Shown in pieces: positions 1 to 64,000 of a DNA stretch of 64,000 nt. Position numbers and translations under genes: made by a program. The stretch spans positions 51,081 through 115,080 of the forward strand of contig JAQVIJ010000001.1 in the NCBI GenBank assembly GCA_028695735.1, given 5' to 3'. How positions within the stretch are numbered: position 1 is the first letter of the stretch; each line of letters starts with the position of its first letter. Origin of the DNA: Deltaproteobacteria bacterium. Its GTDB lineage: Bacteria; Desulfobacterota; Dissulfuribacteria; Dissulfuribacterales; DYLC01. The notes beneath the pieces are model-generated. The model saw only the letters and a list, made by a program, of their open reading frames with translations. It did not search any database and was not told the origin of the DNA.

Positions 1-247
1 GATTTGCAGTCTGCCAAAGGATGCGGCCTGTGCGCCTGTCCTTCATACGCACAGCACACTCCACATTGATGCGGCGTTCTACGGCCTTGTCATAGGCAAG
101 AAATGAAAGGCCAGAGACATCCACCCTGCGCACCTCCCCTTCTATAATGACATCCGCCTCATCCCGTTCCGCCAGGCGCAAAGCCCCGCCTCGCAAAAAT
201 TCCCTGCGCAAGTCCTCGGTAATCCAAGACGCCAACTGAAATTCATT
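1..247 (-). pseudogene. Truncated second copy of lptE (5'-truncated fragment, continues left of window)
   Basis: These 247 bases match 1694-1940 inside the intact lptE without gaps and with only two differences (128 g versus 1821 t, 188 g versus 1881 a). They correspond to LptE residues 51-133. Identity stops at the attcatt of 241-247, where the intact gene continues and this copy does not, so the signal peptide and first 50 residues are missing. The 3' part lies outside the window. Both differences fall on third codon positions and are silent. The arrangement (a displaced 3' fragment, then an insert, then an intact gene) is what integration into a gene with restoration of its 3' end would leave, but an imperfect tandem duplication is also possible. 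Confidence 0.85.
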
Positions 248-483
248 TTGACAAGCTGTACTCAGGGACAATTATGAAAAGGTAAATTATGTATTATACT
301 CCTTTCTTATAGACTTACACCCGCCAATAAAATTTTCATTTGATGAACGGTTATAAAGGTTTTGCCCATAACAGAACCGGACATGATGGCTTTATTTCTT
401 TGAATTGACTACAACACAGCAGGGCAAGACAGCGCACTCTCTACAATGAGAACATATATCTATAACATACAAGGTGGCCGAAC

Positions 484-507
484 AAAAATGAAAACGTTTT
501 CATTTTT
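484..507. repeat. 24-bp perfect palindrome centred on AACGTT
   Basis: The two 12-base halves are exact reverse complements, with the centre between 495 and 496. The core TGAAAACGTTTTCA resembles operators bound by LacI/GalR-family repressors (CcpA-type cre sites have a similar layout). No such regulator is in the window. It could instead be a hairpin belonging to a mobile element. Confidence 0.7.
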
Positions 508-713
508 CATTAAACCGAAAATTGTTTGGCTAAACAAATAGATAAAACATACAACCTGCATAAGGCTGATAGTCCGATACAGTATAGGGATATAGACATG
601 ACGAAATTCCTGTGGCTGGATATATCTTGACTGGTATACGAAGAAGATAGTTGGCTATTCAAGGATGGGGCTGGCATTTTTTTATTTAACCCTTTTTTTG
701 CCTTTGTTTTTCT

Positions 714-740
714 TTGACAGTGCAGCAATCCCATGATAAT
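714..740 (+). promoter_or_regulatory. Possible sigma-70 promoter of the GIY-YIG/TPR gene
   Basis: TTGACA (714-719) is followed after 15 bases by GATAAT (735-740), about 60 bases before the start codon at 800. Both hexamers are good; the spacer is short. Confidence 0.35.
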
Positions 741-799
741 TTTTAGAAGACCTGTAAGATAGATAATGAATAATGTTGTAGATTGGGAGAGTTATCGCC

Positions 800-1453
800 A
801 TGAAGGGTTGGGTTTACATCATCACAAATAAAGCTATGCCAGGCATCATCAAGGTTGGCTTTTCCATGCAGGACCCAGAACTGCTGGCAGCAGAGTTAGA
901 CCACACAGGGTCACCCCACCCATACATCGTTGACTATGAGGTATTGGTTGACGAGCCCCATGACATTGAGCAAAAAGTTCACAATCGCTTGAGAAATCAC
1001 AGGGAGGGGAAAGAGTGGTTTCGCTGCACCACTGAAGAGGCAATCGCTACAATAAAAGAGGTCGTTGGCGCAAACATCTACATTGAGCAATTCAAACGTG
1101 CTGACAGGGAAAAAGCTGAAGCAATCAAGCAGCAAAGAGAATACGAGGAAGAATTAAGGCGTGTGGATAGGACTATAGAGGATTGTAGTAAGGCAATCCA
1201 GTTAAACCCAAATGATGCCGACGCCTACAACAATCGTGGGGATGCTTATGCGCACAAAGGACAATATGACAGGACGATAAAGGATTGTGATAAGGCAATT
1301 CAATTAAACCCAAATCTTGCCGCAGCCTACTACAATCGTGGGCTTGCTTATAAGCACAAAGGACAATATGACAAGGCAATTTCTGATTTCCAAACGGCAT
1401 GTGATATGGGGTTTGAGGAAGGGTGCATGGCATTGCAGATGATATTGGAATGA
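800..1453 (+). CDS. GIY-YIG (T5orf172/MUG113-type) protein with TPR repeats
   Basis: The 217-residue protein opens with a GIY-YIG superfamily fold of the T5orf172 type (residues about 3-85: GWVYIITN, IIKVGFS, then the conserved KEWFRCT near the end). A charged helical linker follows (about 95-125), then two tetratricopeptide repeats (about 125-200) whose DNA is also repetitive, with AIQLNPN appearing twice. GGGAG lies 10 bases before the ATG. The family has nuclease-like members of uncertain role, often phage-linked; the TPRs suggest a protein partner. It is the only gene in the insert between the two lptE copies, which points to recent acquisition. Function is unknown. Confidence 0.8.
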   Translation: MKGWVYIITNKAMPGIIKVGFSMQDPELLAAELDHTGSPHPYIVDYEVLVDEPHDIEQKVHNRLRNHREGKEWFRCTTEEAIATIKEVVGANIYIEQFKRADREKAEAIKQQREYEEELRRVDRTIEDCSKAIQLNPNDADAYNNRGDAYAHKGQYDRTIKDCDKAIQLNPNLAAAYYNRGLAYKHKGQYDKAISDFQTACDMGFEEGCMALQMILE

Positions 1454-1562
1454 TATGCAAGCGCTCCTTGCAGAACTTGCACTCCACTCCAAAGAGACCA
1501 ATCGCAGGTTTCAGGAAGACGCTCGTAAGTTTTATAAACTCCTGTTCACGCCTTTAAGGTTA
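1454..1562. other. Right end of the insert, downstream of intact lptE
   Basis: A short frame opens here at 1455 and runs to 1601 (48 codons, beginning MQALLAELALHSKET), overlapping the end of lptE on the other strand. It looks helical and could be a fragment of a gene cut by the insertion, but has no clear ribosome binding site. I see no terminator for lptE. Confidence 0.25.
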
Positions 1563-2090
1563 TTAAAACACACCTGTAACACGATGATATATAAGCTCGG
1601 CTAAATAACGGCTGATTTTCCTGGAGGCATCCGCCTTGAGTGCATCGCTTTCCATATTGTCTCTGCCTGTAAGAAAACCCTCGTCCCGCACCAGATTTGC
1701 AGTCTGCCAAAGGATGCGGCCTGTGCGCCTGTCCTTCATACGCACAGCACACTCCACATTGATGCGGCGTTCTACGGCCTTGTCATAGGCAAGAAATGAA
1801 AGGCCAGAGACATCCACCCTTCGCACCTCCCCTTCTATAATGACATCCGCCTCATCCCGTTCCGCCAGGCGCAAAGCCCCACCTCGCAAAAATTCCCTGC
1901 GCAAGTCCTCGGTAATCCAAGACGCCAACTGAAATTCATTGCTCTTATTGACAAAAGGTGCCACATAAACGGTCTGTATCCAGGACGGCAGGGACTCACT
2001 GCGCTCAGCAAACCTATAACCGCAACCGGATACCAGCCCAGCCAAAAGACCTATGACGGCCAACAAACTGAAAAAACGAAGATATTTCAT
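1563..2090 (-). CDS. lptE: LPS assembly lipoprotein LptE
   Basis: LptE is the outer-membrane lipoprotein that plugs the LptD beta-barrel and helps insert lipopolysaccharide into the outer leaflet. The 175-residue product has a lipoprotein signal peptide with lipobox LVSGC and acylated Cys23, then the CGYRF start typical of LptE and the conserved Ile/Val-rich body. Its ATG overlaps the leuS stop (ATGA), so it is translationally coupled as the last gene of the long minus-strand operon, the usual leuS-lptE order. Residues 51-133 are duplicated at 1-247; if an element integrated here, the 3' part of this gene may be of foreign origin. Confidence 0.9.
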   Translation of the reverse strand: MKYLRFFSLLAVIGLLAGLVSGCGYRFAERSESLPSWIQTVYVAPFVNKSNEFQLASWITEDLRREFLRGGALRLAERDEADVIIEGEVRRVDVSGLSFLAYDKAVERRINVECAVRMKDRRTGRILWQTANLVRDEGFLTGRDNMESDALKADASRKISRYLAELIYHRVTGVF

Positions 2091-4594
2091 TGCACCACCA
2101 CATTCAGCAGTCTGCCGGCGACATAGACAACCTTTCTGATGGCCTTGCCCGCTATATGGCGCTCCACGGCATCGTTCTTGCGCGCAGCAGCCAGCACCTC
2201 CTCCTGTGAAGCGGTTTTATACACAGTCACCTCGCCCCTCAGCCGGCCATTGACCTGCACCGCTATCTTGACCTCATCCGCCTCCAGAAGTGTCGAATCC
2301 GCCTGAGGCCAGCTAAAGCTGGTAATGGGGTCTTTATGCCCCATGAGCTCCCACAACCTTTCAGTAATGTGTGGCACCATGGGCGCAAGTAAGAGCAGGA
2401 CCATCTCCAGGGCCTCTCGCATCACTGGCAAAAACGCCCTATCCATGACACAAGCCCCAAGACAGGCATTTATCTCATTAATCAGCTCCATTACAGCGCT
2501 TATGGCGGTATTGAACTGAAAACGACGCTGTATATCGTCAGTGACCTTGGCTATGGTCTGATGGGTCTTGCGGCGCAGGGACAAAAGGGTCTTATTGGCA
2601 AGGCAGGCCTGCTGCAATGCCTCTGAAGAGGTATCGGCCTCTCGCAACTGCTCTGCATGGGCTGTAACCAGACGCCACAACCTCTGAAGAAAACGATGAC
2701 AGCCCTCTATGCCGTGGTCGCTCCACTCCAGGTCCCTTTCAGGAGGCGCTGCAAAAAGGATAAAGAGGCGCACTGTATCCGCTCCATAGCGCCGTATCAT
2801 CTCGTCAGGGTCCACCACATTGCCCTTAGACTTGGACATCTTGGCGCCTTCCTTCAAAACCATGCCCTGTGTAAGTAGATTTTCAAAGGGCTCATCCACT
2901 GACAGCCAGCCTAACTCACGCAATACCTTGGTGAAAAATCTGGAATAGAGCAGGTGCAAAATGGCATGTTCCACTCCACCAATATACTGGTTCACTGGAA
3001 GCCACTTGGCAACACGCTTTTTATCCAATGGCATGGACACCTCATCAGGGCAGGTATAACGGGCAAAATACCAGGAAGACTCCACAAAGGTATCCATGGT
3101 GTCCGTCTCCCGCCTGGCCTCACCTCCACACTTGGGACAGACTGTTCTGTAAAATGCCTCGAAATTCGGCAGAGGCGAACGGCCACTGGCATCCAATTGG
3201 GCGTCAAGGGGGAGTTCCACCGGAAGCTGTTCCCTTGGCACAGGCACGATTCCGCAGCGGCTGCAATGTATCACAGGAATTGGAGCACCCCAGTAACGCT
3301 GTCTCGAAATACCCCAATCCCTCAATCTATAGGCTACAGTGGGCTCTCCGAGCCCCTTGGCCTTTAAGCGGCTCACTATGGCGGCCTTCGCCTCTTCATT
3401 GCCCATGCCGGTAAAATCGCCTGAATCGACCAATCTGCCAGGACCCTCCCAGGCCTCCTGCAGGGGCGATCGGCCGGTCGCCCCTACGTCTCTGTCACCA
3501 GGTTGAATCACCAGTTTAATGGGCAGACCATAGCGTTTGGCAAACTCAAAATCCCTTTGGTCATGGGCAGGCACGGCCATGACAGCCCCTGTGCCATACT
3601 CCATCAGCACGAAATTGGCCACATAGATGGGCACCCGTTCTCCTGTGAGGGGGTGTACCGCAAAGGCCCCTGTCCAGACCCCTTCCTTTTCTTTAGACTC
3701 CATACGCTCTTTGGAAGGCACAGCAGTCCACTTGGCAAGAAATGCCTTTACTGCCTGCTCCTGGCCTGTACCCTGGGCCAATGTCATCACCATGGGATGG
3801 TCGGGTGCGATACTTACAAAGGTCACGCCAAAGAGGGTGTCAGGTCGAGTGGTGAACACAATCAAATCCTCTGTCTGTCTATCAGCCACCCGGAAGCTAA
3901 TCTTCGCCCCCTCACTCCTTCCGATCCAGTTACGCTGCATGGTCAAGACCTTTTCGGGCCAACCACTCAGTTTATCACAGCCGGCCAGAAGCTCATCGGC
4001 ATAGGCCGTAATCCTGAAAAACCAGCCGTACAGCTCCTTTTCCACCACCTTTGTACCGCAGCGCCAGCACTCGCCGTCCTCTACCTGCTCGTTTGCCAGC
4101 ACAGTGGAGCAGCTTTCGCACCAGTTCACCCTGGAAAGTTTGCGATATACCAGGCCCTTTTCATACATCTCCAGAAAAAAGAGCTGCTCCCAACGGTAAT
4201 AGGATGGGTGGCATGTGGCTATTTCCCTACTCCAATCATAGGAAAAACCCAGTTTTTTGAGCTGGGAACGCATGTAGTCAATATTTTCATAGGTCCACTT
4301 GGCAGGATGTGTCCCATGTTTTATGGCGGCATTCTCCGCAGGCAGGCCAAAGGCATCCCAGCCCATGGGATGCAATACCTCGAACCCCTGCATGCGCTTA
4401 TATCTTGCCACCACATCGCCTATGGTGTAATTGCGCACATGACCCATGTGAATCCTGCCCGATGGATATGGAAACATCTCCAGCACGTAATAAAAAGGCC
4501 TTTCACTGGACTCATTGACTCTAAAAATACCCTCCGACTCCCACTTTTGTTGAAGTGTGGCCTCTATATTTTCAAAATCATATGGTAGTTCCAT
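2087..4594 (-). CDS. leuS: Leucyl-tRNA synthetase with an in-frame palindromic repeat
   Basis: This class I synthetase charges tRNA-Leu. The start chosen is the ATG at 4594 (835 residues) because GAGG sits 7 bases upstream; the ATG four codons earlier has no binding site. The HIGH-type motif is HMGH (about 49-52) and KMSKS is near residue 585. Cys pairs of the zinc domain (CESC, CWRC) and the CP1 editing domain (GTGAVMAVPAHDQRD) are present. In the editing domain, around residues 366-379, a GC-rich palindromic repeat adds a peptide reading GDRDVGATGRSPLQ in a loop that is shorter in, for example, the Thermus enzyme (from memory). Both neighbours are co-transcribed. Confidence 0.97.
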   Translation of the reverse strand: MELPYDFENIEATLQQKWESEGIFRVNESSERPFYYVLEMFPYPSGRIHMGHVRNYTIGDVVARYKRMQGFEVLHPMGWDAFGLPAENAAIKHGTHPAKWTYENIDYMRSQLKKLGFSYDWSREIATCHPSYYRWEQLFFLEMYEKGLVYRKLSRVNWCESCSTVLANEQVEDGECWRCGTKVVEKELYGWFFRITAYADELLAGCDKLSGWPEKVLTMQRNWIGRSEGAKISFRVADRQTEDLIVFTTRPDTLFGVTFVSIAPDHPMVMTLAQGTGQEQAVKAFLAKWTAVPSKERMESKEKEGVWTGAFAVHPLTGERVPIYVANFVLMEYGTGAVMAVPAHDQRDFEFAKRYGLPIKLVIQPGDRDVGATGRSPLQEAWEGPGRLVDSGDFTGMGNEEAKAAIVSRLKAKGLGEPTVAYRLRDWGISRQRYWGAPIPVIHCSRCGIVPVPREQLPVELPLDAQLDASGRSPLPNFEAFYRTVCPKCGGEARRETDTMDTFVESSWYFARYTCPDEVSMPLDKKRVAKWLPVNQYIGGVEHAILHLLYSRFFTKVLRELGWLSVDEPFENLLTQGMVLKEGAKMSKSKGNVVDPDEMIRRYGADTVRLFILFAAPPERDLEWSDHGIEGCHRFLQRLWRLVTAHAEQLREADTSSEALQQACLANKTLLSLRRKTHQTIAKVTDDIQRRFQFNTAISAVMELINEINACLGACVMDRAFLPVMREALEMVLLLLAPMVPHITERLWELMGHKDPITSFSWPQADSTLLEADEVKIAVQVNGRLRGEVTVYKTASQEEVLAAARKNDAVERHIAGKAIRKVVYVAGRLLNVVVQ
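3460..3487. repeat. GC-rich palindromic repeat inside the leuS reading frame
   Basis: The 28-base core is palindromic apart from two changes (3461, 3470) and matches the perfect palindrome at 4644-4671. The similarity runs on through the shared GTCTCTGTCA on the right (to 3497). It keeps the leuS frame open and encodes about ten surface residues. This behaviour resembles the coding palindromic elements described in Rickettsia, though the sequence is different. Confidence 0.75.
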
Positions 4595-4643
4595 AGGCAA
4601 CCTCATCTATCGCTATATTTATTTTTAAATCTGCCAGGACCCT

Positions 4644-4671
4644 GTAGGGGCGACCGGCCGGTCGCCCCTAC
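4644..4671. repeat. 28-bp perfect palindrome between nusB and leuS
   Basis: The two 14-base halves are exact reverse complements. The copy extends on both sides into sequence shared with leuS: 4628-4643 equals 3432-3447, and 4672-4686 equals 3488-3502 with one mismatch, with 12 leuS bases (3448-3459) missing. Because the left flank encodes a native leuS stretch, this copy was probably duplicated from leuS. It would form a strong hairpin in the nusB-leuS message, but no T-run follows, so a classic terminator is unlikely. Confidence 0.8.
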
Positions 4672-4678
4672 GTCTCTG

Positions 4679-5221
4679 TCAGCAGGAAGAGATATGAATT
4701 TCTTTTAACACCGCGTCCAGCACACCATTGATAAATGAGACAGCATCATCCGTAGAAAATTTCTTGGCAAGCTCAATGGCCTCATTGATGGCCACTTTCC
4801 CCGGAATATCAGGGCAATAAGACAACTCAAACACTCCGATACGCAGGATGTTCCTGTCCACCAGAGACATGCGGTTCAGACGCCAGTTTTTGGAGTGCTG
4901 CTGAATCAGTACATCCAGCGCCTCCCTATGGCGCAACACCCCTTCCAGGAGTGTCTGTGCAAACTCAAAGGCCGGATCGGTTTTCGAGATGGAATCGTCC
5001 ACAAGACGCAGATAATCCGCATACCATTCATTCAATACATGCTCATCAAGCCCGTTACAGGGCAACCCGCAGTCTTCCTGTGGGCTGCACCCATCTGAAT
5101 CAGGAAAAGACCGGTCGGCCTGCAGGGACGAATCAGGCGGTTCAGGCCGGTCCGACGACGGACGCAATTCCAGACCATAGAGCATCTGGAGGGCGATTTT
5201 TCTGCCGCGGCGACGAATCAT
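4679..5221 (-). CDS. nusB: Transcription antitermination factor NusB
   Basis: NusB binds boxA RNA with S10 (NusE) to support antitermination on rRNA operons. The helical core is clear: RRRGRKIALQMLYGLE at the N-terminus, the DRNILRIGVFEL segment and AINEAIELAKKF. At 180 residues it is longer than usual (about 140-150) because residues about 19-55 form a Ser/Pro/Asp-rich insertion after the first helix. The last codon and stop (TGC TGA) lie in sequence shared with leuS next to the palindrome, so the C-terminus may have been reset by that duplication. It follows ribH by 4 bases, the common ribH-nusB pairing. Confidence 0.93.
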   Translation of the reverse strand: MIRRRGRKIALQMLYGLELRPSSDRPEPPDSSLQADRSFPDSDGCSPQEDCGLPCNGLDEHVLNEWYADYLRLVDDSISKTDPAFEFAQTLLEGVLRHREALDVLIQQHSKNWRLNRMSLVDRNILRIGVFELSYCPDIPGKVAINEAIELAKKFSTDDAVSFINGVLDAVLKEIHISSC

Positions 5222-5225
5222 TCGA

Positions 5226-5696
5226 TCACTGTTCCATATTTTTCAGCAGGCTGATCATCTCTATCACGGAAAGGGCGGAGTCCCAACCCTTGTTGCCTGC
5301 CTTTGTACCGGCCCGTTCAATGGCCTGTTCTATGGTTTCTGTGGTCAGAATACCGAAGGCAACAGGGCATTCGGCTTGGAGGGCGGTCTGTGCAACCCCC
5401 TTCGAGGCCTCTGCTGCCACGTATTCGAAATGCGGGGTAGCGCCTCTGATAATACAGCCAAGGCATAAAATCCCGTCATATTTTCTGCTCATGGCCATCT
5501 TTTTGGCCACAAGAGGTATCTCGAATGCCCCAGGCACCCATGCGACCGAGATATCCTCATCCGAGGCCCCATGCCGCACAAGGGCGTCGATGGCCCCCGA
5601 CAGCAGCTTGCTGGATATGAATTCATTGAAACGGGCTACAACTATACCCACCCTGAAACCCTTTGCCTGTAAATGACCCTCAAATATTCTCGGCAT
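5226..5696 (-). CDS. ribH: 6,7-dimethyl-8-ribityllumazine synthase
   Basis: RibH condenses 5-amino-6-ribitylaminouracil with dihydroxybutanone phosphate, the penultimate step of riboflavin synthesis. The 156-residue product has the family signatures [18 protein letters not shown] and the catalytic-loop sequence [22 protein letters not shown] stands 5 bases before the ATG. It lies between ribBA and nusB. Confidence 0.97.
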
Positions 5697-5725
5697 ATGC
5701 CCTCCTCGTTATTACTGGGGTGTTC

Positions 5726-6949
5726 CTATTTGCTATCCTGTAAATTCAATAACAGATGCCCCATTTTCTCGGCCTTGCAACGCAGATAGGCCATATTTTC
5801 CTCATGCGGCGGAATCTCGATGGGCACACGCTCCGTAATCTTCAGCCCGTAACCCTCAAGCCCTACAATCTTTTTGGGATTGTTGGTCATAATACGCATA
5901 CGCCTCACTCCCAAATCCCGCAATATCTGGGCTCCGATACCGTAATCCCTCAAATCCGCCTGAAAACCCAGTTCCTTATTGGCCTCCACTGTATCCCTGC
6001 CATTATCCTGAAGCTGATAGGCCTTCAGCTTGTTGATGAGCCCTATACCGCGACCTTCCTGCCGCATGTAGAGCAAAATGCCACGGCCCTCACAGGCGAT
6101 GCGGTTCATGGCGGTCTGAAGCTGAGGCCCGCAGTCACAACGGAGTGACCCCAAGACATCCCCTGTGAAACATTCGGAATGCACCCGCACCAATACATCT
6201 TCATCGGGATGAATGGGCAAATCACCCTTTACCAGGGCCAGATGATTATAATCGTCTATCAAACTGCTGTAAGCGATGAGACGCCACTCTCCGCCGAAAC
6301 GGGACGGCAATCTCACATCCACCTCTCTTTTTACAAAGCTCTCCTTCTGAAGCCGGTAGGCGATGAGATCCGCTATGGTGACGATCTTGAGCCCGTGTTC
6401 CCTGGCGAATATCTCCAGATCAGGCATACGGGCCATACTGCCGTCATCCTTCATGATCTCACATATAACACCGGCAGGCTTCAGACCCGCCAGCCTCGCC
6501 AGATCCACCGAACCCTCTGTCTGACCCGCCCGCACCAGAACACCGCCGTCCCTGGCCCTCAAAGGAAAGATATGCCCTGGAGTGACGATATCGTCGGGGG
6601 TGGCGCCGTCAGCAACGGCTGCAAGTATGGTGGTTGCCCTGTCATGGGCCGAGATACCGGTGGTGACACCCCTGGCCGCCTCAATGGAGACAGTAAAGGC
6701 GGTGCCGAAACGGGATTTGTTCCGGGCGGCCATCATGGGCAGCTGCAGCCTTTCCACCTGCCCTGATGTCATCGCAAGACAGATCAGGCCCCTGCCGTAC
6801 TTTGCCATGAAATTTATGGCCTCGGGAGTGACCTTTTCCGCCGCCATGGTGAGATCACCCTCATTTTCACGGTCCTCGTCATCCACCAGGATGAACATCT
6901 TGCCTTCCCTGATATCCTGCAACACCTCTTCTATGGAAGATTTAGCCAT
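5726..6949 (-). CDS. ribBA: Bifunctional DHBP synthase / GTP cyclohydrolase II
   Basis: RibBA supplies both precursors of the lumazine ring. Residues 1 to about 205 form the 3,4-dihydroxy-2-butanone-4-phosphate synthase domain, with the acidic [10 protein letters not shown] motif and the [11 protein letters not shown] loop. The rest is GTP cyclohydrolase II, with zinc ligands in [15 protein letters not shown] and the RQEGRGIGL motif. Both active-site sets look intact. AAGGAG stands 6 bases before the ATG. It sits between ribE and ribH in the riboflavin block. Confidence 0.97.
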
Positions 6950-6965
6950 GTTAACTCCTTATTGT

Positions 6966-7643
6966 TCATAAAAAACCATGACGCATCAGTAAGGATGCGT
7001 CAATACTGGATTTGCCGCGCTCACTTGAGGCTGCCTGTGGCAAGCGGCCGTTCAGCATCTTTTCCACATACTTGGCCAGGATATCCAGTTCCACATTGAC
7101 CAAATCGCCCTTTTGTTTAAAACCGATGGTGGTCAGCCTCGCGGTATGTGGTATGATGGCCAGGGAAAACCGGCCTTTTCCGCAGGCGTTCACCGTCAAG
7201 CTCACGCCATCCACTGCAACAGACCCCTTTTCCACCAGATAATGGTCATATTTATCTGCATATTTTTCAGGCATGGCAATGGTTATGACCAAAAAACGGC
7301 CTTTCATGCCCATTTCCACTATCTCACCCACACAATCTATATGCCCTGTCACTATATGACCGCCCAAACGGTCCACAGGCCGCATGGCGCGCTCCAGATT
7401 CACACGGCTGCCAGAACGCAACGCACCGAGATTCGTCCGCTCCAGGGTCTCAAAAGAGACATCCGCGGTAAAAAAACGCTCGGATATAGTGACAGCAGTC
7501 AGACACACTCCATTTACCGCTATGCTCTCACCCACCTTGCCGCTGGTCAGCAGGAAATCGGGGACACAGCCCAGCAGCAACCCCTCCTGAGTGGGGGAAA
7601 TGCCCTTCACTATACCCATGCCCTCTACAATGCCGGTAAACAT
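6966..7643 (-). CDS. ribE: Riboflavin synthase, alpha subunit
   Basis: The enzyme dismutates two lumazine molecules into riboflavin. It contains two lumazine-binding repeats, starting MFTGIVEG and with the paired signatures GVCLTAV (repeat 1) and GVSLTVN (repeat 2). The ATG at 7643 is preferred because family members begin MFTGIVEG and AAGGG lies 11 bases upstream; a GTG four codons earlier would overlap ribD. Length is 225 residues, slightly above average because of a C-terminal tail. Confidence 0.96.
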   Translation of the reverse strand: MFTGIVEGMGIVKGISPTQEGLLLGCVPDFLLTSGKVGESIAVNGVCLTAVTISERFFTADVSFETLERTNLGALRSGSRVNLERAMRPVDRLGGHIVTGHIDCVGEIVEMGMKGRFLVITIAMPEKYADKYDHYLVEKGSVAVDGVSLTVNACGKGRFSLAIIPHTARLTTIGFKQKGDLVNVELDILAKYVEKMLNGRLPQAASSERGKSSIDASLLMRHGFL

Positions 7644-7647
7644 GGTC

Positions 7648-8898
7648 TCAAACACCCTTCACAAAAAAGCTGTTCACGTCCGTGAGCAGACCGTGCAGCA
7701 ATATGTCTTCAGACACCTCATGAATACAGAAGTCCTTCAGTCTTGCAGCCTGCCGCAAATGCCCCACCCCAATGCCGCCTATGGCCGTACCGGCCTTGAG
7801 GCCTCCTATCACCATGGGCGCATAAAACCATAACATCTCGTCCACCAGGCCTTCATCCCAAAAAGAGCCATTGAGCCCGGATCCACCCTCGATCAGAAGG
7901 CTCTGAATACCGGCCTGACCGGCCCTCTTCAAAAACGCCGGCAACGATACTTTACGACCATCCTTGGCCAAGGGCAAGAGCCATACTTCCACACCCCTTG
8001 CCTCCAGCTCGGTCTTTTTCGTTTCAGAAGCCGTCTCAGCCGCCACAACTACTGTGCGGGCGGAGGATATAGTGTTACACAAACGGGAAGACAGGGGCAG
8101 CCTGAGCGTACTATCCAGCACAAACCGGACAGGATTTCCTGCGCCACCATGTGGAATCCGGCAGGTCAGCTCCGGGTCATCGGCCAGCACCGTTCCGATC
8201 CCCACAGCTATGCCGTCCACCACAGCCCGCACTGCATGGCCGCATGCCCTGGATTTTTCACTCGTGATCCACCTGGATTCTCCTGTGCGAGTGGCTATGC
8301 GTCCATCTAAACTCATGGCGGCCTTGCTGATCACCCATGGCGAACCAGTGGTCACATGCTTCAAAAAGGGGGCGATAAGGCTGCGGCAGGCCTGCTCAAG
8401 GCAACCGGCCTTCACGGTTATGCCATGACCGCGCAGAAACTCCATGCCTCCGGCGGCCTTTGGATTGGGGTCTGTTGTGCCCACCACCACCCGTTTTATC
8501 CCTGCGGCGAGAATCGCCTGAGTGCAAGGCGGTGTCTTGCCAAAGTGGTTGCAGGGTTCCAGGGTCACGTAAATGGTGGCGCCAGACAGTTCGCACGCAG
8601 CGGAAGCTATGGCATTGATCTCGGCATGCGGTCCGCCGAAACGTTCATGATAACCCTCTCCAACTATACAGCCTGCCTTTGTGATCACGGCACCGACTGT
8701 TGGGTTTGGTGAAACGGCCCCGATACCTTTGGCGGCCAGAACCAGCGCCCGCTGCATGAAAGCTTCGTCACCTGCGCCACTCGACACGGCATGCAGGACG
8801 GAATTGTCTGAGATATCCGAAGGCCCCTCTCCATAAAGAAAATTCCTCACGGCTTGCGCCGCCGGCGTCTGAATCCGGTCTTCATGCAAAAAAGCCAC
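7648..8898 (-). CDS. ribD: Bifunctional diaminohydroxyphosphoribosylaminopyrimidine deaminase/reductase
   Basis: RibD carries out deamination and then side-chain reduction in riboflavin synthesis. The N-terminal deaminase domain has the zinc motif HAEINAI and PCNHFGKTPPC; the C-terminal reductase domain has WVISKAAMSLDGRIAT and the LLIEGGSGLNGSF stretch. The domain proper starts near residue 44, so about 40 residues precede it and are not typical. The first start is a GTG at 8898 with GGGG 9 bases upstream; a start at Met48 would remove the extension but lacks a strong binding site. Confidence 0.94.
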   Translation of the reverse strand: MAFLHEDRIQTPAAQAVRNFLYGEGPSDISDNSVLHAVSSGAGDEAFMQRALVLAAKGIGAVSPNPTVGAVITKAGCIVGEGYHERFGGPHAEINAIASAACELSGATIYVTLEPCNHFGKTPPCTQAILAAGIKRVVVGTTDPNPKAAGGMEFLRGHGITVKAGCLEQACRSLIAPFLKHVTTGSPWVISKAAMSLDGRIATRTGESRWITSEKSRACGHAVRAVVDGIAVGIGTVLADDPELTCRIPHGGAGNPVRFVLDSTLRLPLSSRLCNTISSARTVVVAAETASETKKTELEARGVEVWLLPLAKDGRKVSLPAFLKRAGQAGIQSLLIEGGSGLNGSFWDEGLVDEMLWFYAPMVIGGLKAGTAIGGIGVGHLRQAARLKDFCIHEVSEDILLHGLLTDVNSFFVKGV

Positions 8899-8904
8899 AG
8901 CCCG

Positions 8905-9372
8905 TCACCCCTTTTTCCTGCCTTCTTTCAAAAGTTCCAGAAGCTGGTCCATGAACTCCTGCACATCTCCGAACTGTTTATAAACCGATGCAAATCTCAC
9001 ATAGGCCACATCGTCCCAGAGCTTCAACTGGGCCATGACCTTTTCGCCCACAAAACTGCTCTGGATCTCCCGGTCCCCCTTGTCCTGTATCTCCCGCTCC
9101 AACTCCAGCACGAAGTTGTCTATCTGCTCCATGGTGATGGGTCTCTTTTCACACGCCCGCAAAATGCCGTCTATGACCTTGGAACGCTGAAACAGCTCTC
9201 TTCTACCGTCTTTTTTGACGACAATGGGCTGAAACTCCTCCACCACCTCATAGGAAGTAAAACGCCGGGCGCAAACGACGCACTCCCGCCTGCGCCGAAT
9301 GGCCTTGCCCTCCCGAACCGTGCGGGAATCTATAACCTTGCTGTCAGAGGCGTTACAATAAGGACATTTCAT
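8905..9372 (-). CDS. nrdR: Transcriptional repressor NrdR
   Basis: NrdR represses ribonucleotide reductase genes by sensing ATP/dATP. The start at 9372 gives the standard MKCPYCNA beginning; upstream in-frame codons overlap the dCMP deaminase gene. The zinc ribbon uses CPYC and CVVC, and an ATP-cone follows (RRELFQRSKVIDGILRACEKR). Length is 155 residues, as usual. Its place beside a dCMP deaminase and ribD is a common nucleotide/flavin neighbourhood. Confidence 0.96.
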   Translation of the reverse strand: MKCPYCNASDSKVIDSRTVREGKAIRRRRECVVCARRFTSYEVVEEFQPIVVKKDGRRELFQRSKVIDGILRACEKRPITMEQIDNFVLELEREIQDKGDREIQSSFVGEKVMAQLKLWDDVAYVRFASVYKQFGDVQEFMDQLLELLKEGRKKG

Positions 9373-9410
9373 GAAAACGACAAATGATGAGGCACATGAA
9401 CAACCAGCAT

Positions 9411-9932
9411 TCAACCGCACCTCTCAAGACCTTGCAATATGTCATTGGAGGCCGAAAAATCCTTTTGAATCAAGGAGATACCGGCCTCTTCCAGCATGTC
9501 CCGAGTGAGGCTGTCAGGATAGCCCTGCACATAGAATATAGCATTGACGCCTGCATTGATGAGCAGCTTGGCGCAGATTACGCAGGGAAATGTGGTAGAG
9601 TAAAGGGTGGAATCAGCCACGACTATGCCGTGTCTGGCCGCCTGGACCAGGATATTCTGCTCGGCATGAAGTCCACGGCACAATTCATGGCGTTCACCCG
9701 ATGGTATGCCCAGCTTGTCCCGCAGACAGCCTATCTCCAGACAGTGACGCAGACCTGAAGGCGCTCCGTTGTAACCTGTGCAGAGAATGCGGTTGTCCTT
9801 GACCAGCACCGCCCCCACCCGTCTTCTCAGGCAGGTTGAACGGGTGGCCACCAGGTGGGCGATGGCCATGAAATAATCATCCCATGAAGGCCTGGATGCG
9901 CATGGAACACGGGATGACGACTGGGTTTCCAT
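9411..9932 (-). CDS. Deoxycytidylate deaminase (ComEB type)
   Basis: The protein belongs to the zinc-dependent cytidine/deoxycytidylate deaminase family and probably makes dUMP from dCMP for thymidylate synthesis. It shows the zinc-binding HAEQNIL and PCVICAK motifs and the early [19 protein letters not shown] stretch. A CxxxxxC-containing insertion ([22 protein letters not shown]) matches the ComEB subfamily. It begins directly after the glyA stop and is translated together with it. Confidence 0.93.
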
Positions 9933-11198
9933 TCACTCCAGACTGGCAAAAAGGGCCGCATAATCAGCGTACAAAGGAAATCGCTCGCAGAGCCCTTTTA
10001 CATTATGCCTGACCCTTCTCACAACAGCCTCATCCCCCTTGCTGTCCAGCACCTCGACGATATAGCCGCCCACCTCGCGCATCTCTGCCTCTCCAAGCCC
10101 ACGCGTGGTGAGCGCCGGGGTTCCTATGCGTATGCCGCTGGTAACCCGAGGAGGCTGGGTATCGAAGGGAATGGCATTTTTGTTCACCGTGATACCCGCA
10201 CGCTCCAGCATCCCCTCGGCCTCTGCACCTGTGAGACCCTTGGCAGAGAGGTCCACCAGCATCAGATGGTTGTCGGTACCTCCAGAAACCAGCCTGAAAC
10301 CCGCATTCTGAAGGGTCTGGGCCAACACCCGTGCATTGGCCACGATGCGCTGCTGATAAAACTTGAACTCATCGGACATGGCCTCCTTGAAGGCCACTGC
10401 CTTGGCCGCTATCACATGCATGAGAGGCCCGCCCTGTATGCCTGGAAAGACCTGGCTGTCTATGAGTTTGGCATATTTTTGCCTGGATAAAATGAAGCCA
10501 CCCCTGGGGCCACGCATGGTCTTGTGAGTGGTGGAGGTGACAAAATCCGCAAATGGCACAGGGGATGGATGGATCCCTGAGGCCACCAGCCCGGCTATGT
10601 GGGCGATGTCCGTGGTCATGTAGGCATTGACCTCATCTGCTATCATGCGAAATGAGACAAAATCTATGGTGCGCGGATAGGCGCTGGCTCCAACGACTAT
10701 CATACGCGGGCGATGCTCAAGGGCAAGCCTGCGCACCTCGTCGAAGTCTATGGTCTCGGTGTCCCTGTTTACGCCGTAATGAACTATATTATAAAATCTG
10801 CCTGAAAAATTCACTCTTGCGCCATGGGAGAGATGCCCGCCATGGGCCAGATTCATTGAGAGGATGGTATCGCCTGGCTGCAAGACCGAAAAATAGACCG
10901 CCATATTGGCCTGACTGCCGGAGTGGGGCTGCACATTGGCATACTCGGAACCGAAGAGGATATTCAGCCGGTCTATGGCCAACTGTTCCACGGTGTCCAT
11001 GTATTCGCAACCGCCGTAATAGCGTTTATTGGGATAACCCTCGGCATACTTGTTCATAAAAACGCTGCCTTCGGCCTCCATGACCGCCTCGCTTGCAAAG
11101 TTCTCAGAGGCTATCATCTCCAATTGAGTGGTCTGTCGCTCCAGCTCGGACCTAATGGCATTATATACCTCTATATCGGTCTCTTTCAGATGTCTCAT
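9933..11198 (-). CDS. glyA: Serine hydroxymethyltransferase
   Basis: GlyA interconverts serine and glycine using tetrahydrofolate and pyridoxal phosphate. The PLP lysine is in [15 protein letters not shown]. The start at 11198 (421 residues) has AAGGGGG upstream and gives the normal MRHLKETD beginning; a longer frame to 11336 would overlap rpiB and is not supported. It lies between rpiB and the dCMP deaminase, consistent with a one-carbon/nucleotide role. Confidence 0.97.
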
Positions 11199-11215
11199 AC
11201 AATCCCCCTTAAAAA

Positions 11216-11647
11216 CTACAGGTCTTCCAGCATGGCTATTCGACATGCATGACGACCGCCCGCAAATTCTGTATTCAACCAAATGCGCACCATGTCCTCT
11301 GCCACGCCAACACCCAGCACGCGGGCCCCCATACATAACACATTGGCATCATTGTGCTCCCTGCTCATACGTGCGGTGTAGCCATCGTGGCACAGGGCAG
11401 CTCGTATGCCTTTATAACGATTGGCCATCATAGACATACCTATGCCGGTTCCACAGATGAGTATGCCCCTGTCCACACCCTTTCCAAGGACTGCCTGCAC
11501 AACCTTCTTACCAATCTCAGGATAGTGCACCGAATCCGGAGAATAGCACCCCACATCCGAAACCGTATGCCCCAAGGCCGTTATAAAGGCCTTGAGCCCC
11601 TCTTTCAACTCAAAACCGCCGTGATCAGCACCGATAGCTATTTTCAT
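11216..11647 (-). CDS. rpiB: Ribose-5-phosphate isomerase B
   Basis: RpiB interconverts ribose-5-phosphate and ribulose-5-phosphate, the latter being a riboflavin precursor. The 143-residue product has the family start [11 protein letters not shown], the catalytic-cysteine loop [10 protein letters not shown], and the conserved [12 protein letters not shown]. Its ATG overlaps the fabF stop (ATGA). Confidence 0.96.
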
Positions 11648-12900
11648 GACTCAAATCTCTTGAATATCAACACGGCGTTTGTACCTCCAAAACCAAAGGA
11701 ATTGGACATAGCCACACGCAGCGCCTTATGCCTGGCCACATTGGGCACATAGTCCAAGTCGCACTCTGAATCAGGGTTTTCGTAGTTGATGGTGGGCGGA
11801 ATCACACCCTCCTCAATGGCCTTTATGGAAAAAACCGCCTCTATGCCACCTGCTCCACCCAGAAGATGGCCTGTCATGGATTTGGTGGAGCTGATGGGGA
11901 TTTCATATGCCCTGTCCCCAAATACAGTCTTTATGGCCCTGGTCTCGCAGACATCATTGAGGGGCGTACTGGTGCCATGGGCATTTATATAATCCACATC
12001 CCCTGGCCCCATATCGGCATCCTTGAGTGCCATGGCCATACACCTGGCAGCGCCCTCGCCATTGTCAGGCGGAGCCGTCATATGATAGGCGTCACCGGTC
12101 AGCCCATATCCAGCAATCTCACCCAGAATACGAGCACCCCTGGCATGAGCAGCCTCAAGGGATTCCAGTATCAGAATGCCGGCACCTTCACCTATGACAA
12201 AACCATCCCTATCCCGATCAAAAGGACGTGAGGCCTTTTCAGGCTCATCATTCCGAGTGGAAAGGGCCTTCAGGGCAGAAAAACCGGAAAGTGCCAGTTG
12301 GGTGACCACCGATTCCGTTCCGCCGCAGATCATGGCATCCGCATCCCCTCTTTGAATGACCTTGAATGCCTCGCCTATGGCATGGGAACCAGCCGCACAG
12401 GCGGTGCAGAGCACTGTATTTGGCCCTTTGGCCCCGAACATGATGGAAATATGTCCGGAGGCCATATTGGGAATGGCCATGGGAATAAAAAATGGACTGA
12501 TGCGGGCAGGGCCTTTTTCCACCAAGATATCCCTGTAACGCTCTATGCTCCCCAAGCCTCCAAGTCCGCAACCTGTGATTACACCCACCCGGTGCGCATT
12601 GGCTTCATTGATGACAAGACCGGAGTCCTCCATGGCCATACGAGCCGCCACCAATGCCAACGTGATGAAGGGATCTATGCGTTTCAATAACTTTTCCGGC
12701 AAAAAATCCACTGGATTGAGGCCTTTGACCTCGCCTGCTATGCGGCAATCGTAGCCGGTTGCATCGAACTTGGTGACAGGCCCTATGCCTGAACGCCCTG
12801 CTATCAAATTGGACCATGCCTCGGCCACTCCGATTCCAACAGGAGAGACCAAACCGAGCCCAGTGACAACCACTCTGCGTTTTTGAATGCCAGTACACAT
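11644..12900 (-). CDS. fabF: 3-oxoacyl-ACP synthase II
   Basis: FabF elongates acyl-ACP by condensation with malonyl-ACP. The Cys-His-His triad is visible in [28 protein letters not shown] and [14 protein letters not shown]. Length is 418 residues, as expected. It follows acpP by 13 bases in the fatty-acid block and overlaps rpiB at its 3' end. Confidence 0.97.
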
Positions 12901-12913
12901 GGGATAACCCTGC

Positions 12914-13150
12914 TTAATTGCCTTTGCGAGCTTTCACATAATCGATGGCATCCTGGACCGTGTGCATCTTTTCCGTGTCGTCATCGGCTATCTCTATGCC
13001 GAAACTCTCCTCCATGGCCATAACAAGCTCCACAAGGTCAAGGGAATCAGCCCCCAGATCATCCACAAAAGAGGCGGACGGCACCACCTTCTCTTTTGGC
13101 ACACTCAACTGATTGGCAATGATCTCGACCATTTTGACATCTATATCCAT
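12914..13150 (-). CDS. acpP: Acyl carrier protein
   Basis: The 78-residue acidic protein carries growing acyl chains on a phosphopantetheine attached to the Ser of the [13 protein letters not shown] motif. A strong AAGGAGG lies just before the ATG, fitting the high expression of ACP. It sits between fabG and fabF as in most bacteria. Confidence 0.98.
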
Positions 13151-13217
13151 TGTGATTCCTCCTTAAAAATCGAGGCTCGAAAACCTCTTGTATGTTATAC
13201 GAAATTTCGATAGCGGC

Positions 13218-13973
13218 TCAATCGCACAACAAGCCGCCGTTGACATGCAATACATGTCCCGTGATGTATGCCGCTCCATTGGTGGCAAGAAAGGCCACCG
13301 CCTCTGCTACATCTTCGGGTTTACCCATCCGGCCCACTGGTATCTGTGACAGAAGCGCCTCCCTATGTTTCTCGGACAGACCGGCGGTCATGTCAGTTTC
13401 GATAAAACCCGGGGCAACCACATTGACAGTGATACCACGAGAGGCCACTTCCCTGGCCACAGAGCGGCTGAAACCCTCCAGACCTGCCTTGGCGGCCGCA
13501 TAATTGGCCTGCCCGGCATTGCCCATACTGCCCACAACAGAACCGATGTTGATCACTCGGCCCCAACGCTGTTTCATCATGGGGGCGACGGCCGCCTGTG
13601 TGCAGTTAAAAACTCCACCCAGATTAGTGGCAATAACCCTGTTCCAGTCCTCCTGCTTCATGCGCGCCAGAAGCGTGTCCCGAGTGATACCGGCATTGTT
13701 GACCAGGACATGCAGTCCCCCTGCCCTTTCTATAAGGCCCTTGATTGCCTGGCTGACAACTGCCGCATCCGCCACATCAAAACCGAGCACCTCAGCCCTG
13801 CCGCCAAGGGCTGTTATAGCATTTTTAACATCCTGGGCCATGGCCTCATTGGAACTGAAGTTTATAAAGACCTCCGCACCCATTTGCGCCAGCCTCATAC
13901 AGATGGCCCTGCCGATGCCCCTGGAACCACCTGTCACCAAAGCAATCCTGCCTTTCAATTCCATATCACACAT
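13218..13973 (-). CDS. fabG: 3-oxoacyl-ACP reductase
   Basis: FabG is the NADPH-dependent short-chain dehydrogenase of fatty-acid elongation. Motifs are TGGSRGIGRAI (nucleotide binding), NNAG, the catalytic Ser of NIGSVVG, YAAAKAG (Tyr and Lys), and VAPGFIETDMT. The ATG at 13973 has AGGAG 9 bases upstream. It follows etfA by 24 bases. Confidence 0.97.
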   Translation of the reverse strand: MCDMELKGRIALVTGGSRGIGRAICMRLAQMGAEVFINFSSNEAMAQDVKNAITALGGRAEVLGFDVADAAVVSQAIKGLIERAGGLHVLVNNAGITRDTLLARMKQEDWNRVIATNLGGVFNCTQAAVAPMMKQRWGRVINIGSVVGSMGNAGQANYAAAKAGLEGFSRSVAREVASRGITVNVVAPGFIETDMTAGLSEKHREALLSQIPVGRMGKPEDVAEAVAFLATNGAAYITGHVLHVNGGLLCD

Positions 13974-13997
13974 GACAACCGCTCCTGAACAATCCGC

Positions 13998-15029
13998 TCA
14001 TGCCGGACTTTTGCAACGTATTTTTTTGACCTGTTCCAGCAGGACTGGAAGTATCTTGTTCACATCGGCCACGATACCGTAAGTAGCCATTTCAAATATG
14101 GGCGCAGCAGGGTCTTTATTGACCGCAACCAGTATATCTATATTGCGGAGCCCGACCGTATGCTGAACCGCTCCGGATACGCCAAAGGTAATACACAATC
14201 TTGGGGATACGGTCACCCCTGTCTGACCGATCTGTGTGTATTCAGGCAGCCACCCCAGATCAGTTATGGCTCGAGTGGCGCCCACAGCCCCGCCAAGGGC
14301 ATCGGCCAGCTCCTGCAATAGTTTCAGATTCTCCCTTTTCTCAATGCCCCTGCCCGCCACAACAACCACATCTGCCTTTGTCAGACGCACGGCTTCATCC
14401 TGCTTCTCATGCACGGACTCCGTGACCTCCATGCCTGATTTCAGCCACTCAAATGGAACCTCAGGCCGCTCCACACGGCCTTCAGCGACCACACGCCTGG
14501 CGATCATCACATTGGGACTGACAGTCACCAGCTGCGGTCTTGCATCAGGGCATACAATATTTACGAAGAGATTGCCGCCCCACGCCGCCCTTGTCTGTAT
14601 CAATACCCTGTCATCTGAACGAATATCGAGTTCAAGACAACCGGCTGTCAGGCCGGTTTCAAGCATTGTCTGCACACGGGGCATATATGCCTTGCCCGTA
14701 TATGTGGCAGGTGCCAGGACTATTTCAGGCCTTTTGGAGAGAATGAGACCTGTCAGCACCCTGGCGAATACATCATCACGAAACACGGCCAGGGCCTCGT
14801 GCTCCACCAGTTGCACCACATGAGCCCCGTATTCCATGAGGGTATCGCATACAGCACCGGAAATGCCATGGCCGAACACCACTGCCGTCGCCTCGGTCTG
14901 CAATTTATCGGCAAGCTCCCGGGCCTTGGATACGAGTTCCAGGCTTACGGGCATCAAACAGCCCTCATGACACTCGGCCACCGCCCACACACCCCTCCAT
15001 CCCTCTTTTGAAATATCTCTCATAATCAC
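13998..15029 (-). CDS. etfA: Electron transfer flavoprotein, alpha subunit
   Basis: EtfA holds the FAD that passes electrons between acyl-CoA dehydrogenases and a membrane or soluble partner. The C-terminal FAD domain is clear (GQTGVTVSPRLCI, ITFGVSGAVQHTVG, IFEMATYGIVAD). The frame starts at a GTG overlapping the etfB stop, with an ATG two codons in (15023). It is coupled to etfB and the acyl-CoA dehydrogenase gene, and the three sit between fabH and fabG. Confidence 0.95.
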   Translation of the reverse strand: MIMRDISKEGWRGVWAVAECHEGCLMPVSLELVSKARELADKLQTEATAVVFGHGISGAVCDTLMEYGAHVVQLVEHEALAVFRDDVFARVLTGLILSKRPEIVLAPATYTGKAYMPRVQTMLETGLTAGCLELDIRSDDRVLIQTRAAWGGNLFVNIVCPDARPQLVTVSPNVMIARRVVAEGRVERPEVPFEWLKSGMEVTESVHEKQDEAVRLTKADVVVVAGRGIEKRENLKLLQELADALGGAVGATRAITDLGWLPEYTQIGQTGVTVSPRLCITFGVSGAVQHTVGLRNIDILVAVNKDPAAPIFEMATYGIVADVNKILPVLLEQVKKIRCKSPA

Positions 15030-15811
15030 AACACTCCGGCAGCGACAAGCCGTTCACAAAGGGCAGCCACCTGGGCATCGGCATCGCCTTCAAGCCGTTC
15101 CCTTCTGGCCTCGAATGAACGGACAAAGGTGTTCAGGACGCGCGTAGGAGAACCTGCAAGCCCTATATCATTCATGCTCAGCCCCAAATCATTCGCTGTC
15201 CAGACCGGAATTCCGGCGGATTTGGCCTTCATCTTCCCCTTAAGAGAAGGCATGCGGGGTGTATTGATGGAAGGTATCACAGTGACAAGGCAGGGGGTCT
15301 TCATGAGCACCGTATCGTGGCCGTGACCGGTCATTCTGATGCATTTAAGGGTGTCGGCGGTCAATTCCAGGGCGTTCACATAGGCGACACTTGGCATCTC
15401 GAGTCTGACGGCCAGACCGGGCCCCACCTGTGCGGTATCCCCATCCACAGACTGATTGCCGCACACGACCATGTCCATCTGCCCAATCTTTTTCAGGGCG
15501 GCGGCAAGCACTCGAGTGGTAGCCAGGGTATCCGCGCCGGCAAATGCCCTGTCAGAGAGCAGATAAGCCTGGTCAGCACCCATGGACAAGGCATCCCGCA
15601 AGGCCTTGTCAGCGGAAGGCGGCCCCATAGTCAGGACATGAATTCTCGCATCATGCCCGTCCTTAATGGCGAGGGCAGCCTCCAGGGCATTCAGATCCAC
15701 CGGATTTATAATGGTCTCCACGCCCTCCCGTATCATCATGCCGGTCTCTTTATCGAACCTGACGGTCCTGGCATCCGGCACCTGTTTGATGCAAACGGCT
15801 ATATTCAACAT
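15026..15811 (-). CDS. etfB: Electron transfer flavoprotein, beta subunit
   Basis: EtfB pairs with EtfA. The 261-residue product shows the family's VCIKQVPDA start, the NPVDLNALEAAL stretch and CGNQSVDGDTAQVGP near the nucleotide-binding site. It starts one base after the acyl-CoA dehydrogenase stop and overlaps etfA, so the three are made as a set. The sequence by eye does not settle whether this ETF is bifurcating. Confidence 0.95.
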   Translation of the reverse strand: MLNIAVCIKQVPDARTVRFDKETGMMIREGVETIINPVDLNALEAALAIKDGHDARIHVLTMGPPSADKALRDALSMGADQAYLLSDRAFAGADTLATTRVLAAALKKIGQMDMVVCGNQSVDGDTAQVGPGLAVRLEMPSVAYVNALELTADTLKCIRMTGHGHDTVLMKTPCLVTVIPSINTPRMPSLKGKMKAKSAGIPVWTANDLGLSMNDIGLAGSPTRVLNTFVRSFEARRERLEGDADAQVAALCERLVAAGVL

Positions 15812-15812
15812 A

Positions 15813-16976
15813 TCAAACCTTACTGTATTCCTTGTTCAGGGCCTGACCTATGACATTGCGCTGTATCTGATTGGTGCCCTCGTAGATTTGAAGCACCTTT
15901 GCGTCGCGCATCATCTTTTCCACGGGATAGTCCTTCATATAGCCGTAACCGCCGAGCACCTGTACTGCGTCCGTGGTCACTCTCATGGCCACATCCGTTG
16001 CGAAGAGCTTGGCCATGGCCGAGATCTTCGCTATATCCCTGGAATCTGCATCGATGGTCCTGGCGACAGCATATACAAGGCTGCGGGCGGCCTCCGTATG
16101 AGTAGCCATGTCCGCCAGCATATGCTGAATCGCCTGAAAAGAGATGATGTACTGTCCGAACTGCATACGCTGCTTGGCATAGGAAACAGCCTCATCCAAG
16201 GCTGCCTGCGACAGCCCCACACCGATAGCGCCGATGCCTGGACGGGCAAAATCCAGTGTCTTCAGGGCGATGATGAAACCCTGCCCCCTCTTGCCAAGAA
16301 TACGGTCCTTTGGAATGCGGCAGTCGGTAAAGACCATCTCTCGCGTGGAAGAGGCGCGAAGCCCCATCTTTTTTTCCTTTTTGCCGAAACTGAAACCAGG
16401 ATCGCCCTTTTCCACCAGAAATGCAGTGGCCCCGCGCGGGCCTTTGTGACGATCTGTCATGGCTATGACAGTGTATATCTCCGCATCCCCGGCACTGGTA
16501 ATCCACTGCTTAGTGCCATTCAACACCCAATAATCCCCATCCTCCACCGCAGAGGTCTGAATGCCAGCTGCATCGCTGCCGGCATTGGCCTCTGTCAGGG
16601 CAAAGGCCCCCAGACGACTGCCAGAGGCGATATCCGGCAGATACCGTTTCTTCTGCTCATCGGAACCGAACATGACTATGGGATAGCCGCCAAGGGCGCT
16701 GGCAGCGAAGGTGGTGGTCACGGCTATACATCCATAGGACAACTGCTCCAGGGCAAGGCAGGTTTCAAAACACCCCTTACCTATTCCACCGTATTCCTCC
16801 GGGATATAGATACCAAACAGATCGGACTGGGCCAGATCCTTCATGATTTCCCAAGGGAATTCCTCTGTCTCGTCCAGCCTGGCGCGTATGGGTAGAATCT
16901 TTTCGATGGCTATTTTGCGCGCCAGCTCTACTATCATCTGCTGTTCTTCTGTGAGAAAATAATTGACTTGAGCCAT
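15813..16976 (-). CDS. Acyl-CoA dehydrogenase
   Basis: This FAD enzyme of the short/medium-chain acyl-CoA dehydrogenase family catalyses alpha,beta-oxidation of acyl thioesters (or the reverse with a reduced ETF). FAD-site sequences FALTEANAGSDA and WITSAG and the C-terminal IYEGTNQIQRN, whose Glu is the catalytic base in the family, are all present. The 387-residue length is standard. Placement between fabH and etfBA in a fatty-acid synthesis operon suggests a link to synthesis or lipid remodelling rather than ordinary beta-oxidation; that is inference. Confidence 0.94.
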   Translation of the reverse strand: MAQVNYFLTEEQQMIVELARKIAIEKILPIRARLDETEEFPWEIMKDLAQSDLFGIYIPEEYGGIGKGCFETCLALEQLSYGCIAVTTTFAASALGGYPIVMFGSDEQKKRYLPDIASGSRLGAFALTEANAGSDAAGIQTSAVEDGDYWVLNGTKQWITSAGDAEIYTVIAMTDRHKGPRGATAFLVEKGDPGFSFGKKEKKMGLRASSTREMVFTDCRIPKDRILGKRGQGFIIALKTLDFARPGIGAIGVGLSQAALDEAVSYAKQRMQFGQYIISFQAIQHMLADMATHTEAARSLVYAVARTIDADSRDIAKISAMAKLFATDVAMRVTTDAVQVLGGYGYMKDYPVEKMMRDAKVLQIYEGTNQIQRNVIGQALNKEYSKV

Positions 16977-17024
16977 TTAGCATCCTTTTCACAAGAAAAT
17001 AAACAAGAAACCAACTCGAGCGTT

Positions 17025-18008
17025 TCACCAACGCATGGCAAGAGACCCCCATGTGAACCCACCTCCGAAGGCCATCATCAGCACATTGGCGCCTGCGAAA
17101 AGACGGCCTCCACGATTGGCTTCATCAAGGGCTATGGGAATACTCGCTGCGGAGGTATTACCATATTTATGTATATTGATAAAGAGTTTGTCTTCAGAAA
17201 GCCCAAGCCTCTCACGCACAAAATCCAGAATGCGCATATTGGCCTGATGGCAAAAGACCATGTCCAGTGCGTCTGTCTTCCAGCCCACAGCATCCATGGC
17301 CTCCCATGTGACCGCCTCCAGCGCCTTTACCGCATGTTTGAAGACATCCTTGCCCTGCATCTGAATGTATTGCCAGCCGCGGGACAACATCTCTTCGTCA
17401 GCTGGAACAGCTGTGCCCAGGCCTCGTATGGCCAGAAGCTCCCACAATCTGCCGTCACCGTGCAGGTGTGTGGAGAGGATCCCCCTGTCTTCCCTTGTGC
17501 CAGCCAGCACGGCGGCCCCTGCGCCGTCTCCAAAGAGCACACAGGTGGTCCTGTCCTGCCAGTTAACACGCCTGGAGAGCACCTCGCTGCCTATTACAAG
17601 AATTTTCAGTTTTCTGTCCGCTTGTATGAATTTATCCGCTATGGAAAGGCCATAGATGAAACCCGAACATGTGACGGAAATGTCCAGCACGCCGGCGCGA
17701 AAGGCGCCGATATTCTTCTGAACCAGGCATGCAACGGAGGGCATGGGCATATCGGGGGTGAGGGTGGCGACTATGATGAGATCGATTTCATCAGGCTTTA
17801 CACCGGCCATTTCCAGGGCATTCAATGCAGCGCGCGTGGCCAAATCGGAATTGTTTTCGCCTTCAGATGCTATACGCCTTTCCAGAATGCCTGTACGGGT
17901 GCGGATCCATTCGTCGGAGGTATCGACGAGCGCCTCGAGATCACGGTTGGTCATCACACGGGACGGCAAGGCAGAACCTGTGCCTATGATTACAGCCCTT
18001 GAACGCAC
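17025..18008 (-). CDS. fabH: 3-oxoacyl-ACP synthase III
   Basis: FabH starts fatty-acid synthesis by condensing an acyl-CoA with malonyl-ACP. The Cys of ISVTCSGFIYGL, the His of FCHQANMRI and the Asn of HKYGNTSAASIP form the triad. It begins at a GTG that overlaps the plsX end by 19 bases. The order plsX-fabH is usual; the next gene is normally fabD but here is an acyl-CoA dehydrogenase. Confidence 0.96.
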   Translation of the reverse strand: MRSRAVIIGTGSALPSRVMTNRDLEALVDTSDEWIRTRTGILERRIASEGENNSDLATRAALNALEMAGVKPDEIDLIIVATLTPDMPMPSVACLVQKNIGAFRAGVLDISVTCSGFIYGLSIADKFIQADRKLKILVIGSEVLSRRVNWQDRTTCVLFGDGAGAAVLAGTREDRGILSTHLHGDGRLWELLAIRGLGTAVPADEEMLSRGWQYIQMQGKDVFKHAVKALEAVTWEAMDAVGWKTDALDMVFCHQANMRILDFVRERLGLSEDKLFINIHKYGNTSAASIPIALDEANRGGRLFAGANVLMMAFGGGFTWGSLAMRW

Positions 18009-19015
18009 AACTGCCTCCCGGCGTCTTCCTGGACCTCCTCCAGCGCTGCCTTCAGCCTGGAGATGATGTCCGCCTGGGCCATATCATTAGCCGCACAAAT
18101 GGCGTTTTTCATGGCCTTTGCCCCGGATCTGCCATGACAGATGATGACCACACCGCTGACACCCAGCAAGGGCGCTCCGCCATATTCCGCATAATCTACA
18201 CGCTTCTTGAAGCGATGCAGCGCTGTCCTGGCAAGCAGATAACCTGTCTTGGCGGCAAGGCTGACATTCATCTCTTTTTTCATCATCTCAATCATGGACT
18301 CGGCCAGGCCCTCACTCAATTTCAGACAGATATTGCCTACGAAACCATCACAGACGATCACATCCACATCCCCCTTGAAAACCTCACGGCCTTCCACATT
18401 GCCGACGAAATTCAGACAGCTGGAGGCAAGCAGGTCATATGCCTTTTTTACCTGCTGATTGCCCTTGGAGTCCTCTTCTCCTATGCTCAAAAGGCCGACC
18501 CGAGGGGATTTTTTCTGAAGACGCACCTGTGCAAACACAGCGCCCATCAACCCGAATTGCAGAAGATGCACCGGTTTGCAATCCACATTGGCCCCAACGT
18601 CGATCATGATGGCGGGCTGCTTAAGGGTTGGAATCAGGGTGGCTATAGCAGGCCGGACACTGTTGATACGACCGAGGGTCACCATGGCCGTGGCCAGCGT
18701 AGCGCCTGAATTCCCCGCGCTCACCACTGCATGTACTTGGCCTGAGGCGAGCAGTTCAAAGGCCACCTTGATCGTGGAATCCTTCTTACGTCGAAGGGAA
18801 TCCGCCGGTGATTCGTCCATACCAACCACCTGCGAGGCATGTTTTATGGAGACAGGAAGCGACCCCACATGATATCGGTCGAGCAGCGCCTGCAATATGG
18901 CTTCCTGCCCCACCAGAATCACTTCTATACCATGTTCCCGCGCAGCATTGACAGCGCCTTCCACCACCACTTCGGGGCCATGGTCACCTCCCATGGCGTC
19001 AACGGCCACTTTCAT
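17990..19015 (-). CDS. plsX: Phosphate acyltransferase PlsX
   Basis: PlsX makes acyl-phosphate from acyl-ACP for phospholipid synthesis. The 341-residue product has the family start VAVDAMGGDHGP, the VSAGNSGA motif and the VCDGFVGNICLK stretch. It lies 9 bases after rpmF and overlaps fabH, the widespread rpmF-plsX-fabH arrangement. Confidence 0.97.
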   Translation of the reverse strand: MKVAVDAMGGDHGPEVVVEGAVNAAREHGIEVILVGQEAILQALLDRYHVGSLPVSIKHASQVVGMDESPADSLRRKKDSTIKVAFELLASGQVHAVVSAGNSGATLATAMVTLGRINSVRPAIATLIPTLKQPAIMIDVGANVDCKPVHLLQFGLMGAVFAQVRLQKKSPRVGLLSIGEEDSKGNQQVKKAYDLLASSCLNFVGNVEGREVFKGDVDVIVCDGFVGNICLKLSEGLAESMIEMMKKEMNVSLAAKTGYLLARTALHRFKKRVDYAEYGGAPLLGVSGVVIICHGRSGAKAMKNAICAANDMAQADIISRLKAALEEVQEDAGRQLCVQGL

Positions 19016-19024
19016 GCGTCACTA

Positions 19025-19204
19025 TCACTCTGATTTTTGAATAAAAACCTTACCCCTGTATGTGCCGCAATTAGGACATACACGATGCGGAAGTTTAGGC
19101 GTATCGCACTGAGGACAAAGCACCAGGCTCTGGAGGCTCAGGGCATCATGGCTGCGCCTGTTGCCGCGTCTGGATCTGGAGGGTTTTTTCTTTGGAACTG
19201 CCAT
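19025..19204 (-). CDS. rpmF: Large ribosomal subunit protein bL32
   Basis: This 59-residue gene reads [17 protein letters not shown] at the N-terminus and has two Cys pairs (CPQC and CPNC) of the zinc-binding L32 form, ending in QKSE. AAAGGAG stands 8 bases before the ATG. It sits between yceD and plsX, its usual place. Confidence 0.97.
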
Positions 19205-19332
19205 TTTGTTCTCCTTTTGTGTTATAGGATGGGCCTAATTTTCCAAGGCCCCCTTTATATTTCTGATTATATTTCAGGGACTTCCCTTATTTTGTTCTCC
19301 ACGAAAATTTTAATTTTTCGAGGCCCCTTTAC
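19205..19332 (-). repeat. Duplicated rpmF leader motif
   Basis: On the minus strand, GGAGAACAAAAT occurs twice: once as the rpmF ribosome binding site and start (19203-19214), and once at 19289-19300 where a stop replaces the start region. Each is preceded by a related stretch (TAAAGGGG, then CCTTGGAAAATTA or CCTCGAAAAATTA). The upstream copy also supplies the last codons and stop of yceD. This looks like a decayed tandem duplication. Confidence 0.5.
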
Positions 19333-19870
19333 GAGGGACAACGCCGGCAAACAGGGTGATCTTTTCCTCACTGCAACTACATGTGTGTTGGTTCAAATCC
19401 TCCCCGCACCTGGGACAGAGCCCCTTACAGGTCTCTTTGCACAAATGACTCATGGGCACGCTCAGCAGGATCTGTTCATACAACATATCTCCAAGAGGCA
19501 CTTCATCACTGTCAAGGACAATGGTTATGGATTCGTCTGTCTTCTGACTGAGCGACAGGTCTTCACTAAGGGTCCTGACGAGCAGATAGACAAAATCACT
19601 CACCAACGGCTGAATATATCTCTGCAAACAACGCTGACATTCCAGGGAGGACAAGACCTCCAGATGCCCTGTTACATATATATCCTCCGCCTCTCGTGTG
19701 AACTGAAGGCCAGCCTTGACAGGCCCCTCAAGCCGCATCCCTTCCTCCCAGAGTGCATTTCCGTCTCTGTTGTCCACAGACAAAAAGACAAGGTCGTCGA
19801 AAGCAAGGGTACACCCATCTTTCGGAATATCTTCAAGCAATATATGATGATTCGTCTTTATAAACGGCAT
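19310..19870 (-). CDS. YceD family protein (DUF177)
   Basis: YceD-family proteins precede rpmF in most bacteria; their role, linked to rRNA metabolism, is not fully settled. The 186-residue product has the conserved C-terminal zinc-like motif CKGLCPRCGEDLNQ...CSC and an internal LECQRCLQ. The final residues and stop are encoded in a repeat shared with the rpmF leader and with 19968-19984. It is the first gene of the 21-gene minus-strand run. Confidence 0.9.
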   Translation of the reverse strand: MPFIKTNHHILLEDIPKDGCTLAFDDLVFLSVDNRDGNALWEEGMRLEGPVKAGLQFTREAEDIYVTGHLEVLSSLECQRCLQRYIQPLVSDFVYLLVRTLSEDLSLSQKTDESITIVLDSDEVPLGDMLYEQILLSVPMSHLCKETCKGLCPRCGEDLNQHTCSCSEEKITLFAGVVPRKGASKN

Positions 19871-19900
19871 GGATGTCCTGGCTAAAGGGTTAACTATAGT

Positions 19901-19983
19901 GAACCTCGAAAAATTGCCTTTTCGCCCGATAACTGCGTTGTCTCGCCTTGTTCTCGAACGAAAATTCTAATTTTTCAAGGTTC
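19901..19983. repeat. 83-bp element with 15-bp imperfect terminal inverted repeats
   Basis: The arms 19901-19915 and 19969-19983 are inverted repeats with one mismatch. The right-hand part (ttgttctcgaacgaaaat, then taatttttcaagg) is also found with changes at 19292-19323. It lies just upstream of yceD and could be a miniature inverted-repeat element or a regulatory hairpin in the yceD leader. Confidence 0.55.
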
Positions 19984-20037
19984 CCTGTCATATAAGAAAG
20001 AACCCTATATATTTTCATTCAAGAGGTCTTGTCAAGC

Positions 20038-21138
20038 ATGAACTTACAAAAAAACGCAAAAAGCACTAAAAAATACATTACAGGGCAGCCCCTCACGGAG
20101 GTACCTCAGCCTGTAATCCGCTTCGACGGCCGTGCGAGGCGTATTCGCAAACCGTCCAGACCGACGCAAAACCAGTGGATACATGGCCTATGGGCGATAG
20201 GCATCTACGGCCTGTTATTGTTCTGGTTTGTTTTGGCAGACACACAGGTCTGCCCATGCCTGACATCATCGGCCTGGGGGGCGGAACTGCAGGACGTATG
20301 TCTCAAGAACTCGCCGGCCCAACCAGGCCAAGGAGAAGCAATGCTTCTGACCGTAACCTCAAAATCCAATGTTACTCCAACGTCGCTTGTCTTTCAAGGA
20401 AAGACTCTGTCTTTTCAACCATGCCCTCCAGAAATAGAACACTCCGCTGACGGTTCATCCTGTCACTTCACCCTCATCTCGATTCCGATGGACATCACGC
20501 CGGGCAGCCACAACATGGCGATAGATATATCCCGTGCCGGACATATGGAAAGGCTCACGGTTCCGCTTCAAATTGTTTCAAAACAATATCCCGAAGAACA
20601 TCTGACCGTGGAACCAAAGATGGTGGAATTCCCACCCGAGATATTGAGGAGGATTAAGGAGGAACAGGCAGCACTCATAACCTCCATGAACGGTGAAACG
20701 AACCGCATGTACTGGACGCCGTGGTTCGTATGGCCTGTACCCGAAGAGATCAAAAGTCCGTTCGGTCTCAAACGCTTCTTCAATGGCCAGCCCAGGGCCC
20801 CCCATGCAGGCATTGACCTGAAAGGCGGCATCGGTGACCCTGTCAGGGCGGCCAACAACGGCCGTATCGTATTTTTAAGGGATTGCTATCTCAGCGGAAA
20901 CACGATGGTCATCGATCATGGCTGCGGCCTTTACAGCATATATTGCCATCTCTCGAAGACATACGTCGGTCTTGAAGAGGAGGTTAAGAAAAATCAACTC
21001 ATAGGAGAAGTTGGGAAAACAGGCAGGGCTACAGGGCCGCATCTGCACTGGGGCATAAGCCTGCACGGCATACGCATAGACCCGCAGAGCCTCATGCGCC
21101 TGCTTGGGGAAACAAAGTCCCCTCCTCCCAATCCATGA
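20038..21138 (+). CDS. M23-family peptidase, membrane-anchored
   Basis: A LytM-type zinc metallopeptidase that should cut peptidoglycan cross-links. Start is ATG 20038 with AAGAGG upstream; a TTG at 20029 is too close to it. Residues about 50-65 are a single membrane segment, so the rest is periplasmic. An Ig-like region precedes the C-terminal catalytic domain, which keeps HAGIDL (zinc His and Asp), YSIYCHLS and HLHWG, so it is probably active. The gene stands alone, divergent from yceD and convergent with a histidine kinase. Confidence 0.88.
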   Translation: MNLQKNAKSTKKYITGQPLTEVPQPVIRFDGRARRIRKPSRPTQNQWIHGLWAIGIYGLLLFWFVLADTQVCPCLTSSAWGAELQDVCLKNSPAQPGQGEAMLLTVTSKSNVTPTSLVFQGKTLSFQPCPPEIEHSADGSSCHFTLISIPMDITPGSHNMAIDISRAGHMERLTVPLQIVSKQYPEEHLTVEPKMVEFPPEILRRIKEEQAALITSMNGETNRMYWTPWFVWPVPEEIKSPFGLKRFFNGQPRAPHAGIDLKGGIGDPVRAANNGRIVFLRDCYLSGNTMVIDHGCGLYSIYCHLSKTYVGLEEEVKKNQLIGEVGKTGRATGPHLHWGISLHGIRIDPQSLMRLLGETKSPPPNP

Positions 21139-21158
21139 ATACCGCCAGGGCAGGTTGT

Positions 21159-22166
21159 TCAGGGTGCAGGCAGCAGTACATCAAAACAGGCACCCTGCCC
21201 CGGCTCACTCCTGACGACTATGCGTCCACCGTGCCTCTGGACAATGCCGTGCGTGATGGAAAGGCCAAGGCCGGTTCCTTTCCCATGTCTTTTTGTAGTG
21301 AAAAACGGCTCGAAGATGCGGGAGAGCAATTCAGGCGGCACACCCGGGCCGGAATCTTCCAGGGACAACAGGATTTGATTTTGTTCCTTAAGCAACCTGG
21401 TCTCTATTTTCAATCTGCCTTTACCGTTCATGGCCTCGCCAGCATTGACTATAAGATTCAGGACCACCTGCTCCATCTGACTCACATCCCCCATAATATG
21501 GGGCAGATCAGATTGCAGTTTCATGTCAACCTGAATGTTCCGGAAAAGTTTGTGGTCCTCCACCATGGAGAACATCTGGCGCACCACAAGATTCATATCC
21601 ACCGGCGCGAAGGCCCTTGACATGGGTTTCCCGAAATTCAAAAGCCCTTTTGCTATGATACGGCATCGCGTGGCCAGTTTGGCTATCTTTTCCACATCCT
21701 GGAATATGGCGCTCTCAGGCTCCAGCCGCTCCTTGATGAGATTGGCGTAAAGCAGGATACCGCCAAGGGGGTTGTTGATCTCATGGGCTATTTCTCCGGC
21801 CAGTTTGCCCATGGCAGTCAATCTCTCGGCCTGAAGCATCTTATCCTCCCAGGATCTCAAGGCAGTCACATCCCGCACCATGGTCTGATAAACCCCATTC
21901 GAATTCGAACAGAGCAGTGGCAGCGTAATCAGTTCTATCTCAAGGGGGTCGGCATTTCTGGGTCTTCCCATGGCGGTCTTGAAACCAAGCCTGGGTTGTT
22001 TGTCCGGCCATGGCACTATCCACTCACCCATAAAGTGTCCCTGGGCATGCTCTATGTGATTGAGTCTGAACAGCTCCAGAAAGGCGCTGTTTGCAAACAG
22101 GCACACGCCATCTGAATGCACTGCGATTGCCTGGGCCATCTCCTCCAGCAAGGATTCATAATTCAA
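21159..22166 (-). CDS. PAS-containing sensor histidine kinase
   Basis: A soluble two-component kinase: an N-terminal PAS-like domain (residues about 1-115), the H-box GEIAHEINNPLGG, and an ATPase domain with NLIVNAGEAM, DSGPGV, FEPFFTTK and GTGLGL. No membrane segment or response regulator is seen nearby, so it is an orphan kinase of the NtrB-like group. The start is uncertain: TTG at 22166 has GGGGG 8 bases upstream; in-frame alternatives are ATG 22187 and TTG 22229. Confidence 0.85.
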   Translation of the reverse strand: MNYESLLEEMAQAIAVHSDGVCLFANSAFLELFRLNHIEHAQGHFMGEWIVPWPDKQPRLGFKTAMGRPRNADPLEIELITLPLLCSNSNGVYQTMVRDVTALRSWEDKMLQAERLTAMGKLAGEIAHEINNPLGGILLYANLIKERLEPESAIFQDVEKIAKLATRCRIIAKGLLNFGKPMSRAFAPVDMNLVVRQMFSMVEDHKLFRNIQVDMKLQSDLPHIMGDVSQMEQVVLNLIVNAGEAMNGKGRLKIETRLLKEQNQILLSLEDSGPGVPPELLSRIFEPFFTTKRHGKGTGLGLSITHGIVQRHGGRIVVRSEPGQGACFDVLLPAP

Positions 22167-22263
22167 TGTCAATTCCCCCTTTCCCATCTCCGCAAGTAAC
22201 CACCTGATGGCACATTGAAAAGTCCTCAAAAATTATTAAAAGGAACCTGAAGATTCCAAATGA

Positions 22264-22306
22264 ATAAAAAAAGCGTATGGCAAGGCCCGTAACCCGCCAT
22301 ACGCTT
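22264..22306 (-). terminator. Intrinsic terminator of acs
   Basis: The 11-base arms 22271-22281 and 22296-22306 are perfect inverted repeats, with a run of T on the minus strand (22265-22270). It stands 35 bases after the acs stop and also separates acs from the histidine kinase gene. Confidence 0.85.
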
Positions 22307-22340
22307 GAAAACAACCTGAATCAGGATGCCGTCAAGGACA

Positions 22341-24332
22341 TCATTTGCCCATGAGCGCCTCTTTGCCTTTTATGAGGTCATCCACCACCGATGGATCGGC
22401 CAGCGTTGAGGTATCGCCCAATTCCCCTGTGTCACCAGCTGCGATCTTTCTCAGAATTCGGCGCATGATCTTGCCGCTTCTGGTCTTTGGCAGGCCTGGC
22501 GCAAACTGAATGACATCAGGCGATGCAATAGGCCCTATCTCCTTGCGGACATGGGTGCGCAATTCCTTGCGCAGTTCATCTCCCTCGGAAAAACCGGTCT
22601 TAAGGGTGACATAGGCATAGATGGCCTGGCCTTTCACCTCATGAGGCATACCCACCACAGCAGCCTCGGCAACCGCAGGATGCGCCACCAACGCCGACTC
22701 TATCTCCATGGTACCAAGTCTGTGACCGGAGACATTTATGACATCATCGAGGCGGCCCATGATCCAGATATAGCCATCCTCGTCCTTGCGGGCACCGTCT
22801 CCAGACTCGTACATACCGGGAAATCTCTCAAAATAACCCGACTTGAAACGGGCCGGATCGCCAAAAACCCCTCGAAGCATGCCAGGCCAGGGCTTACGGA
22901 TCACCAGATGACCACCCTCATTGGCAGCGGCAGGCGTGCCGTCGCTTCTGACCACTGCGGCATCTATGCCGGGCAGAGGAAAGGTGGCCGAACCCGGCTT
23001 GAGCGGAGTGGCAAAGGGCAGAGGGGAGATCAGATGACCGCCGGTCTCGGTCTGCCACCAGGTATCAACTATGGGGATGTTACCCTTTCCGATATTTTCG
23101 TGATACCACATCCAGGCCTCGGGGTTGATGGGCTCACCCACGGTCCCCAAGATACGCAGGCTTGAAAGATCGTTCTTCTGTGTCCATGCGACACCGTCTT
23201 TCATGAGGGCGCGAATGGCCGTAGGCGCTGTGTAGAAGATATTTACCTTGAATTTCTCCACAATGCGCCAGAAACGGGCTGGATCCGGCCAGGTCGGTAC
23301 ACCCTCGAACATAATGGAGGTACCGCCCAAGGCCAGCGGCCCATAGACTATATAGGAATGCCCTGTAATCCAGCCGATGTCCGCTGTACACCAGAAGACG
23401 TCGTCGTCATGCAGATCGAAGACCCACTGAGTGGTATGGGCTACATATGTCAGATAACCGCCTGTGGTATGAATGACGCCCTTGGGCTTGCCGGTGCTGC
23501 CGCTGGTGTAGAGGATAAAGAGCATGTCCTCCGCACCCATGGATTCGGGCTCGCACTTATCAGTGATGCCTGAATCGCTCATCTCGTCATGCCACCAGGT
23601 ATCCCTGCCCTCCTGCATGGCAATGGCGTTTCCGGCCCGTTTTACCACGATACAGCTCTCCACTGCTGGGCAGGACTTCAGCGCCTCGTCGGCATTGGGC
23701 TTGAGAGGAATGGTCTTTCCGGCACGCAAGACAGCATCAGCGGTGATCAAGACCTTGGCCTGACAGTCCTGTATGCGGCTCTGAAGACTGTGGGCGCTGA
23801 AACCTGCAAAAACGATGCTGTGCACCGCGCCGATACGGGTACAGGCCAGCATGGCTATGGCGAGCTCAGGGATCATGGGCAGATAGATGGAGACCCGATC
23901 CCCTCTCTTTACGCCCTTCTTTTTGAGCACATTTGCAAAACGGCAGACCTCTGTATGCAGCATCTGATAGGTATAGACCTTTACGTCATCCTCCGGCTCT
24001 CCCTGCCAGATGATGGCGGCCTTGTTGCGCCTGCCGTTGGTGAGATGGCGGTCCAGGCAGTTGTAAGAGACATTGAGCTGGCCTCCCACAAACCACTGCA
24101 CCTCCGGCTTGAAGAAGTCGTATTTGAGCGGCGTACGCCACTTCCTGTTCCAGCTCAACAGTTCCTCGGCCCTCTCCGACCAGAAGCCCTCAGGGTCTTC
24201 TATGGAACGCTTGTATATCTCTTTGTATTCCTTCATACTTTTGATATAAGCGTTTTTCTGGGCCTGTTTGGAAGGCTTGAACAGCCTTTTTTCTTGCATC
24301 ATGCTTTCAATGTTGGATTGCTTTTCGGTCAT
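22341..24332 (-). CDS. acs: Acetyl-CoA synthetase
   Basis: Acs activates acetate to acetyl-CoA through acetyl-AMP. The 663-residue product has the P-loop-like [11 protein letters not shown], the WWQTETGG motif and the C-terminal [11 protein letters not shown] whose Lys is the site of acetylation control. AAAGGGGG precedes the ATG, and a TTGACA hexamer lies upstream. Together with actP and its DUF485 partner at 48283-50181 it implies acetate uptake and use. Confidence 0.97.
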
Positions 24333-24366
24333 TTTGCCCCCTTTGAGAATGAATTTTAAACAGATT

Positions 24367-24395
24367 CATAAACTACAATCTATCTGTCTTGTCAA
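24367..24395 (-). promoter_or_regulatory. Possible promoter of acs
   Basis: TTGACA at 24390-24395 (minus strand) is followed after 17 bases by TTTATG at 24367-24372, 35 bases before the start codon. The -35 is perfect and the -10 weak, which may mean an activator is needed. Confidence 0.4.
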
Positions 24396-24480
24396 GCGAT
24401 TAGTTACACCGCTTTCTTTTACAAAATCAAGTGGTTTGTGAAAAAGTCACATTCAGGACAAGACACTACATGACATGATT

Positions 24481-24867
24481 TCAGGCAGGGGGCTGCTGAA
24501 GGGACTGCGGCCATTCCACGCGCACCACGGTATGGACATTGCCCCTGGGATGGAAATCCCCCACCACAGACAGCCTCTTTGGAGACAGGACGCGCATCAA
24601 TTCAGCAAATATCACATTCACCGACTCCTCATGGGAGATATGGCGGTCACGAAAGGAATTCAGATAGAGTTTGAGGGATTTGAGCTCTACGATATATTCA
24701 CCGGGCACATAGCTGATGCGTATGACGGCAAAGTCAGGATATCCGGAACGGGGACACAGGCAGGTGAACTCCGGAAAGGTGATCTCTATCGTATAATCCC
24801 TTTCCGGAGACGGATTGGGCCATGGCTCCAATACAGCGGCGGCTATGGCCTTTTCTCCGTATTTCAT
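24481..24867 (-). CDS. queF: NADPH-dependent preQ0 reductase QueF
   Basis: QueF reduces preQ0 to preQ1 in queuosine synthesis. The 128-residue single-domain form has the catalytic Cys in [15 protein letters not shown] and the QueF signature [20 protein letters not shown]. The start at 24867 has AGGGAGG 6 bases upstream; an in-frame ATG at 24891 is unlikely. It follows the protease gene by 30 bases. queE and queD are at the other end of the window. Confidence 0.95.
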
Positions 24868-24897
24868 GTTACCTCCCTGCGTTTCAGTCATATTCCC

Positions 24898-26262
24898 TTA
24901 TTTTTTGAACTGAGCGAAGATATCCCATGCCTTCAGGATACGCATCGCCTCCTCGATCTGGTTGTCCATAACAAACTCCTTGCCACTTACAGGTATCTCA
25001 TCGCCGGCTGGCGCCACAACTTCCTCCTGTTTAGATTGGGGCTTGCCTTCCTTTTCGTCGGTCTTGCCCTCCGGGCGGAGATGACCCTTCAGGTCGCTCT
25101 CTTTCAAGATACTGTTTTTCTTGTCTTTTCCATTTGTATCGGTTTTCTCTTTGGGCACAAAGGGCACAACGATATCCGGAGTGATGCCTTTGGCCTGAAT
25201 GGAACGTCCGTTAGGCGTATAATAACGGGCTATGGTAAGCCTTACCGCAGAGCCGTCAGGCAACGGGTTCACCACCTGAACAGAACCCTTGCCAAAGCTC
25301 TGGGTACCCATGACAATAGCTCTTTTATGGTCTTGCAGGGCTCCAGCCACAATCTCAGAGGCACTGGCACTGCCCTCATTCACAAGCACAACAATGGGAT
25401 AGTTGCGCTGAATCTTGTTGGGATGGGCAGAAAATTTGATCTTCTGGTCGGCCACCCTGCCATCGGTATAGACGATCAGGCCGCTGTCTATGAATTCATC
25501 TGAGATATTGACTGCCTGATCCAGAAGCCCGCCCGGATTGTTGCGCACATCCAGAATCAAACCCTTGAGACCGCCTTTCTCACCCTCCAGTTCCTTCAGG
25601 GCATTTTTGAAGTCTTCGGTGGTCTTGTTGAGGAAATTGCTCACTCGAATATAACCATAGCCGTCTTCGATTTTATGGAAACGGACGCTGCGTATGGGAA
25701 TCACGTCCCGCTTTAGAGTAAACTCCTTCAGACCTGTCCAGCCATCTCTAAAGACCGAGATGGTCACTTCAGTGCCCTTAGGCCCCCTCAAGAGCTTGAC
25801 AACCTCGGTAAGGGTCATGTCCTTGGTCTGTTTGTCGCCTATTTTGACGATCTTGTCGTTGGGCTTGAGTCCCGCCTTGTCAGCGGGTGTCCCTTCTATG
25901 GGAGAAACCACCGTGGGCACCCCGTCTTTTTGAGTAATCTCTATACCAATACCCGTGAAACTCCCCTTGGTCTCGATCTGAAGTTCCTTAAACTCTTCCG
26001 GCTTTAAAAAACCCGAATGCGGATCAAGTGAGGTCAACATGCCGTTTATAGCCCCGTAGATGAGCTTTTTGGGCTCCACCTCCTCCACATAATCCCGTTG
26101 AATTAGATCCAACACAGAGGCAAACAGTCTCAAGGCCTCATAAGTCTCACTCTCCTTGGCGACCGCCAGGGATTTGCCTTGAGAAAACACAACCACTGAT
26201 ATCAAAAGACACAGGGAGACAGAAAAGAATATCCAGCGGGACCGCTTTGGAAAATGAAGCAT
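24898..26262 (-). CDS. C-terminal processing peptidase (S41, CtpA/Prc)
   Basis: A periplasmic serine protease that trims or degrades envelope proteins. The N-terminus is a signal/anchor segment (about 12-32). A PDZ domain (about 90-170) precedes the S41 catalytic domain, where the nucleophile lies in NEGSASASEIVAG and the Lys in GTQSFGKGSVQ. The tail (about 370-440) is charged and low-complexity. The start at 26262 has AGGAG 10 bases upstream; an ATG seven codons earlier is possible. It follows envC, a frequent order in this phylum. Confidence 0.93.
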   Translation of the reverse strand: MLHFPKRSRWIFFSVSLCLLISVVVFSQGKSLAVAKESETYEALRLFASVLDLIQRDYVEEVEPKKLIYGAINGMLTSLDPHSGFLKPEEFKELQIETKGSFTGIGIEITQKDGVPTVVSPIEGTPADKAGLKPNDKIVKIGDKQTKDMTLTEVVKLLRGPKGTEVTISVFRDGWTGLKEFTLKRDVIPIRSVRFHKIEDGYGYIRVSNFLNKTTEDFKNALKELEGEKGGLKGLILDVRNNPGGLLDQAVNISDEFIDSGLIVYTDGRVADQKIKFSAHPNKIQRNYPIVVLVNEGSASASEIVAGALQDHKRAIVMGTQSFGKGSVQVVNPLPDGSAVRLTIARYYTPNGRSIQAKGITPDIVVPFVPKEKTDTNGKDKKNSILKESDLKGHLRPEGKTDEKEGKPQSKQEEVVAPAGDEIPVSGKEFVMDNQIEEAMRILKAWDIFAQFKK

Positions 26263-26368
26263 ACAAAAAAAACTCCTAATCATAGAATGTTGGGAAACCT
26301 GATTTATATATCATGCAAAAAAACAAAAAAACAAGCCGAAAATCAAAGTTTTTTTAAAACCGTAAAAA

Positions 26369-27661
26369 TCATCGGCCCTTTTGAAACGCCGCTATGGACC
26401 GCGCATCCAGCCATGACAGGGCGTCCTCCTGTCCGTTCGCATCCCTGATCTCGAAATATATGCCCTCGGTTATCCATGGCCCGCCGCCCGATGTGCAGAT
26501 GTTTTCCCCTTCAAATACCTTGTCATTTATCTGTTTCAATATACGCATACACTGCGCTGTCATCGTATAATAACCATCGCCGTGGTCCAATATAACGGCA
26601 TTCCCATAACCTGTAAGGCTACCACTGTAGACGACCTGACCTTCATAAACCGCCTTCACCTCAGCGCCAATGGGCAGCTCTATGAGGATACAATGGCTGA
26701 CCACACCTTTGGGCCTGAAGACACGCCCCATGGCAGGCCAGGCAAGCCTGCCCCTCTGGCCTGCAAAGCCGGTCCCGGCAACAGACGGGTGGCCGGCAAG
26801 AGGTGCGTGCAACCCTGACGGAGCACTTGCCCCACCAGGCACGGCAGACGGTTTCTGGCTGTCGGCATCCTTTTTCGCACTCACAACGGATGCCATCATC
26901 TTCTGTAGCCGCGATTCCGCCTCTTCCAGCTCGGCTATCATCTTTTTCTGTTTCACTTCATCGGAAGACAGACCTGCAAGCAGATTCTTTTTTTGTCTGA
27001 GCTTGCGTTCCAAGGCGGCTGCCTGCTGCTGAATGTCCTTTTCAGTCTGCTTAAGCAATGAGGTTTCCTGGCCGAGCCTCTTCTGTGTCTGGCGCAACTG
27101 GGCCATTTCTTTACGATAATCACTCAATAATTCCCGGTCCTTCTGTAAAAAATAACGCAGATACATCTCCTTTGACAGGAGTTCAGGCACGGTTCTGGAG
27201 CCGAACAGCACATTCAGCATTCCGGTCTGGCTGGCATTCCAGAATGCCTTGAGGCGTACCTGGGCATGTTTCTTTAAATTATCGGCCGACCGTTTTTTCT
27301 TGTTGTATTCGCTCTCTATCTGCTGCAACAGATTTATATTCGATTCTTTCGCCTGTTTCTTCTGTTCCAGCACCCCGTAGAGAAAATTCATTTCGCGGTC
27401 CAGGCGCTCCAATTCCCCAAGCAGTTCAAGCTTTTTCCCTTCAATGGCATGTAGCTTATCTTCATGGCTGTCCTTTGCCTTTTGAATGGACTTGAGCTGT
27501 TCCATGCCTCCGCTTACATTTGCAGTGAGTGTCTGGGCGGCAAAGACAATCCCATTGTCCGTCAGACATACGGGCAGGCCGCCGAATATATTGAGAGGCA
27601 AAGGGCAGATCATCCACAAAAAACAAAATAACACCGTGGTGAATAACAGGGAGGATTTCAA
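26369..27661 (-). CDS. EnvC-like murein hydrolase activator
   Basis: An FtsEX-linked activator of cell-separation amidases. After a signal peptide (residues 2-20) comes a long coiled coil (about 30-260), a Pro/Ala/Gly-rich linker and a LytM domain. That domain lacks the zinc-binding residues (ILDHGDGYYTMTAQ where active enzymes have an HLS-type motif), as in E. coli EnvC. I prefer a TTG start at 27661 that overlaps the ftsX stop (TTGA) with AGGAG upstream. It forms one unit with ftsE and ftsX. Confidence 0.88.
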   Translation of the reverse strand: MKSSLLFTTVLFCFLWMICPLPLNIFGGLPVCLTDNGIVFAAQTLTANVSGGMEQLKSIQKAKDSHEDKLHAIEGKKLELLGELERLDREMNFLYGVLEQKKQAKESNINLLQQIESEYNKKKRSADNLKKHAQVRLKAFWNASQTGMLNVLFGSRTVPELLSKEMYLRYFLQKDRELLSDYRKEMAQLRQTQKRLGQETSLLKQTEKDIQQQAAALERKLRQKKNLLAGLSSDEVKQKKMIAELEEAESRLQKMMASVVSAKKDADSQKPSAVPGGASAPSGLHAPLAGHPSVAGTGFAGQRGRLAWPAMGRVFRPKGVVSHCILIELPIGAEVKAVYEGQVVYSGSLTGYGNAVILDHGDGYYTMTAQCMRILKQINDKVFEGENICTSGGGPWITEGIYFEIRDANGQEDALSWLDARSIAAFQKGR

Positions 27662-28542
27662 ACCAGCAAAAATCTCCTGATGGCAAGGAATGTCCAACAC
27701 ACACAAAAAACAACACTACTGGCCACAATTGAAATAACATAAGATGGAGGCAGAAAAATCAATTCCACCCCTCGCATCAGTTCGGTCTGGGCCACAATGC
27801 CCTTAAAATATGAATAGCACAAAAAAACCAACCCGATGGACAGAAGAGAACCCACCAAGCCCTGAAACAGGGCCTCCAGCAGAAAAGGCCCTTGTATAAA
27901 ACCATTAGTGGCCCCTACCAGTCTCATAATGGAGACCTCCTCCTGACGGGCATAGATGGCAAGTTTTATAGTGTTGGAGACCACAAAGGCGGCTGTTGCC
28001 AACAACAAGACGGCGCTGACCCATATGACCTTTTCCCCAACGGCTACAAAGGCACTCAGGCGATCCACCCAGGACTTTCCATACTGTACCTGCGCCACCT
28101 CGTTCCACTTCTCAAGTTCAACGGCCAGGGCATGAATACGTTCCAGATTAAAGATGGCCCGATTTATCCGCAACTCAAAAGAGGCCGGCAAAAAATGCTG
28201 ATCCACGCCCTCCAGAAGCCCCTTGGCATCCTCAAAATATGTCCCGAGACGCTCGAACGCCTCTTCCGAAGAGACATATTTCACATTTTCGATTCCGGGC
28301 AGATTCAGCAGCTTCTGGTGCAGTATGGGGATCTTGCTCTCCTGAATATCCGTTTTCAAAAAGACTACAAGCCCCAGCTCGCTTCCGAAACGCTCCACTG
28401 TTCGCTGTAAATTATAATAAATAAAAGAAAAGAATGTAAAAATGAGTATGGACAGACATACCACGACTGTGGTCATGAGCTGCATTGGAAGATTCTGACG
28501 GAAGTCGGCAACCGCCCGCTGAATGAAGTGGTTCAGATTCAT
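27658..28542 (-). CDS. ftsX: Cell division ABC transporter permease FtsX
   Basis: FtsX is the membrane part of FtsEX, which signals to EnvC at the septum. The 294-residue product has an N-terminal membrane segment (about 20-42), a periplasmic loop (about 45-165) and three C-terminal membrane helices, with the conserved EVSIMRLVGATNGFI stretch. It starts 3 bases after ftsE. Confidence 0.95.
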   Translation of the reverse strand: MNLNHFIQRAVADFRQNLPMQLMTTVVVCLSILIFTFFSFIYYNLQRTVERFGSELGLVVFLKTDIQESKIPILHQKLLNLPGIENVKYVSSEEAFERLGTYFEDAKGLLEGVDQHFLPASFELRINRAIFNLERIHALAVELEKWNEVAQVQYGKSWVDRLSAFVAVGEKVIWVSAVLLLATAAFVVSNTIKLAIYARQEEVSIMRLVGATNGFIQGPFLLEALFQGLVGSLLSIGLVFLCYSYFKGIVAQTELMRGVELIFLPPSYVISIVASSVVFCVCWTFLAIRRFLLV

Positions 28543-28545
28543 GGA

Positions 28546-29211
28546 CTATGCCCTCAGCCTCCCTTCATGAATGGTCAGCACCCGCCTGTATGTATGGGCA
28601 AAAAGGCTCTCGTCGTGAGTGGCAAAGATGACCGTAGCCCCCTCGGCATTCAATTCCTCCACAAGGGCCATCACCTCGTTCGTCATACCCCTGTCCAGAT
28701 TGCCGGTGGGTTCGTCCGCCAATATTATGGAAGGCCGGTTGACCACCGCACGCGCAATAGCCACACGCTGCTGTTCACCGCCGGAAAGTTGCGGGGGATA
28801 ACGGTCTGTCTTGGAAGCCAGGCCCATCAGTTCAAGGATGTCCCTTACGCGCTTGGATATCTGCTCACTGCTCAAGCCGATCACCTCAAGGCTCAAAGCT
28901 ACATTCTCGAACACGGTCTTTGTGGTTATCAATTTAAAATCCTGAAAGATAACGCCGACCTTTCTGCGCACATACGGCACCTGGGATGCGGAAAGATTCG
29001 TGAGATCGAAGTCATCCAGAGATAGTTCTCCAGATGTGGGGCGTTCCATACAGGAGAGCAGTTTCAAAAGGGTGCTTTTACCCGAACCGCTGGGGCCTGT
29101 AAGAAACACGAACTCACCCTTTTCAATGGAAAGGTCTATATCGGATAATGCGATGATATCCGGCGGGTATTGTTTCGTAATTCCACGCAGACTTATTATA
29201 GGACCCTTCAT
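28546..29211 (-). CDS. ftsE: Cell division ATP-binding protein FtsE
   Basis: The ATPase of FtsEX. Walker A is GPSGSGKST, signature LSGGEQQR, Walker [13 protein letters not shown]. The start at 29211 ([10 protein letters not shown]) fits the family; ATG 29223 is also possible and a promoter lies immediately upstream, so the leader is very short. It is first in the ftsE-ftsX-envC unit and divergent from pilT. Confidence 0.95.
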
Positions 29212-29229
29212 GGTTCTCAGCATATCGAT

Positions 29230-29257
29230 ATCATAACAGAATGCATTCCCAAGGCAA
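29230..29257 (-). promoter_or_regulatory. Possible promoter of ftsE-ftsX-envC
   Basis: TTGCCT (29252-29257) and TATGAT (29230-29235) on the minus strand are 16 bases apart. A start site about 7 bases on would fall at or next to ATG 29223, implying a leaderless or very short leader. Confidence 0.4.
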
Positions 29258-29342
29258 GTCAAAGAATACCATGTTTCATAAAATCACATGAAAAACCTTT
29301 TGGTTTCAAAATCCGCGATTGAATTTGGCCTGGTTAATCCCC

Positions 29343-29371
29343 TTGTCACTTTTCTCATTTTGGTGCATTAT
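29343..29371 (+). promoter_or_regulatory. Possible promoter of the pilT genes
   Basis: TTGTCA (29343-29348) and CATTAT (29366-29371) are 17 bases apart and end 39 bases before the start codon at 29411. Confidence 0.4.
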
Positions 29372-29410
29372 AAAAATTTGGTAACCATAATATCAAAAAG
29401 GGGTATTCAT

Positions 29411-30496
29411 ATGGCCAAAATAGACGCCTTTTTCAAACTCATGAATGAGCAGGGGGCATCAGACCTACACGTCACATCCGGTTCACCACCCATACTACGC
29501 ATTCGAGGCGAGCTGCACCGCGTCAAATACAAGACACTGGACAACGACGAACTCCGTTCTATGCTCTATGAAATAGCCCCTGAATTCAAGGTAAAGGAAT
29601 TTGAAGAAAAGGGCGACATGGATTTCGGCTATGAGATTCCAGGGCTCGCCAGATACAGATGCAATTTCTTCATGCAGAAATACGGCATCGGCGCTGTGTT
29701 TAGGGAGATCCCCAGCCGCATTCTCACTGCCGAGCAACTCGGGCTCCCTGATGTCATGACCAAGCTGGCCATGCTGCCCAGGGGTCTTGTCCTGGTGACA
29801 GGCCCCACTGGAAGCGGTAAATCCACCACGCTGGCGGCTATTATAGACCATGCCAATCAAAACCGCAAAGACCACATCATCACCATAGAAGACCCAATAG
29901 AATTCGTACACGAGAACAAAAACTGCCTGATCAACCATCGTGAGGTGGGCACGCACACCAAATCCTTTACCGCCGCCTTAAGAGGGGCCCTTCGCGAAGA
30001 CCCGGACATCATACTGGTAGGAGAGCTTCGAGACCTGGAAACCACCATGCTGGCCATGGAAGCAGCCATGACAGGCCATCTGGTCATGGCAACCATGCAC
30101 ACCATAAGCGCGGCAAAGACGGTGGACAGAATGATCGAGATATTCCCTGCCCATCAGCAGCCTCAGGTGCGGTCATCCCTTTCAGATGCACTGCGTGCCG
30201 TCATATCCCAGACCATGTTCAAACGCATCGACATCAAGGGCAGGTGCGTGGCATTTGAAGTGCTCATAGCTACACCTGCAGTGAGAAACCTCATTCGAGA
30301 GAGCAAGACATACCAGATTCCATCCATGATGCAGACAGGCAAGAAATACGGCATGCAGACACTGGATGACGCCATTATGGACCTGTTGCAGCATGGCAAG
30401 ATAGATCCAGACGAGGCATACAACAAATGTGTGGACAAGGCCAAGTTCAAACCATTCACCAAAAGTGCACCACAAGACTTCACAGAGGTAGGCTAA
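29411..30496 (+). CDS. pilT: Type IV pilus retraction ATPase PilT
   Basis: PilT powers pilus retraction from the cytoplasmic side. The start at 29411 (361 residues, MAKIDAFFK) has AAAAAGGGG upstream; longer frames reach into the promoter. Walker A is GPTGSGKST, the Asp box follows as IEDPIEFVH, and Walker B LREDPDIILVGELRD. The C-terminal VRNLIRE corresponds to the AIRNLIRE motif required for retraction in PilT. The next gene is a second ATPase of the same family 1 base away. Confidence 0.95.
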   Translation: MAKIDAFFKLMNEQGASDLHVTSGSPPILRIRGELHRVKYKTLDNDELRSMLYEIAPEFKVKEFEEKGDMDFGYEIPGLARYRCNFFMQKYGIGAVFREIPSRILTAEQLGLPDVMTKLAMLPRGLVLVTGPTGSGKSTTLAAIIDHANQNRKDHIITIEDPIEFVHENKNCLINHREVGTHTKSFTAALRGALREDPDIILVGELRDLETTMLAMEAAMTGHLVMATMHTISAAKTVDRMIEIFPAHQQPQVRSSLSDALRAVISQTMFKRIDIKGRCVAFEVLIATPAVRNLIRESKTYQIPSMMQTGKKYGMQTLDDAIMDLLQHGKIDPDEAYNKCVDKAKFKPFTKSAPQDFTEVG

Positions 30497-30497
30497 T

Positions 30498-31676
30498 ATG
30501 AAACGGGCTGATCTGGACAATATAATAGCGAAGATGCTGGCTGCGCACTCACGCGTCTCGGATCTCAATTTTACCGTGGGATATCCGTGCCAGGTGGCCG
30601 CCGACAGGCAATTGCACCCGGTGGACGTAGGCCTGTTTTCAGGCAGATTGACTCCATATCAGACGGAGCAGATCGCCATGACCCTCATCTACAACGACCG
30701 GAGGCTCTATAACGACCTGCTCAAACATGGCTCCTGTGACCTCTCCTATGCCCTGGCTGACGGCAACCGTTTTCGTGTGAACATCTTTGCTCAAAGGGGG
30801 ATGTATAGCATCGTAATGCGTCTGCTGGAAAACGAGATCCCGAGCATTGAATCCTTACAGCTACCGGATGCCTTCAGGTCCATGGCCAAGGAAAAATACG
30901 GCATCATCCTGTTCACCGGCGCCACCGGCACAGGTAAAACCACCTCCTTGACGGCCATTCTGGATGCCATCAACAAGACCGAACCAGTGCATGTCATCAC
31001 ACTGGAAGACCCTGTAGAATATGTCCATACCCCCTACAAGGCCACCTTTAATCAACGGGAATTGGGCAAGGACTTCGACACCTTCGCCAACGGCCTGAGG
31101 GCCGCCCTGCGCCAGGCCCCCCATGTGATACTGGTGGGCGAGATGCGAGACAGGGAAACCGTGGAAATCGCCTTAAATGCAGCGGAAACAGGCCATCTGG
31201 TCTTCTCCACTCTGCATACTGTGAGCGCAGGCCACACCATAAACCGCATTCTGGGCATGTTCAGCATAGACGAGGAGCGGCTGGCCAGGTCCCGAATCGC
31301 CGACACCCTGCGGTGGTGCGTGGGCCAACGCCTTGTGCCGCAGACCAAGGGCGGGCTCAAGGCTGTTTTTGAGATCATGCAGAACAATGTGCGCGTCAAA
31401 GACTCCATCATCAACGGCGAATCCGAGGGCAAGACCTTTTATGAGATCATGGAGACAGGCCAGGCATATGGTATGCAGACCTTTGATCAACACCTCATAC
31501 AGCTCTTCAGAGAAGGGGTCATCACAGAGGACAATGCCCTGGCCTATGCCTCCAGCAAGGCCCGTGTGAGACAGGGCATAGACTACATAAAGAGTCAAAA
31601 GGGTGAAAGAACCTCGGAACTGGATGGTCTCACCATCGACACAGATTACAGCACCTACAGAAACAGAAGGGGATAA
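30498..31676 (+). CDS. Second PilT-family ATPase (PilU-like)
   Basis: A paralogue of the upstream PilT. Walker A is GATGTGKTT, the Asp box is LEDPVEYVH, and the Walker B region AALRQAPHVILVGEMRD. The AIRNLIRE motif is replaced by NVRVKDSI, as in PilU-type or accessory retraction ATPases. The C-terminal 40 residues extend past the usual end. The two are probably co-translated and may form a dual-ATPase retraction motor. Confidence 0.92.
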   Translation: MKRADLDNIIAKMLAAHSRVSDLNFTVGYPCQVAADRQLHPVDVGLFSGRLTPYQTEQIAMTLIYNDRRLYNDLLKHGSCDLSYALADGNRFRVNIFAQRGMYSIVMRLLENEIPSIESLQLPDAFRSMAKEKYGIILFTGATGTGKTTSLTAILDAINKTEPVHVITLEDPVEYVHTPYKATFNQRELGKDFDTFANGLRAALRQAPHVILVGEMRDRETVEIALNAAETGHLVFSTLHTVSAGHTINRILGMFSIDEERLARSRIADTLRWCVGQRLVPQTKGGLKAVFEIMQNNVRVKDSIINGESEGKTFYEIMETGQAYGMQTFDQHLIQLFREGVITEDNALAYASSKARVRQGIDYIKSQKGERTSELDGLTIDTDYSTYRNRRG

Positions 31677-31681
31677 CCGCC

Positions 31682-32311
31682 ATGGAAGTAACCTGCTCAG
31701 ATTGCGGCCAGAGATACCGTGTTGATGACTCCAAGATACCTGAAACCGGATTTACCTATATCACCTGTCCGAGATGCAAAGGGAAGATCAAGCTCGAAAA
31801 TCCCTTATCTGCCATTTCACCCAATGAGATCAAGGACACATTGACAGGCAAGCTGGAAGAAGGTTTTGACGCCGGCGTCAAAACCGCCCTGGTTTACACA
31901 GAGGATGAGGGATTCGGGAAAAGACTTCAAGACAAGCTGGCAGAGCTTTCCTACGAGACAAGACAGATATCAACACCGGTCGAATTGACGATCAGATTCA
32001 GATATCACACCTACGATCTCGTATTGCTGCAACAAAAAGGCAACACCCTCACGCAGCCTATGACGGCACTCCTGCAGGCCGTTCATAAACTGCCGGCGGA
32101 TTCGAGACGTGCTACGCTGACCTTCCTGTTTACGCCAGACGGTTCCAGGCTTGACTCCTTCAAGGCATTTCTGAACAGTGTTGACCTCGTACTGTCGCCG
32201 ACAGATCTGGAGCAGCTGGAACGCATCCTCCTGAAGGCAAAATCGGACAAGCAAGACAGCTACAAAATATTCCACGATTGCCGCCAGAGGATAGCCGAAA
32301 ACATTGTATAA
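31682..32311 (+). CDS. Zinc-ribbon protein with receiver-like domain
   Basis: Residues 1-40 form an MJ0042-type zinc ribbon (CSDCGQRY, then CPRCKGK). After a linker, residues about 62-190 (TALVYTEDEGFGKRL, YDLVLLQQKG) resemble a response-regulator receiver fold, but the usual phosphoacceptor Asp is not evident, so it would be a pseudo-receiver. It follows the pilT pair by 5 bases, suggesting a pilus-control role; function is not known to me. Confidence 0.75.
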   Translation: MEVTCSDCGQRYRVDDSKIPETGFTYITCPRCKGKIKLENPLSAISPNEIKDTLTGKLEEGFDAGVKTALVYTEDEGFGKRLQDKLAELSYETRQISTPVELTIRFRYHTYDLVLLQQKGNTLTQPMTALLQAVHKLPADSRRATLTFLFTPDGSRLDSFKAFLNSVDLVLSPTDLEQLERILLKAKSDKQDSYKIFHDCRQRIAENIV

Positions 32312-32334
32312 GGAGCAATGGCCGCAAAAGACGA

Positions 32335-33150
32335 TCAGGCAAAACAGATCAGCAAGGTCGCCATGGCATACAGAAGGCACCAGAATGCCAGAATTGCCAG
32401 GCACATCCTGCGCAGATGCGCTATGGGCAGCAGCGAAAGGCATAACACCGGTACAGAGGGAAACACTATACCGGCCCAGAAAGGCGGAAGACGCTTGAGC
32501 AGCTCCTGAACCCCCAAAAAAAACCAGGGCCCCTTGATGATAGCAGGCTCAAGCGAACCTTGCTCCAGGGGCGCCTGCACAAAAACGGACAAGAGAAAAC
32601 ACATGAAGAGCACGACCAAACCGTCTTTGTAAGTGAAACCCACACGCTTGGTGTGAAACCAGGTGCCCAGCCACCACAAGGCCAGGCTCAGACCGATATG
32701 TGCCGCATAGACACGCATCAAGCCATCCTCTGAAATAGCCACCAGAAAACGGTTCAATGGCGCACCCAGCCCAGGAATGCTCAAAAGCAGGTTTTCGGCT
32801 ATGTGCCCCGCTGCACGGCCCGTGGCATCCCACTTGAGCACATAACCCGTAAACAGGGCCAAAACCCCCATGGCCACGGTTCCGGAAAGCACAGCCCACC
32901 GTGTCAGCCGATGGGCATAGGAGGCTGCATCGCCAAGGCGCTCCCAGGTATGCCAAAGAAGGCTTACTAAAAATACCTGTGCGCTCCAGTAGTGAAGGGA
33001 GCGAAAAAACTCACCGAATGGAAGCAGTGTGTTCATGGCCACGGTGGAGACAAAGGGCTGAAATACCTCATATTGATATGCCACGATCACACCGGAGAGC
33101 AGGGCCCAAAACAGGGCAGAGACAGTCAAGGCGCCCATTTTATACATCAA
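32335..33150 (-). CDS. Cytochrome b subunit of a small bc-type complex
   Basis: A membrane quinol-oxidising subunit of the cytochrome b/b6 family with about seven hydrophobic segments. The paired heme ligands are visible: HYWSAQVFLVSLLWH (His-x13-His) and HIGLSLALWWLGTWFH (His-x14-His). The C-terminal GPWFFLGVQELL stretch corresponds to the quinol-site part of subunit IV, so both halves may be fused in a compact 271 residues. It overlaps the Rieske gene by ATGA. No cytochrome c1 or f gene is adjacent. Confidence 0.87.
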   Translation of the reverse strand: MMYKMGALTVSALFWALLSGVIVAYQYEVFQPFVSTVAMNTLLPFGEFFRSLHYWSAQVFLVSLLWHTWERLGDAASYAHRLTRWAVLSGTVAMGVLALFTGYVLKWDATGRAAGHIAENLLLSIPGLGAPLNRFLVAISEDGLMRVYAAHIGLSLALWWLGTWFHTKRVGFTYKDGLVVLFMCFLLSVFVQAPLEQGSLEPAIIKGPWFFLGVQELLKRLPPFWAGIVFPSVPVLCLSLLPIAHLRRMCLAILAFWCLLYAMATLLICFA

Positions 33151-33551
33151 AGGACCTTAGCAGGCAAAAGCACCACATAGCCTTTGCCTGACTCCATGGG
33201 CTTCACCTCAAACAAGGGCAGGTCCCTTTTGGCCGGGCCGCTGAGCACTCTGCCATTTAGGTCAAACCTGCTCTGATGACATGGGCATGCAAAGACCCCT
33301 TCCTCCAGCAGCAGATTCAGGGTGCAGCCCAAGTGAGTGCATGTCCTGGAGATGGCATATGGCCCGTTTTGCGTCTGAAACAGCACAAAATCCTCTTCCA
33401 CCAGGTGTTCACCCACGGCAAGCCCTTGACTGATTCTGACCTCCCGAGGCGGCCTGAAGCGATGGGCGCCTATAAATCTGTAAAGGGGATAGAGAAAGAG
33501 GAGCCACCACGCCCGTTTTGCAATCTTTATGAGGAGTTCCCTGCGAGTCAT
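33147..33551 (-). CDS. Rieske [2Fe-2S] protein
   Basis: The 134-residue protein starts at ATG 33551, overlapping the DUF2905 gene stop (ATGA). A hydrophobic segment near residues 11-22 anchors it; the cluster motifs CTHLGC and CPCH are intact and about 20 residues apart. With the following cytochrome b it should pass electrons from quinol to an unknown periplasmic acceptor. Confidence 0.9.
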   Translation of the reverse strand: MTRRELLIKIAKRAWWLLFLYPLYRFIGAHRFRPPREVRISQGLAVGEHLVEEDFVLFQTQNGPYAISRTCTHLGCTLNLLLEEGVFACPCHQSRFDLNGRVLSGPAKRDLPLFEVKPMESGKGYVVLLPAKVL

Positions 33552-33772
33552 CTGCGAAAGATATAAAAGATCAGCGTCAAAAGCAAGCTGACCAGAATGG
33601 AGGTGGTGACAGGAAAGTAAAAGACAAAGCCATCCCTTTTTATGTAGATATCCCCGGGCAATCTGCCAAGAAATGGAATCTTGGGCAAATATACCAATAT
33701 CAGCCCCAAAACCACCAGAATCAGACCGATAATGACGAGCGTTCTGCCGAACATGGACCAATCGCCGTTCAT
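33548..33772 (-). CDS. DUF2905 family small membrane protein
   Basis: A 74-residue protein with two hydrophobic segments (about 9-28 and 50-70) around the conserved LGRLPGDIYIKRDGF motif of the DUF2905 family. Function is unknown. It is translationally coupled to the Rieske gene and is probably the first gene of the unit. Confidence 0.85.
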   Translation of the reverse strand: MNGDWSMFGRTLVIIGLILVVLGLILVYLPKIPFLGRLPGDIYIKRDGFVFYFPVTTSILVSLLLTLIFYIFRR

Positions 33773-33858
33773 ATTTGAAATTCCCTGCCAAGTTTATGAG
33801 CTATTATGCGCAGCAAATGCAGTGGTGTCAATGGAATGAGTCGAGCATCAGACGACCC

Positions 33859-33887
33859 TTGTATTCGTCTTTCAACACTTGTATATA
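33859..33887 (+). promoter_or_regulatory. Possible promoter of the polysaccharide export locus
   Basis: TTGTAT (33859-33864) and TATATA (33882-33887) with a 17-base spacer, 50 bases before the permease start at 33938. Confidence 0.45.
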
Positions 33888-33937
33888 TATGGCCTTAAAT
33901 CAGAATTTTATCCATTTTTTAACCATGCCATATTTAT

Positions 33938-34759
33938 ATGAATAATGCAAAGCTCTTTCTGAAGGCGCCGGTTTCCATACTGCAAAACCTGATGCGCCAC
34001 AGGCATCTGCTGATGCGCATGATCTGGCAGGAGATTCGAGGCAGATTCGCAGGCTCCTTCGGCGGGCTTGTCTGGCACTTTCTGCAGCCGCTGCTCATGG
34101 TGACCGTGTACCTCTTTGTGTTCGTGCATGTCTTCAAGCTGCGTGTAGAGGGGGCAGGAGCGGAGAACTTCTCCGCCCTTTACATCATGGCAGGCCTCTT
34201 TCCCTGGCTCATCTTTGCAGAGGGCTTAAGCCGCGGAAGCCAGTGCATTCACGAAAACGCCAATCTCATTCAAAAGACGGCCTTTCCCTCGGAACTGCTG
34301 GTATTCAAGGCGGTCTTGACTCCATATATCAGTTTCGGCATGATAGTCGTGGGGCTTGCAGTATATCGCCTGCTTTTCATAGGGTTTTCATGGCATGTCT
34401 TTGCCCTGCCCGTGGTGGCCATGCTACAATTTCTTTTCACCTGCGGACTGGTCTTTTTGTTCGCCACCCTGGCCGTATATTTCAAGGATATCCTACAACT
34501 CATTAACATCTTCGTAGGCTTTGGCATGTACCTGGTACCCATTTTGTTTCCTGCCTCCATGCTGCCCGAGCTTGCCCAAAGGCTCATGTATCTAAACCCC
34601 ACATATCCCATGATATATCCCTATCAACGCATGCTGGTCTTTGACAACATGGGCGAAACATCTATATTCTATATGCTTTTGGGCTGGAGCCTTTTGTTTT
34701 GGGTCCTTGGTTCCTTCGTATTCTATAAGCTGAAAGATGAGTTTGCAGACTGGCTATGA
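33938..34759 (+). CDS. Polysaccharide ABC transporter permease (Wzm type)
   Basis: The 273-residue membrane protein belongs to the ABC-2 family that exports undecaprenyl-linked O-antigen or similar glycans. Six membrane segments are visible, with the family's typical MIWQEIRGRFAGSFGGLVWH N-terminal amphipathic stretch and a NPTYPMIYPYQ segment near the C-terminus. It overlaps the ATPase gene by 4 bases and opens a gene array that runs to 46688. Confidence 0.93.
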   Translation: MNNAKLFLKAPVSILQNLMRHRHLLMRMIWQEIRGRFAGSFGGLVWHFLQPLLMVTVYLFVFVHVFKLRVEGAGAENFSALYIMAGLFPWLIFAEGLSRGSQCIHENANLIQKTAFPSELLVFKAVLTPYISFGMIVVGLAVYRLLFIGFSWHVFALPVVAMLQFLFTCGLVFLFATLAVYFKDILQLINIFVGFGMYLVPILFPASMLPELAQRLMYLNPTYPMIYPYQRMLVFDNMGETSIFYMLLGWSLLFWVLGSFVFYKLKDEFADWL

Positions 34760-35949
34760 TAGCGATCAAGGCAACAAATATCTCGAAATACTATCGCATA
34801 TATTCCTCACCCACAGAACGGCTCAAGGAGATTTTGCTGCGCAGGCCGTTTCACAAGGTCTTTACTGCATTGGAAGACATCAATCTTGAGGTGCTGCGGG
34901 GAGAGGCCTTGGGCATCATAGGCGAAAACGGGGCAGGCAAAAGCACACTGCTCAAGATACTGAGCCGTACCCTGAAACCCACCTCTGGCACCCTTGAGAT
35001 AAACGGCAGAACCGCAGCCCTGCTGGAGCTGGGGGCAGGGTTCAATCCAGAGCTATCAGGCGAGGAAAATATTCATCTCAACGCCTATCTGCTGGGCCTC
35101 ACCAAGGATGAAATAGAAGAGAGAAAGGCGGACATCATCGCCTTTTCAGAGCTTCAGGACTTCATTCACCAACCCGTAAAGACCTATTCCTCAGGCATGT
35201 ATGTAAGGCTTGCCTTTTCCATTGCCACCAGTGTAAATCCTGATATACTTATTATAGATGAGGCCCTGGCCGTTGGGGATCAGCGCTTTCAAAAGAAGTG
35301 TGTGGACCGCATGGTGGGCTTTCGTGAAAGCGGCAAGACCATCCTCTTTTGCAGCCACAGCATGTATCTGGTGCAAACCCTGTGTAAACGCGCCATCTGG
35401 CTGGATAAGGGTCGTATCCGCATGTCAGGCAGTGCAGAGGAGGTAACCAGGGCATACGAAGACTGGAGCATGGAAAAGGGAAAACAGTATGAAAAAGAGA
35501 CCCGTGAACTCATACAAACCCAATCCCTGCCCCCTCCTTGTCGCATCCTTTCCATTACCATGACTGATCTAGAGGGCAATCCCATTAAAGAGATCTCACA
35601 GCCGTTTCAAACCGTAAAATTGTCCATGGAACTAAAGGCCCAAGAAGACCTGCCGGTGCACCTCGGATTTGCCATTTTAAGGGCGGATGAGCTGCTCTGC
35701 TTTTGCAGTATCACCTCCTTTGACGGCCTGCAACCCATTCAACTCAAAAAAAATGAGCAAAAACGAGTCATATTGGAGCTAAAGGACCTAAATTTAGCGG
35801 ATGGCAGCTATAAAATCATGGGTGGAATCGCAGATGAACATGGCCTGCATGTGCACCATGCCCTCTGCGCCCCACCGTTTTTAGTCCGTTACAAGACCAA
35901 AGAGGGCATAGGCGTAATGACCTTGCCACGCAAATGGAGTTTTGAGTGA
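34756..35949 (+). CDS. Polysaccharide ABC transporter ATPase (Wzt type) with C-terminal domain
   Basis: Residues 1-240 are the nucleotide-binding domain (GENGAGKST, signature YSSGMYVRLAFS, Walker B ILIIDEALAVGD). Residues about 255-397 form the beta-sandwich domain that in Wzt proteins recognises a chemically capped glycan end before export. Its presence predicts that the polymer is terminated by a modification, for which the methyltransferase two genes down is a candidate. Confidence 0.93.
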   Translation: MIAIKATNISKYYRIYSSPTERLKEILLRRPFHKVFTALEDINLEVLRGEALGIIGENGAGKSTLLKILSRTLKPTSGTLEINGRTAALLELGAGFNPELSGEENIHLNAYLLGLTKDEIEERKADIIAFSELQDFIHQPVKTYSSGMYVRLAFSIATSVNPDILIIDEALAVGDQRFQKKCVDRMVGFRESGKTILFCSHSMYLVQTLCKRAIWLDKGRIRMSGSAEEVTRAYEDWSMEKGKQYEKETRELIQTQSLPPPCRILSITMTDLEGNPIKEISQPFQTVKLSMELKAQEDLPVHLGFAILRADELLCFCSITSFDGLQPIQLKKNEQKRVILELKDLNLADGSYKIMGGIADEHGLHVHHALCAPPFLVRYKTKEGIGVMTLPRKWSFE

Positions 35950-36884
35950 CAGAGATACTCTATCCAAAACAGGTGATATTAGAGGTCACCAATCACTGTA
36001 ATCTTAGATGTAAAGGCTGTGCCCTTCATGGCCCTCAAGCCTTTACCAAGAGGCCCAAGGGTTTTATGCCCGAAGAGATATGGCGCAAGGCCATAGCTGA
36101 GATGGGCACATGGCCTCAGGAGGTAAATCTCACTACACATGGTGGTGGAGAACCCCTTTTACATCCTCACCTCAAAGAGATTTTGGAGTTTGCAGGCCGA
36201 TTTCCAAACCTAACGAGGGGATTTCTCTCCAATGCCACATTGCTGACCGAAGATTGGGCGGATTTTCTTTTAAGCACAGGCATCGACTGGATCGCCTTTA
36301 GCATAGACGGCACTGTGCCTGAGACCCATGCCATCGTACGCAGGGGGTCAGATCTGAAAAAGATAGAACAAAACCTGCTAAATTTCATACAAAAAGGCAA
36401 AAAAGCCCATAAAAGGCCTCAAATCATGTTAAATATGGTGCTTTATGAAGAGGTTAAGGCGCAGGCACAGGAATTCGTAAAAAAATGGCTTCCTTTTGTG
36501 GATGTGGTCATGTTGTCACACTATCGCAATCCTCCATGCAGCAAACGATGGCCAGGCGAGCATGGACCTCGCAGACCATGTGACCTGCTCTGGTCACAGA
36601 TGGTCGTCGCATGGGACGGAAGCATGGGGCTGTGCTGTGAGGACTTTGATATAGAGGTTTGTTTGGGCGATGTGAGAAATGAGCCCTTGCTTGCCATCTG
36701 GAACAATAAAGCCATCACAAAATTTCGTGAACTGCATCGACAAGGCCGACAACAAGAACTGGCCTTGTGTCACGCCTGTGATACCTGGGCGGACATGCAC
36801 GCTGTCACCGAAGAGGACCGAGAAAACGGCTATTTAATTGTGCGCAAGGCCTCCTCTGTGGAGTATAGAACCCTGACTCCATGA
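35946..36884 (+). CDS. Radical SAM protein with SPASM-like C-terminus
   Basis: The CNLRCKGC motif (Cys-x3-Cys-x2-Cys) binds the radical SAM [4Fe-4S] cluster. Further Cys residues near the end (CDLLW, LCCEDFD, CHAC) fit a SPASM/twitch auxiliary cluster domain. The 312-residue protein starts at GTG overlapping the Wzt stop. Homologues act on peptides or sugars; the substrate here is unknown but the setting suggests a sugar or lipid-linked glycan. Confidence 0.85.
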   Translation: MTEILYPKQVILEVTNHCNLRCKGCALHGPQAFTKRPKGFMPEEIWRKAIAEMGTWPQEVNLTTHGGGEPLLHPHLKEILEFAGRFPNLTRGFLSNATLLTEDWADFLLSTGIDWIAFSIDGTVPETHAIVRRGSDLKKIEQNLLNFIQKGKKAHKRPQIMLNMVLYEEVKAQAQEFVKKWLPFVDVVMLSHYRNPPCSKRWPGEHGPRRPCDLLWSQMVVAWDGSMGLCCEDFDIEVCLGDVRNEPLLAIWNNKAITKFRELHRQGRQQELALCHACDTWADMHAVTEEDRENGYLIVRKASSVEYRTLTP

Positions 36885-37783
36885 GCCTAAAATTTGGCAT
36901 CCCTTCTACCGATTCAGATCTGCTCTGTAGGCACTTAGGTATTCAGCCGGAGGAACGAGTCCTGGAGATAGGCGCAGGTCACCGGCCTTTTTTGCGGGCG
37001 GATGTGGTGGTGGACCTGGATTTTACTCAAAGTGCGCACAGGGACGGCGAAGCCATGGTCATAGAGCAAAAACAACGCCTCTATGTCCAGGCTGACCTCA
37101 CTGCTTTACCATTTAAAGACAAGAGCTTTGATTGGGTGATATGTCTGCATGTATTGGAACATGTATCAGAACCAGCAAAGGCATGCCAAGAGCTGATGCG
37201 TGTGGCCCACAAGGGCTTTTTGGAGACACCTCGCAAGTGGACAGAATACTATGCAGGCCACCCCACTCATCGATGGCTCATAGATGATATAAATGGTGTC
37301 TTGATCTTTGAACCAGTGGACTGGCTATCCTCGCCCTTTTTCAACTTTGCCCTGGCTCAAGCCTGGTCATCCCCTCTGTTATTAAAGAGTGTGGAGCTGG
37401 ACTTCAGACAGATTCCATGTGTACAAAAGCAGTGGCACGAAACATTTGAATATGTGGTAGCTGGTCACAATCCTGCCTGGGACGATGCATCGCATCAGGC
37501 CCTTCGGCACTATCACTTTGCCAAAAACCTCATCTACTGGCTCATAGAGCCATCCAAAGCCCTTTTCCATGCACAAAAGGCCTTTGAGTGCGACTCAAAT
37601 AACCTGCATTTCCGCTCACTCTACAGTCTTTATCTAATGCTATGCGGTAAATACTCAAAGGCCTGGAGAATAAACAAAAATCTTCACAAGTGGCTGGCTG
37701 CATGGCTGGCAGCTACTTGCCTGAGAATAGTGCACAAAGGCACTCTCATCTTTCGAAAACTCATGGCTTATATTCTAAACTAA
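36881..37783 (+). CDS. SAM-dependent methyltransferase
   Basis: A class I methyltransferase: motif I ERVLEIGAGHRPF (residues about 25-37), an acidic VDLDFT, and the SFDWVICLHVLEHV motif. The C-terminal part (about 185-300) has no recognised domain. It overlaps both neighbours by a few bases. A methyl cap on the exported glycan, as made by WbdD-type enzymes, is a reasonable guess. Confidence 0.83.
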   Translation: MSLKFGIPSTDSDLLCRHLGIQPEERVLEIGAGHRPFLRADVVVDLDFTQSAHRDGEAMVIEQKQRLYVQADLTALPFKDKSFDWVICLHVLEHVSEPAKACQELMRVAHKGFLETPRKWTEYYAGHPTHRWLIDDINGVLIFEPVDWLSSPFFNFALAQAWSSPLLLKSVELDFRQIPCVQKQWHETFEYVVAGHNPAWDDASHQALRHYHFAKNLIYWLIEPSKALFHAQKAFECDSNNLHFRSLYSLYLMLCGKYSKAWRINKNLHKWLAAWLAATCLRIVHKGTLIFRKLMAYILN

Positions 37784-38682
37784 TGGATACACTGCTCACT
37801 TTTTATTTCGAATACATCTTAAAATGGTCTTCCAGACTGCCTGTTCCAATGTGCTATAAGATTCTACTGAAGACAGGCCATTGGTTTCGCAATTGGAAGA
37901 TTTATAGTGCAGCAACTGGCTTTCAGGGGGTTCTCTATCATGCAGAAGAAAATCTAAAGACATTGTTAAATATTTCTCCAACAATGGCAAAAAATATACT
38001 GCATCAATTTCTCGCTTTTGAAAGTAGATATGTATTAGAAAACAACTGGCTCAAAACTAAAAACGAAAAGAACATAAAAAATGCCTTCAACCAAGCCGCA
38101 ATAGAACAACTCAAAATACATCTTCAGAATCGACAGGCTATTATATGTACTATGCATTCAGCCAATCTATTTCTTATGGGAGCTCTGTTACATATCATAG
38201 GCCATCATATAACATTTATGTTAGCTATAATACCTGAAGCCATACCCAACGGTGCAAATCCACTTCATCAGAATGGCATTCGCATGATTATGGAATGGAA
38301 GGAGTGGCAATCTCTTGTTCCAGCCAATATGCAGGCAGCTCGTCAAGCGATCTCCAATGGGGCATCTCTTATATTAGCGTCTGATACCCCTGGTTATAAT
38401 CAAAAGGGTGTTCTTGTGACCCTGTTCGGCCAAAGGTTTTGGGTGCCTGTAGGGGCTGCAAAGCTGGCCCAGGAGTTTCAATTACCCCTTTTCGTGGCTA
38501 TTCCATGGGCCAAGGATGTAACGAGCCGTTATGATCTGGTAATTCAAGAGATAGACACATCAGGCACATTACAAGATGTGATGGCTCAAGTATTCCAAGT
38601 GGCTGAACAGGCCATTTTAAAAAATCCAAGCTGCTGGATGGGCTGGCTTTGTCTACATCTGATGGCTGATGTCTCAGAATAA
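37783..38682 (+). CDS. LpxL/HtrB-like acyltransferase family protein
   Basis: The 299-residue protein resembles bacterial lipid A acyltransferases: an N-terminal membrane-associated segment, a CTMHSANLFLMG stretch in place of the catalytic HxxxxD/E motif, and a later VLVTLFGQRFWVPVGAAKLA stretch matching the acyl-acceptor region. The catalytic acidic residue is not obvious, so activity is unsure. It starts at ATG 37783, sharing a base with the previous stop. An acyltransferase in an O-antigen export locus is unusual. Confidence 0.7.
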   Translation: MDTLLTFYFEYILKWSSRLPVPMCYKILLKTGHWFRNWKIYSAATGFQGVLYHAEENLKTLLNISPTMAKNILHQFLAFESRYVLENNWLKTKNEKNIKNAFNQAAIEQLKIHLQNRQAIICTMHSANLFLMGALLHIIGHHITFMLAIIPEAIPNGANPLHQNGIRMIMEWKEWQSLVPANMQAARQAISNGASLILASDTPGYNQKGVLVTLFGQRFWVPVGAAKLAQEFQLPLFVAIPWAKDVTSRYDLVIQEIDTSGTLQDVMAQVFQVAEQAILKNPSCWMGWLCLHLMADVSE

Positions 38683-39658
38683 CTCCATGACAATACATCA
38701 AAAAACCATAGAATTCTCCTGGACTCATCCCCTTGACCTAAAACCCATTGGAGAGCTCTTCGCAGCGTGTTTTCAAGCCCCGTTTTCTGATGCCCTATGG
38801 AAATGGAAATATGGGAAGGACCCCAAGTGCATTACTGCATGGACGAATGGCCAGGCCATAGGCCACTACGCCGGCATTCCCAGGACCATTCTTCTCATGT
38901 CCGAATCCATATCCATGGTGCAGATCACCGATGTCATGGTGCACCCCAAAGAGCGCACAGCCTACGGCAAAAAAGGCATCTTCTTTCAAATGGCCTCTCG
39001 TTTTTTGGAACGATATGTGGGGTATGATAAAGAGTTTTTACAAGCCTTTGGCTTTCCCAATGAACGGCATACCAGACTTGGCATCCTCTTAGGCGTCTAT
39101 GGCAGGGCAGACAAGATGTGGCATGTGGAATGGCAACCATTAGCACATGCACCATTCACCTTCTATAAAAACAAAACCATTCTGCATTCCGATGCCACCC
39201 TGACTCGCATTATTCCGAGGCTATGGCAGCGCATGCAAGGCTCTTTAACCCATTATCTTGTGCCTAAAAGGGATACTGGGTATATAATACATCGCTATTT
39301 TCAACACCCTGAGATTCAATATCAAGTTCATGGAGTGTTTCATCGAATCTTAGGGCATTGTAAAGGGGTCTTTGTATTACGGCCCCATGAGAACAGCAGT
39401 TTTGAACTCATGGACTTGATGGCTGATGCCCAAGACATGCCCATGGTCCTGGCCTTTGCCAGATATGAGGTAGCCCGGCAAAAGGGGCTGTCCCTTTTTA
39501 GTTGGATGAGCGAGCCCATGGCAAATCAATTGGGAAAGGATGCCAAACTCACTGACATACAAGTAACTGTCCCGTGTATCACATGGACACCCTGCCTCAC
39601 ACCAGAGGAACTACAGGGCAGGTGGTGGCTGATGTCAGGGGACACTGACTGGAGATAG
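38669..39658 (+). CDS. GNAT-family acetyltransferase-like protein
   Basis: The first part (about 15-150) reads like a GNAT fold (AIGHYAGIPRTI, ITDVMVHPKERTAYGKKGIFF, then FGFPNERH). The remaining half may be a second degenerate GNAT domain. The ATG at 38669 overlaps the previous gene; ATG 38687 is an alternative. It may acylate an amino sugar of the glycan. Confidence 0.68.
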   Translation: MSQNNSMTIHQKTIEFSWTHPLDLKPIGELFAACFQAPFSDALWKWKYGKDPKCITAWTNGQAIGHYAGIPRTILLMSESISMVQITDVMVHPKERTAYGKKGIFFQMASRFLERYVGYDKEFLQAFGFPNERHTRLGILLGVYGRADKMWHVEWQPLAHAPFTFYKNKTILHSDATLTRIIPRLWQRMQGSLTHYLVPKRDTGYIIHRYFQHPEIQYQVHGVFHRILGHCKGVFVLRPHENSSFELMDLMADAQDMPMVLAFARYEVARQKGLSLFSWMSEPMANQLGKDAKLTDIQVTVPCITWTPCLTPEELQGRWWLMSGDTDWR

Positions 39659-39662
39659 CCCG

Positions 39663-42347
39663 TTGGAATCACTTCTTATGCCATATTCCGCCGTAGAATG
39701 CATACCAGCCCAATCCGTGCTGGTATTTGCCCCCCATCCCGATGACGAGGTCTTTGGATGTGGCGGCGCCATTCTCCGTCACAGAGAGGCCGGAGTCCCT
39801 GTACAAGTGATCGTGATTTCAGACGGCGCATACGGGGCAAAAGACGAAGTAACACGAGGGGAATTGGCCAAAACCCGAGAACAGGAAAGCCAGCAGGCCG
39901 CACGCATCTTAAAATGTACACCGCCCATCTTTTGGAACTATAAAGACAGGGGTATTAGCTACTGTGAGGAACTGATTGATCGCATCAAGGCCGCAATCCT
40001 TGAGACAAAGGCCGACCTCATCTACACCCCTTCCCTCTTGGAGATGCACCCTGACCACAGGGCTGTGGCAATGGCCACATTGGAGGCGATACGCCGATTG
40101 AATACAGGAATTCGCATAGCCATGTATGAAATCGGCATACCCATCAGGCCCAATCTGCTTGTGGACATCACAGATGTCTGGCTGCAAAAGGCCCAGGCCA
40201 TGGCCTGCTTTAAGTCTCAACTAAAGATACAGGCCTATGACGAACACATAACAGGCCTCAATCGCTATCGCACATACACCTTAGGCCCGAACAGCAGATA
40301 TGCAGAGGCATATTGTCTCATCGAGCCTGACACACTGCAAAGGGATTTTTTGAGTATCTACGAGTCAGAATATGAAAAACAGGCCAGGCTTGCCCTACCT
40401 CTGCCGCTTTTACACGGGCATATGCCCAAGGTCTCGGTCCTGATTCGCAGCATGGACAGGCCTGAGCTAAAAGATGCATTAGATAGTGTCGCCCTACAGA
40501 CCTATTCCAACATAGAGGTCATACTCGTCAATGCAAAGGGGCCAGGCCATAAAAGACCAGGGGGGCAGTGCGGCCGATTTCCACTCCACTTTTTGGACTC
40601 AGAAAGGCCTCTATCCCGAAGTGAGGCAGGCAATCTGGCCATGGAACATGCCTCGGGTGAGTTTCTCATCTTTTTAGATGACGATGACATCTTTTTACCT
40701 GACCATATTCACACCCTTGTCTCATCACTTATGGCCCATTCAGAAAAAAAGGCAGCCTACACCGCCATAGCCGCCATGGATGCCAACAGAACACCCCTGA
40801 CCATGTGTTTTGACACACCTTTCGATTTCATTTTACTTTTGGCAGGCAACTGTATCCCCATTCATGCGGTGATGTTTTCAAGGCAATTGCTGCAAGCGGG
40901 CTGCAGATTGGATGAAGGATTTGACCTCTATGAAGACTGGGACCTCTGGATTCAAGTAAGCCGACACACGGATTTTCTGTTTATTCCAAAGATAACGGCC
41001 TATTATCGCATGACCACTCACTCGGGCAAGGGCGTTAGGCCTGATTTCCAAAGGATGTATCAGGCCGGCCGTCAAATCTTTGAAAAATGGCGAGGTCTCT
41101 GGACAAAAGAGATATTGGAATATGTGACGAGGCGCATTGAAACCTCCAAGATAAATCCAGGCCTTTTGCAGGCCGCGCAAGAGGCCTTTGACGGCCCGAG
41201 AGCCACTGAAGCCGACGGGAATACCTCGTTGCAAACATCTCCTATCTCCATTGCAGTGGTGTTACATCTGTTTTATTTAGAACTCTGGCCTGAAATACAC
41301 CAATATCTCAAAAACATACCTGTGCCTTTTGATCTCTTTATAACTGTGCCCGTGGAACAAGCAAGTCAGATAAAAGACCAGATCACAGGTCACGACGACC
41401 ATATCCACTTCTTTCCAATGGAAAATCGCGGAAGGGATATATTGCCTTTTCTCACTGTTCTAGCCGAACTCATAAGGCAAAACTATCTGTGTGTCTGTAA
41501 GATACACACCAAAAGGTCCCGAGATGCGTGGCGCAATGATCTGTTACAAGGCCTGTTGGGCAGCGAACAACAAGTGCAAGCGATTCTTCAGCGCTTTCAA
41601 AAAGACTCAAGACTTGGCATATTAGGTCCGGATCAACATTATATCTCCTGTGCCATGTATCCAGACGCCCATATGGACAGGCTGAAATCCCTTGCAGAGC
41701 AACTGATGCCAGGGTGCTTTCAACAAGATTGGCATTTCTTTGGCGGCTCGATGTTCTGGTTCAGACCAGCGGCTTTGCTTCCAATCTTGGGATTGAGCCT
41801 ATCTTCAAAGGATTTTGAGCCTGAAAGCGGCCAAAAAGAAGGGACATTGGCGCATATCTTGGAAAGGCTCTTTACCATAAGTGCCAAAGCTGCTGGATTT
41901 GAAGTGGAAACCATTAATTCTTCTACCGAGAAGACTCGGGATGAGATATATCCATTTACACCTCAATCCACATGGGATCTAATGCGAGAAAAGAACAGTC
42001 TCCTTATACAACTCAAGGATACAATATCTGCCCTGCAACAGGCTGAACAACTCGCTATAGAAAGATTAAATCAACTACAACTAACTGAAAATGCCCTAAA
42101 AAACGCCGAACAACTCGCTATAGAAAGATTTGAAACTATACAAAATATAAATCAACAGCTAAACCGCACTGAAAATGCCTTAAAAAACGCTGAACAACTC
42201 GCTATAGAAAGATTAAATATTATACACAAACTATCTCAAGAATTGGATAATTATAAAAAATACATCCAAGTAATAAAACAGCACTGGACATGGCGTATTT
42301 TAACAAAATTAAATATTATTCCCGATAACCATGAAATCAACAATTAA
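39663..42347 (+). CDS. PIG-L deacetylase / GT2 glycosyltransferase / RgpF-domain fusion with repetitive coiled coil
   Basis: An 894-residue multidomain enzyme. Residues about 15-230 are a PIG-L/LmbE zinc deacetylase (HPDDE at 25-29, HPDHR further on). About 255-480 is a GT2 glycosyltransferase (KVSVLIRSMDRPE, DDDD near 338). About 528-760 is the rhamnan-synthesis F (RgpF) domain (ENRGRDILPF, KIHTKRS, FFGGSMFWFR). About 779-885 is a coiled coil with near-identical repeats (NAEQLAIER three times). The start is a TTG with GGAG 8 bases upstream; ATG 39678 is an alternative. It could deacetylate and extend the glycan, with the coil setting chain length. Confidence 0.88.
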   Translation: MESLLMPYSAVECIPAQSVLVFAPHPDDEVFGCGGAILRHREAGVPVQVIVISDGAYGAKDEVTRGELAKTREQESQQAARILKCTPPIFWNYKDRGISYCEELIDRIKAAILETKADLIYTPSLLEMHPDHRAVAMATLEAIRRLNTGIRIAMYEIGIPIRPNLLVDITDVWLQKAQAMACFKSQLKIQAYDEHITGLNRYRTYTLGPNSRYAEAYCLIEPDTLQRDFLSIYESEYEKQARLALPLPLLHGHMPKVSVLIRSMDRPELKDALDSVALQTYSNIEVILVNAKGPGHKRPGGQCGRFPLHFLDSERPLSRSEAGNLAMEHASGEFLIFLDDDDIFLPDHIHTLVSSLMAHSEKKAAYTAIAAMDANRTPLTMCFDTPFDFILLLAGNCIPIHAVMFSRQLLQAGCRLDEGFDLYEDWDLWIQVSRHTDFLFIPKITAYYRMTTHSGKGVRPDFQRMYQAGRQIFEKWRGLWTKEILEYVTRRIETSKINPGLLQAAQEAFDGPRATEADGNTSLQTSPISIAVVLHLFYLELWPEIHQYLKNIPVPFDLFITVPVEQASQIKDQITGHDDHIHFFPMENRGRDILPFLTVLAELIRQNYLCVCKIHTKRSRDAWRNDLLQGLLGSEQQVQAILQRFQKDSRLGILGPDQHYISCAMYPDAHMDRLKSLAEQLMPGCFQQDWHFFGGSMFWFRPAALLPILGLSLSSKDFEPESGQKEGTLAHILERLFTISAKAAGFEVETINSSTEKTRDEIYPFTPQSTWDLMREKNSLLIQLKDTISALQQAEQLAIERLNQLQLTENALKNAEQLAIERFETIQNINQQLNRTENALKNAEQLAIERLNIIHKLSQELDNYKKYIQVIKQHWTWRILTKLNIIPDNHEINN
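42042..42214 (+). repeat. Tandem coding repeats in the coiled coil
   Basis: The stretch GAACAACTCGCTATAGAAAG occurs three times (around 42045, 42108 and 42190), inside a longer 47-base unit at about 42084-42130 and 42168-42214 that is almost identical. Such nearly exact repeats can gain or lose copies by slippage or recombination. Confidence 0.8.
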
Positions 42348-43953
42348 ATATGGCATTGATGCCATGTTATGCAGAAGAAATAGTTTATTTGGCTTTGGAT
42401 GGCTTTTTCATCCAGACATAAAAATTAAGGATGTTAATCTATTACTTAATTTAGAAAATGGTAAAATAAGCAGATTACCTGTTGAATACGGTAAATATAG
42501 AGAAGATGTAGCTAAACTTTTTCCAAATATAGAAAATGCAAAGGCATGTGGTTTTGTAGTCTATGGTGCTTGGGATGCAAGCAAAATTATAACTGCTAAC
42601 TTAGAGATTAAAATGACAAATGGAGAAATTATCACTATTATTACACCATTAGAATATCTTGACACATCATCAGCGACACATACCAAACAAAAAAAATATT
42701 ATATTTATAAAGTATTATTCAAAAGACTAACTGAGCTTTTGAGACAAAGAGTAAAACCTAATATACTAATAGAAAAAATAAAGCGGAATATAACGAATCT
42801 ATCAGACTCAACATTTGATACTGGAAAAATATTGTATGACATTGAAAAATATAATATAGCTGAAACTATACTTATTATTGACCATGAATTAGGTGGTGGT
42901 GCTAATAAATATAGAAATACATTAAGTAAAAAATATCTTGAAGAAGGGAAGATTATATTATTATTAACATATCATCTATTATCATTACAATATATTTTGG
43001 AAATACATACCACAAATACACAAAAGAGATATAAATTATCTTCAATTGAAGAGATATATAAAATAGCAAATTTAATCAAAATAAAAAAAATTATTTACAA
43101 TACTGCTGTATCTTTTGAAAAACCAGAAGATATACCAATACTTCTAACAAATCTTTCAAAAGCTTATAATATACCAATGGTTATAAATATCAATGATTAT
43201 TTTGTAGTATGTCCATCTCCATTTTTATTAAATCAAAATGGTCGTTATTGTAATGTACCAGATATAAATATTTGTAATACATGTCTCAAAAACAATAGGG
43301 AAGGTTTTATAACACTCTTTACTGCTGCAGATATAAAACTATGGCGAAAAAGATGGGAAATGTGTTTAATCCAGGCAGAACAGATATTATGTTTTTCGGC
43401 ATCTTCTAAAAACATTATAAAAAAGGCTTATCCATCATTATCGGATAATAGCTTCAAAATTCAACCACATACTGTCAAGAAACCAATAAAATATCCAAAA
43501 ATCATTATAAACAAAGCATTACACATTGGAGTAGTAGGTCATATCAACATACATAAGGGAGCCAAAATTATTCAAGAATTATCAAATATAATTAAAAAAG
43601 AAGGAAAAACAATATCTATTTCCATAATAGGTTCAATAGAATTACCATGTGATTCTAAAATTGTATCTATTACTGGGCCATATAAATCAAATGAATTGCC
43701 AATAATTGTAGAGAAAATAGGAGCTAATATATTTTTAATGCCCTCAATATGTCCAGAAACATTCTCATATGTAACTCAAGAATTAATCGATATGGAAGTT
43801 CCATTAGTATGTTTTGATATTGGTGCCCAAGCTGAAAAAATTAAAAACTATCATAAAGGACTTATAATATCTTATGACAGTACCCCCAATGAAATTCTGG
43901 AACAAATTGAACAATTTCATAAAAAGCTTATAGAACAGGAAATGAATAGATGA
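42331..43953 (+). CDS. Glycosyltransferase family 4/group 1, strongly AT-rich
   Basis: The 540-residue protein has an N-terminal beta-type domain (about 18-95, GFGWLFHPD and the GFVVYGAWD segment) found in other polysaccharide glycosyltransferases, and a GT-B fold with the C-terminal E-x7-E motif CPETFSYVTQE (about 468-478). Base composition is far more AT-rich than its neighbours; one 60-base line at 42901 has only 12 G/C. The start overlaps the end of the preceding fusion gene, whose last 100 codons are also AT-rich. This suggests a recent import. Confidence 0.83.
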   Translation: MKSTIKYGIDAMLCRRNSLFGFGWLFHPDIKIKDVNLLLNLENGKISRLPVEYGKYREDVAKLFPNIENAKACGFVVYGAWDASKIITANLEIKMTNGEIITIITPLEYLDTSSATHTKQKKYYIYKVLFKRLTELLRQRVKPNILIEKIKRNITNLSDSTFDTGKILYDIEKYNIAETILIIDHELGGGANKYRNTLSKKYLEEGKIILLLTYHLLSLQYILEIHTTNTQKRYKLSSIEEIYKIANLIKIKKIIYNTAVSFEKPEDIPILLTNLSKAYNIPMVININDYFVVCPSPFLLNQNGRYCNVPDINICNTCLKNNREGFITLFTAADIKLWRKRWEMCLIQAEQILCFSASSKNIIKKAYPSLSDNSFKIQPHTVKKPIKYPKIIINKALHIGVVGHINIHKGAKIIQELSNIIKKEGKTISISIIGSIELPCDSKIVSITGPYKSNELPIIVEKIGANIFLMPSICPETFSYVTQELIDMEVPLVCFDIGAQAEKIKNYHKGLIISYDSTPNEILEQIEQFHKKLIEQEMNR

Positions 43954-45194
43954 AACAAATTCACCTTTTTACAAGTTCAGCATGTAATTATATTCCCAAG
44001 GTAAGACTACTCTTTCAATCCATTCGTAAATTCCATCCTGACTGGATACTACATTTAGCCCTTGCAGACGAATTAAAGCCTGAAATTGACCTCTCCCAAG
44101 AACCATTTGACAAAATCTGGCCTATAGCTGAACTGGGTATTCCGCACTGGAAGGCATGGGCCTTTTGTCACAATATAGTCGAGCTGGCCACTGCTATCAA
44201 ACCCTTCACCCTCTTAAGGCTCATGGAGCTCCCAGAAACCTCAAATATTATTTACTTAGACCCCGATACAGTAGTCTTTTCTCACCTAAATGATATCATA
44301 ACTGCCTTGAATGAAAGCACCTTTTTGCTCACGCCACATCTGACTGAACCAGAAGAAACCCTGAATGCTGTAATGGATAATGAAATATGTGCACTAAAAC
44401 ACGGGGTTTATAACCTGGGTTTTTTGGGGATAACAATCAATGACGAAAGCCGTCGTTTTGCAAACTGGTGGGCGAATAGGCTCTATCACTTCTGCAGAGC
44501 AGACATAAAAAACGGTCTATTTACGGATCAAAGATGGATTGACCTGGTCCCCGCCTTTTTCGAAGGTGTTGCCATCATGCGTTCACCAAGACATAATGTG
44601 GCCTCATGGAATCTTACTCATCGGCACCTATCAGGCGATTTTGAAAGGGGTTTCTTTGTAAATGATGAACCACTGGGTTTTTATCATTTTACAGGGTTCG
44701 ACAGCGGCGCCCATGACCTCATGGTGATCAAGAATATAGGTACAAATAAGTCAGTCACAATGCTTCTCAACTGGTACCAAAAACAAACACAAGAGCTGAG
44801 CAAGGACCCATTGGCCCAAATCCCATGGGCGTTTGCACGATTTTCAGATGGCACACTCATAGAACCGATACAGAGAATCGTGTATAGAGAGCGACAAGAC
44901 CTACAACAGGCCTTTCCGGATCCATTTGATGCCAACGGTTTTTTGGCCTGGTGGAGAATGCAGGCACCCGTTGAATACCCAAGTCTTTTTAAAAATGGGA
45001 CTGACTCATCAGAGATTGAAAAACTCTTTGGACGCCTCAGCCCAGGATATTTAGGCACAGACATCAGACCCAACAGCATAAAAAAGCTACTTAAGACAGC
45101 CGTAAGTAACCCCAAAATCATGTCGAATCTCTTACAAAAGACCTGGTATATCTTAAAACATGAAGGGATTACAGGTATCAAAAGACGCATCTAA
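43950..45194 (+). CDS. Glycosyltransferase (GT-A fold, GT8-like)
   Basis: The 414-residue protein has a nucleotide-sugar domain with the DxD motif in IIYLDPDTVVF (about residues 105-115) and the following HLNDI segment, as in GT8 and related families. Base composition returns to that of the genome in most of the gene. It overlaps the previous gene by 4 bases. The acceptor and sugar are unknown. Confidence 0.75.
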   Translation: MKQIHLFTSSACNYIPKVRLLFQSIRKFHPDWILHLALADELKPEIDLSQEPFDKIWPIAELGIPHWKAWAFCHNIVELATAIKPFTLLRLMELPETSNIIYLDPDTVVFSHLNDIITALNESTFLLTPHLTEPEETLNAVMDNEICALKHGVYNLGFLGITINDESRRFANWWANRLYHFCRADIKNGLFTDQRWIDLVPAFFEGVAIMRSPRHNVASWNLTHRHLSGDFERGFFVNDEPLGFYHFTGFDSGAHDLMVIKNIGTNKSVTMLLNWYQKQTQELSKDPLAQIPWAFARFSDGTLIEPIQRIVYRERQDLQQAFPDPFDANGFLAWWRMQAPVEYPSLFKNGTDSSEIEKLFGRLSPGYLGTDIRPNSIKKLLKTAVSNPKIMSNLLQKTWYILKHEGITGIKRRI

Positions 45195-45195
45195 G

Positions 45196-46146
45196 ATGCA
45201 GCCAACCTCCCCCACCCCCTCCCCCATAATCGCCATATTAGGCCCTACTGCCGTAGGAAAGACCGGGATTGCCATTCGACTTGCCAAAGAATTAAATGCC
45301 GAGATCGTAAATTATGACTCAGTACAGCTTTACAAATACCTAAATATCGGCTCGGCCAAACCCACGCCCCAGGAGCTGGCAGAGGTGCCGCATCATCTCA
45401 TAAATATCCTGGAACCAGATGAACCCAATGATGTGGCCCGATATATTCGCCTTGCCCTCCTCACCATAAGGCGTATTAGAAATAAAGGGAAAAATGTGGT
45501 CTTGGTGGGCGGCACCAACATGTATCTCTACAGCCTATTGAATGGTCTGACGCAATGTCCTGGCCAGAATGCAGCCATCAGACATACATTGCAACTCATT
45601 GGCCTACACTATGGCAATAAAAGCCTGCACGAATACCTACAAAAAATAGACCCGGTCTCCGCTCAACGCATTCACGAAAACGACCTCACACGCCTGATGC
45701 GGGCCATAGAGGTCTTTGCACAAAGCGGCATACCCCTCTCGTCCTGGCATAAGACACAGACTACAACGGGCCTCGCCACCCTCTATCCTGTGCTGAAGAT
45801 AGGCTTGATGCGGCCCATTCCAGAACTATACGAGCGCATAAACACACGGGTACATGAAATGATGGCCGCAGGTTTTTTGAACGAGGTGCAAGGGCTATTA
45901 CAAAAAGGCTATGCCCCCACCCTCAATGCCTTGCAAACCCTGGGCTATCGGCATATCATTCAACATCTGCAAGGAGAATACGGCCTAACCGAGTGCATTG
46001 AATACATGAAACGGGACCATCGGCACTATGCCAGAAGGCAGCTCATCTGGATGAGGGCAGACGCAGGTATTAGCTGGTTCAACGCAGGGGAGTTGAGCAG
46101 CCAGAAGGCCATCTGGCCATATATTCACACAAGGAGTGGCAGTTGA
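45196..46146 (+). CDS. miaA: tRNA dimethylallyltransferase
   Basis: MiaA adds the isopentenyl group to A37 of UNN-reading tRNAs. The P-loop is GPTAVGKT, followed by AEIVNYDSVQLYK and the VLVGGTNMYL motif. The start at 45196 (316 residues) is two bases after the previous stop; a frame from 45160 would overlap the glycosyltransferase. It seems to be carried along by read-through of the polysaccharide array. Confidence 0.95.
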   Translation: MQPTSPTPSPIIAILGPTAVGKTGIAIRLAKELNAEIVNYDSVQLYKYLNIGSAKPTPQELAEVPHHLINILEPDEPNDVARYIRLALLTIRRIRNKGKNVVLVGGTNMYLYSLLNGLTQCPGQNAAIRHTLQLIGLHYGNKSLHEYLQKIDPVSAQRIHENDLTRLMRAIEVFAQSGIPLSSWHKTQTTTGLATLYPVLKIGLMRPIPELYERINTRVHEMMAAGFLNEVQGLLQKGYAPTLNALQTLGYRHIIQHLQGEYGLTECIEYMKRDHRHYARRQLIWMRADAGISWFNAGELSSQKAIWPYIHTRSGS

Positions 46147-46688
46147 ATCTACCGAATCTCTTGACCATTCTGCGCATTCTGCTTACGCCCATTTTGATCA
46201 TTCTCATTTTGCAGAAACGATTAGACCTGGCCACAGGGCTGTTCTCCATCGCAGCATTGACAGATGCCCTGGACGGCCTCATTGCCAGACGATTCAATCA
46301 AAAGACCAAGACAGGCGCCATACTGGACCCTGTGGCGGATAAATTCCTGCTCACATCGGCCTATCTGACCTTAAGCGCCATTGACTTTCTACCTCAATGG
46401 CTCACCATTCTTGTCATCAGCAGGGATGTAATCATAGTGGCAGGCATCATTATCCTATTTCTGTTTCAAAACGGCGTGGAGATTCGGCCTTCCATCATCA
46501 GCAAGGCCACCACAGTCTTTCAGCTTCTGACGATTCTACTGGTCATGGCCCACAATCATCTGGGAATCATCACCAACTGCATTCAGTTAGTCTATTGGAT
46601 AACAGCCGGCCTCACCGTCATATCCGGCCTGCACTATATGACCGTAGGGGTCACTCTCCTCAACAAGGGCTCGAATACAGGACAATAA
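46143..46688 (+). CDS. pgsA: CDP-diacylglycerol-glycerol-3-phosphate 3-phosphatidyltransferase
   Basis: PgsA makes phosphatidylglycerol phosphate. The CDP-alcohol phosphatidyltransferase signature is complete (DALDGLIARRF, then GAILDPVADKF). The 181-residue product is membrane-embedded. It starts at a TTG overlapping the miaA stop. Confidence 0.93.
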   Translation: MNLPNLLTILRILLTPILIILILQKRLDLATGLFSIAALTDALDGLIARRFNQKTKTGAILDPVADKFLLTSAYLTLSAIDFLPQWLTILVISRDVIIVAGIIILFLFQNGVEIRPSIISKATTVFQLLTILLVMAHNHLGIITNCIQLVYWITAGLTVISGLHYMTVGVTLLNKGSNTGQ

Positions 46689-46711
46689 TGGTTTATTTTT
46701 CAAGAAATTCT

Positions 46712-47581
46712 TCAGATAAAGGCGCTCCATATCGCATCAAACCGGTCCATATTCCCTTGAAGCGTTGTGAGCCAATCGCTCAGCCAGTCTTCGGAAAAGG
46801 AAAGCGCCTTCAGAATACGGTAATCCAACTCATTCTGTTCCGTATTCAACATGCTTACACCCAGGGCCTTGGCTGCATAATCCGCCAAGGCAACCCGCAA
46901 AAGATATTTGGGCGGCTCCACCTCCTGAAAAGGGTCATGATGCCGCAGGGAAACTATCTGAAATGGCTCCGGCAGGCCCCATTTCTCTGCAAGTTTCGCC
47001 CCCCAAAGACAGTGATCAGTGGCCCATAACCGCTCCATCTCCAAAGTATTTGGCCCCTTCTCCTCACACATAGACACGAACACGTCAGGTGCCTGCGAGA
47101 CCAGTATCAGCCATCCGATGTCGTGCAGCAGACCCAGGGTATAGGCATCAGGCTCCAGCGCATCCCTTGGGGTAAGCTCCTTGGCCAACACCGCCACTGC
47201 TGTCATATGCTTCCAAAGGGCTGTGGCGTGCGATTTAGCGATGGGCGCAACAGAAAGCAGTCTGTCCGCCAAAAGGGACGAAAGGGCGATGCGGCCGATC
47301 TCCCTAAAACCCAGGAGCACTATGGCCTGATGTATGGAGGTGATTTCAAATCTCATGGCATAAAAGGCGCTGTTTGCGGCCTTTAATATCTTAGTGGCAA
47401 GGGCAGGGTCTTTGTCGATGCAATCCGCCAGGTCCTTTACAAGGGCATCCTCGTTATTCAAGATGCCCAAAAGTCGATTGGCTACCTTGGGAAGCGTTGG
47501 TAACTCACTGGCATTCCAGTCTATGGCCAGCAGATTCCTTTTAACTTTATCGTCTTTCCTGCCGGTGTCCATCATGGTCAC
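46712..47581 (-). CDS. HDOD domain protein
   Basis: The HDOD domain (residues about 25-225) is a degenerate HD-type fold used in bacterial signalling: LPTLPKVANRLL, DPALATKILKAANSAFY, IVLLGFREIGRIA, then GLLHDIGWLIL. No catalytic output domain is attached. It starts at GTG overlapping the previous stop (GTGA), with ATG two codons in. Ligand and role are unknown. Confidence 0.87.
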   Translation of the reverse strand: MTMMDTGRKDDKVKRNLLAIDWNASELPTLPKVANRLLGILNNEDALVKDLADCIDKDPALATKILKAANSAFYAMRFEITSIHQAIVLLGFREIGRIALSSLLADRLLSVAPIAKSHATALWKHMTAVAVLAKELTPRDALEPDAYTLGLLHDIGWLILVSQAPDVFVSMCEEKGPNTLEMERLWATDHCLWGAKLAEKWGLPEPFQIVSLRHHDPFQEVEPPKYLLRVALADYAAKALGVSMLNTEQNELDYRILKALSFSEDWLSDWLTTLQGNMDRFDAIWSAFI

Positions 47582-48144
47582 TTTACATAAGGCAAAATGG
47601 CCTTGAATTCCGGTGTGCCAGCCCTGCCCAGCATCTCATAGACTATGGTCTCCGCTGGCACCACTACCACACCAAATGCCTGCAACTGTTTCAGGGCGGC
47701 CTTGGCATGCCTCTTTTCCCTGGACGAAACGGCATCACTGGCCACATATACTCGATAACCCTTTGACAACAGCCCTATGGCAGTCTGATAGATACAGATA
47801 TGTGCCTCTACACCTGCAAGAATCACCGTATCCACAGAGGTTGGAAGGGCGCTAAGGCCAATCATCACCTGTGCATTGGAGGCGGCATTGAACTCCAACT
47901 TGTCCACAGTGGGAATATGGGCAAGTAATTCCGCTAATTGAGGAACAATGGGGCCGATACCCTTTGCATATTGAGTAGTCGCCAGGATGGGTACATTCAG
48001 AATCTGGCAACAGCGCACAAGAAACGCCGTTTTCTCCACCACACGCTCCGCCTCATGAATGGCCTTCATAAGTCTTTCCTGCGGGTCTATAACCATCAGA
48101 CAAGCCCGTTTGGCATTTAATAGTTCACTCTCACATGACACCAT
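47578..48144 (-). CDS. Isochorismatase-family cysteine hydrolase
   Basis: The triad is visible: Asp in LMVIDPQ, Lys in VDKLEF, and the nucleophile Cys in GVEAHICIYQTA. The 188-residue single domain resembles the YcaC-like group of uncertain substrate. It is coupled to the downstream HDOD gene. Confidence 0.88.
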   Translation of the reverse strand: MVSCESELLNAKRACLMVIDPQERLMKAIHEAERVVEKTAFLVRCCQILNVPILATTQYAKGIGPIVPQLAELLAHIPTVDKLEFNAASNAQVMIGLSALPTSVDTVILAGVEAHICIYQTAIGLLSKGYRVYVASDAVSSREKRHAKAALKQLQAFGVVVVPAETIVYEMLGRAGTPEFKAILPYVK

Positions 48145-48197
48145 GCGCCACCTCCTGCAATATCTTCTCGCTTTTTCATGAAATTTAACATGCTTTT

Positions 48198-48248
48198 CTG
48201 CAAAAAGAAAAGGCCAAACGGAGCTATAAAAAAACTCCGTTCGGCCTT
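48198..48248 (-). terminator. Intrinsic terminator downstream of actP
   Basis: Arms 48210-48223 and 48235-48248 pair over 14 bases with one mismatch and are followed on the minus strand by a T-rich run (TTTTCTTTTTG). It lies 35 bases beyond the actP stop. Confidence 0.85.
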
Positions 48249-48282
48249 GACAGTTTAACTAATGTAAGTAAAAATTTTATAA

Positions 48283-49848
48283 CTACTCTGCGCCCACTCC
48301 CAGATACGTCCTGAGCTTTTCGTCCTCGAACTTCGCCTCGGCCTCGGGCTCACGGGTCATGAGGGAGACCAGAATCCCCACGATGAAAGAGGCTGTCATG
48401 GAGACCACTGCAGGATTTTTAAGCGGGAACAATACAGACTCCTTGGGATTCTTCAAAACATCCACCCAAACCGTCGGGCTTACAATAATGAGGCCCACGG
48501 CCAGAATGGCGCCGGTCAAAATGGCCCACACGGCCCCCTGAGTAGTAAATCTCTTCCAAAAGATGGACAGGACCAGGGCAGGGAAATTGGCGCTGCATGC
48601 AATGGCAAAGGCCAAACCCACCATAAAGGCCACGTTCTGACCCTTAAAGAGAATGCCCAAAAGCACGGCAAAAACACCGAATATAAAGGTTGCAATTCGG
48701 CTGGCCTTGACCTCCTCCTGCTCTGTGGCCTTGCCACCCTTTATGACATGCACATAGATATCATGGGAAAAGGCAGAGGCACCCGCCAGGGTGAGACCTG
48801 CCACAACCGCCAGGATAGTGGCAAAGGCAACCGCTGCTATGAAGCCCAAAAACGGGGTGCCGCCCAAAAATTCCGCCAAAAGAGGGGCTGCCATATTGCC
48901 GCCCTTGTCCATATTTGTGATGACCTCTCTGCCGATAAGGGCAGCGGCACCAAAACCGACTATGGGGATAATGATATAAAAATAACCAATAAAACCAGTG
49001 GCATAGAGTACGGAAATACGGGCGGCCTTGGCATCAGGCACAGTAAAAAACCTCTGCAGAATGTGAGGCAGGCCCAAAAGACCAAGCATCAAGGCCAAGC
49101 CCAAAGAAAAGGCGTCCAAAGGACTGGTCACTAGACCGCCTGGCTCCAGGGCAGCCTGACCATACTTGGCGGCCACAGCGGCATAGAGTTCGCCAGGATG
49201 AAAATTGAACTGGGCAAGCACGATTACCGTAAGCACGCTGACACCAGCCAAAAGCAGACATGCCTTGATGATCTGCACCCAGGTAGTGGCCAGCATACCG
49301 CCGAACAGCACATAGGCCAGCATGATACAACCCACTATGATTTCAGCTATCTCATAGGGCAGACCGAACATCAGTTTTATAAGACTGCCCGAGCCCACCA
49401 TCTGTGCAATGGTATAAAAAAGTACGGTGAGAATGCCACCTATGGCCGATGCGATACGCACAGGTGTTTGACGCAAACGAAAGGCAACCACGTCTGCAAA
49501 GGTAAATTTGCCAAGGTTTCTCAATGGTTCTGCGATGAGAAACATCAGTGCAGGCCAGCCCACCAGCCAGCCTATAGCGTAGATCATGCCGTCATATCCC
49601 TTCAAGGCCACCATACCGGCGATACCCAAAAAGGAGGCAGCGCTCATGTAATCACCTGCCAGGGCCAGGCCGTTCTGAAAGGCACTGACGCTTCTGCCTG
49701 CTGCATAGAATTCCTTGGTGGTCTTGGTGCGCTTGGCCGCCCAATAGGTAATGGCCAGCGTTATCAGAACAATGACAATAAAAAATGAAATGGATGGAAC
49801 AGTGGGTTGTCCCAGGGTGCTTTGAACAGCTGCGGTAGTATCAGCCAT
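48283..49848 (-). CDS. actP: Cation/acetate symporter (ActP-like, SSS family)
   Basis: A sodium:solute symporter of 521 residues with about 13 membrane segments. Family stretches include FYAAGRSVSAFQNGLALAGD, the sodium-site region ASFLGIAGMVAL and LGLPHILQRFFTVPDA. It lies 27 bases after a DUF485 gene, the standard yjcH-actP pair for acetate uptake, and complements acs at 22341. Confidence 0.93.
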   Translation of the reverse strand: MADTTAAVQSTLGQPTVPSISFFIVIVLITLAITYWAAKRTKTTKEFYAAGRSVSAFQNGLALAGDYMSAASFLGIAGMVALKGYDGMIYAIGWLVGWPALMFLIAEPLRNLGKFTFADVVAFRLRQTPVRIASAIGGILTVLFYTIAQMVGSGSLIKLMFGLPYEIAEIIVGCIMLAYVLFGGMLATTWVQIIKACLLLAGVSVLTVIVLAQFNFHPGELYAAVAAKYGQAALEPGGLVTSPLDAFSLGLALMLGLLGLPHILQRFFTVPDAKAARISVLYATGFIGYFYIIIPIVGFGAAALIGREVITNMDKGGNMAAPLLAEFLGGTPFLGFIAAVAFATILAVVAGLTLAGASAFSHDIYVHVIKGGKATEQEEVKASRIATFIFGVFAVLLGILFKGQNVAFMVGLAFAIACSANFPALVLSIFWKRFTTQGAVWAILTGAILAVGLIIVSPTVWVDVLKNPKESVLFPLKNPAVVSMTASFIVGILVSLMTREPEAEAKFEDEKLRTYLGVGAE

Positions 49849-49875
49849 ACTCTCTCCTTGTCTCCTTTTTTGAAA

Positions 49876-50181
49876 TTATTTACTCAACAATTGGCCCTTG
49901 AGGCGTTTCACTTCAGGGTCATAAGTGGCATTGGCCCATACCACATATATCACTGTCAGAACCCAGGCTGCCAAAATGACGGCCACACCCAACGGGATAC
50001 CCAGCGGTGTGACCTCTCCAATCTTCTGTGTCAAAAACTGCTTATTAAGCCCTATCAAAAAGATGTAGCCGTAATAGATGGCAAAGAGCAGCACCATCAA
50101 GATCGTAGATACAGTGGCCCTTTTAGACATCAACTGTTTGAAATCCTTGGAATCCAGGATCTTCTGAACGCTTTTCTGCAT
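49876..50181 (-). CDS. DUF485 membrane protein (YjcH-like)
   Basis: The 101-residue protein has two membrane segments (about 27-45 and 62-82) and the DUF485 pattern around YYGYIFLIGLNKQFL and GIPLGVAVILAAW. AAGGAGG precedes the ATG at 50181; a longer frame to 50250 crosses this site. It is paired with actP. Confidence 0.9.
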   Translation of the reverse strand: MQKSVQKILDSKDFKQLMSKRATVSTILMVLLFAIYYGYIFLIGLNKQFLTQKIGEVTPLGIPLGVAVILAAWVLTVIYVVWANATYDPEVKRLKGQLLSK

Positions 50182-50457
50182 TTCATCCTCCTTAAAAAAA
50201 TTTAAATGTAAAACAAAAAGGCACCAACACAGAGAAAAAACCGGCTTCACTCTTACAAAACCTTCATCACCTCCTCTTCAAAAAAGTATCTATGGAATGA
50301 CAAGACAATCTAACAAATCGTCAATGGCAATTCAAGTCTTTTATCACAGACCATCAATATCCTCACAAGGCATTGTATGCAAGGCCTTAATACATTATCA
50401 TGGCCTTATTTACGGACTACATCTTCAATGACAACAATTACCCAAGGAGCTCAACCC
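50182..50457. other. Divergent intergenic region between DUF485-actP and the beta-CASP gene
   Basis: These 276 bases hold the upstream regions of both units. On the minus strand around 50262-50280 there is a GAGGAGGTG followed by a five-codon frame (ATG AAG GTT TTG TAA), which could be a leader peptide but may be chance. I see no clear promoter. Confidence 0.35.
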
Positions 50458-51867
50458 ATGCCCCAGATCACCTTTCATGGCGCAGCAGGAACAGTCACCG
50501 GTTCAGCCCATCTGCTGCAGATAGACAGCAAAAAAATCCTGCTGGATTGCGGACAGTTCCAAGGCCCCTGGGAGGTGGAACAGCGCAATTATGAACACCT
50601 GCCCTGCAATCCCAGGACACTTCATGCGATGATACTCAGCCACGGCCATCTTGACCACTGCGGGCGGATTCCGCTGCTCTCAAAGGGTGGCTTCAAAGGG
50701 CCTATATATTCCACACCACCCACAAGGGATATTGCGCGTCTGATCCTGCTGGATTCAGCGCATGTCATCAAAGAGGAATTTCAGTGGAAGCGGCGCAAAT
50801 TGACCCGCATGGGCATAACGGCCAGGGAACCCCTTTACTCCATAGAGGACGTCTATTATTCCATGGACGCTTTCAACCATCAGATGGGTTACAACCAGAC
50901 TGTCAAGCTCGGCGCAACCCCTGAGATACGCCTGACCCTGCGGGATGCAGGCCATATCCTTGGCTCCTCTCAGGTGTACCTGGAATATGAAAATGAACAC
51001 GGCAAACCTCAAACCATTTTATACACAGGCGACCTTGGAGACGGCGGCAGACCCCTCATGAGCGATCCGGTAGAGCCGGTACAGCCGGTACACACCATGA
51101 TCATGGAGACCACGTACGGCAATCGGGATCACAAAACCTATAGTGACACCGTGGCCGAATTTGAGGATGCCGTTACATTTGCCATGAAAAAGAGGGGAAC
51201 CGCATTGATTCCGGCGTTTGCGCTGGAACGCACACAGGAAGTCCTGTATCACATAGCGGAGATGAAACGAACGGGCAGGCTTTCCAAAAAGATCCCCGTG
51301 TTTCTCAACAGCCCCCTGGCCATCGACATAACCCGCATCTATCACACGCATAGTGAATTTTGCTGCATGAAACTGCGCGAGGCATTGCAGAAACGACAGT
51401 CTCCCTTCGTGTTTCCAGGGCTCATACTAACCGAAACAGTAGAGGAATCCATGGCGATTCACTCTGTGGAAGGCCCAAAGATAGTCATTGCTGGAAGCGG
51501 CATGATGAACGGTGGCCGTATAAAACACCACCTCAAACACCTCTTGTGGAGAGAAAACACCAGCCTGATCGTGGTTGGCTATCAGGCCGAAGGAACGCTG
51601 GGCAGAAAGATCATAGAGGGCGCAAAAGAGGTTCAGATATTCGGCGAGCCTGTGGCGGTCAAGGCCAAGATAAACACAATAAATGGATTTTCCGCACATG
51701 CAGGCCAGAGCACGCTTCTGAACATGGCCAGAAAGGCCTCACCCAAACGGCTGTTTCTGGTACACGGAGAGCCGGAGGTATCCAAGGCCTTTGCAGAAAA
51801 GGTACGAAAAATCCTGACGCAAACAGAGATTATTCTGCCCGCAGCAGGAGAGACATACAAATTTTAA
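50458..51867 (+). CDS. Metallo-beta-lactamase/beta-CASP RNase-like protein
   Basis: A 469-residue nuclease of the YSH1/CPSF-73-like beta-CASP group. Zinc motifs are LSHGHLDHCG, the DAGHILGS stretch, TGDLG and the C-terminal FSAHAGQ; the beta-CASP domain lies between about 190 and 390. AAGGAG stands 8 bases before the ATG at 50458. It probably processes RNA; the gene is single and convergent with tyrS. Confidence 0.92.
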   Translation: MPQITFHGAAGTVTGSAHLLQIDSKKILLDCGQFQGPWEVEQRNYEHLPCNPRTLHAMILSHGHLDHCGRIPLLSKGGFKGPIYSTPPTRDIARLILLDSAHVIKEEFQWKRRKLTRMGITAREPLYSIEDVYYSMDAFNHQMGYNQTVKLGATPEIRLTLRDAGHILGSSQVYLEYENEHGKPQTILYTGDLGDGGRPLMSDPVEPVQPVHTMIMETTYGNRDHKTYSDTVAEFEDAVTFAMKKRGTALIPAFALERTQEVLYHIAEMKRTGRLSKKIPVFLNSPLAIDITRIYHTHSEFCCMKLREALQKRQSPFVFPGLILTETVEESMAIHSVEGPKIVIAGSGMMNGGRIKHHLKHLLWRENTSLIVVGYQAEGTLGRKIIEGAKEVQIFGEPVAVKAKINTINGFSAHAGQSTLLNMARKASPKRLFLVHGEPEVSKAFAEKVRKILTQTEIILPAAGETYKF

Positions 51868-51883
51868 GAAGCCCCTGGCAAAA

Positions 51884-53098
51884 CTAAGACGCCACGATCT
51901 TCAGGTATTTCAGCTTGCCCACTCTGAGGATGTGCTCTCCAGCCTGCACACGCAACTCTTCCTGGGCCACCTTTTCTCCGTTCAGAGACACTGCACCCTG
52001 CTGAATGAGCCGTCTGGCCTCGGATGCGCTGGCGGCCAGATGCATATCCTTCAGAAAACGCGGCAAAAAGAGCGTCCGGGCGTCATCGGTCACACGAATC
52101 TCCGGCATATCCACCGGCAGTTCACCCTTGGAAAACTGCGCATCGAAGTGTTCACGAGCTGCCCTGGCCTGTTCCTGACCATGAAATCTGGCCACCAGTT
52201 CAAATGCCAATTCCATCTTGACGTTTTTCGGGTGTAATGCACCGGCCTGACAAGCAGTCTTCATGGCAGTTATCTCCGGCATGGACCTGGCGCTCAACAG
52301 CTCATAATAACGAAACATCAAATCATCTGAAATGGACATGAGTTTGCCGAACATATCCTTGGGCGCCTCTGTTATACCAATATAATTGCCGAGGGACTTG
52401 CTCATCTTGTTGACACCGTCCAGGCCCTCAAGCAGAGGCATCGTTATCACCATCTGGGATGCCTGGCCGTACTCCTTCTGAAGCTGCCTGCCAACCAGGA
52501 GATTGAACTTTTGATCCGTTCCACCCAGTTCCACATCCGCCTGAAGGGCCACCGAGTCATAACCCTGAATCAAGGGATAGATAAACTCATGAATGGCAAT
52601 AGGTCTCTGGGCATGAAAACGCTTCTTGAAATCATCCCGTTCAAGCATACGCGCCACTGTATGCTTTGCGCATAAACGGATCATATCCATGGAGTGCATT
52701 TGATTCATCCAGTGGCTGTTAAATGCTATCTCAGTCTTTTCAGGGTCAAGTATCTTGAATATCTGTTCCTTATATGTGCTGGCATTCTTCTGGACCTGTT
52801 CAGGGGTCAAGGGAGGACGGGTGTCTGACTTGCCGGTTGGATCTCCTATAAGACCGGTAAAGTCACCTATCAGAAATATAACCTTATGCCCAAGTTCCTG
52901 AAAATGTTTCATTTTTTGTATCAAGACCGTATGGCCGAGATGAAGATCGGGGGCAGTTGGATCGAAACCGGCTTTCACTCGCAGGGGTTTGTCCGTCTCG
53001 ATGGCCTTTTTGAGCCTTGCCCTCAATTCACCTTCCTCGATGATCTCCACAGCCCCTCTCAAAATCAATGCCATGGACTTTTCTATATCTTTTTCCAT
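51884..53098 (-). CDS. tyrS: Tyrosyl-tRNA synthetase
   Basis: Class I synthetase with HIGH-type HLGH, KMSKS ([10 protein letters not shown]), and a C-terminal S4 RNA-binding domain ([17 protein letters not shown]). The motif pattern matches the TyrZ type. ATG at 53098 is chosen (404 residues); a GTG four codons earlier is possible. It follows rny by 46 bases. Confidence 0.96.
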
Positions 53099-53144
53099 TT
53101 GCGCCCTCACTTCCTTAATTCGAAACAGCTATAACTCAACCGAC

Positions 53145-54707
53145 TCACTTGGCATATTCCACATTTCGCGTCTCTCTGACCACCACAACCTTGATCTGGC
53201 CTGGATATGTCAATTGGGTCTCGATTTTCTTGGCTATGTCCTTGCAAAGCAGGGATGTTTCGGCATCTGAGACACGTCCACTGTCCACCATGATGCGAAT
53301 CTCCCTGCCGGCCTGTATGGCGTAACTCTTGTTGACACCGGGAATAGAGGTGGCGACCGCCTCCAGCTCCTCCAACCTCTTGACATAACTTTCAAGGGTC
53401 TCTCTCCTTGCGCCTGGTCTTGCACCTGAAAGGGCGTCAGCTGCCTGCACAAGCACAGCAAGGACTGTCTCAGGCTTGACATCCTCATGGTGTGCTGCAA
53501 TGGCATGTATGACATCGGGCGGTTCTCCATATTTTTTAGCCAGGTCAGCGCCTATGATGGCGTGGGAACCCTCCACCTCATGATCCACAGCCTTTCCGAT
53601 ATCGTGCAACAACCCGGCCCTTTTGGCCTTTTTGACATTTATACCCAGCTCCGAGGCCATCACACCGCACAGAAACGCCACTTCTATGGAGTGCTGCAAG
53701 ACATTCTGCGCATAACTGGTGCGGAACTTTAATTTACCGAGTATGCGAATCAGTTCCGGATTTATGCCATAGACACCCACATCGAAGGTGGCCTGCTCGC
53801 CCGCCTCACGAATGGCGTTATCGACCTCTTTTTCAACCTTTTTGACCATCTCTTCAATGCGGGCAGGGTGTATACGCCCATCGGTTATGAGCCTTTCCAA
53901 TGCTATTCTGGCCACCTCCCTGCGCACCGGATTGAAACTCGAAAGCAACACCGCCTCCGGTGTATCATCGATAATTAGATCAACGCCTGTAATGGCCTCC
54001 AACGCCCGGATATTACGGCCTTCCCTGCCGATTATTCTGCCCTTCATCTCCTCGCTGGGCAGGGCCACTGACGAAACGGTCTTCTCCGCCACATAATCAC
54101 CTGCATAACGGGAAATAGCCAGTGAAATGATCTCCTTAGCCTTTTTATCGGCTATTTCCTTGGTCTCCTGTTCGATCTTTTTCACAAGAATGGCTGCATC
54201 CTGCCGGACTTCCACTTCTATCTTGTTCAGCAGATACTGCTTGGCCTCTTCATTAGACATTCCAGCCATCTTCTCCAGAAGCCGTTTCTGTTCAACTATC
54301 AGATTGTCGTATTCACGGTTCTTTTCCTCATGTCTGCGCTCTAATCTGTTGACTTCCTTTTCTTTTTGGCGAATCTCGGTCTCTTTCTGGACAAGACCCT
54401 CCTCTTTTCTGTCCAACTGGTTCTCTTTCTGCAGCAATCTTTTTTCCAGGGCATGCAACTCAGCCCTCTGGGCCTTTATCTCCTGATCCAGCTCCTTTCT
54501 TTGCTGAAAAAGTTCTTCCTGTGCCTGTAATCTGGCCTCATGTCTGATGCGTTCAGCATCCTGTTCAAACACATTTTTCAAACGCTCCAGTTCTATTGCA
54601 TCAGCGCTGACCGTTTTCTTTTGTTTATAGAGATAAAACCAGATACCCGCCCCGGCTCCCACAGCAAGAGCAAAAAAGATCAATATGACAACATAGATAA
54701 TTTCCAT
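53145..54707 (-). CDS. rny: Ribonuclease Y
   Basis: RNase Y is a membrane-anchored endoribonuclease that starts mRNA decay. The 520-residue product has an N-terminal membrane segment (about 4-26), a long coiled coil (about 35-190), a KH domain with [15 protein letters not shown], and an HD domain with [14 protein letters not shown] precedes the ATG. Confidence 0.96.
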
Positions 54708-55183
54708 GGTAATACCTTTCCATTAAATGAAAACCGACCTTGTCAGGCAGGGGAAGAAAGACGGCGGCTGAATGACCGGTAAGCGAATGGCTATTCTATG
54801 GCAACATCTGATAAAGGCGGGAGAAAAATAGGCCCTGAACATGTGCTCAGAAACCCGGCTGTATTATATTTAAAAAGGTATCTCTTAAAACAACAGCTTG
54901 CCTGCAAACCCTGCACTTGACCCTACCGGCAGAACCTGCTGTAAATTCGCGGCCTCAACCGAACAAAAAGTTACACATATACAAAAAATATGGACGTTTT
55001 TGCTCAACAAAAAGCACCCTCAGGCAAAACAACAATCTTGGAGATACCCGCAAATAAATATCAGGCGGCAAAGAAACCTGTCTGCATACCGTTCTCTATA
55101 ATCGCCTACCAATCAGATACATCACATTAAACCAAAAACCAACCGGTTCATGTCGCAACAACCATCTGTTCCTGAATATATAA
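54708..55183. other. Gene-free stretch between 6S RNA and rny
   Basis: These 476 bases have no convincing gene on either strand. They hold the rny leader and, on the minus strand, the sequence downstream of the probable 6S RNA. There are A/T runs and a small AACCGGTT palindrome at 55141-55148, but no clear terminator. Confidence 0.5.
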
Positions 55184-55360
55184 ATCCCCCGCCAATGCCG
55201 TCACGACAGTGTCAAAAGAACCTGATTGCTCAGGGTGGGCGGTACATTTATACTCATGGGGACAAGACCGGAATCCTGTCCACGCCATATAAAGAGGCAC
55301 TGCCCTTTTTGGGAGTGTTGGCTCAAAGACATACTGCCGTTAACGAACACAGCAGGGGAA
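55184..55360 (-). ncRNA. ssrS: Probable 6S RNA (ssrS)
   Basis: 6S RNA binds RNA polymerase holoenzyme and copies an open promoter. Read on the minus strand, the ends pair (CCCCTGC with GCGGGGG; GGCAGT-GTC with GAC-ACTGTC). TTTGAGCCAACA follows, as I recall from 6S RNAs of this phylum, and the apical part pairs (GGACAGGA with TCTTGTCC, GGCG with CGCC). The 3' half has CACCCTGAGCAATCAGG, like the conserved 3' hairpin. It lies directly after zapA, the classical location. The ends are approximate. Confidence 0.8.
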
Positions 55361-55370
55361 AAACAAAAAA

Positions 55371-55676
55371 TCAAACAGCTATTACGCTGTCTATTTTAGA
55401 AACCAATTTATTCACTTGACTGGAATATGCCTTCTCCAGGTCAGTTAGTTTCTTCTGTGTCGCAATATAATCCTTACCAATGCTCAAAAACGCCAAAACA
55501 ACCCTTTTGTGCGGCAACAACTGACTGTGACCGGCCTCTATTTCATCAATTTTTCTGTTCAAATAATCGACAAGCGCACACATGTCCACTTCTGAATCAT
55601 CCGCCTTCAGTTCATATATCTGTCCAAAAAAATCAAGCCGTACCGTTGCCGGACAATGGTCAGACATATTCGTCAA
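55371..55676 (-). CDS. zapA: Cell division protein ZapA
   Basis: ZapA cross-links FtsZ filaments. The 101-residue protein has the RLDFFGQIYELK beta-type start followed by helices including VVLAFLSIGKDYIATQKKL. Its ATG overlaps the stop of the coiled-coil gene (ATGA). The probable 6S RNA follows 11 bases later, the zapA-ssrS linkage known from many Proteobacteria. Confidence 0.88.
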   Translation of the reverse strand: MTNMSDHCPATVRLDFFGQIYELKADDSEVDMCALVDYLNRKIDEIEAGHSQLLPHKRVVLAFLSIGKDYIATQKKLTDLEKAYSSQVNKLVSKIDSVIAV

Positions 55677-55912
55677 TCCGCAGAATTACCCTGAATCGAG
55701 CCAGCAGCCATATCCCCCAAACGGTCTATCTTATCTACGAGGGTAACGACCCGTTCCCGTATGGAGTTTCTCTCCTCACGCATTTTATCCAGAGCGGCCG
55801 TAGCTTCGTTCAATCTATTGCGCAAATCCTGTTTTTCCAGACGCAGGGCCTCGCAATATTTAACCAAGCTGTCCAATTTTTCTTCAAGTAATTTTATATC
55901 CTGATCATCCAC
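55673..55912 (-). CDS. ZapB-like coiled-coil protein
   Basis: A 79-residue, almost wholly coiled-coil protein (LLEEKLDSLVKYCEALRLE and following heptads). It starts at a GTG with GGAG 10 bases upstream and is coupled to zapA. By position and form it is probably a cell-division partner of ZapA, comparable to ZapB, but the sequence alone does not prove it. Confidence 0.75.
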   Translation of the reverse strand: MDDQDIKLLEEKLDSLVKYCEALRLEKQDLRNRLNEATAALDKMREERNSIRERVVTLVDKIDRLGDMAAGSIQGNSAD

Positions 55913-55956
55913 AATTATCTTCTCCAGTCTTTTTTATATAAATAAACAGAAAACAA

Positions 55957-56952
55957 TCATTCGTCAAGGCACGGCCCTTCACCCTGATACAGCGCACCCC
56001 GCATTATTGTATATGGCGGAAGATGGCAACCCCCTTTTACCAACACATCATGCAAACAAGAAAAGGCCCCCACTTGCGCACCAGCCTCTATAACCGTATG
56101 CCCTTTCAAGACCACATGGGGCTCAAGAACCACATCCTGAGCCAATTGTACATCCGCTTCCAGATATATACTATCGGCAAGATGGAAGGTTACACCCGCC
56201 GACATCCATTTTGTCCTCAACCGCTTCAACAACAGACCTTCGGCGCGAGACAACTCAATACGGGAATTGATACCGAAGGCCTCTTCAAACGATGCCTCAC
56301 AAAAGGCGTTCACAACAAGACCGGAATTCAGCCCGATACTGACGATATCCGTCAGATAATATTCATTTTGGGCATTATCCGCCTCAACATGCCCCAACAA
56401 CTCAAAGATCAGGGGGACCGATACAAGATAAACGCCGGTATTGATCTCACGAATCTCCTTTACAGATGACGGTGCATCTTTCTCTTCAACGATGGACAAA
56501 AAACGGCCTGTATCATTCCGGACTATCCTGCCGTAACCAGTTGGGTCGTCAGCAACAGCGGAAAGAACAGAGACATCGGAGCGCCGTGCACGATGCAGTT
56601 TCAGGAATGCCTCAAGGGTGGAAGCGGTCAAAAGCGGGGTGTCACCACACAAAATCAGGGCATCACCACTGAAATCCTGCAAAGCATTCTTGCAGCAAGC
56701 CACGGCATGCCCTGTTCCATTCTGTTCTTTTTGCAATACCGTGACCAAGCCGCGGCTTTCCAGATACGGCTCCAGTATCTCCTTGCCATGGCCTATGACG
56801 ACCTGCACTCGCGAGATGCCCATCTCTTTTATAACGTCCAGCCCCCAGGACAGCAGCGGCTTTCCAAGGAGATTATGCATAACCTTGGGTAAGATCGAAC
56901 GCATTCTGGTGCCTTTGCCGGCAGCCAATACAATGGCAGTCAGATTTTCCAT
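55957..56952 (-). CDS. UDP-N-acetylglucosamine pyrophosphorylase, GlmU N-terminal type, truncated
   Basis: The uridyltransferase domain is clear (LAAGKGTRMRSILPKVMH, EQNGTGHAVACC, LCGDTPLLT, INTGVYL). Normal GlmU has about 450 residues with a left-handed beta-helix acetyltransferase; here only one or two helix turns remain and the protein ends at 331, so acetylation of glucosamine-1-phosphate must come from another enzyme. The ATG at 56952 is used because the upstream in-frame region holds a terminator hairpin. No frameshift remnant of the missing domain is evident downstream. Confidence 0.88.
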   Translation of the reverse strand: MENLTAIVLAAGKGTRMRSILPKVMHNLLGKPLLSWGLDVIKEMGISRVQVVIGHGKEILEPYLESRGLVTVLQKEQNGTGHAVACCKNALQDFSGDALILCGDTPLLTASTLEAFLKLHRARRSDVSVLSAVADDPTGYGRIVRNDTGRFLSIVEEKDAPSSVKEIREINTGVYLVSVPLIFELLGHVEADNAQNEYYLTDIVSIGLNSGLVVNAFCEASFEEAFGINSRIELSRAEGLLLKRLRTKWMSAGVTFHLADSIYLEADVQLAQDVVLEPHVVLKGHTVIEAGAQVGAFSCLHDVLVKGGCHLPPYTIMRGALYQGEGPCLDE

Positions 56953-56963
56953 GCGATATCCAT

Positions 56964-56994
56964 AAAAAAAGGCAAGCAGTTCGCTTGCCTTTTT
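56964..56994 (-). terminator. Intrinsic terminator of the ATP synthase operon
   Basis: Perfect 7-base arms (56971-56977 and 56983-56989, extended by A/T pairs on both sides) with T-runs on both strands. It stands 21 bases after atpC. Confidence 0.85.
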
Positions 56995-57015
56995 CAATCT
57001 ACTAAAACAAATGGC

Positions 57016-57432
57016 CTATGTGTTATGACCGGCTACTTTCAGACGGGTCATCGCCCTGGCAAAAGCGGCCTGAGCCCTTGCCACATCGATCTTTTCCCGC
57101 TGCGTCTGGGCCTCCTGAAGCCGCCTTTCAGCGCGCTCCTTGGCCCTTAATGCACGATCCACATCAATATCAGTGGAAAATTCAGCGGCCTCGGCCAAAA
57201 CAGTCATTCTGTTCTTGGATATCTCACAAAATCCTGAACTCAAGGCCATTCTGGTGCTCTTTCCATCCACGGTGTAACGCATCTCACCGATCTTCAAGGT
57301 CGATAACAAAGGGGTATGATTGGCCATTACACCAAACACACCGGCATCACCGGGCACAGTCGCCAGATCGACCTCTTCACTCACCACCAAACGTGTAGGA
57401 GTAACGACCTCCAATAGAATTTTGTTTGCCAT
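57016..57432 (-). CDS. atpC: ATP synthase epsilon subunit
   Basis: The 138-residue F1 epsilon subunit has the N-terminal beta-sandwich (VVTPTRLVVSEEVD, ANHTPLLSTLKIGEM) and a C-terminal helical hairpin (RAKERAERRLQEA). Last gene of the operon, 22 bases after atpD. Confidence 0.96.
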   Translation of the reverse strand: MANKILLEVVTPTRLVVSEEVDLATVPGDAGVFGVMANHTPLLSTLKIGEMRYTVDGKSTRMALSSGFCEISKNRMTVLAEAAEFSTDIDVDRALRAKERAERRLQEAQTQREKIDVARAQAAFARAMTRLKVAGHNT

Positions 57433-57454
57433 AGAATTTCCCTATATGCTGTTA

Positions 57455-58867
<1,413 letters not shown>

Positions 58868-58905
58868 CTATTCATTCCTCCCTTGGCTTATCTTTTAGTT
58901 GGATG

Positions 58906-59781
58906 TTAACCCTTGAGGGCCTCTGCACCACCGACGATATCCATGAGTTCCTTGGTGATAGCGCCCTGTCTGGCCTTGTTATATGTCAGTGTCAGGCTGC
59001 TGATTATATCCTTGCATGCCCGTGTAGCATTGTCCATGGATGTCATACGTGCAGCCTGTTCGCTGGCAGCGGTTTCCAGCATGGCATGGAATATCTGCAC
59101 GTTGATATACATGGGCATAAGGTTATTGAGAATCGCCTCAGGCTCAGGTTCATAGGTATATGCCGAATTACTCGCTGCGGCGTCGGCATCACCCAATCCC
59201 TCACTGCTGATGGGCAATACCTTCTTAAAGGTGGGCTTTTGAGTCACAACGTTTACGAAACGGCCATAAAGCAACTGAACCTCATCCACCTGCCCCTCCA
59301 GGAACAACCGGGTAAACTCCTGGCCGGCGGCTCTGGCATTGAACATCTGGACATTGCCCATGACATCAGCCAATCTATAAACTACCTCAAAACCCCTTGA
59401 CTTGAAATAATTGACCGCTTTTTTGCCTATACAGGCCATTTTCACATTCCGGCCTTCTGCTATCTGTGCCTTGGCAAACCTTTCAGCCGCATTGAGGATA
59501 TTGGTATTGAAAGAACCACAAAGCCCTCTATCGGCAGTAATAGGTACCACCAAGACAGTCTTGACCGGCCTGACAGCCATCAAAGGGAATGTACTTGGAT
59601 TGGCCGTGCCAGCCAGTTGCCCCATGACAGCAGCAAACTTGCTTGCATAAGGACGAAAGTCCTCCATACGCGACTGGGCGCCACGCAACTTGGCAGCAGC
59701 GACCATGTTCATGGCCTTTGTAATCTGCTGCGTCTTTTTAACGCCTACAATCTTGTTTTTGATATCTTTCAGGGCCGCCAT
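58906..59781 (-). CDS. atpG: ATP synthase gamma subunit
   Basis: The rotor shaft of F1, 291 residues. The N- and C-terminal coiled-coil ends are typical (KDIKNKIVGVKKTQQITKAM; NKARQGAITKELMDIVGGAEA), and the middle has TADRGLCGSFN. It starts 11 bases after atpA. Confidence 0.96.
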   Translation of the reverse strand: MAALKDIKNKIVGVKKTQQITKAMNMVAAAKLRGAQSRMEDFRPYASKFAAVMGQLAGTANPSTFPLMAVRPVKTVLVVPITADRGLCGSFNTNILNAAERFAKAQIAEGRNVKMACIGKKAVNYFKSRGFEVVYRLADVMGNVQMFNARAAGQEFTRLFLEGQVDEVQLLYGRFVNVVTQKPTFKKVLPISSEGLGDADAAASNSAYTYEPEPEAILNNLMPMYINVQIFHAMLETAASEQAARMTSMDNATRACKDIISSLTLTYNKARQGAITKELMDIVGGAEALKG

Positions 59782-59792
59782 TTTTCACTCCC

Positions 59793-61316
59793 TTATATAT
59801 TACGGTTTGCCTTGAATTCTTTAACGCACTCCTGAATGGCCGCCCGCATTTTTTTGTCCAGCTCATCACTGATGACCTGCTTCTCCACCAGCTCGGAGAA
59901 GATCGCAGGATATTTCTTTTCGATGAAGACATAGAGCTCCTGCTCGAAATCCTGCAAAACCTCTACCGGCAGTTCATCCAAAAGTCCCCTTGTGCCGGCA
60001 AACAGGATGGTTACCTGTTTTTCCATGGGCAGAGGCTGATACTGAGGCTGCTTCAATATCTCAACGAGTCTTGCACCACGATTCAACTGCTGCTGTGTGG
60101 CCTTGTCCAGATCGCTACCGAACTGTGCAAAGGCGGCCAACTCACGATACTGAGCCAGGTCCAGACGCAGGGTACCAGCCACCTGCTTCATGGCCTTGAC
60201 CTGTGCGGCACCACCGACTCGGGAGACCGAGAGACCGACGTTGATGGCAGGTCTGTTGCCTGCAAAGAACAGAGACGGCTCCAGATAGACCTGACCGTCG
60301 GTTATGGAAATAACGTTAGTCGGAATATATGCCGAGACATCACCCTGCTGCGTTTCAATGATGGGCAGTGCGGTCAGGCTGCCTGCTCCAAGGGCATCAT
60401 TCTGTTTCGATGCACGCTCAAGCAAACGAGAGTGATTGTAGAAGATATCACCGGGATAGGCCTCACGTCCTGGCGGACGGCGCAACAACAACGACAACTC
60501 ACGATAGGCAACCGCCTGCTTGGAGAGGTCATCATAGATGATCAAGGCATGCTGCCCCTTGTCCCTAAAATATTCACCCATTGCACATCCAGAAAATGCC
60601 GAAAGATACTGAAGGGATGCAGGCTCACTGGCAGATGCGGCCACCACGGTTGTGTAGGCAAGGGCGCCGTGCTTACGAAGGGCCTCGACAACCAAGGCCA
60701 CCGTTGCCTGCTTCTGACCGATGGCGACATAGATACAATAGACGCCGGTGTTCTTTTGTGCCAAGATTGCATCCACACCGATGGCTGTCTTGCCGATCTG
60801 ACGGTCACCGATTATGAGCTCACGCTGTCCCTTACCCACTGGAGTCATGGCATCAACGGCCTTCAAACCGGTATAACAGGGTTCATGCACGCCTTTACGA
60901 TCGATAACGCCGGGCGCCTTCATCTCAATACGCCTGGTCTCCTTGGCATTGATGGGGCCCTTGCCGTCAATGGGTTGCCCCAATGCATTCACTACACGGC
61001 CCAACATGGCCTCACCCACAGGAACCTCGGCGATCTTCCCTGTTCTCTTGACCAGGTCACCCTCTTTGATGCCCTCTATGTTACCCATAACGGCAACACC
61101 GACATTGTCCTGCTCAAGGTTCAGGGCAACTCCCATTACACCCCCAGGAAACTCCAACAGCTCCATAGCCATGCAGTTTCTGACGCCATAGACACGGGCG
61201 ATATTATCGCCGATAGACAAAATCGTTCCGGTTTCAGCGAGATCGATTGTCTTCTCAAAGTCCTTTATCTGACGTTTGATGATGTCACTGATTTCTTCTG
61301 CTCTTATCTGTGCCAT
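59793..61316 (-). CDS. atpA: ATP synthase alpha subunit
   Basis: The non-catalytic nucleotide-binding F1 subunit, 507 residues. The P-loop GDRQIGKT, the family signature [13 protein letters not shown] and [15 protein letters not shown] are present. Its first base overlaps the last of atpH. Confidence 0.97.
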
Positions 61317-61867
61317 TATACCAATTCACCCCTCTCTATAGATTCTTTGAAGCCCTGCAACTGGCTCCTAATGCTTCCATCCCATACTGTATCACCTATG
61401 CTGGCCACCACACCTCCGATTATAGAGGGGTCTGACTTCACCTGCAGGAGTATCTTTTTCTTGCTGATACCCGCCAGCACCTCGGCAAATTTCTCCTGAA
61501 GTTCAGGAGACAACGGAACAGCCGTCTTTACGACAGCCCTCACAACGCCCGTCTCTTCGTCCATAAATTCGGAAAAAGATTCAACTATCTGCCCCAGGCA
61601 TTGTATCCTGTGTCTTTCCACCAATAATTTCAGGAAGGTCACCAAAACACCCTGTAATTCATGGGCCTTGATAATCTCTTCCACTATGCTCCGCTTCAGC
61701 TCCATGGGATAGATGGGATTTATCAATGCCGATTCTATCTCCGGAGACTGGGCCATGAATTCACCCACTGACTTGAGAGCATTCCCGACTGCATCCACCT
61801 GCCCTTCTTCCTTGGCGACAGCAAACAGGGCCTTTGCATACCTTTTAGCTATGATTGAGCTGATCAA
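61316..61867 (-). CDS. atpH: ATP synthase delta subunit
   Basis: The stator subunit joining F1 to the b subunits. The 183-residue product has the N-terminal helical bundle ([17 protein letters not shown]) and the C-terminal [20 protein letters not shown] signature. Overlaps atpF and atpA. Confidence 0.95.
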
Positions 61868-62481
61868 TTTTTATGCACCACCCTTTCTAAATATTCATTG
61901 ATGAGCCGGCTATGATCTTCTTCCGTGATATTGGCCTGAATAATCTCACCAGCCATCTTTACAGCCATATTCCCGACCTCGCGCTGCAGTTGCAACCTGG
62001 CGCGAGCAACTTCCTGCTGAATATAGAGCTCGGCCTGCATCTTGACACGCTCAGCAGATTCCTTGGCCTGCGCAATAATTTTCTGCTTCTCGGCATTGCC
62101 CTGTTCAACAAAATTCTTAAGAATACGTTCGGCCTCGGCATCCATTTCGGCCATCTTCTTCTGATAAGAGGCGTATTGGGCCTCGGCATCCATCCGCCTG
62201 CGGTCCAACTCATCAAAGGAGGCCTTTATAGCCTCACGACGGCCGACCAAGGCGTCTGTAATGGGTTTTTTCAAAAACTTGACCAGAACCACCGCCAGGA
62301 TGCTGAAGTTGAGGATATGCCACACAAAATTCATCAGCTGGCTGTGCGTTATGCCGTGCCCCCCTTCATGCCCACCGCCTTCGGATGCAAAGACAACGGC
62401 GGCAAAACAAGAACACAATGCAAAAGCAACCAAAAAACGCCCAACAGACCACAAGACCCTTTTCCCAGCAAACAAATTCAT
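61864..62481 (-). CDS. atpF: ATP synthase b subunit
   Basis: A membrane-anchored peripheral stalk subunit. It has an N-terminal hydrophobic stretch (about 12-32, possibly a cleaved signal), a second membrane segment (about 47-68) and a long charged helix. The 205-residue length and extra N-terminal hydrophobic segment are known from this phylum. It follows the b' gene, sharing one base, and overlaps atpH. Confidence 0.93.
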   Translation of the reverse strand: MNLFAGKRVLWSVGRFLVAFALCSCFAAVVFASEGGGHEGGHGITHSQLMNFVWHILNFSILAVVLVKFLKKPITDALVGRREAIKASFDELDRRRMDAEAQYASYQKKMAEMDAEAERILKNFVEQGNAEKQKIIAQAKESAERVKMQAELYIQQEVARARLQLQREVGNMAVKMAGEIIQANITEEDHSRLINEYLERVVHKN

Positions 62482-62915
62482 TATACCGCCCTCCCCAAAA
62501 GCTTCTGTGCAACCTCACGAGCGAAGACCTCGCACTGCGCATCCAGGCTCTGCTTGACACCTGCGATGTCGGCGGCCAGCTCGGATAAAAGCTGCTGTTT
62601 TTTGGCATCGCTTTCCTTGGCTGCGGCAGACATGAGGCCTTTTTCTTCGGCCCTTGCTTCAGCCTTCAATGACTCTTTCTGCTGCTGCCCCATCCGCCTG
62701 GCGTCGGCGAGTTTCTGATTGAACTGGGTCAACAATTGAGCCGCATTTCCCTCATACTTCTCTACCTCTTTGCGCATGGAAGCAAGCTTGTCTTCCCGGT
62801 CCTTCAGCATCTGCCTCATGGGCTTGTAGAGCATTGAATTCAACAAGACCATGAGCAACAACATGGCGCCAATCTGTACCAGCAAAGAAATGTCAAAGAC
62901 ATTTATGGTAATCAT
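62481..62915 (-). CDS. ATP synthase b' subunit
   Basis: A second, shorter stalk subunit of 144 residues: membrane segment about 7-30, then a charged helix (KPMRQMLKDREDKLASM onwards). Having b and b' together suggests a heterodimeric stalk. It is the first gene of the operon; atpB and atpE are not in the window. Confidence 0.92.
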   Translation of the reverse strand: MITINVFDISLLVQIGAMLLLMVLLNSMLYKPMRQMLKDREDKLASMRKEVEKYEGNAAQLLTQFNQKLADARRMGQQQKESLKAEARAEEKGLMSAAAKESDAKKQQLLSELAADIAGVKQSLDAQCEVFAREVAQKLLGRAV

Positions 62916-63005
62916 GACCCTCTCCCTTCAAAAATATATGTTCTAAAAAAATAAGCCTGCCAAAAAGTTGCAAAAAATGAAGAGCCATTCATAATATTGA
63001 AAAAG

Positions 63006-63034
63006 TCATTACTCCATTTACAGAACTCTGTCAA
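63006..63034 (-). promoter_or_regulatory. Promoter candidate of the ATP synthase operon
   Basis: TTGACA (63029-63034) and TAATGA (63006-63011) on the minus strand with a 17-base spacer, about 90 bases before the first start codon. The -10 is imperfect. Confidence 0.5.
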
Positions 63035-63069
63035 CGGCTTTCTCTCAAAAAAAATGGCGGCGGTCTCTC

Positions 63070-63711
63070 TTATACACCACGCCTGTCGCCCCAAAGTAAT
63101 TTGTGTAATTGCAATTGTAATCTGACCTGCAAACCATCCCTCAAAATCCAATGGGCCAATTCCCGGGGGGCTATTCCGCCCCAGGCAGGCGAAAAGATCA
63201 CCTGAACAAAAAATGAAAGCCCGCATGAACGAACCCAGTCTCTTGCCCATAGATAGTCGGCCTCGCCGGTCAATACACACTTGATCTGATCCTTCAAATG
63301 CACAAACCTCAGGTTTTCAGGCAACCAGGCCTGCGCCATGCCGCTTCCGGGCGTCTTTCTATCTACGACCTTGACGACCCTTTCTGGGACATTTTGCAGG
63401 GAAATGCTGCCATTCGTCTCCAATATCACATCAGCTCCTGCATTCAGTAACTCCCGCATGAGGGCAATTGCAGCGGGCTGCAACAAGGGTTCACCGCCTG
63501 TAATCTGCACCAACCCGGTCCCGCTTTTCCTCCAGAGAGACAGCACCTCCTCGAAATCCATGTCCACGCCGCCTGAATAAGCGTAGGCGCTGTCACAATA
63601 GCTGCAACGGAGATTGCAACCGGTCAGCCTCACAAAAAAACACGGCCATCCGGCATGTGCTCCCTCGCCTTGCAGGCTGGTAAAGGTCTCTGTCACACGC
63701 AGCAAGGACAT
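63070..63711 (-). CDS. queE: 7-carboxy-7-deazaguanine synthase QueE
   Basis: QueE is the radical SAM enzyme that contracts the pterin ring to CDG in the queuosine pathway. The motif CNLRCSYCDSAYAY binds the [4Fe-4S] cluster, FTSLQGEGAHAGWPC is the family N-terminus and QITGGEPLLQ follows. The 213-residue length is normal. It lies 12 bases after queD. Confidence 0.95.
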   Translation of the reverse strand: MSLLRVTETFTSLQGEGAHAGWPCFFVRLTGCNLRCSYCDSAYAYSGGVDMDFEEVLSLWRKSGTGLVQITGGEPLLQPAAIALMRELLNAGADVILETNGSISLQNVPERVVKVVDRKTPGSGMAQAWLPENLRFVHLKDQIKCVLTGEADYLWARDWVRSCGLSFFVQVIFSPAWGGIAPRELAHWILRDGLQVRLQLQLHKLLWGDRRGV

Positions 63712-63723
63712 TCAGCCTTCTTT

Positions 63724-64000
63724 TCAATGCCTTGTATAGACCACGCCGGAATTCTGTGTCTCACAGACCACCACCTTCGAAACTTGGACAGATTGATGCT
63801 TGGCCAGCTCCTGTTCCACCCTGCCGAAAATATATTGAGCGATACGCTCAGAGGATGGGTTCTGTCCCTGAAACGCCGGGTGATCGTTGATGTTGGTGTG
63901 ATCCAGCTCTTCCAACACCCCGTTGACCACTCGCTTCAAGACCTTAAAGTCTATGCCCACATCTATGGCATCCAGTTCCTTGGTCTTTACAAAGACCTCC
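63724..64000 (-). CDS. queD: 6-carboxy-5,6,7,8-tetrahydropterin synthase QueD (partial, cut by the window end)
   Basis: The C-terminal 91 residues are present: the DVGIDFKVLKRVVN segment, LDHTNIND with the active-site His/Asp region, PSSERIAQYIF and the final CETQNSGVVYTRH. The N-terminus lies beyond 64000. QueD acts just before QueE, matching the gene order. Confidence 0.92.
   Translation of the reverse strand, partial: EVFVKTKELDAIDVGIDFKVLKRVVNGVLEELDHTNINDHPAFQGQNPSSERIAQYIFGRVEQELAKHQSVQVSKVVVCETQNSGVVYTRH

What the first reader, a model, noticed from the sequence alone, without database searches (positions are those of the whole stretch)
39663..42347. Deacetylase-GT2-RgpF fusion ending in a repeated coiled coil
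Four parts in one chain: PIG-L deacetylase, GT2, rhamnan-synthesis F domain, and a coil made of near-identical DNA repeats. In O9a-type systems the coil length of WbdD acts as a molecular ruler for chain length before Wzm/Wzt export. Nearly identical repeats here could change copy number and so tune polymer length.
Basis: partly seen in the sequence, partly recalled or inferred. Interest (0 to 1): 0.6.

Follow-up and report, generated by a model that had tools for sequence, protein, structure and literature searches.

The report
Sugar-polymer enzyme with coiled-coil spacer
A bacterial surface-sugar enzyme, encoded beside its exporter, joins a deacetylase, two sugar transferases and a rod-like coil that probably sets how long the sugar chain grows; its relatives carry the same head with coils of very different lengths, and nothing shows that the repeats change in number within the species.

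Summary
The four-part protein is real (894 aa: PIG-L, GT2, RgpF, coil) and lies about 3.7 kb downstream of wzm and a wzt with a carbohydrate-binding domain. The repeats are real but modest: a 23-nt core occurs three times, 63 and 84 nt apart; whole units are 62-81% identical. The coil is about 95 residues of unbroken heptads.

Two further results. (1) In other genomes of the same order the same PIG-L-GT2 head is followed directly by a coil (28-167 residues), then by other transferase modules or nothing. This is the layout of known coiled-coil ruler proteins (WbbB, KpO7 ORF6, WbdD), but with a deacetylase/GT2 head that I found in no described terminator. (2) The window's protein is a mosaic. 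RgpF sits between GT2 and coil, and the AT-rich coil with the next gene looks imported. That coil resembles coils of methyltransferase-coil proteins beside Wzm/Wzt or beside homologues of the two downstream transferases.

So 'ruler near the exporter' is supported. 'Repeat copy number tunes length' is untested, since only one genome per species is held. Best reading: a new variant of a known kind. That PIG-L-GT2 is the chain terminator is inference.

The parts
39663..42347 (+). PIG-L-GT2-RgpF-coil protein (P0001, 894 aa)
39720..40091 (+). PIG-L deacetylase domain (residues 20-143), closest solved relatives diacetylchitobiose deacetylases
   Evidence: Pfam 2.6e-31; PDB 8bgn/8bgo by sequence 4e-21 and fold
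40461..40739 (+). GT2 domain (residues 267-359 by Pfam; homology to relatives about 254-495)
41238..41897 (+). RgpF domain (residues 526-745)
   Evidence: Pfam 5.7e-40
41976..42260 (+). coiled coil, residues 772-866 (AlphaFold helix 771-882); low GC3 (0.23 for residues 796-894)
42045..42067 (+). 23-nt repeat core, copy 1
42108..42130 (+). 23-nt repeat core, copy 2 (63 nt downstream of copy 1)
42192..42214 (+). 23-nt repeat core, copy 3 (84 nt downstream of copy 2)
42282..42311 (+). coil end motif HWTWRILTKL, similar to SW(K/R)xTxPLR at the end of coils in related proteins
33938..34759 (+). Wzm (ABC-2 permease)
   Evidence: Pfam ABC2_membrane 6.5e-14
34756..35949 (+). Wzt ATPase with C-terminal carbohydrate-binding domain (Wzt_C at about 35542-35859)
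   Evidence: Pfam ABC_tran 2.6e-22, Wzt_C 1e-10
35946..36884 (+). radical SAM/SPASM protein of the cluster; 45% identical homologue in the G012 cluster
36881..37783 (+). free methyltransferase, rival candidate for the chain terminator; 41% identical homologue in the G012 cluster
37690..38682 (+). LpxL-like acyltransferase
   Evidence: Pfam Lip_A_acyltrans 3.2e-13
38669..39658 (+). GNAT acyltransferase; a homologue lies directly upstream of PIG-L in several relatives
42331..43953 (+). GT4 glycosyltransferase, GC3 0.16, probably imported with the coil
43950..45194 (+). glycosyltransferase, 58% identical to a Citrobacter plasmid protein

Best explanation
P0001 is a synthase and coiled-coil ruler protein of an ABC-transporter-dependent surface polysaccharide. 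The coil oligomerises and holds the N-terminal catalytic head about 14-17 nm from its C-terminal end, where the polymerising transferases (the two next genes, GT4 and GT) and the membrane are expected. Chains grow until their tip reaches the head. There GT2 would add a terminal amino sugar and PIG-L would deacetylate it (the upstream GNAT may re-acylate it). The carbohydrate-binding domain of Wzt would then recognise this cap and export the chain. SHOWN: domains, coil, neighbourhood, recurrence of PIG-L-GT2-coil in the order, similarity of this coil to coils of methyltransferase-coil proteins, mosaic composition. INFERRED: oligomerisation, ruler function, PIG-L-GT2 as terminator, nature of the cap, roles of GT4 and GT, place of RgpF (it may polymerise or add the penultimate rhamnose; the genome has RmlC for dTDP-rhamnose).
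For: Wzm and Wzt with Wzt_C lie 3.7 kb upstream; in studied systems such Wzt domains read a terminal cap, and a coil protein carries the terminator at its distal end (PMC11231755, PMC9445017). PIG-L-GT2 proteins of the same order have a coil after GT2: G041 167 aa, G008 76, G031 76, G016 74 and others; in G001 (140), G017 (119) and G068 (81) PIG-L is a separate gene and the coil follows GT2; the G017 and G068 proteins end soon after the coil; AlphaFold agrees for G017. PIG-L and Wzm or Wzt are on the same fetched stretch in 7 loci (L048, L050, L051, L052, L054, L058, L059), and GNAT lies directly upstream of PIG-L in L049, L050, L051, L055 and L066. P0001's coil matches the methyltransferase-coil proteins of G077 and Pandoraea (1.5e-6, 1.9e-6) and weakly Citrobacter (0.003), none of 200 heptad-preserving shuffles reached its score, and coils of the order's own proteins did not match. 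RmlC is present in the genome.
Against: In P0001 the coil is not directly after GT2 (RgpF intervenes) and polymerase modules do not follow it in the same chain. The tail helix is not outstandingly amphipathic (moment rank 74 of 877). A free methyltransferase in the cluster could be the terminator. Association of the window's Wzt binding-domain type with PIG-L in the order is only moderate (10 of 14 against 11 of 32 genomes, Fisher p 0.03, 0.05 without the own genome). Coil calls for G002, G003 and G012 are short and weak. The G017 helix is broken at 315-321 in the monomer model, so a hairpin is not excluded there. No chemistry of the glycan is known.
Confidence: 0.45

Rival explanations
1. The free methyltransferase (36881-37783) makes the cap; P0001 is the polymerase, and its coil only gathers RgpF, GT2 and the downstream transferases at the membrane. 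Coil length then has no ruler role, or acts as a ruler only together with the methyltransferase.
For: Methyl caps are common in known systems, e.g. 3-O-methyl rhamnose or mannose in Aquifex (PMC9445017); a 41% identical methyltransferase lies near Wzt in G012; the coil proteins in Citrobacter, Pandoraea, G077 and G515 are methyltransferases; G002 and G012 have a methyltransferase fused behind PIG-L-GT2.
Against: The free methyltransferase has no coil; most PIG-L-GT2-coil proteins scanned carry no methyltransferase domain.
Confidence: 0.22
2. The coil is a generic oligomerisation or membrane-anchoring element without influence on chain length; PIG-L-GT2-RgpF is an ordinary multidomain synthase.
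For: Coil lengths in relatives range from about 28 to 167 residues with unrelated sequences, as expected of a loosely constrained linker; the coil end motif SW(K/R)xTxPLR is shared by several proteins.
Against: Repeated coupling of coil, PIG-L-GT2 head and Wzm/Wzt; the published coil proteins of this transporter class act as rulers (PMC11231755, PMC5082667).
Confidence: 0.23
3. One reading: recombination between the 23-nt repeats adds or removes 21 or 28 residues in frame and in heptad register, so the population varies chain length.
For: Repeats are exact over 23 nt and spaced by whole heptads, so a deletion between cores would keep frame and register (3-4 nm change); synonymous codon agreement points to past DNA duplication.
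Against: Units have diverged to 62-81%; only three copies; no second genome of the species to compare; no relative shows a coil with this unit in another copy number except G077, with a diverged 21-residue unit.
Confidence: 0.08

Closest known systems
WbdD (E. coli O9a / K. pneumoniae O3)
   Same: Catalytic head, then coil, then a short C-terminal region; encoded beside Wzm and Wzt with a cap-binding domain; polymerase in separate proteins.
   Different: No methyltransferase or kinase domain found in P0001; head is PIG-L-GT2-RgpF; resemblance is of layout, not homology of the heads.
WbbB (K. pneumoniae O12) and ORF6 of K. pneumoniae O7
   Same: Same-order relatives show head, coil, then further transferase modules in one chain.
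   Different: WbbB terminates with a Kdo transferase and O7 ORF6 with a methyltransferase-kinase; here the head is a deacetylase plus GT2. In P0001 itself no modules follow the coil.
Methyltransferase-coil proteins of Citrobacter braakii plasmid pF217-3, Pandoraea oxalativorans plasmid pPO70-3 and genome G077
   Same: Specifically similar coil repeat (AxxLAxERL type, 21 or 28 residues), a neighbouring GT of the same family as 43950-45194, Wzm and Wzt nearby.
   Different: Heads are methyltransferases, not PIG-L-GT2-RgpF.
PIG-L-GT2-coil proteins of the same order (G041, G008, G016, G031; split genes in G017, G068, G001)
   Same: Homologous head (up to 46% identity), coil, linked Wzm/Wzt where contigs allow.
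   Different: Coil directly follows GT2 and has unrelated sequence and length; no RgpF. (G068 is of the same phylum, not the same order.)
PF05045 RgpF / rhamnan synthesis proteins
   Same: Domain matches the C-terminal half of the profile (positions 268-502).
   Different: N-terminal half of the profile is absent; embedded in a multidomain protein of a Gram-negative-type cluster.

Membership tests
Coiled-coil ruler/terminator proteins of ABC-transporter-dependent glycan assembly | Encoded with Wzm and Wzt | tested here: met
Coiled-coil ruler/terminator proteins of ABC-transporter-dependent glycan assembly | Wzt carries a C-terminal carbohydrate-binding domain | tested here: met
   Wzt_C, 1e-10
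Coiled-coil ruler/terminator proteins of ABC-transporter-dependent glycan assembly | Extended coiled coil | tested here: met
[quoted passage not shown]
   catalytic domains are distal but their terminating activity is inferred only
Coiled-coil ruler/terminator proteins of ABC-transporter-dependent glycan assembly | Membrane-associated amphipathic helix / polymerase recruitment site behind the coil | tested here: inconclusive
   W-R-rich tail with a motif shared by relatives, hydrophobic moment only rank 74 of 877
Coiled-coil ruler/terminator proteins of ABC-transporter-dependent glycan assembly | Coil length sets glycan length | not testable with these tools
   needs experiment
[quoted passage not shown]
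   no such match in P0001; PDB sequence search gave no WbdD
WbbB / KpO7 ORF6 layout | Head, coil, then C-terminal polymerase modules in one chain | tested here: not met
   P0001 ends 28 residues after the predicted coil; met in G041, G008, G001, G086
PIG-L deacetylases (PF02585) | Profile match and intact metal-site motifs | tested here: met
Slippage-prone tandem repeat (contingency) locus | Copy number differs between strains | not testable with these tools
   one genome per species held
Slippage-prone tandem repeat (contingency) locus | Array of near-identical units | tested here: not met
   62-81% identical units, no array called

The most novel reading that the evidence does not exclude
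PIG-L-GT2-coil proteins, often with a GNAT gene upstream, are a hitherto undescribed class of chain terminator: the glycan is capped with an amino sugar whose N-acyl group is removed or exchanged, and the cap is read by the Wzt binding domain. The coil lengths seen across the order (about 28 to 167 residues) set species-specific chain lengths.
Probability: 0.3. Interest if true: 0.75.

Novelty: new variant of a known kind. Interest (0 to 1): 0.48.

Why it matters
Known terminators cap chains with methyl, methyl-phosphate or Kdo. A deacetylase-GT2 head in the same layout would add a new capping chemistry. A natural series of homologous heads with coils of very different length would let the ruler idea be tested outside enterobacteria. 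The mosaic gene also shows how a ruler coil may be exchanged between glycan clusters together with transferase genes.

Tried and rejected
Searching for the coil by sequence in 99 relatives, 395 phylum genomes and 369 genomes of the class of G424 found no real relative; these searches are insensitive, since the G077 coil, later found by synteny, was not reported, so absence is not shown. A fixed 28-residue two-copy pattern misses units spaced by 21. Viral contig, phage and plasmid searches with coil queries gave nothing useful. The Citrobacter gene pair has no match in E. coli genomes. WbdD membership rejected (no methyltransferase or kinase). A clean link between Wzt binding-domain type and PIG-L: only moderate. 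RgpF origin: P0001's domain is about equally similar (35-37%) to same-order RgpF and to G516 RgpF, so an imported RgpF is neither shown nor excluded; its C-terminal linker resembles the same-order proteins.

Full report
OBSERVATION. The ORF 39663-42347 encodes 894 residues. Pfam finds PIG-L, GT2 and RgpF in the order stated, with the expected catalytic motifs present in the alignment (APHPDDE, HPDHR, LDDDD, YEDWD). Fold and sequence comparisons relate the first domain to diacetylchitobiose deacetylases. One face of the helix is hydrophobic or Ala in 13 of 13 heptads.

REPEATS. Three AEQLAIER units start at residues 794, 815 and 843, so they are 3 and 4 heptads apart. They share an exact 23-nt core (42045, 42108, 42192), the only 23-mer found three times in the window. 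Whole 84-nt units are 62 and 81% identical to the reference copy, and no tandem array is called. The seven shared codons are unlikely to agree by chance (about 2e-4 under local codon use), so DNA duplication is likely. A deletion between cores would keep reading frame and heptad register. Whether this happens is unknown.

NEIGHBOURHOOD. Upstream lie Wzm, Wzt with a Wzt_C domain, a radical SAM protein, a methyltransferase, an LpxL-like acyltransferase and a GNAT protein. Downstream lie a GT4 and another glycosyltransferase, then a miaA-like gene (miaA read from the sequence by eye). The genome also encodes RmlC, so dTDP-rhamnose is plausible.

MOSAIC. GC at third codon positions is 0.56 in PIG-L, 0.53 in GT2, 0.46 in RgpF, 0.23 in the coil, 0.16 in the GT4 gene and 0.43 in the last gene. 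The best full-length plasmid-encoded relatives of the two downstream genes lie on a Citrobacter braakii plasmid (36 and 58%) and a Pandoraea plasmid (32 and 54%). In the phylum sample only 4 of 198 genomes (own included) had the second gene, at best 44% outside the own genome. On both plasmids the two genes lie beside Wzm, Wzt and a methyltransferase protein with a C-terminal coil. Genome G077 of the same phylum has GT, methyltransferase-coil, a GT4-type gene, Wzm and Wzt in one stretch, and its coil carries AxxLAxERL units 21 residues apart. P0001's coil matches the coils of G077 and Pandoraea (1.5e-6 and 1.9e-6) and weakly that of Citrobacter (0.003). The reversed coil gave no match and none of 200 heptad-preserving shuffles reached that score, although many other coils were in the same set. 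G516, a genome of the class of G424, has RgpF, GT4 and GT in the same gene order without a coil. So the coil and the following gene were probably imported into, or exchanged within, an older cluster.

THE HEAD IN RELATIVES. PIG-L-GT2 fusions occur in the same order and in a few other genomes of the phylum. In the same order their Wzt proteins align with the window's Wzt at 43-48% identity, mostly full length. Coil prediction places a coil after GT2 in G041 (167 residues), G031 and G008 (76), G016 (74), G086 (39), G050 (33), and weakly G002, G003 and G012; with PIG-L as a separate gene also in G001 (140), G017 (119) and G068 (81). The G017 and G068 proteins stop soon after the coil; others continue into WbsX, GT1, GT2 or methyltransferase modules. 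Several of these coils end in SW(K/R)xTxPLR; P0001 has TWRILTKL there. Of 273 ORFs of 300 residues or more in the fetched loci, 13 had coils of at least 50 residues, so such coils are not common background (the 13 include the proteins discussed). Seven loci have Wzm or Wzt on the same fetched stretch, and GNAT lies directly upstream of PIG-L in five. AlphaFold shows GT2 followed by long helices in G017, with a break at 315-321.

INTERPRETATION. In studied systems the coil protein carries the terminator at the far end of the coil, coil length sets chain length, and Wzt reads the cap (PMC11231755, PMC5082667, PMC3482155, PMC9445017). The layout here fits, with PIG-L-GT2 in the place of the terminator. 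The held literature gave no paper joining PIG-L with O-antigen termination; this library is not complete. That PIG-L-GT2 terminates is an inference from position and recurrence. The free methyltransferase remains a serious rival, and the coil may be only a scaffold.

VERDICT. 'Ruler near the exporter' is plausible and strengthened. 'Copy-number dial' is untested. I rate it a new variant of a known kind.

Noticed in passing
window 1-1940: A 247-nt direct repeat (1-247 and 1694-1940, 99%), overlapping a reverse-strand lipoprotein-like gene (1563-2090), flanks an ORF (800-1453) whose C-terminal part reads as tetratricopeptide-like repeats with a 102-nt DNA repeat; looks like an insertion or duplication.
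   Followed up: partly
L087 (NZ_CP136728.1, 82122-111726): A plasmid typed as conjugative, from Citrobacter braakii, carries rml genes, Wzm, Wzt, a methyltransferase-coil protein and transferases among insertion sequences: a mobile O-antigen-like cluster.
   Followed up: partly
window 35946-37783: A radical SAM/SPASM protein and a methyltransferase in the glycan cluster, both with homologues next to Wzt in G012 (45 and 41%); role unknown.
   Followed up: no
window 37690-38682: An LpxL-like acyltransferase gene of lower GC3 (0.38) that overlaps the methyltransferase gene by 94 nt and has no homologue in the fetched relatives' loci.
   Followed up: no
L057, residues 246-385 of the G001 protein: The coil of the same-family relative contains almost perfect heptad repeats (LQTEHQKLQTEHHEF...), another candidate for repeat-number variation.
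   Followed up: no
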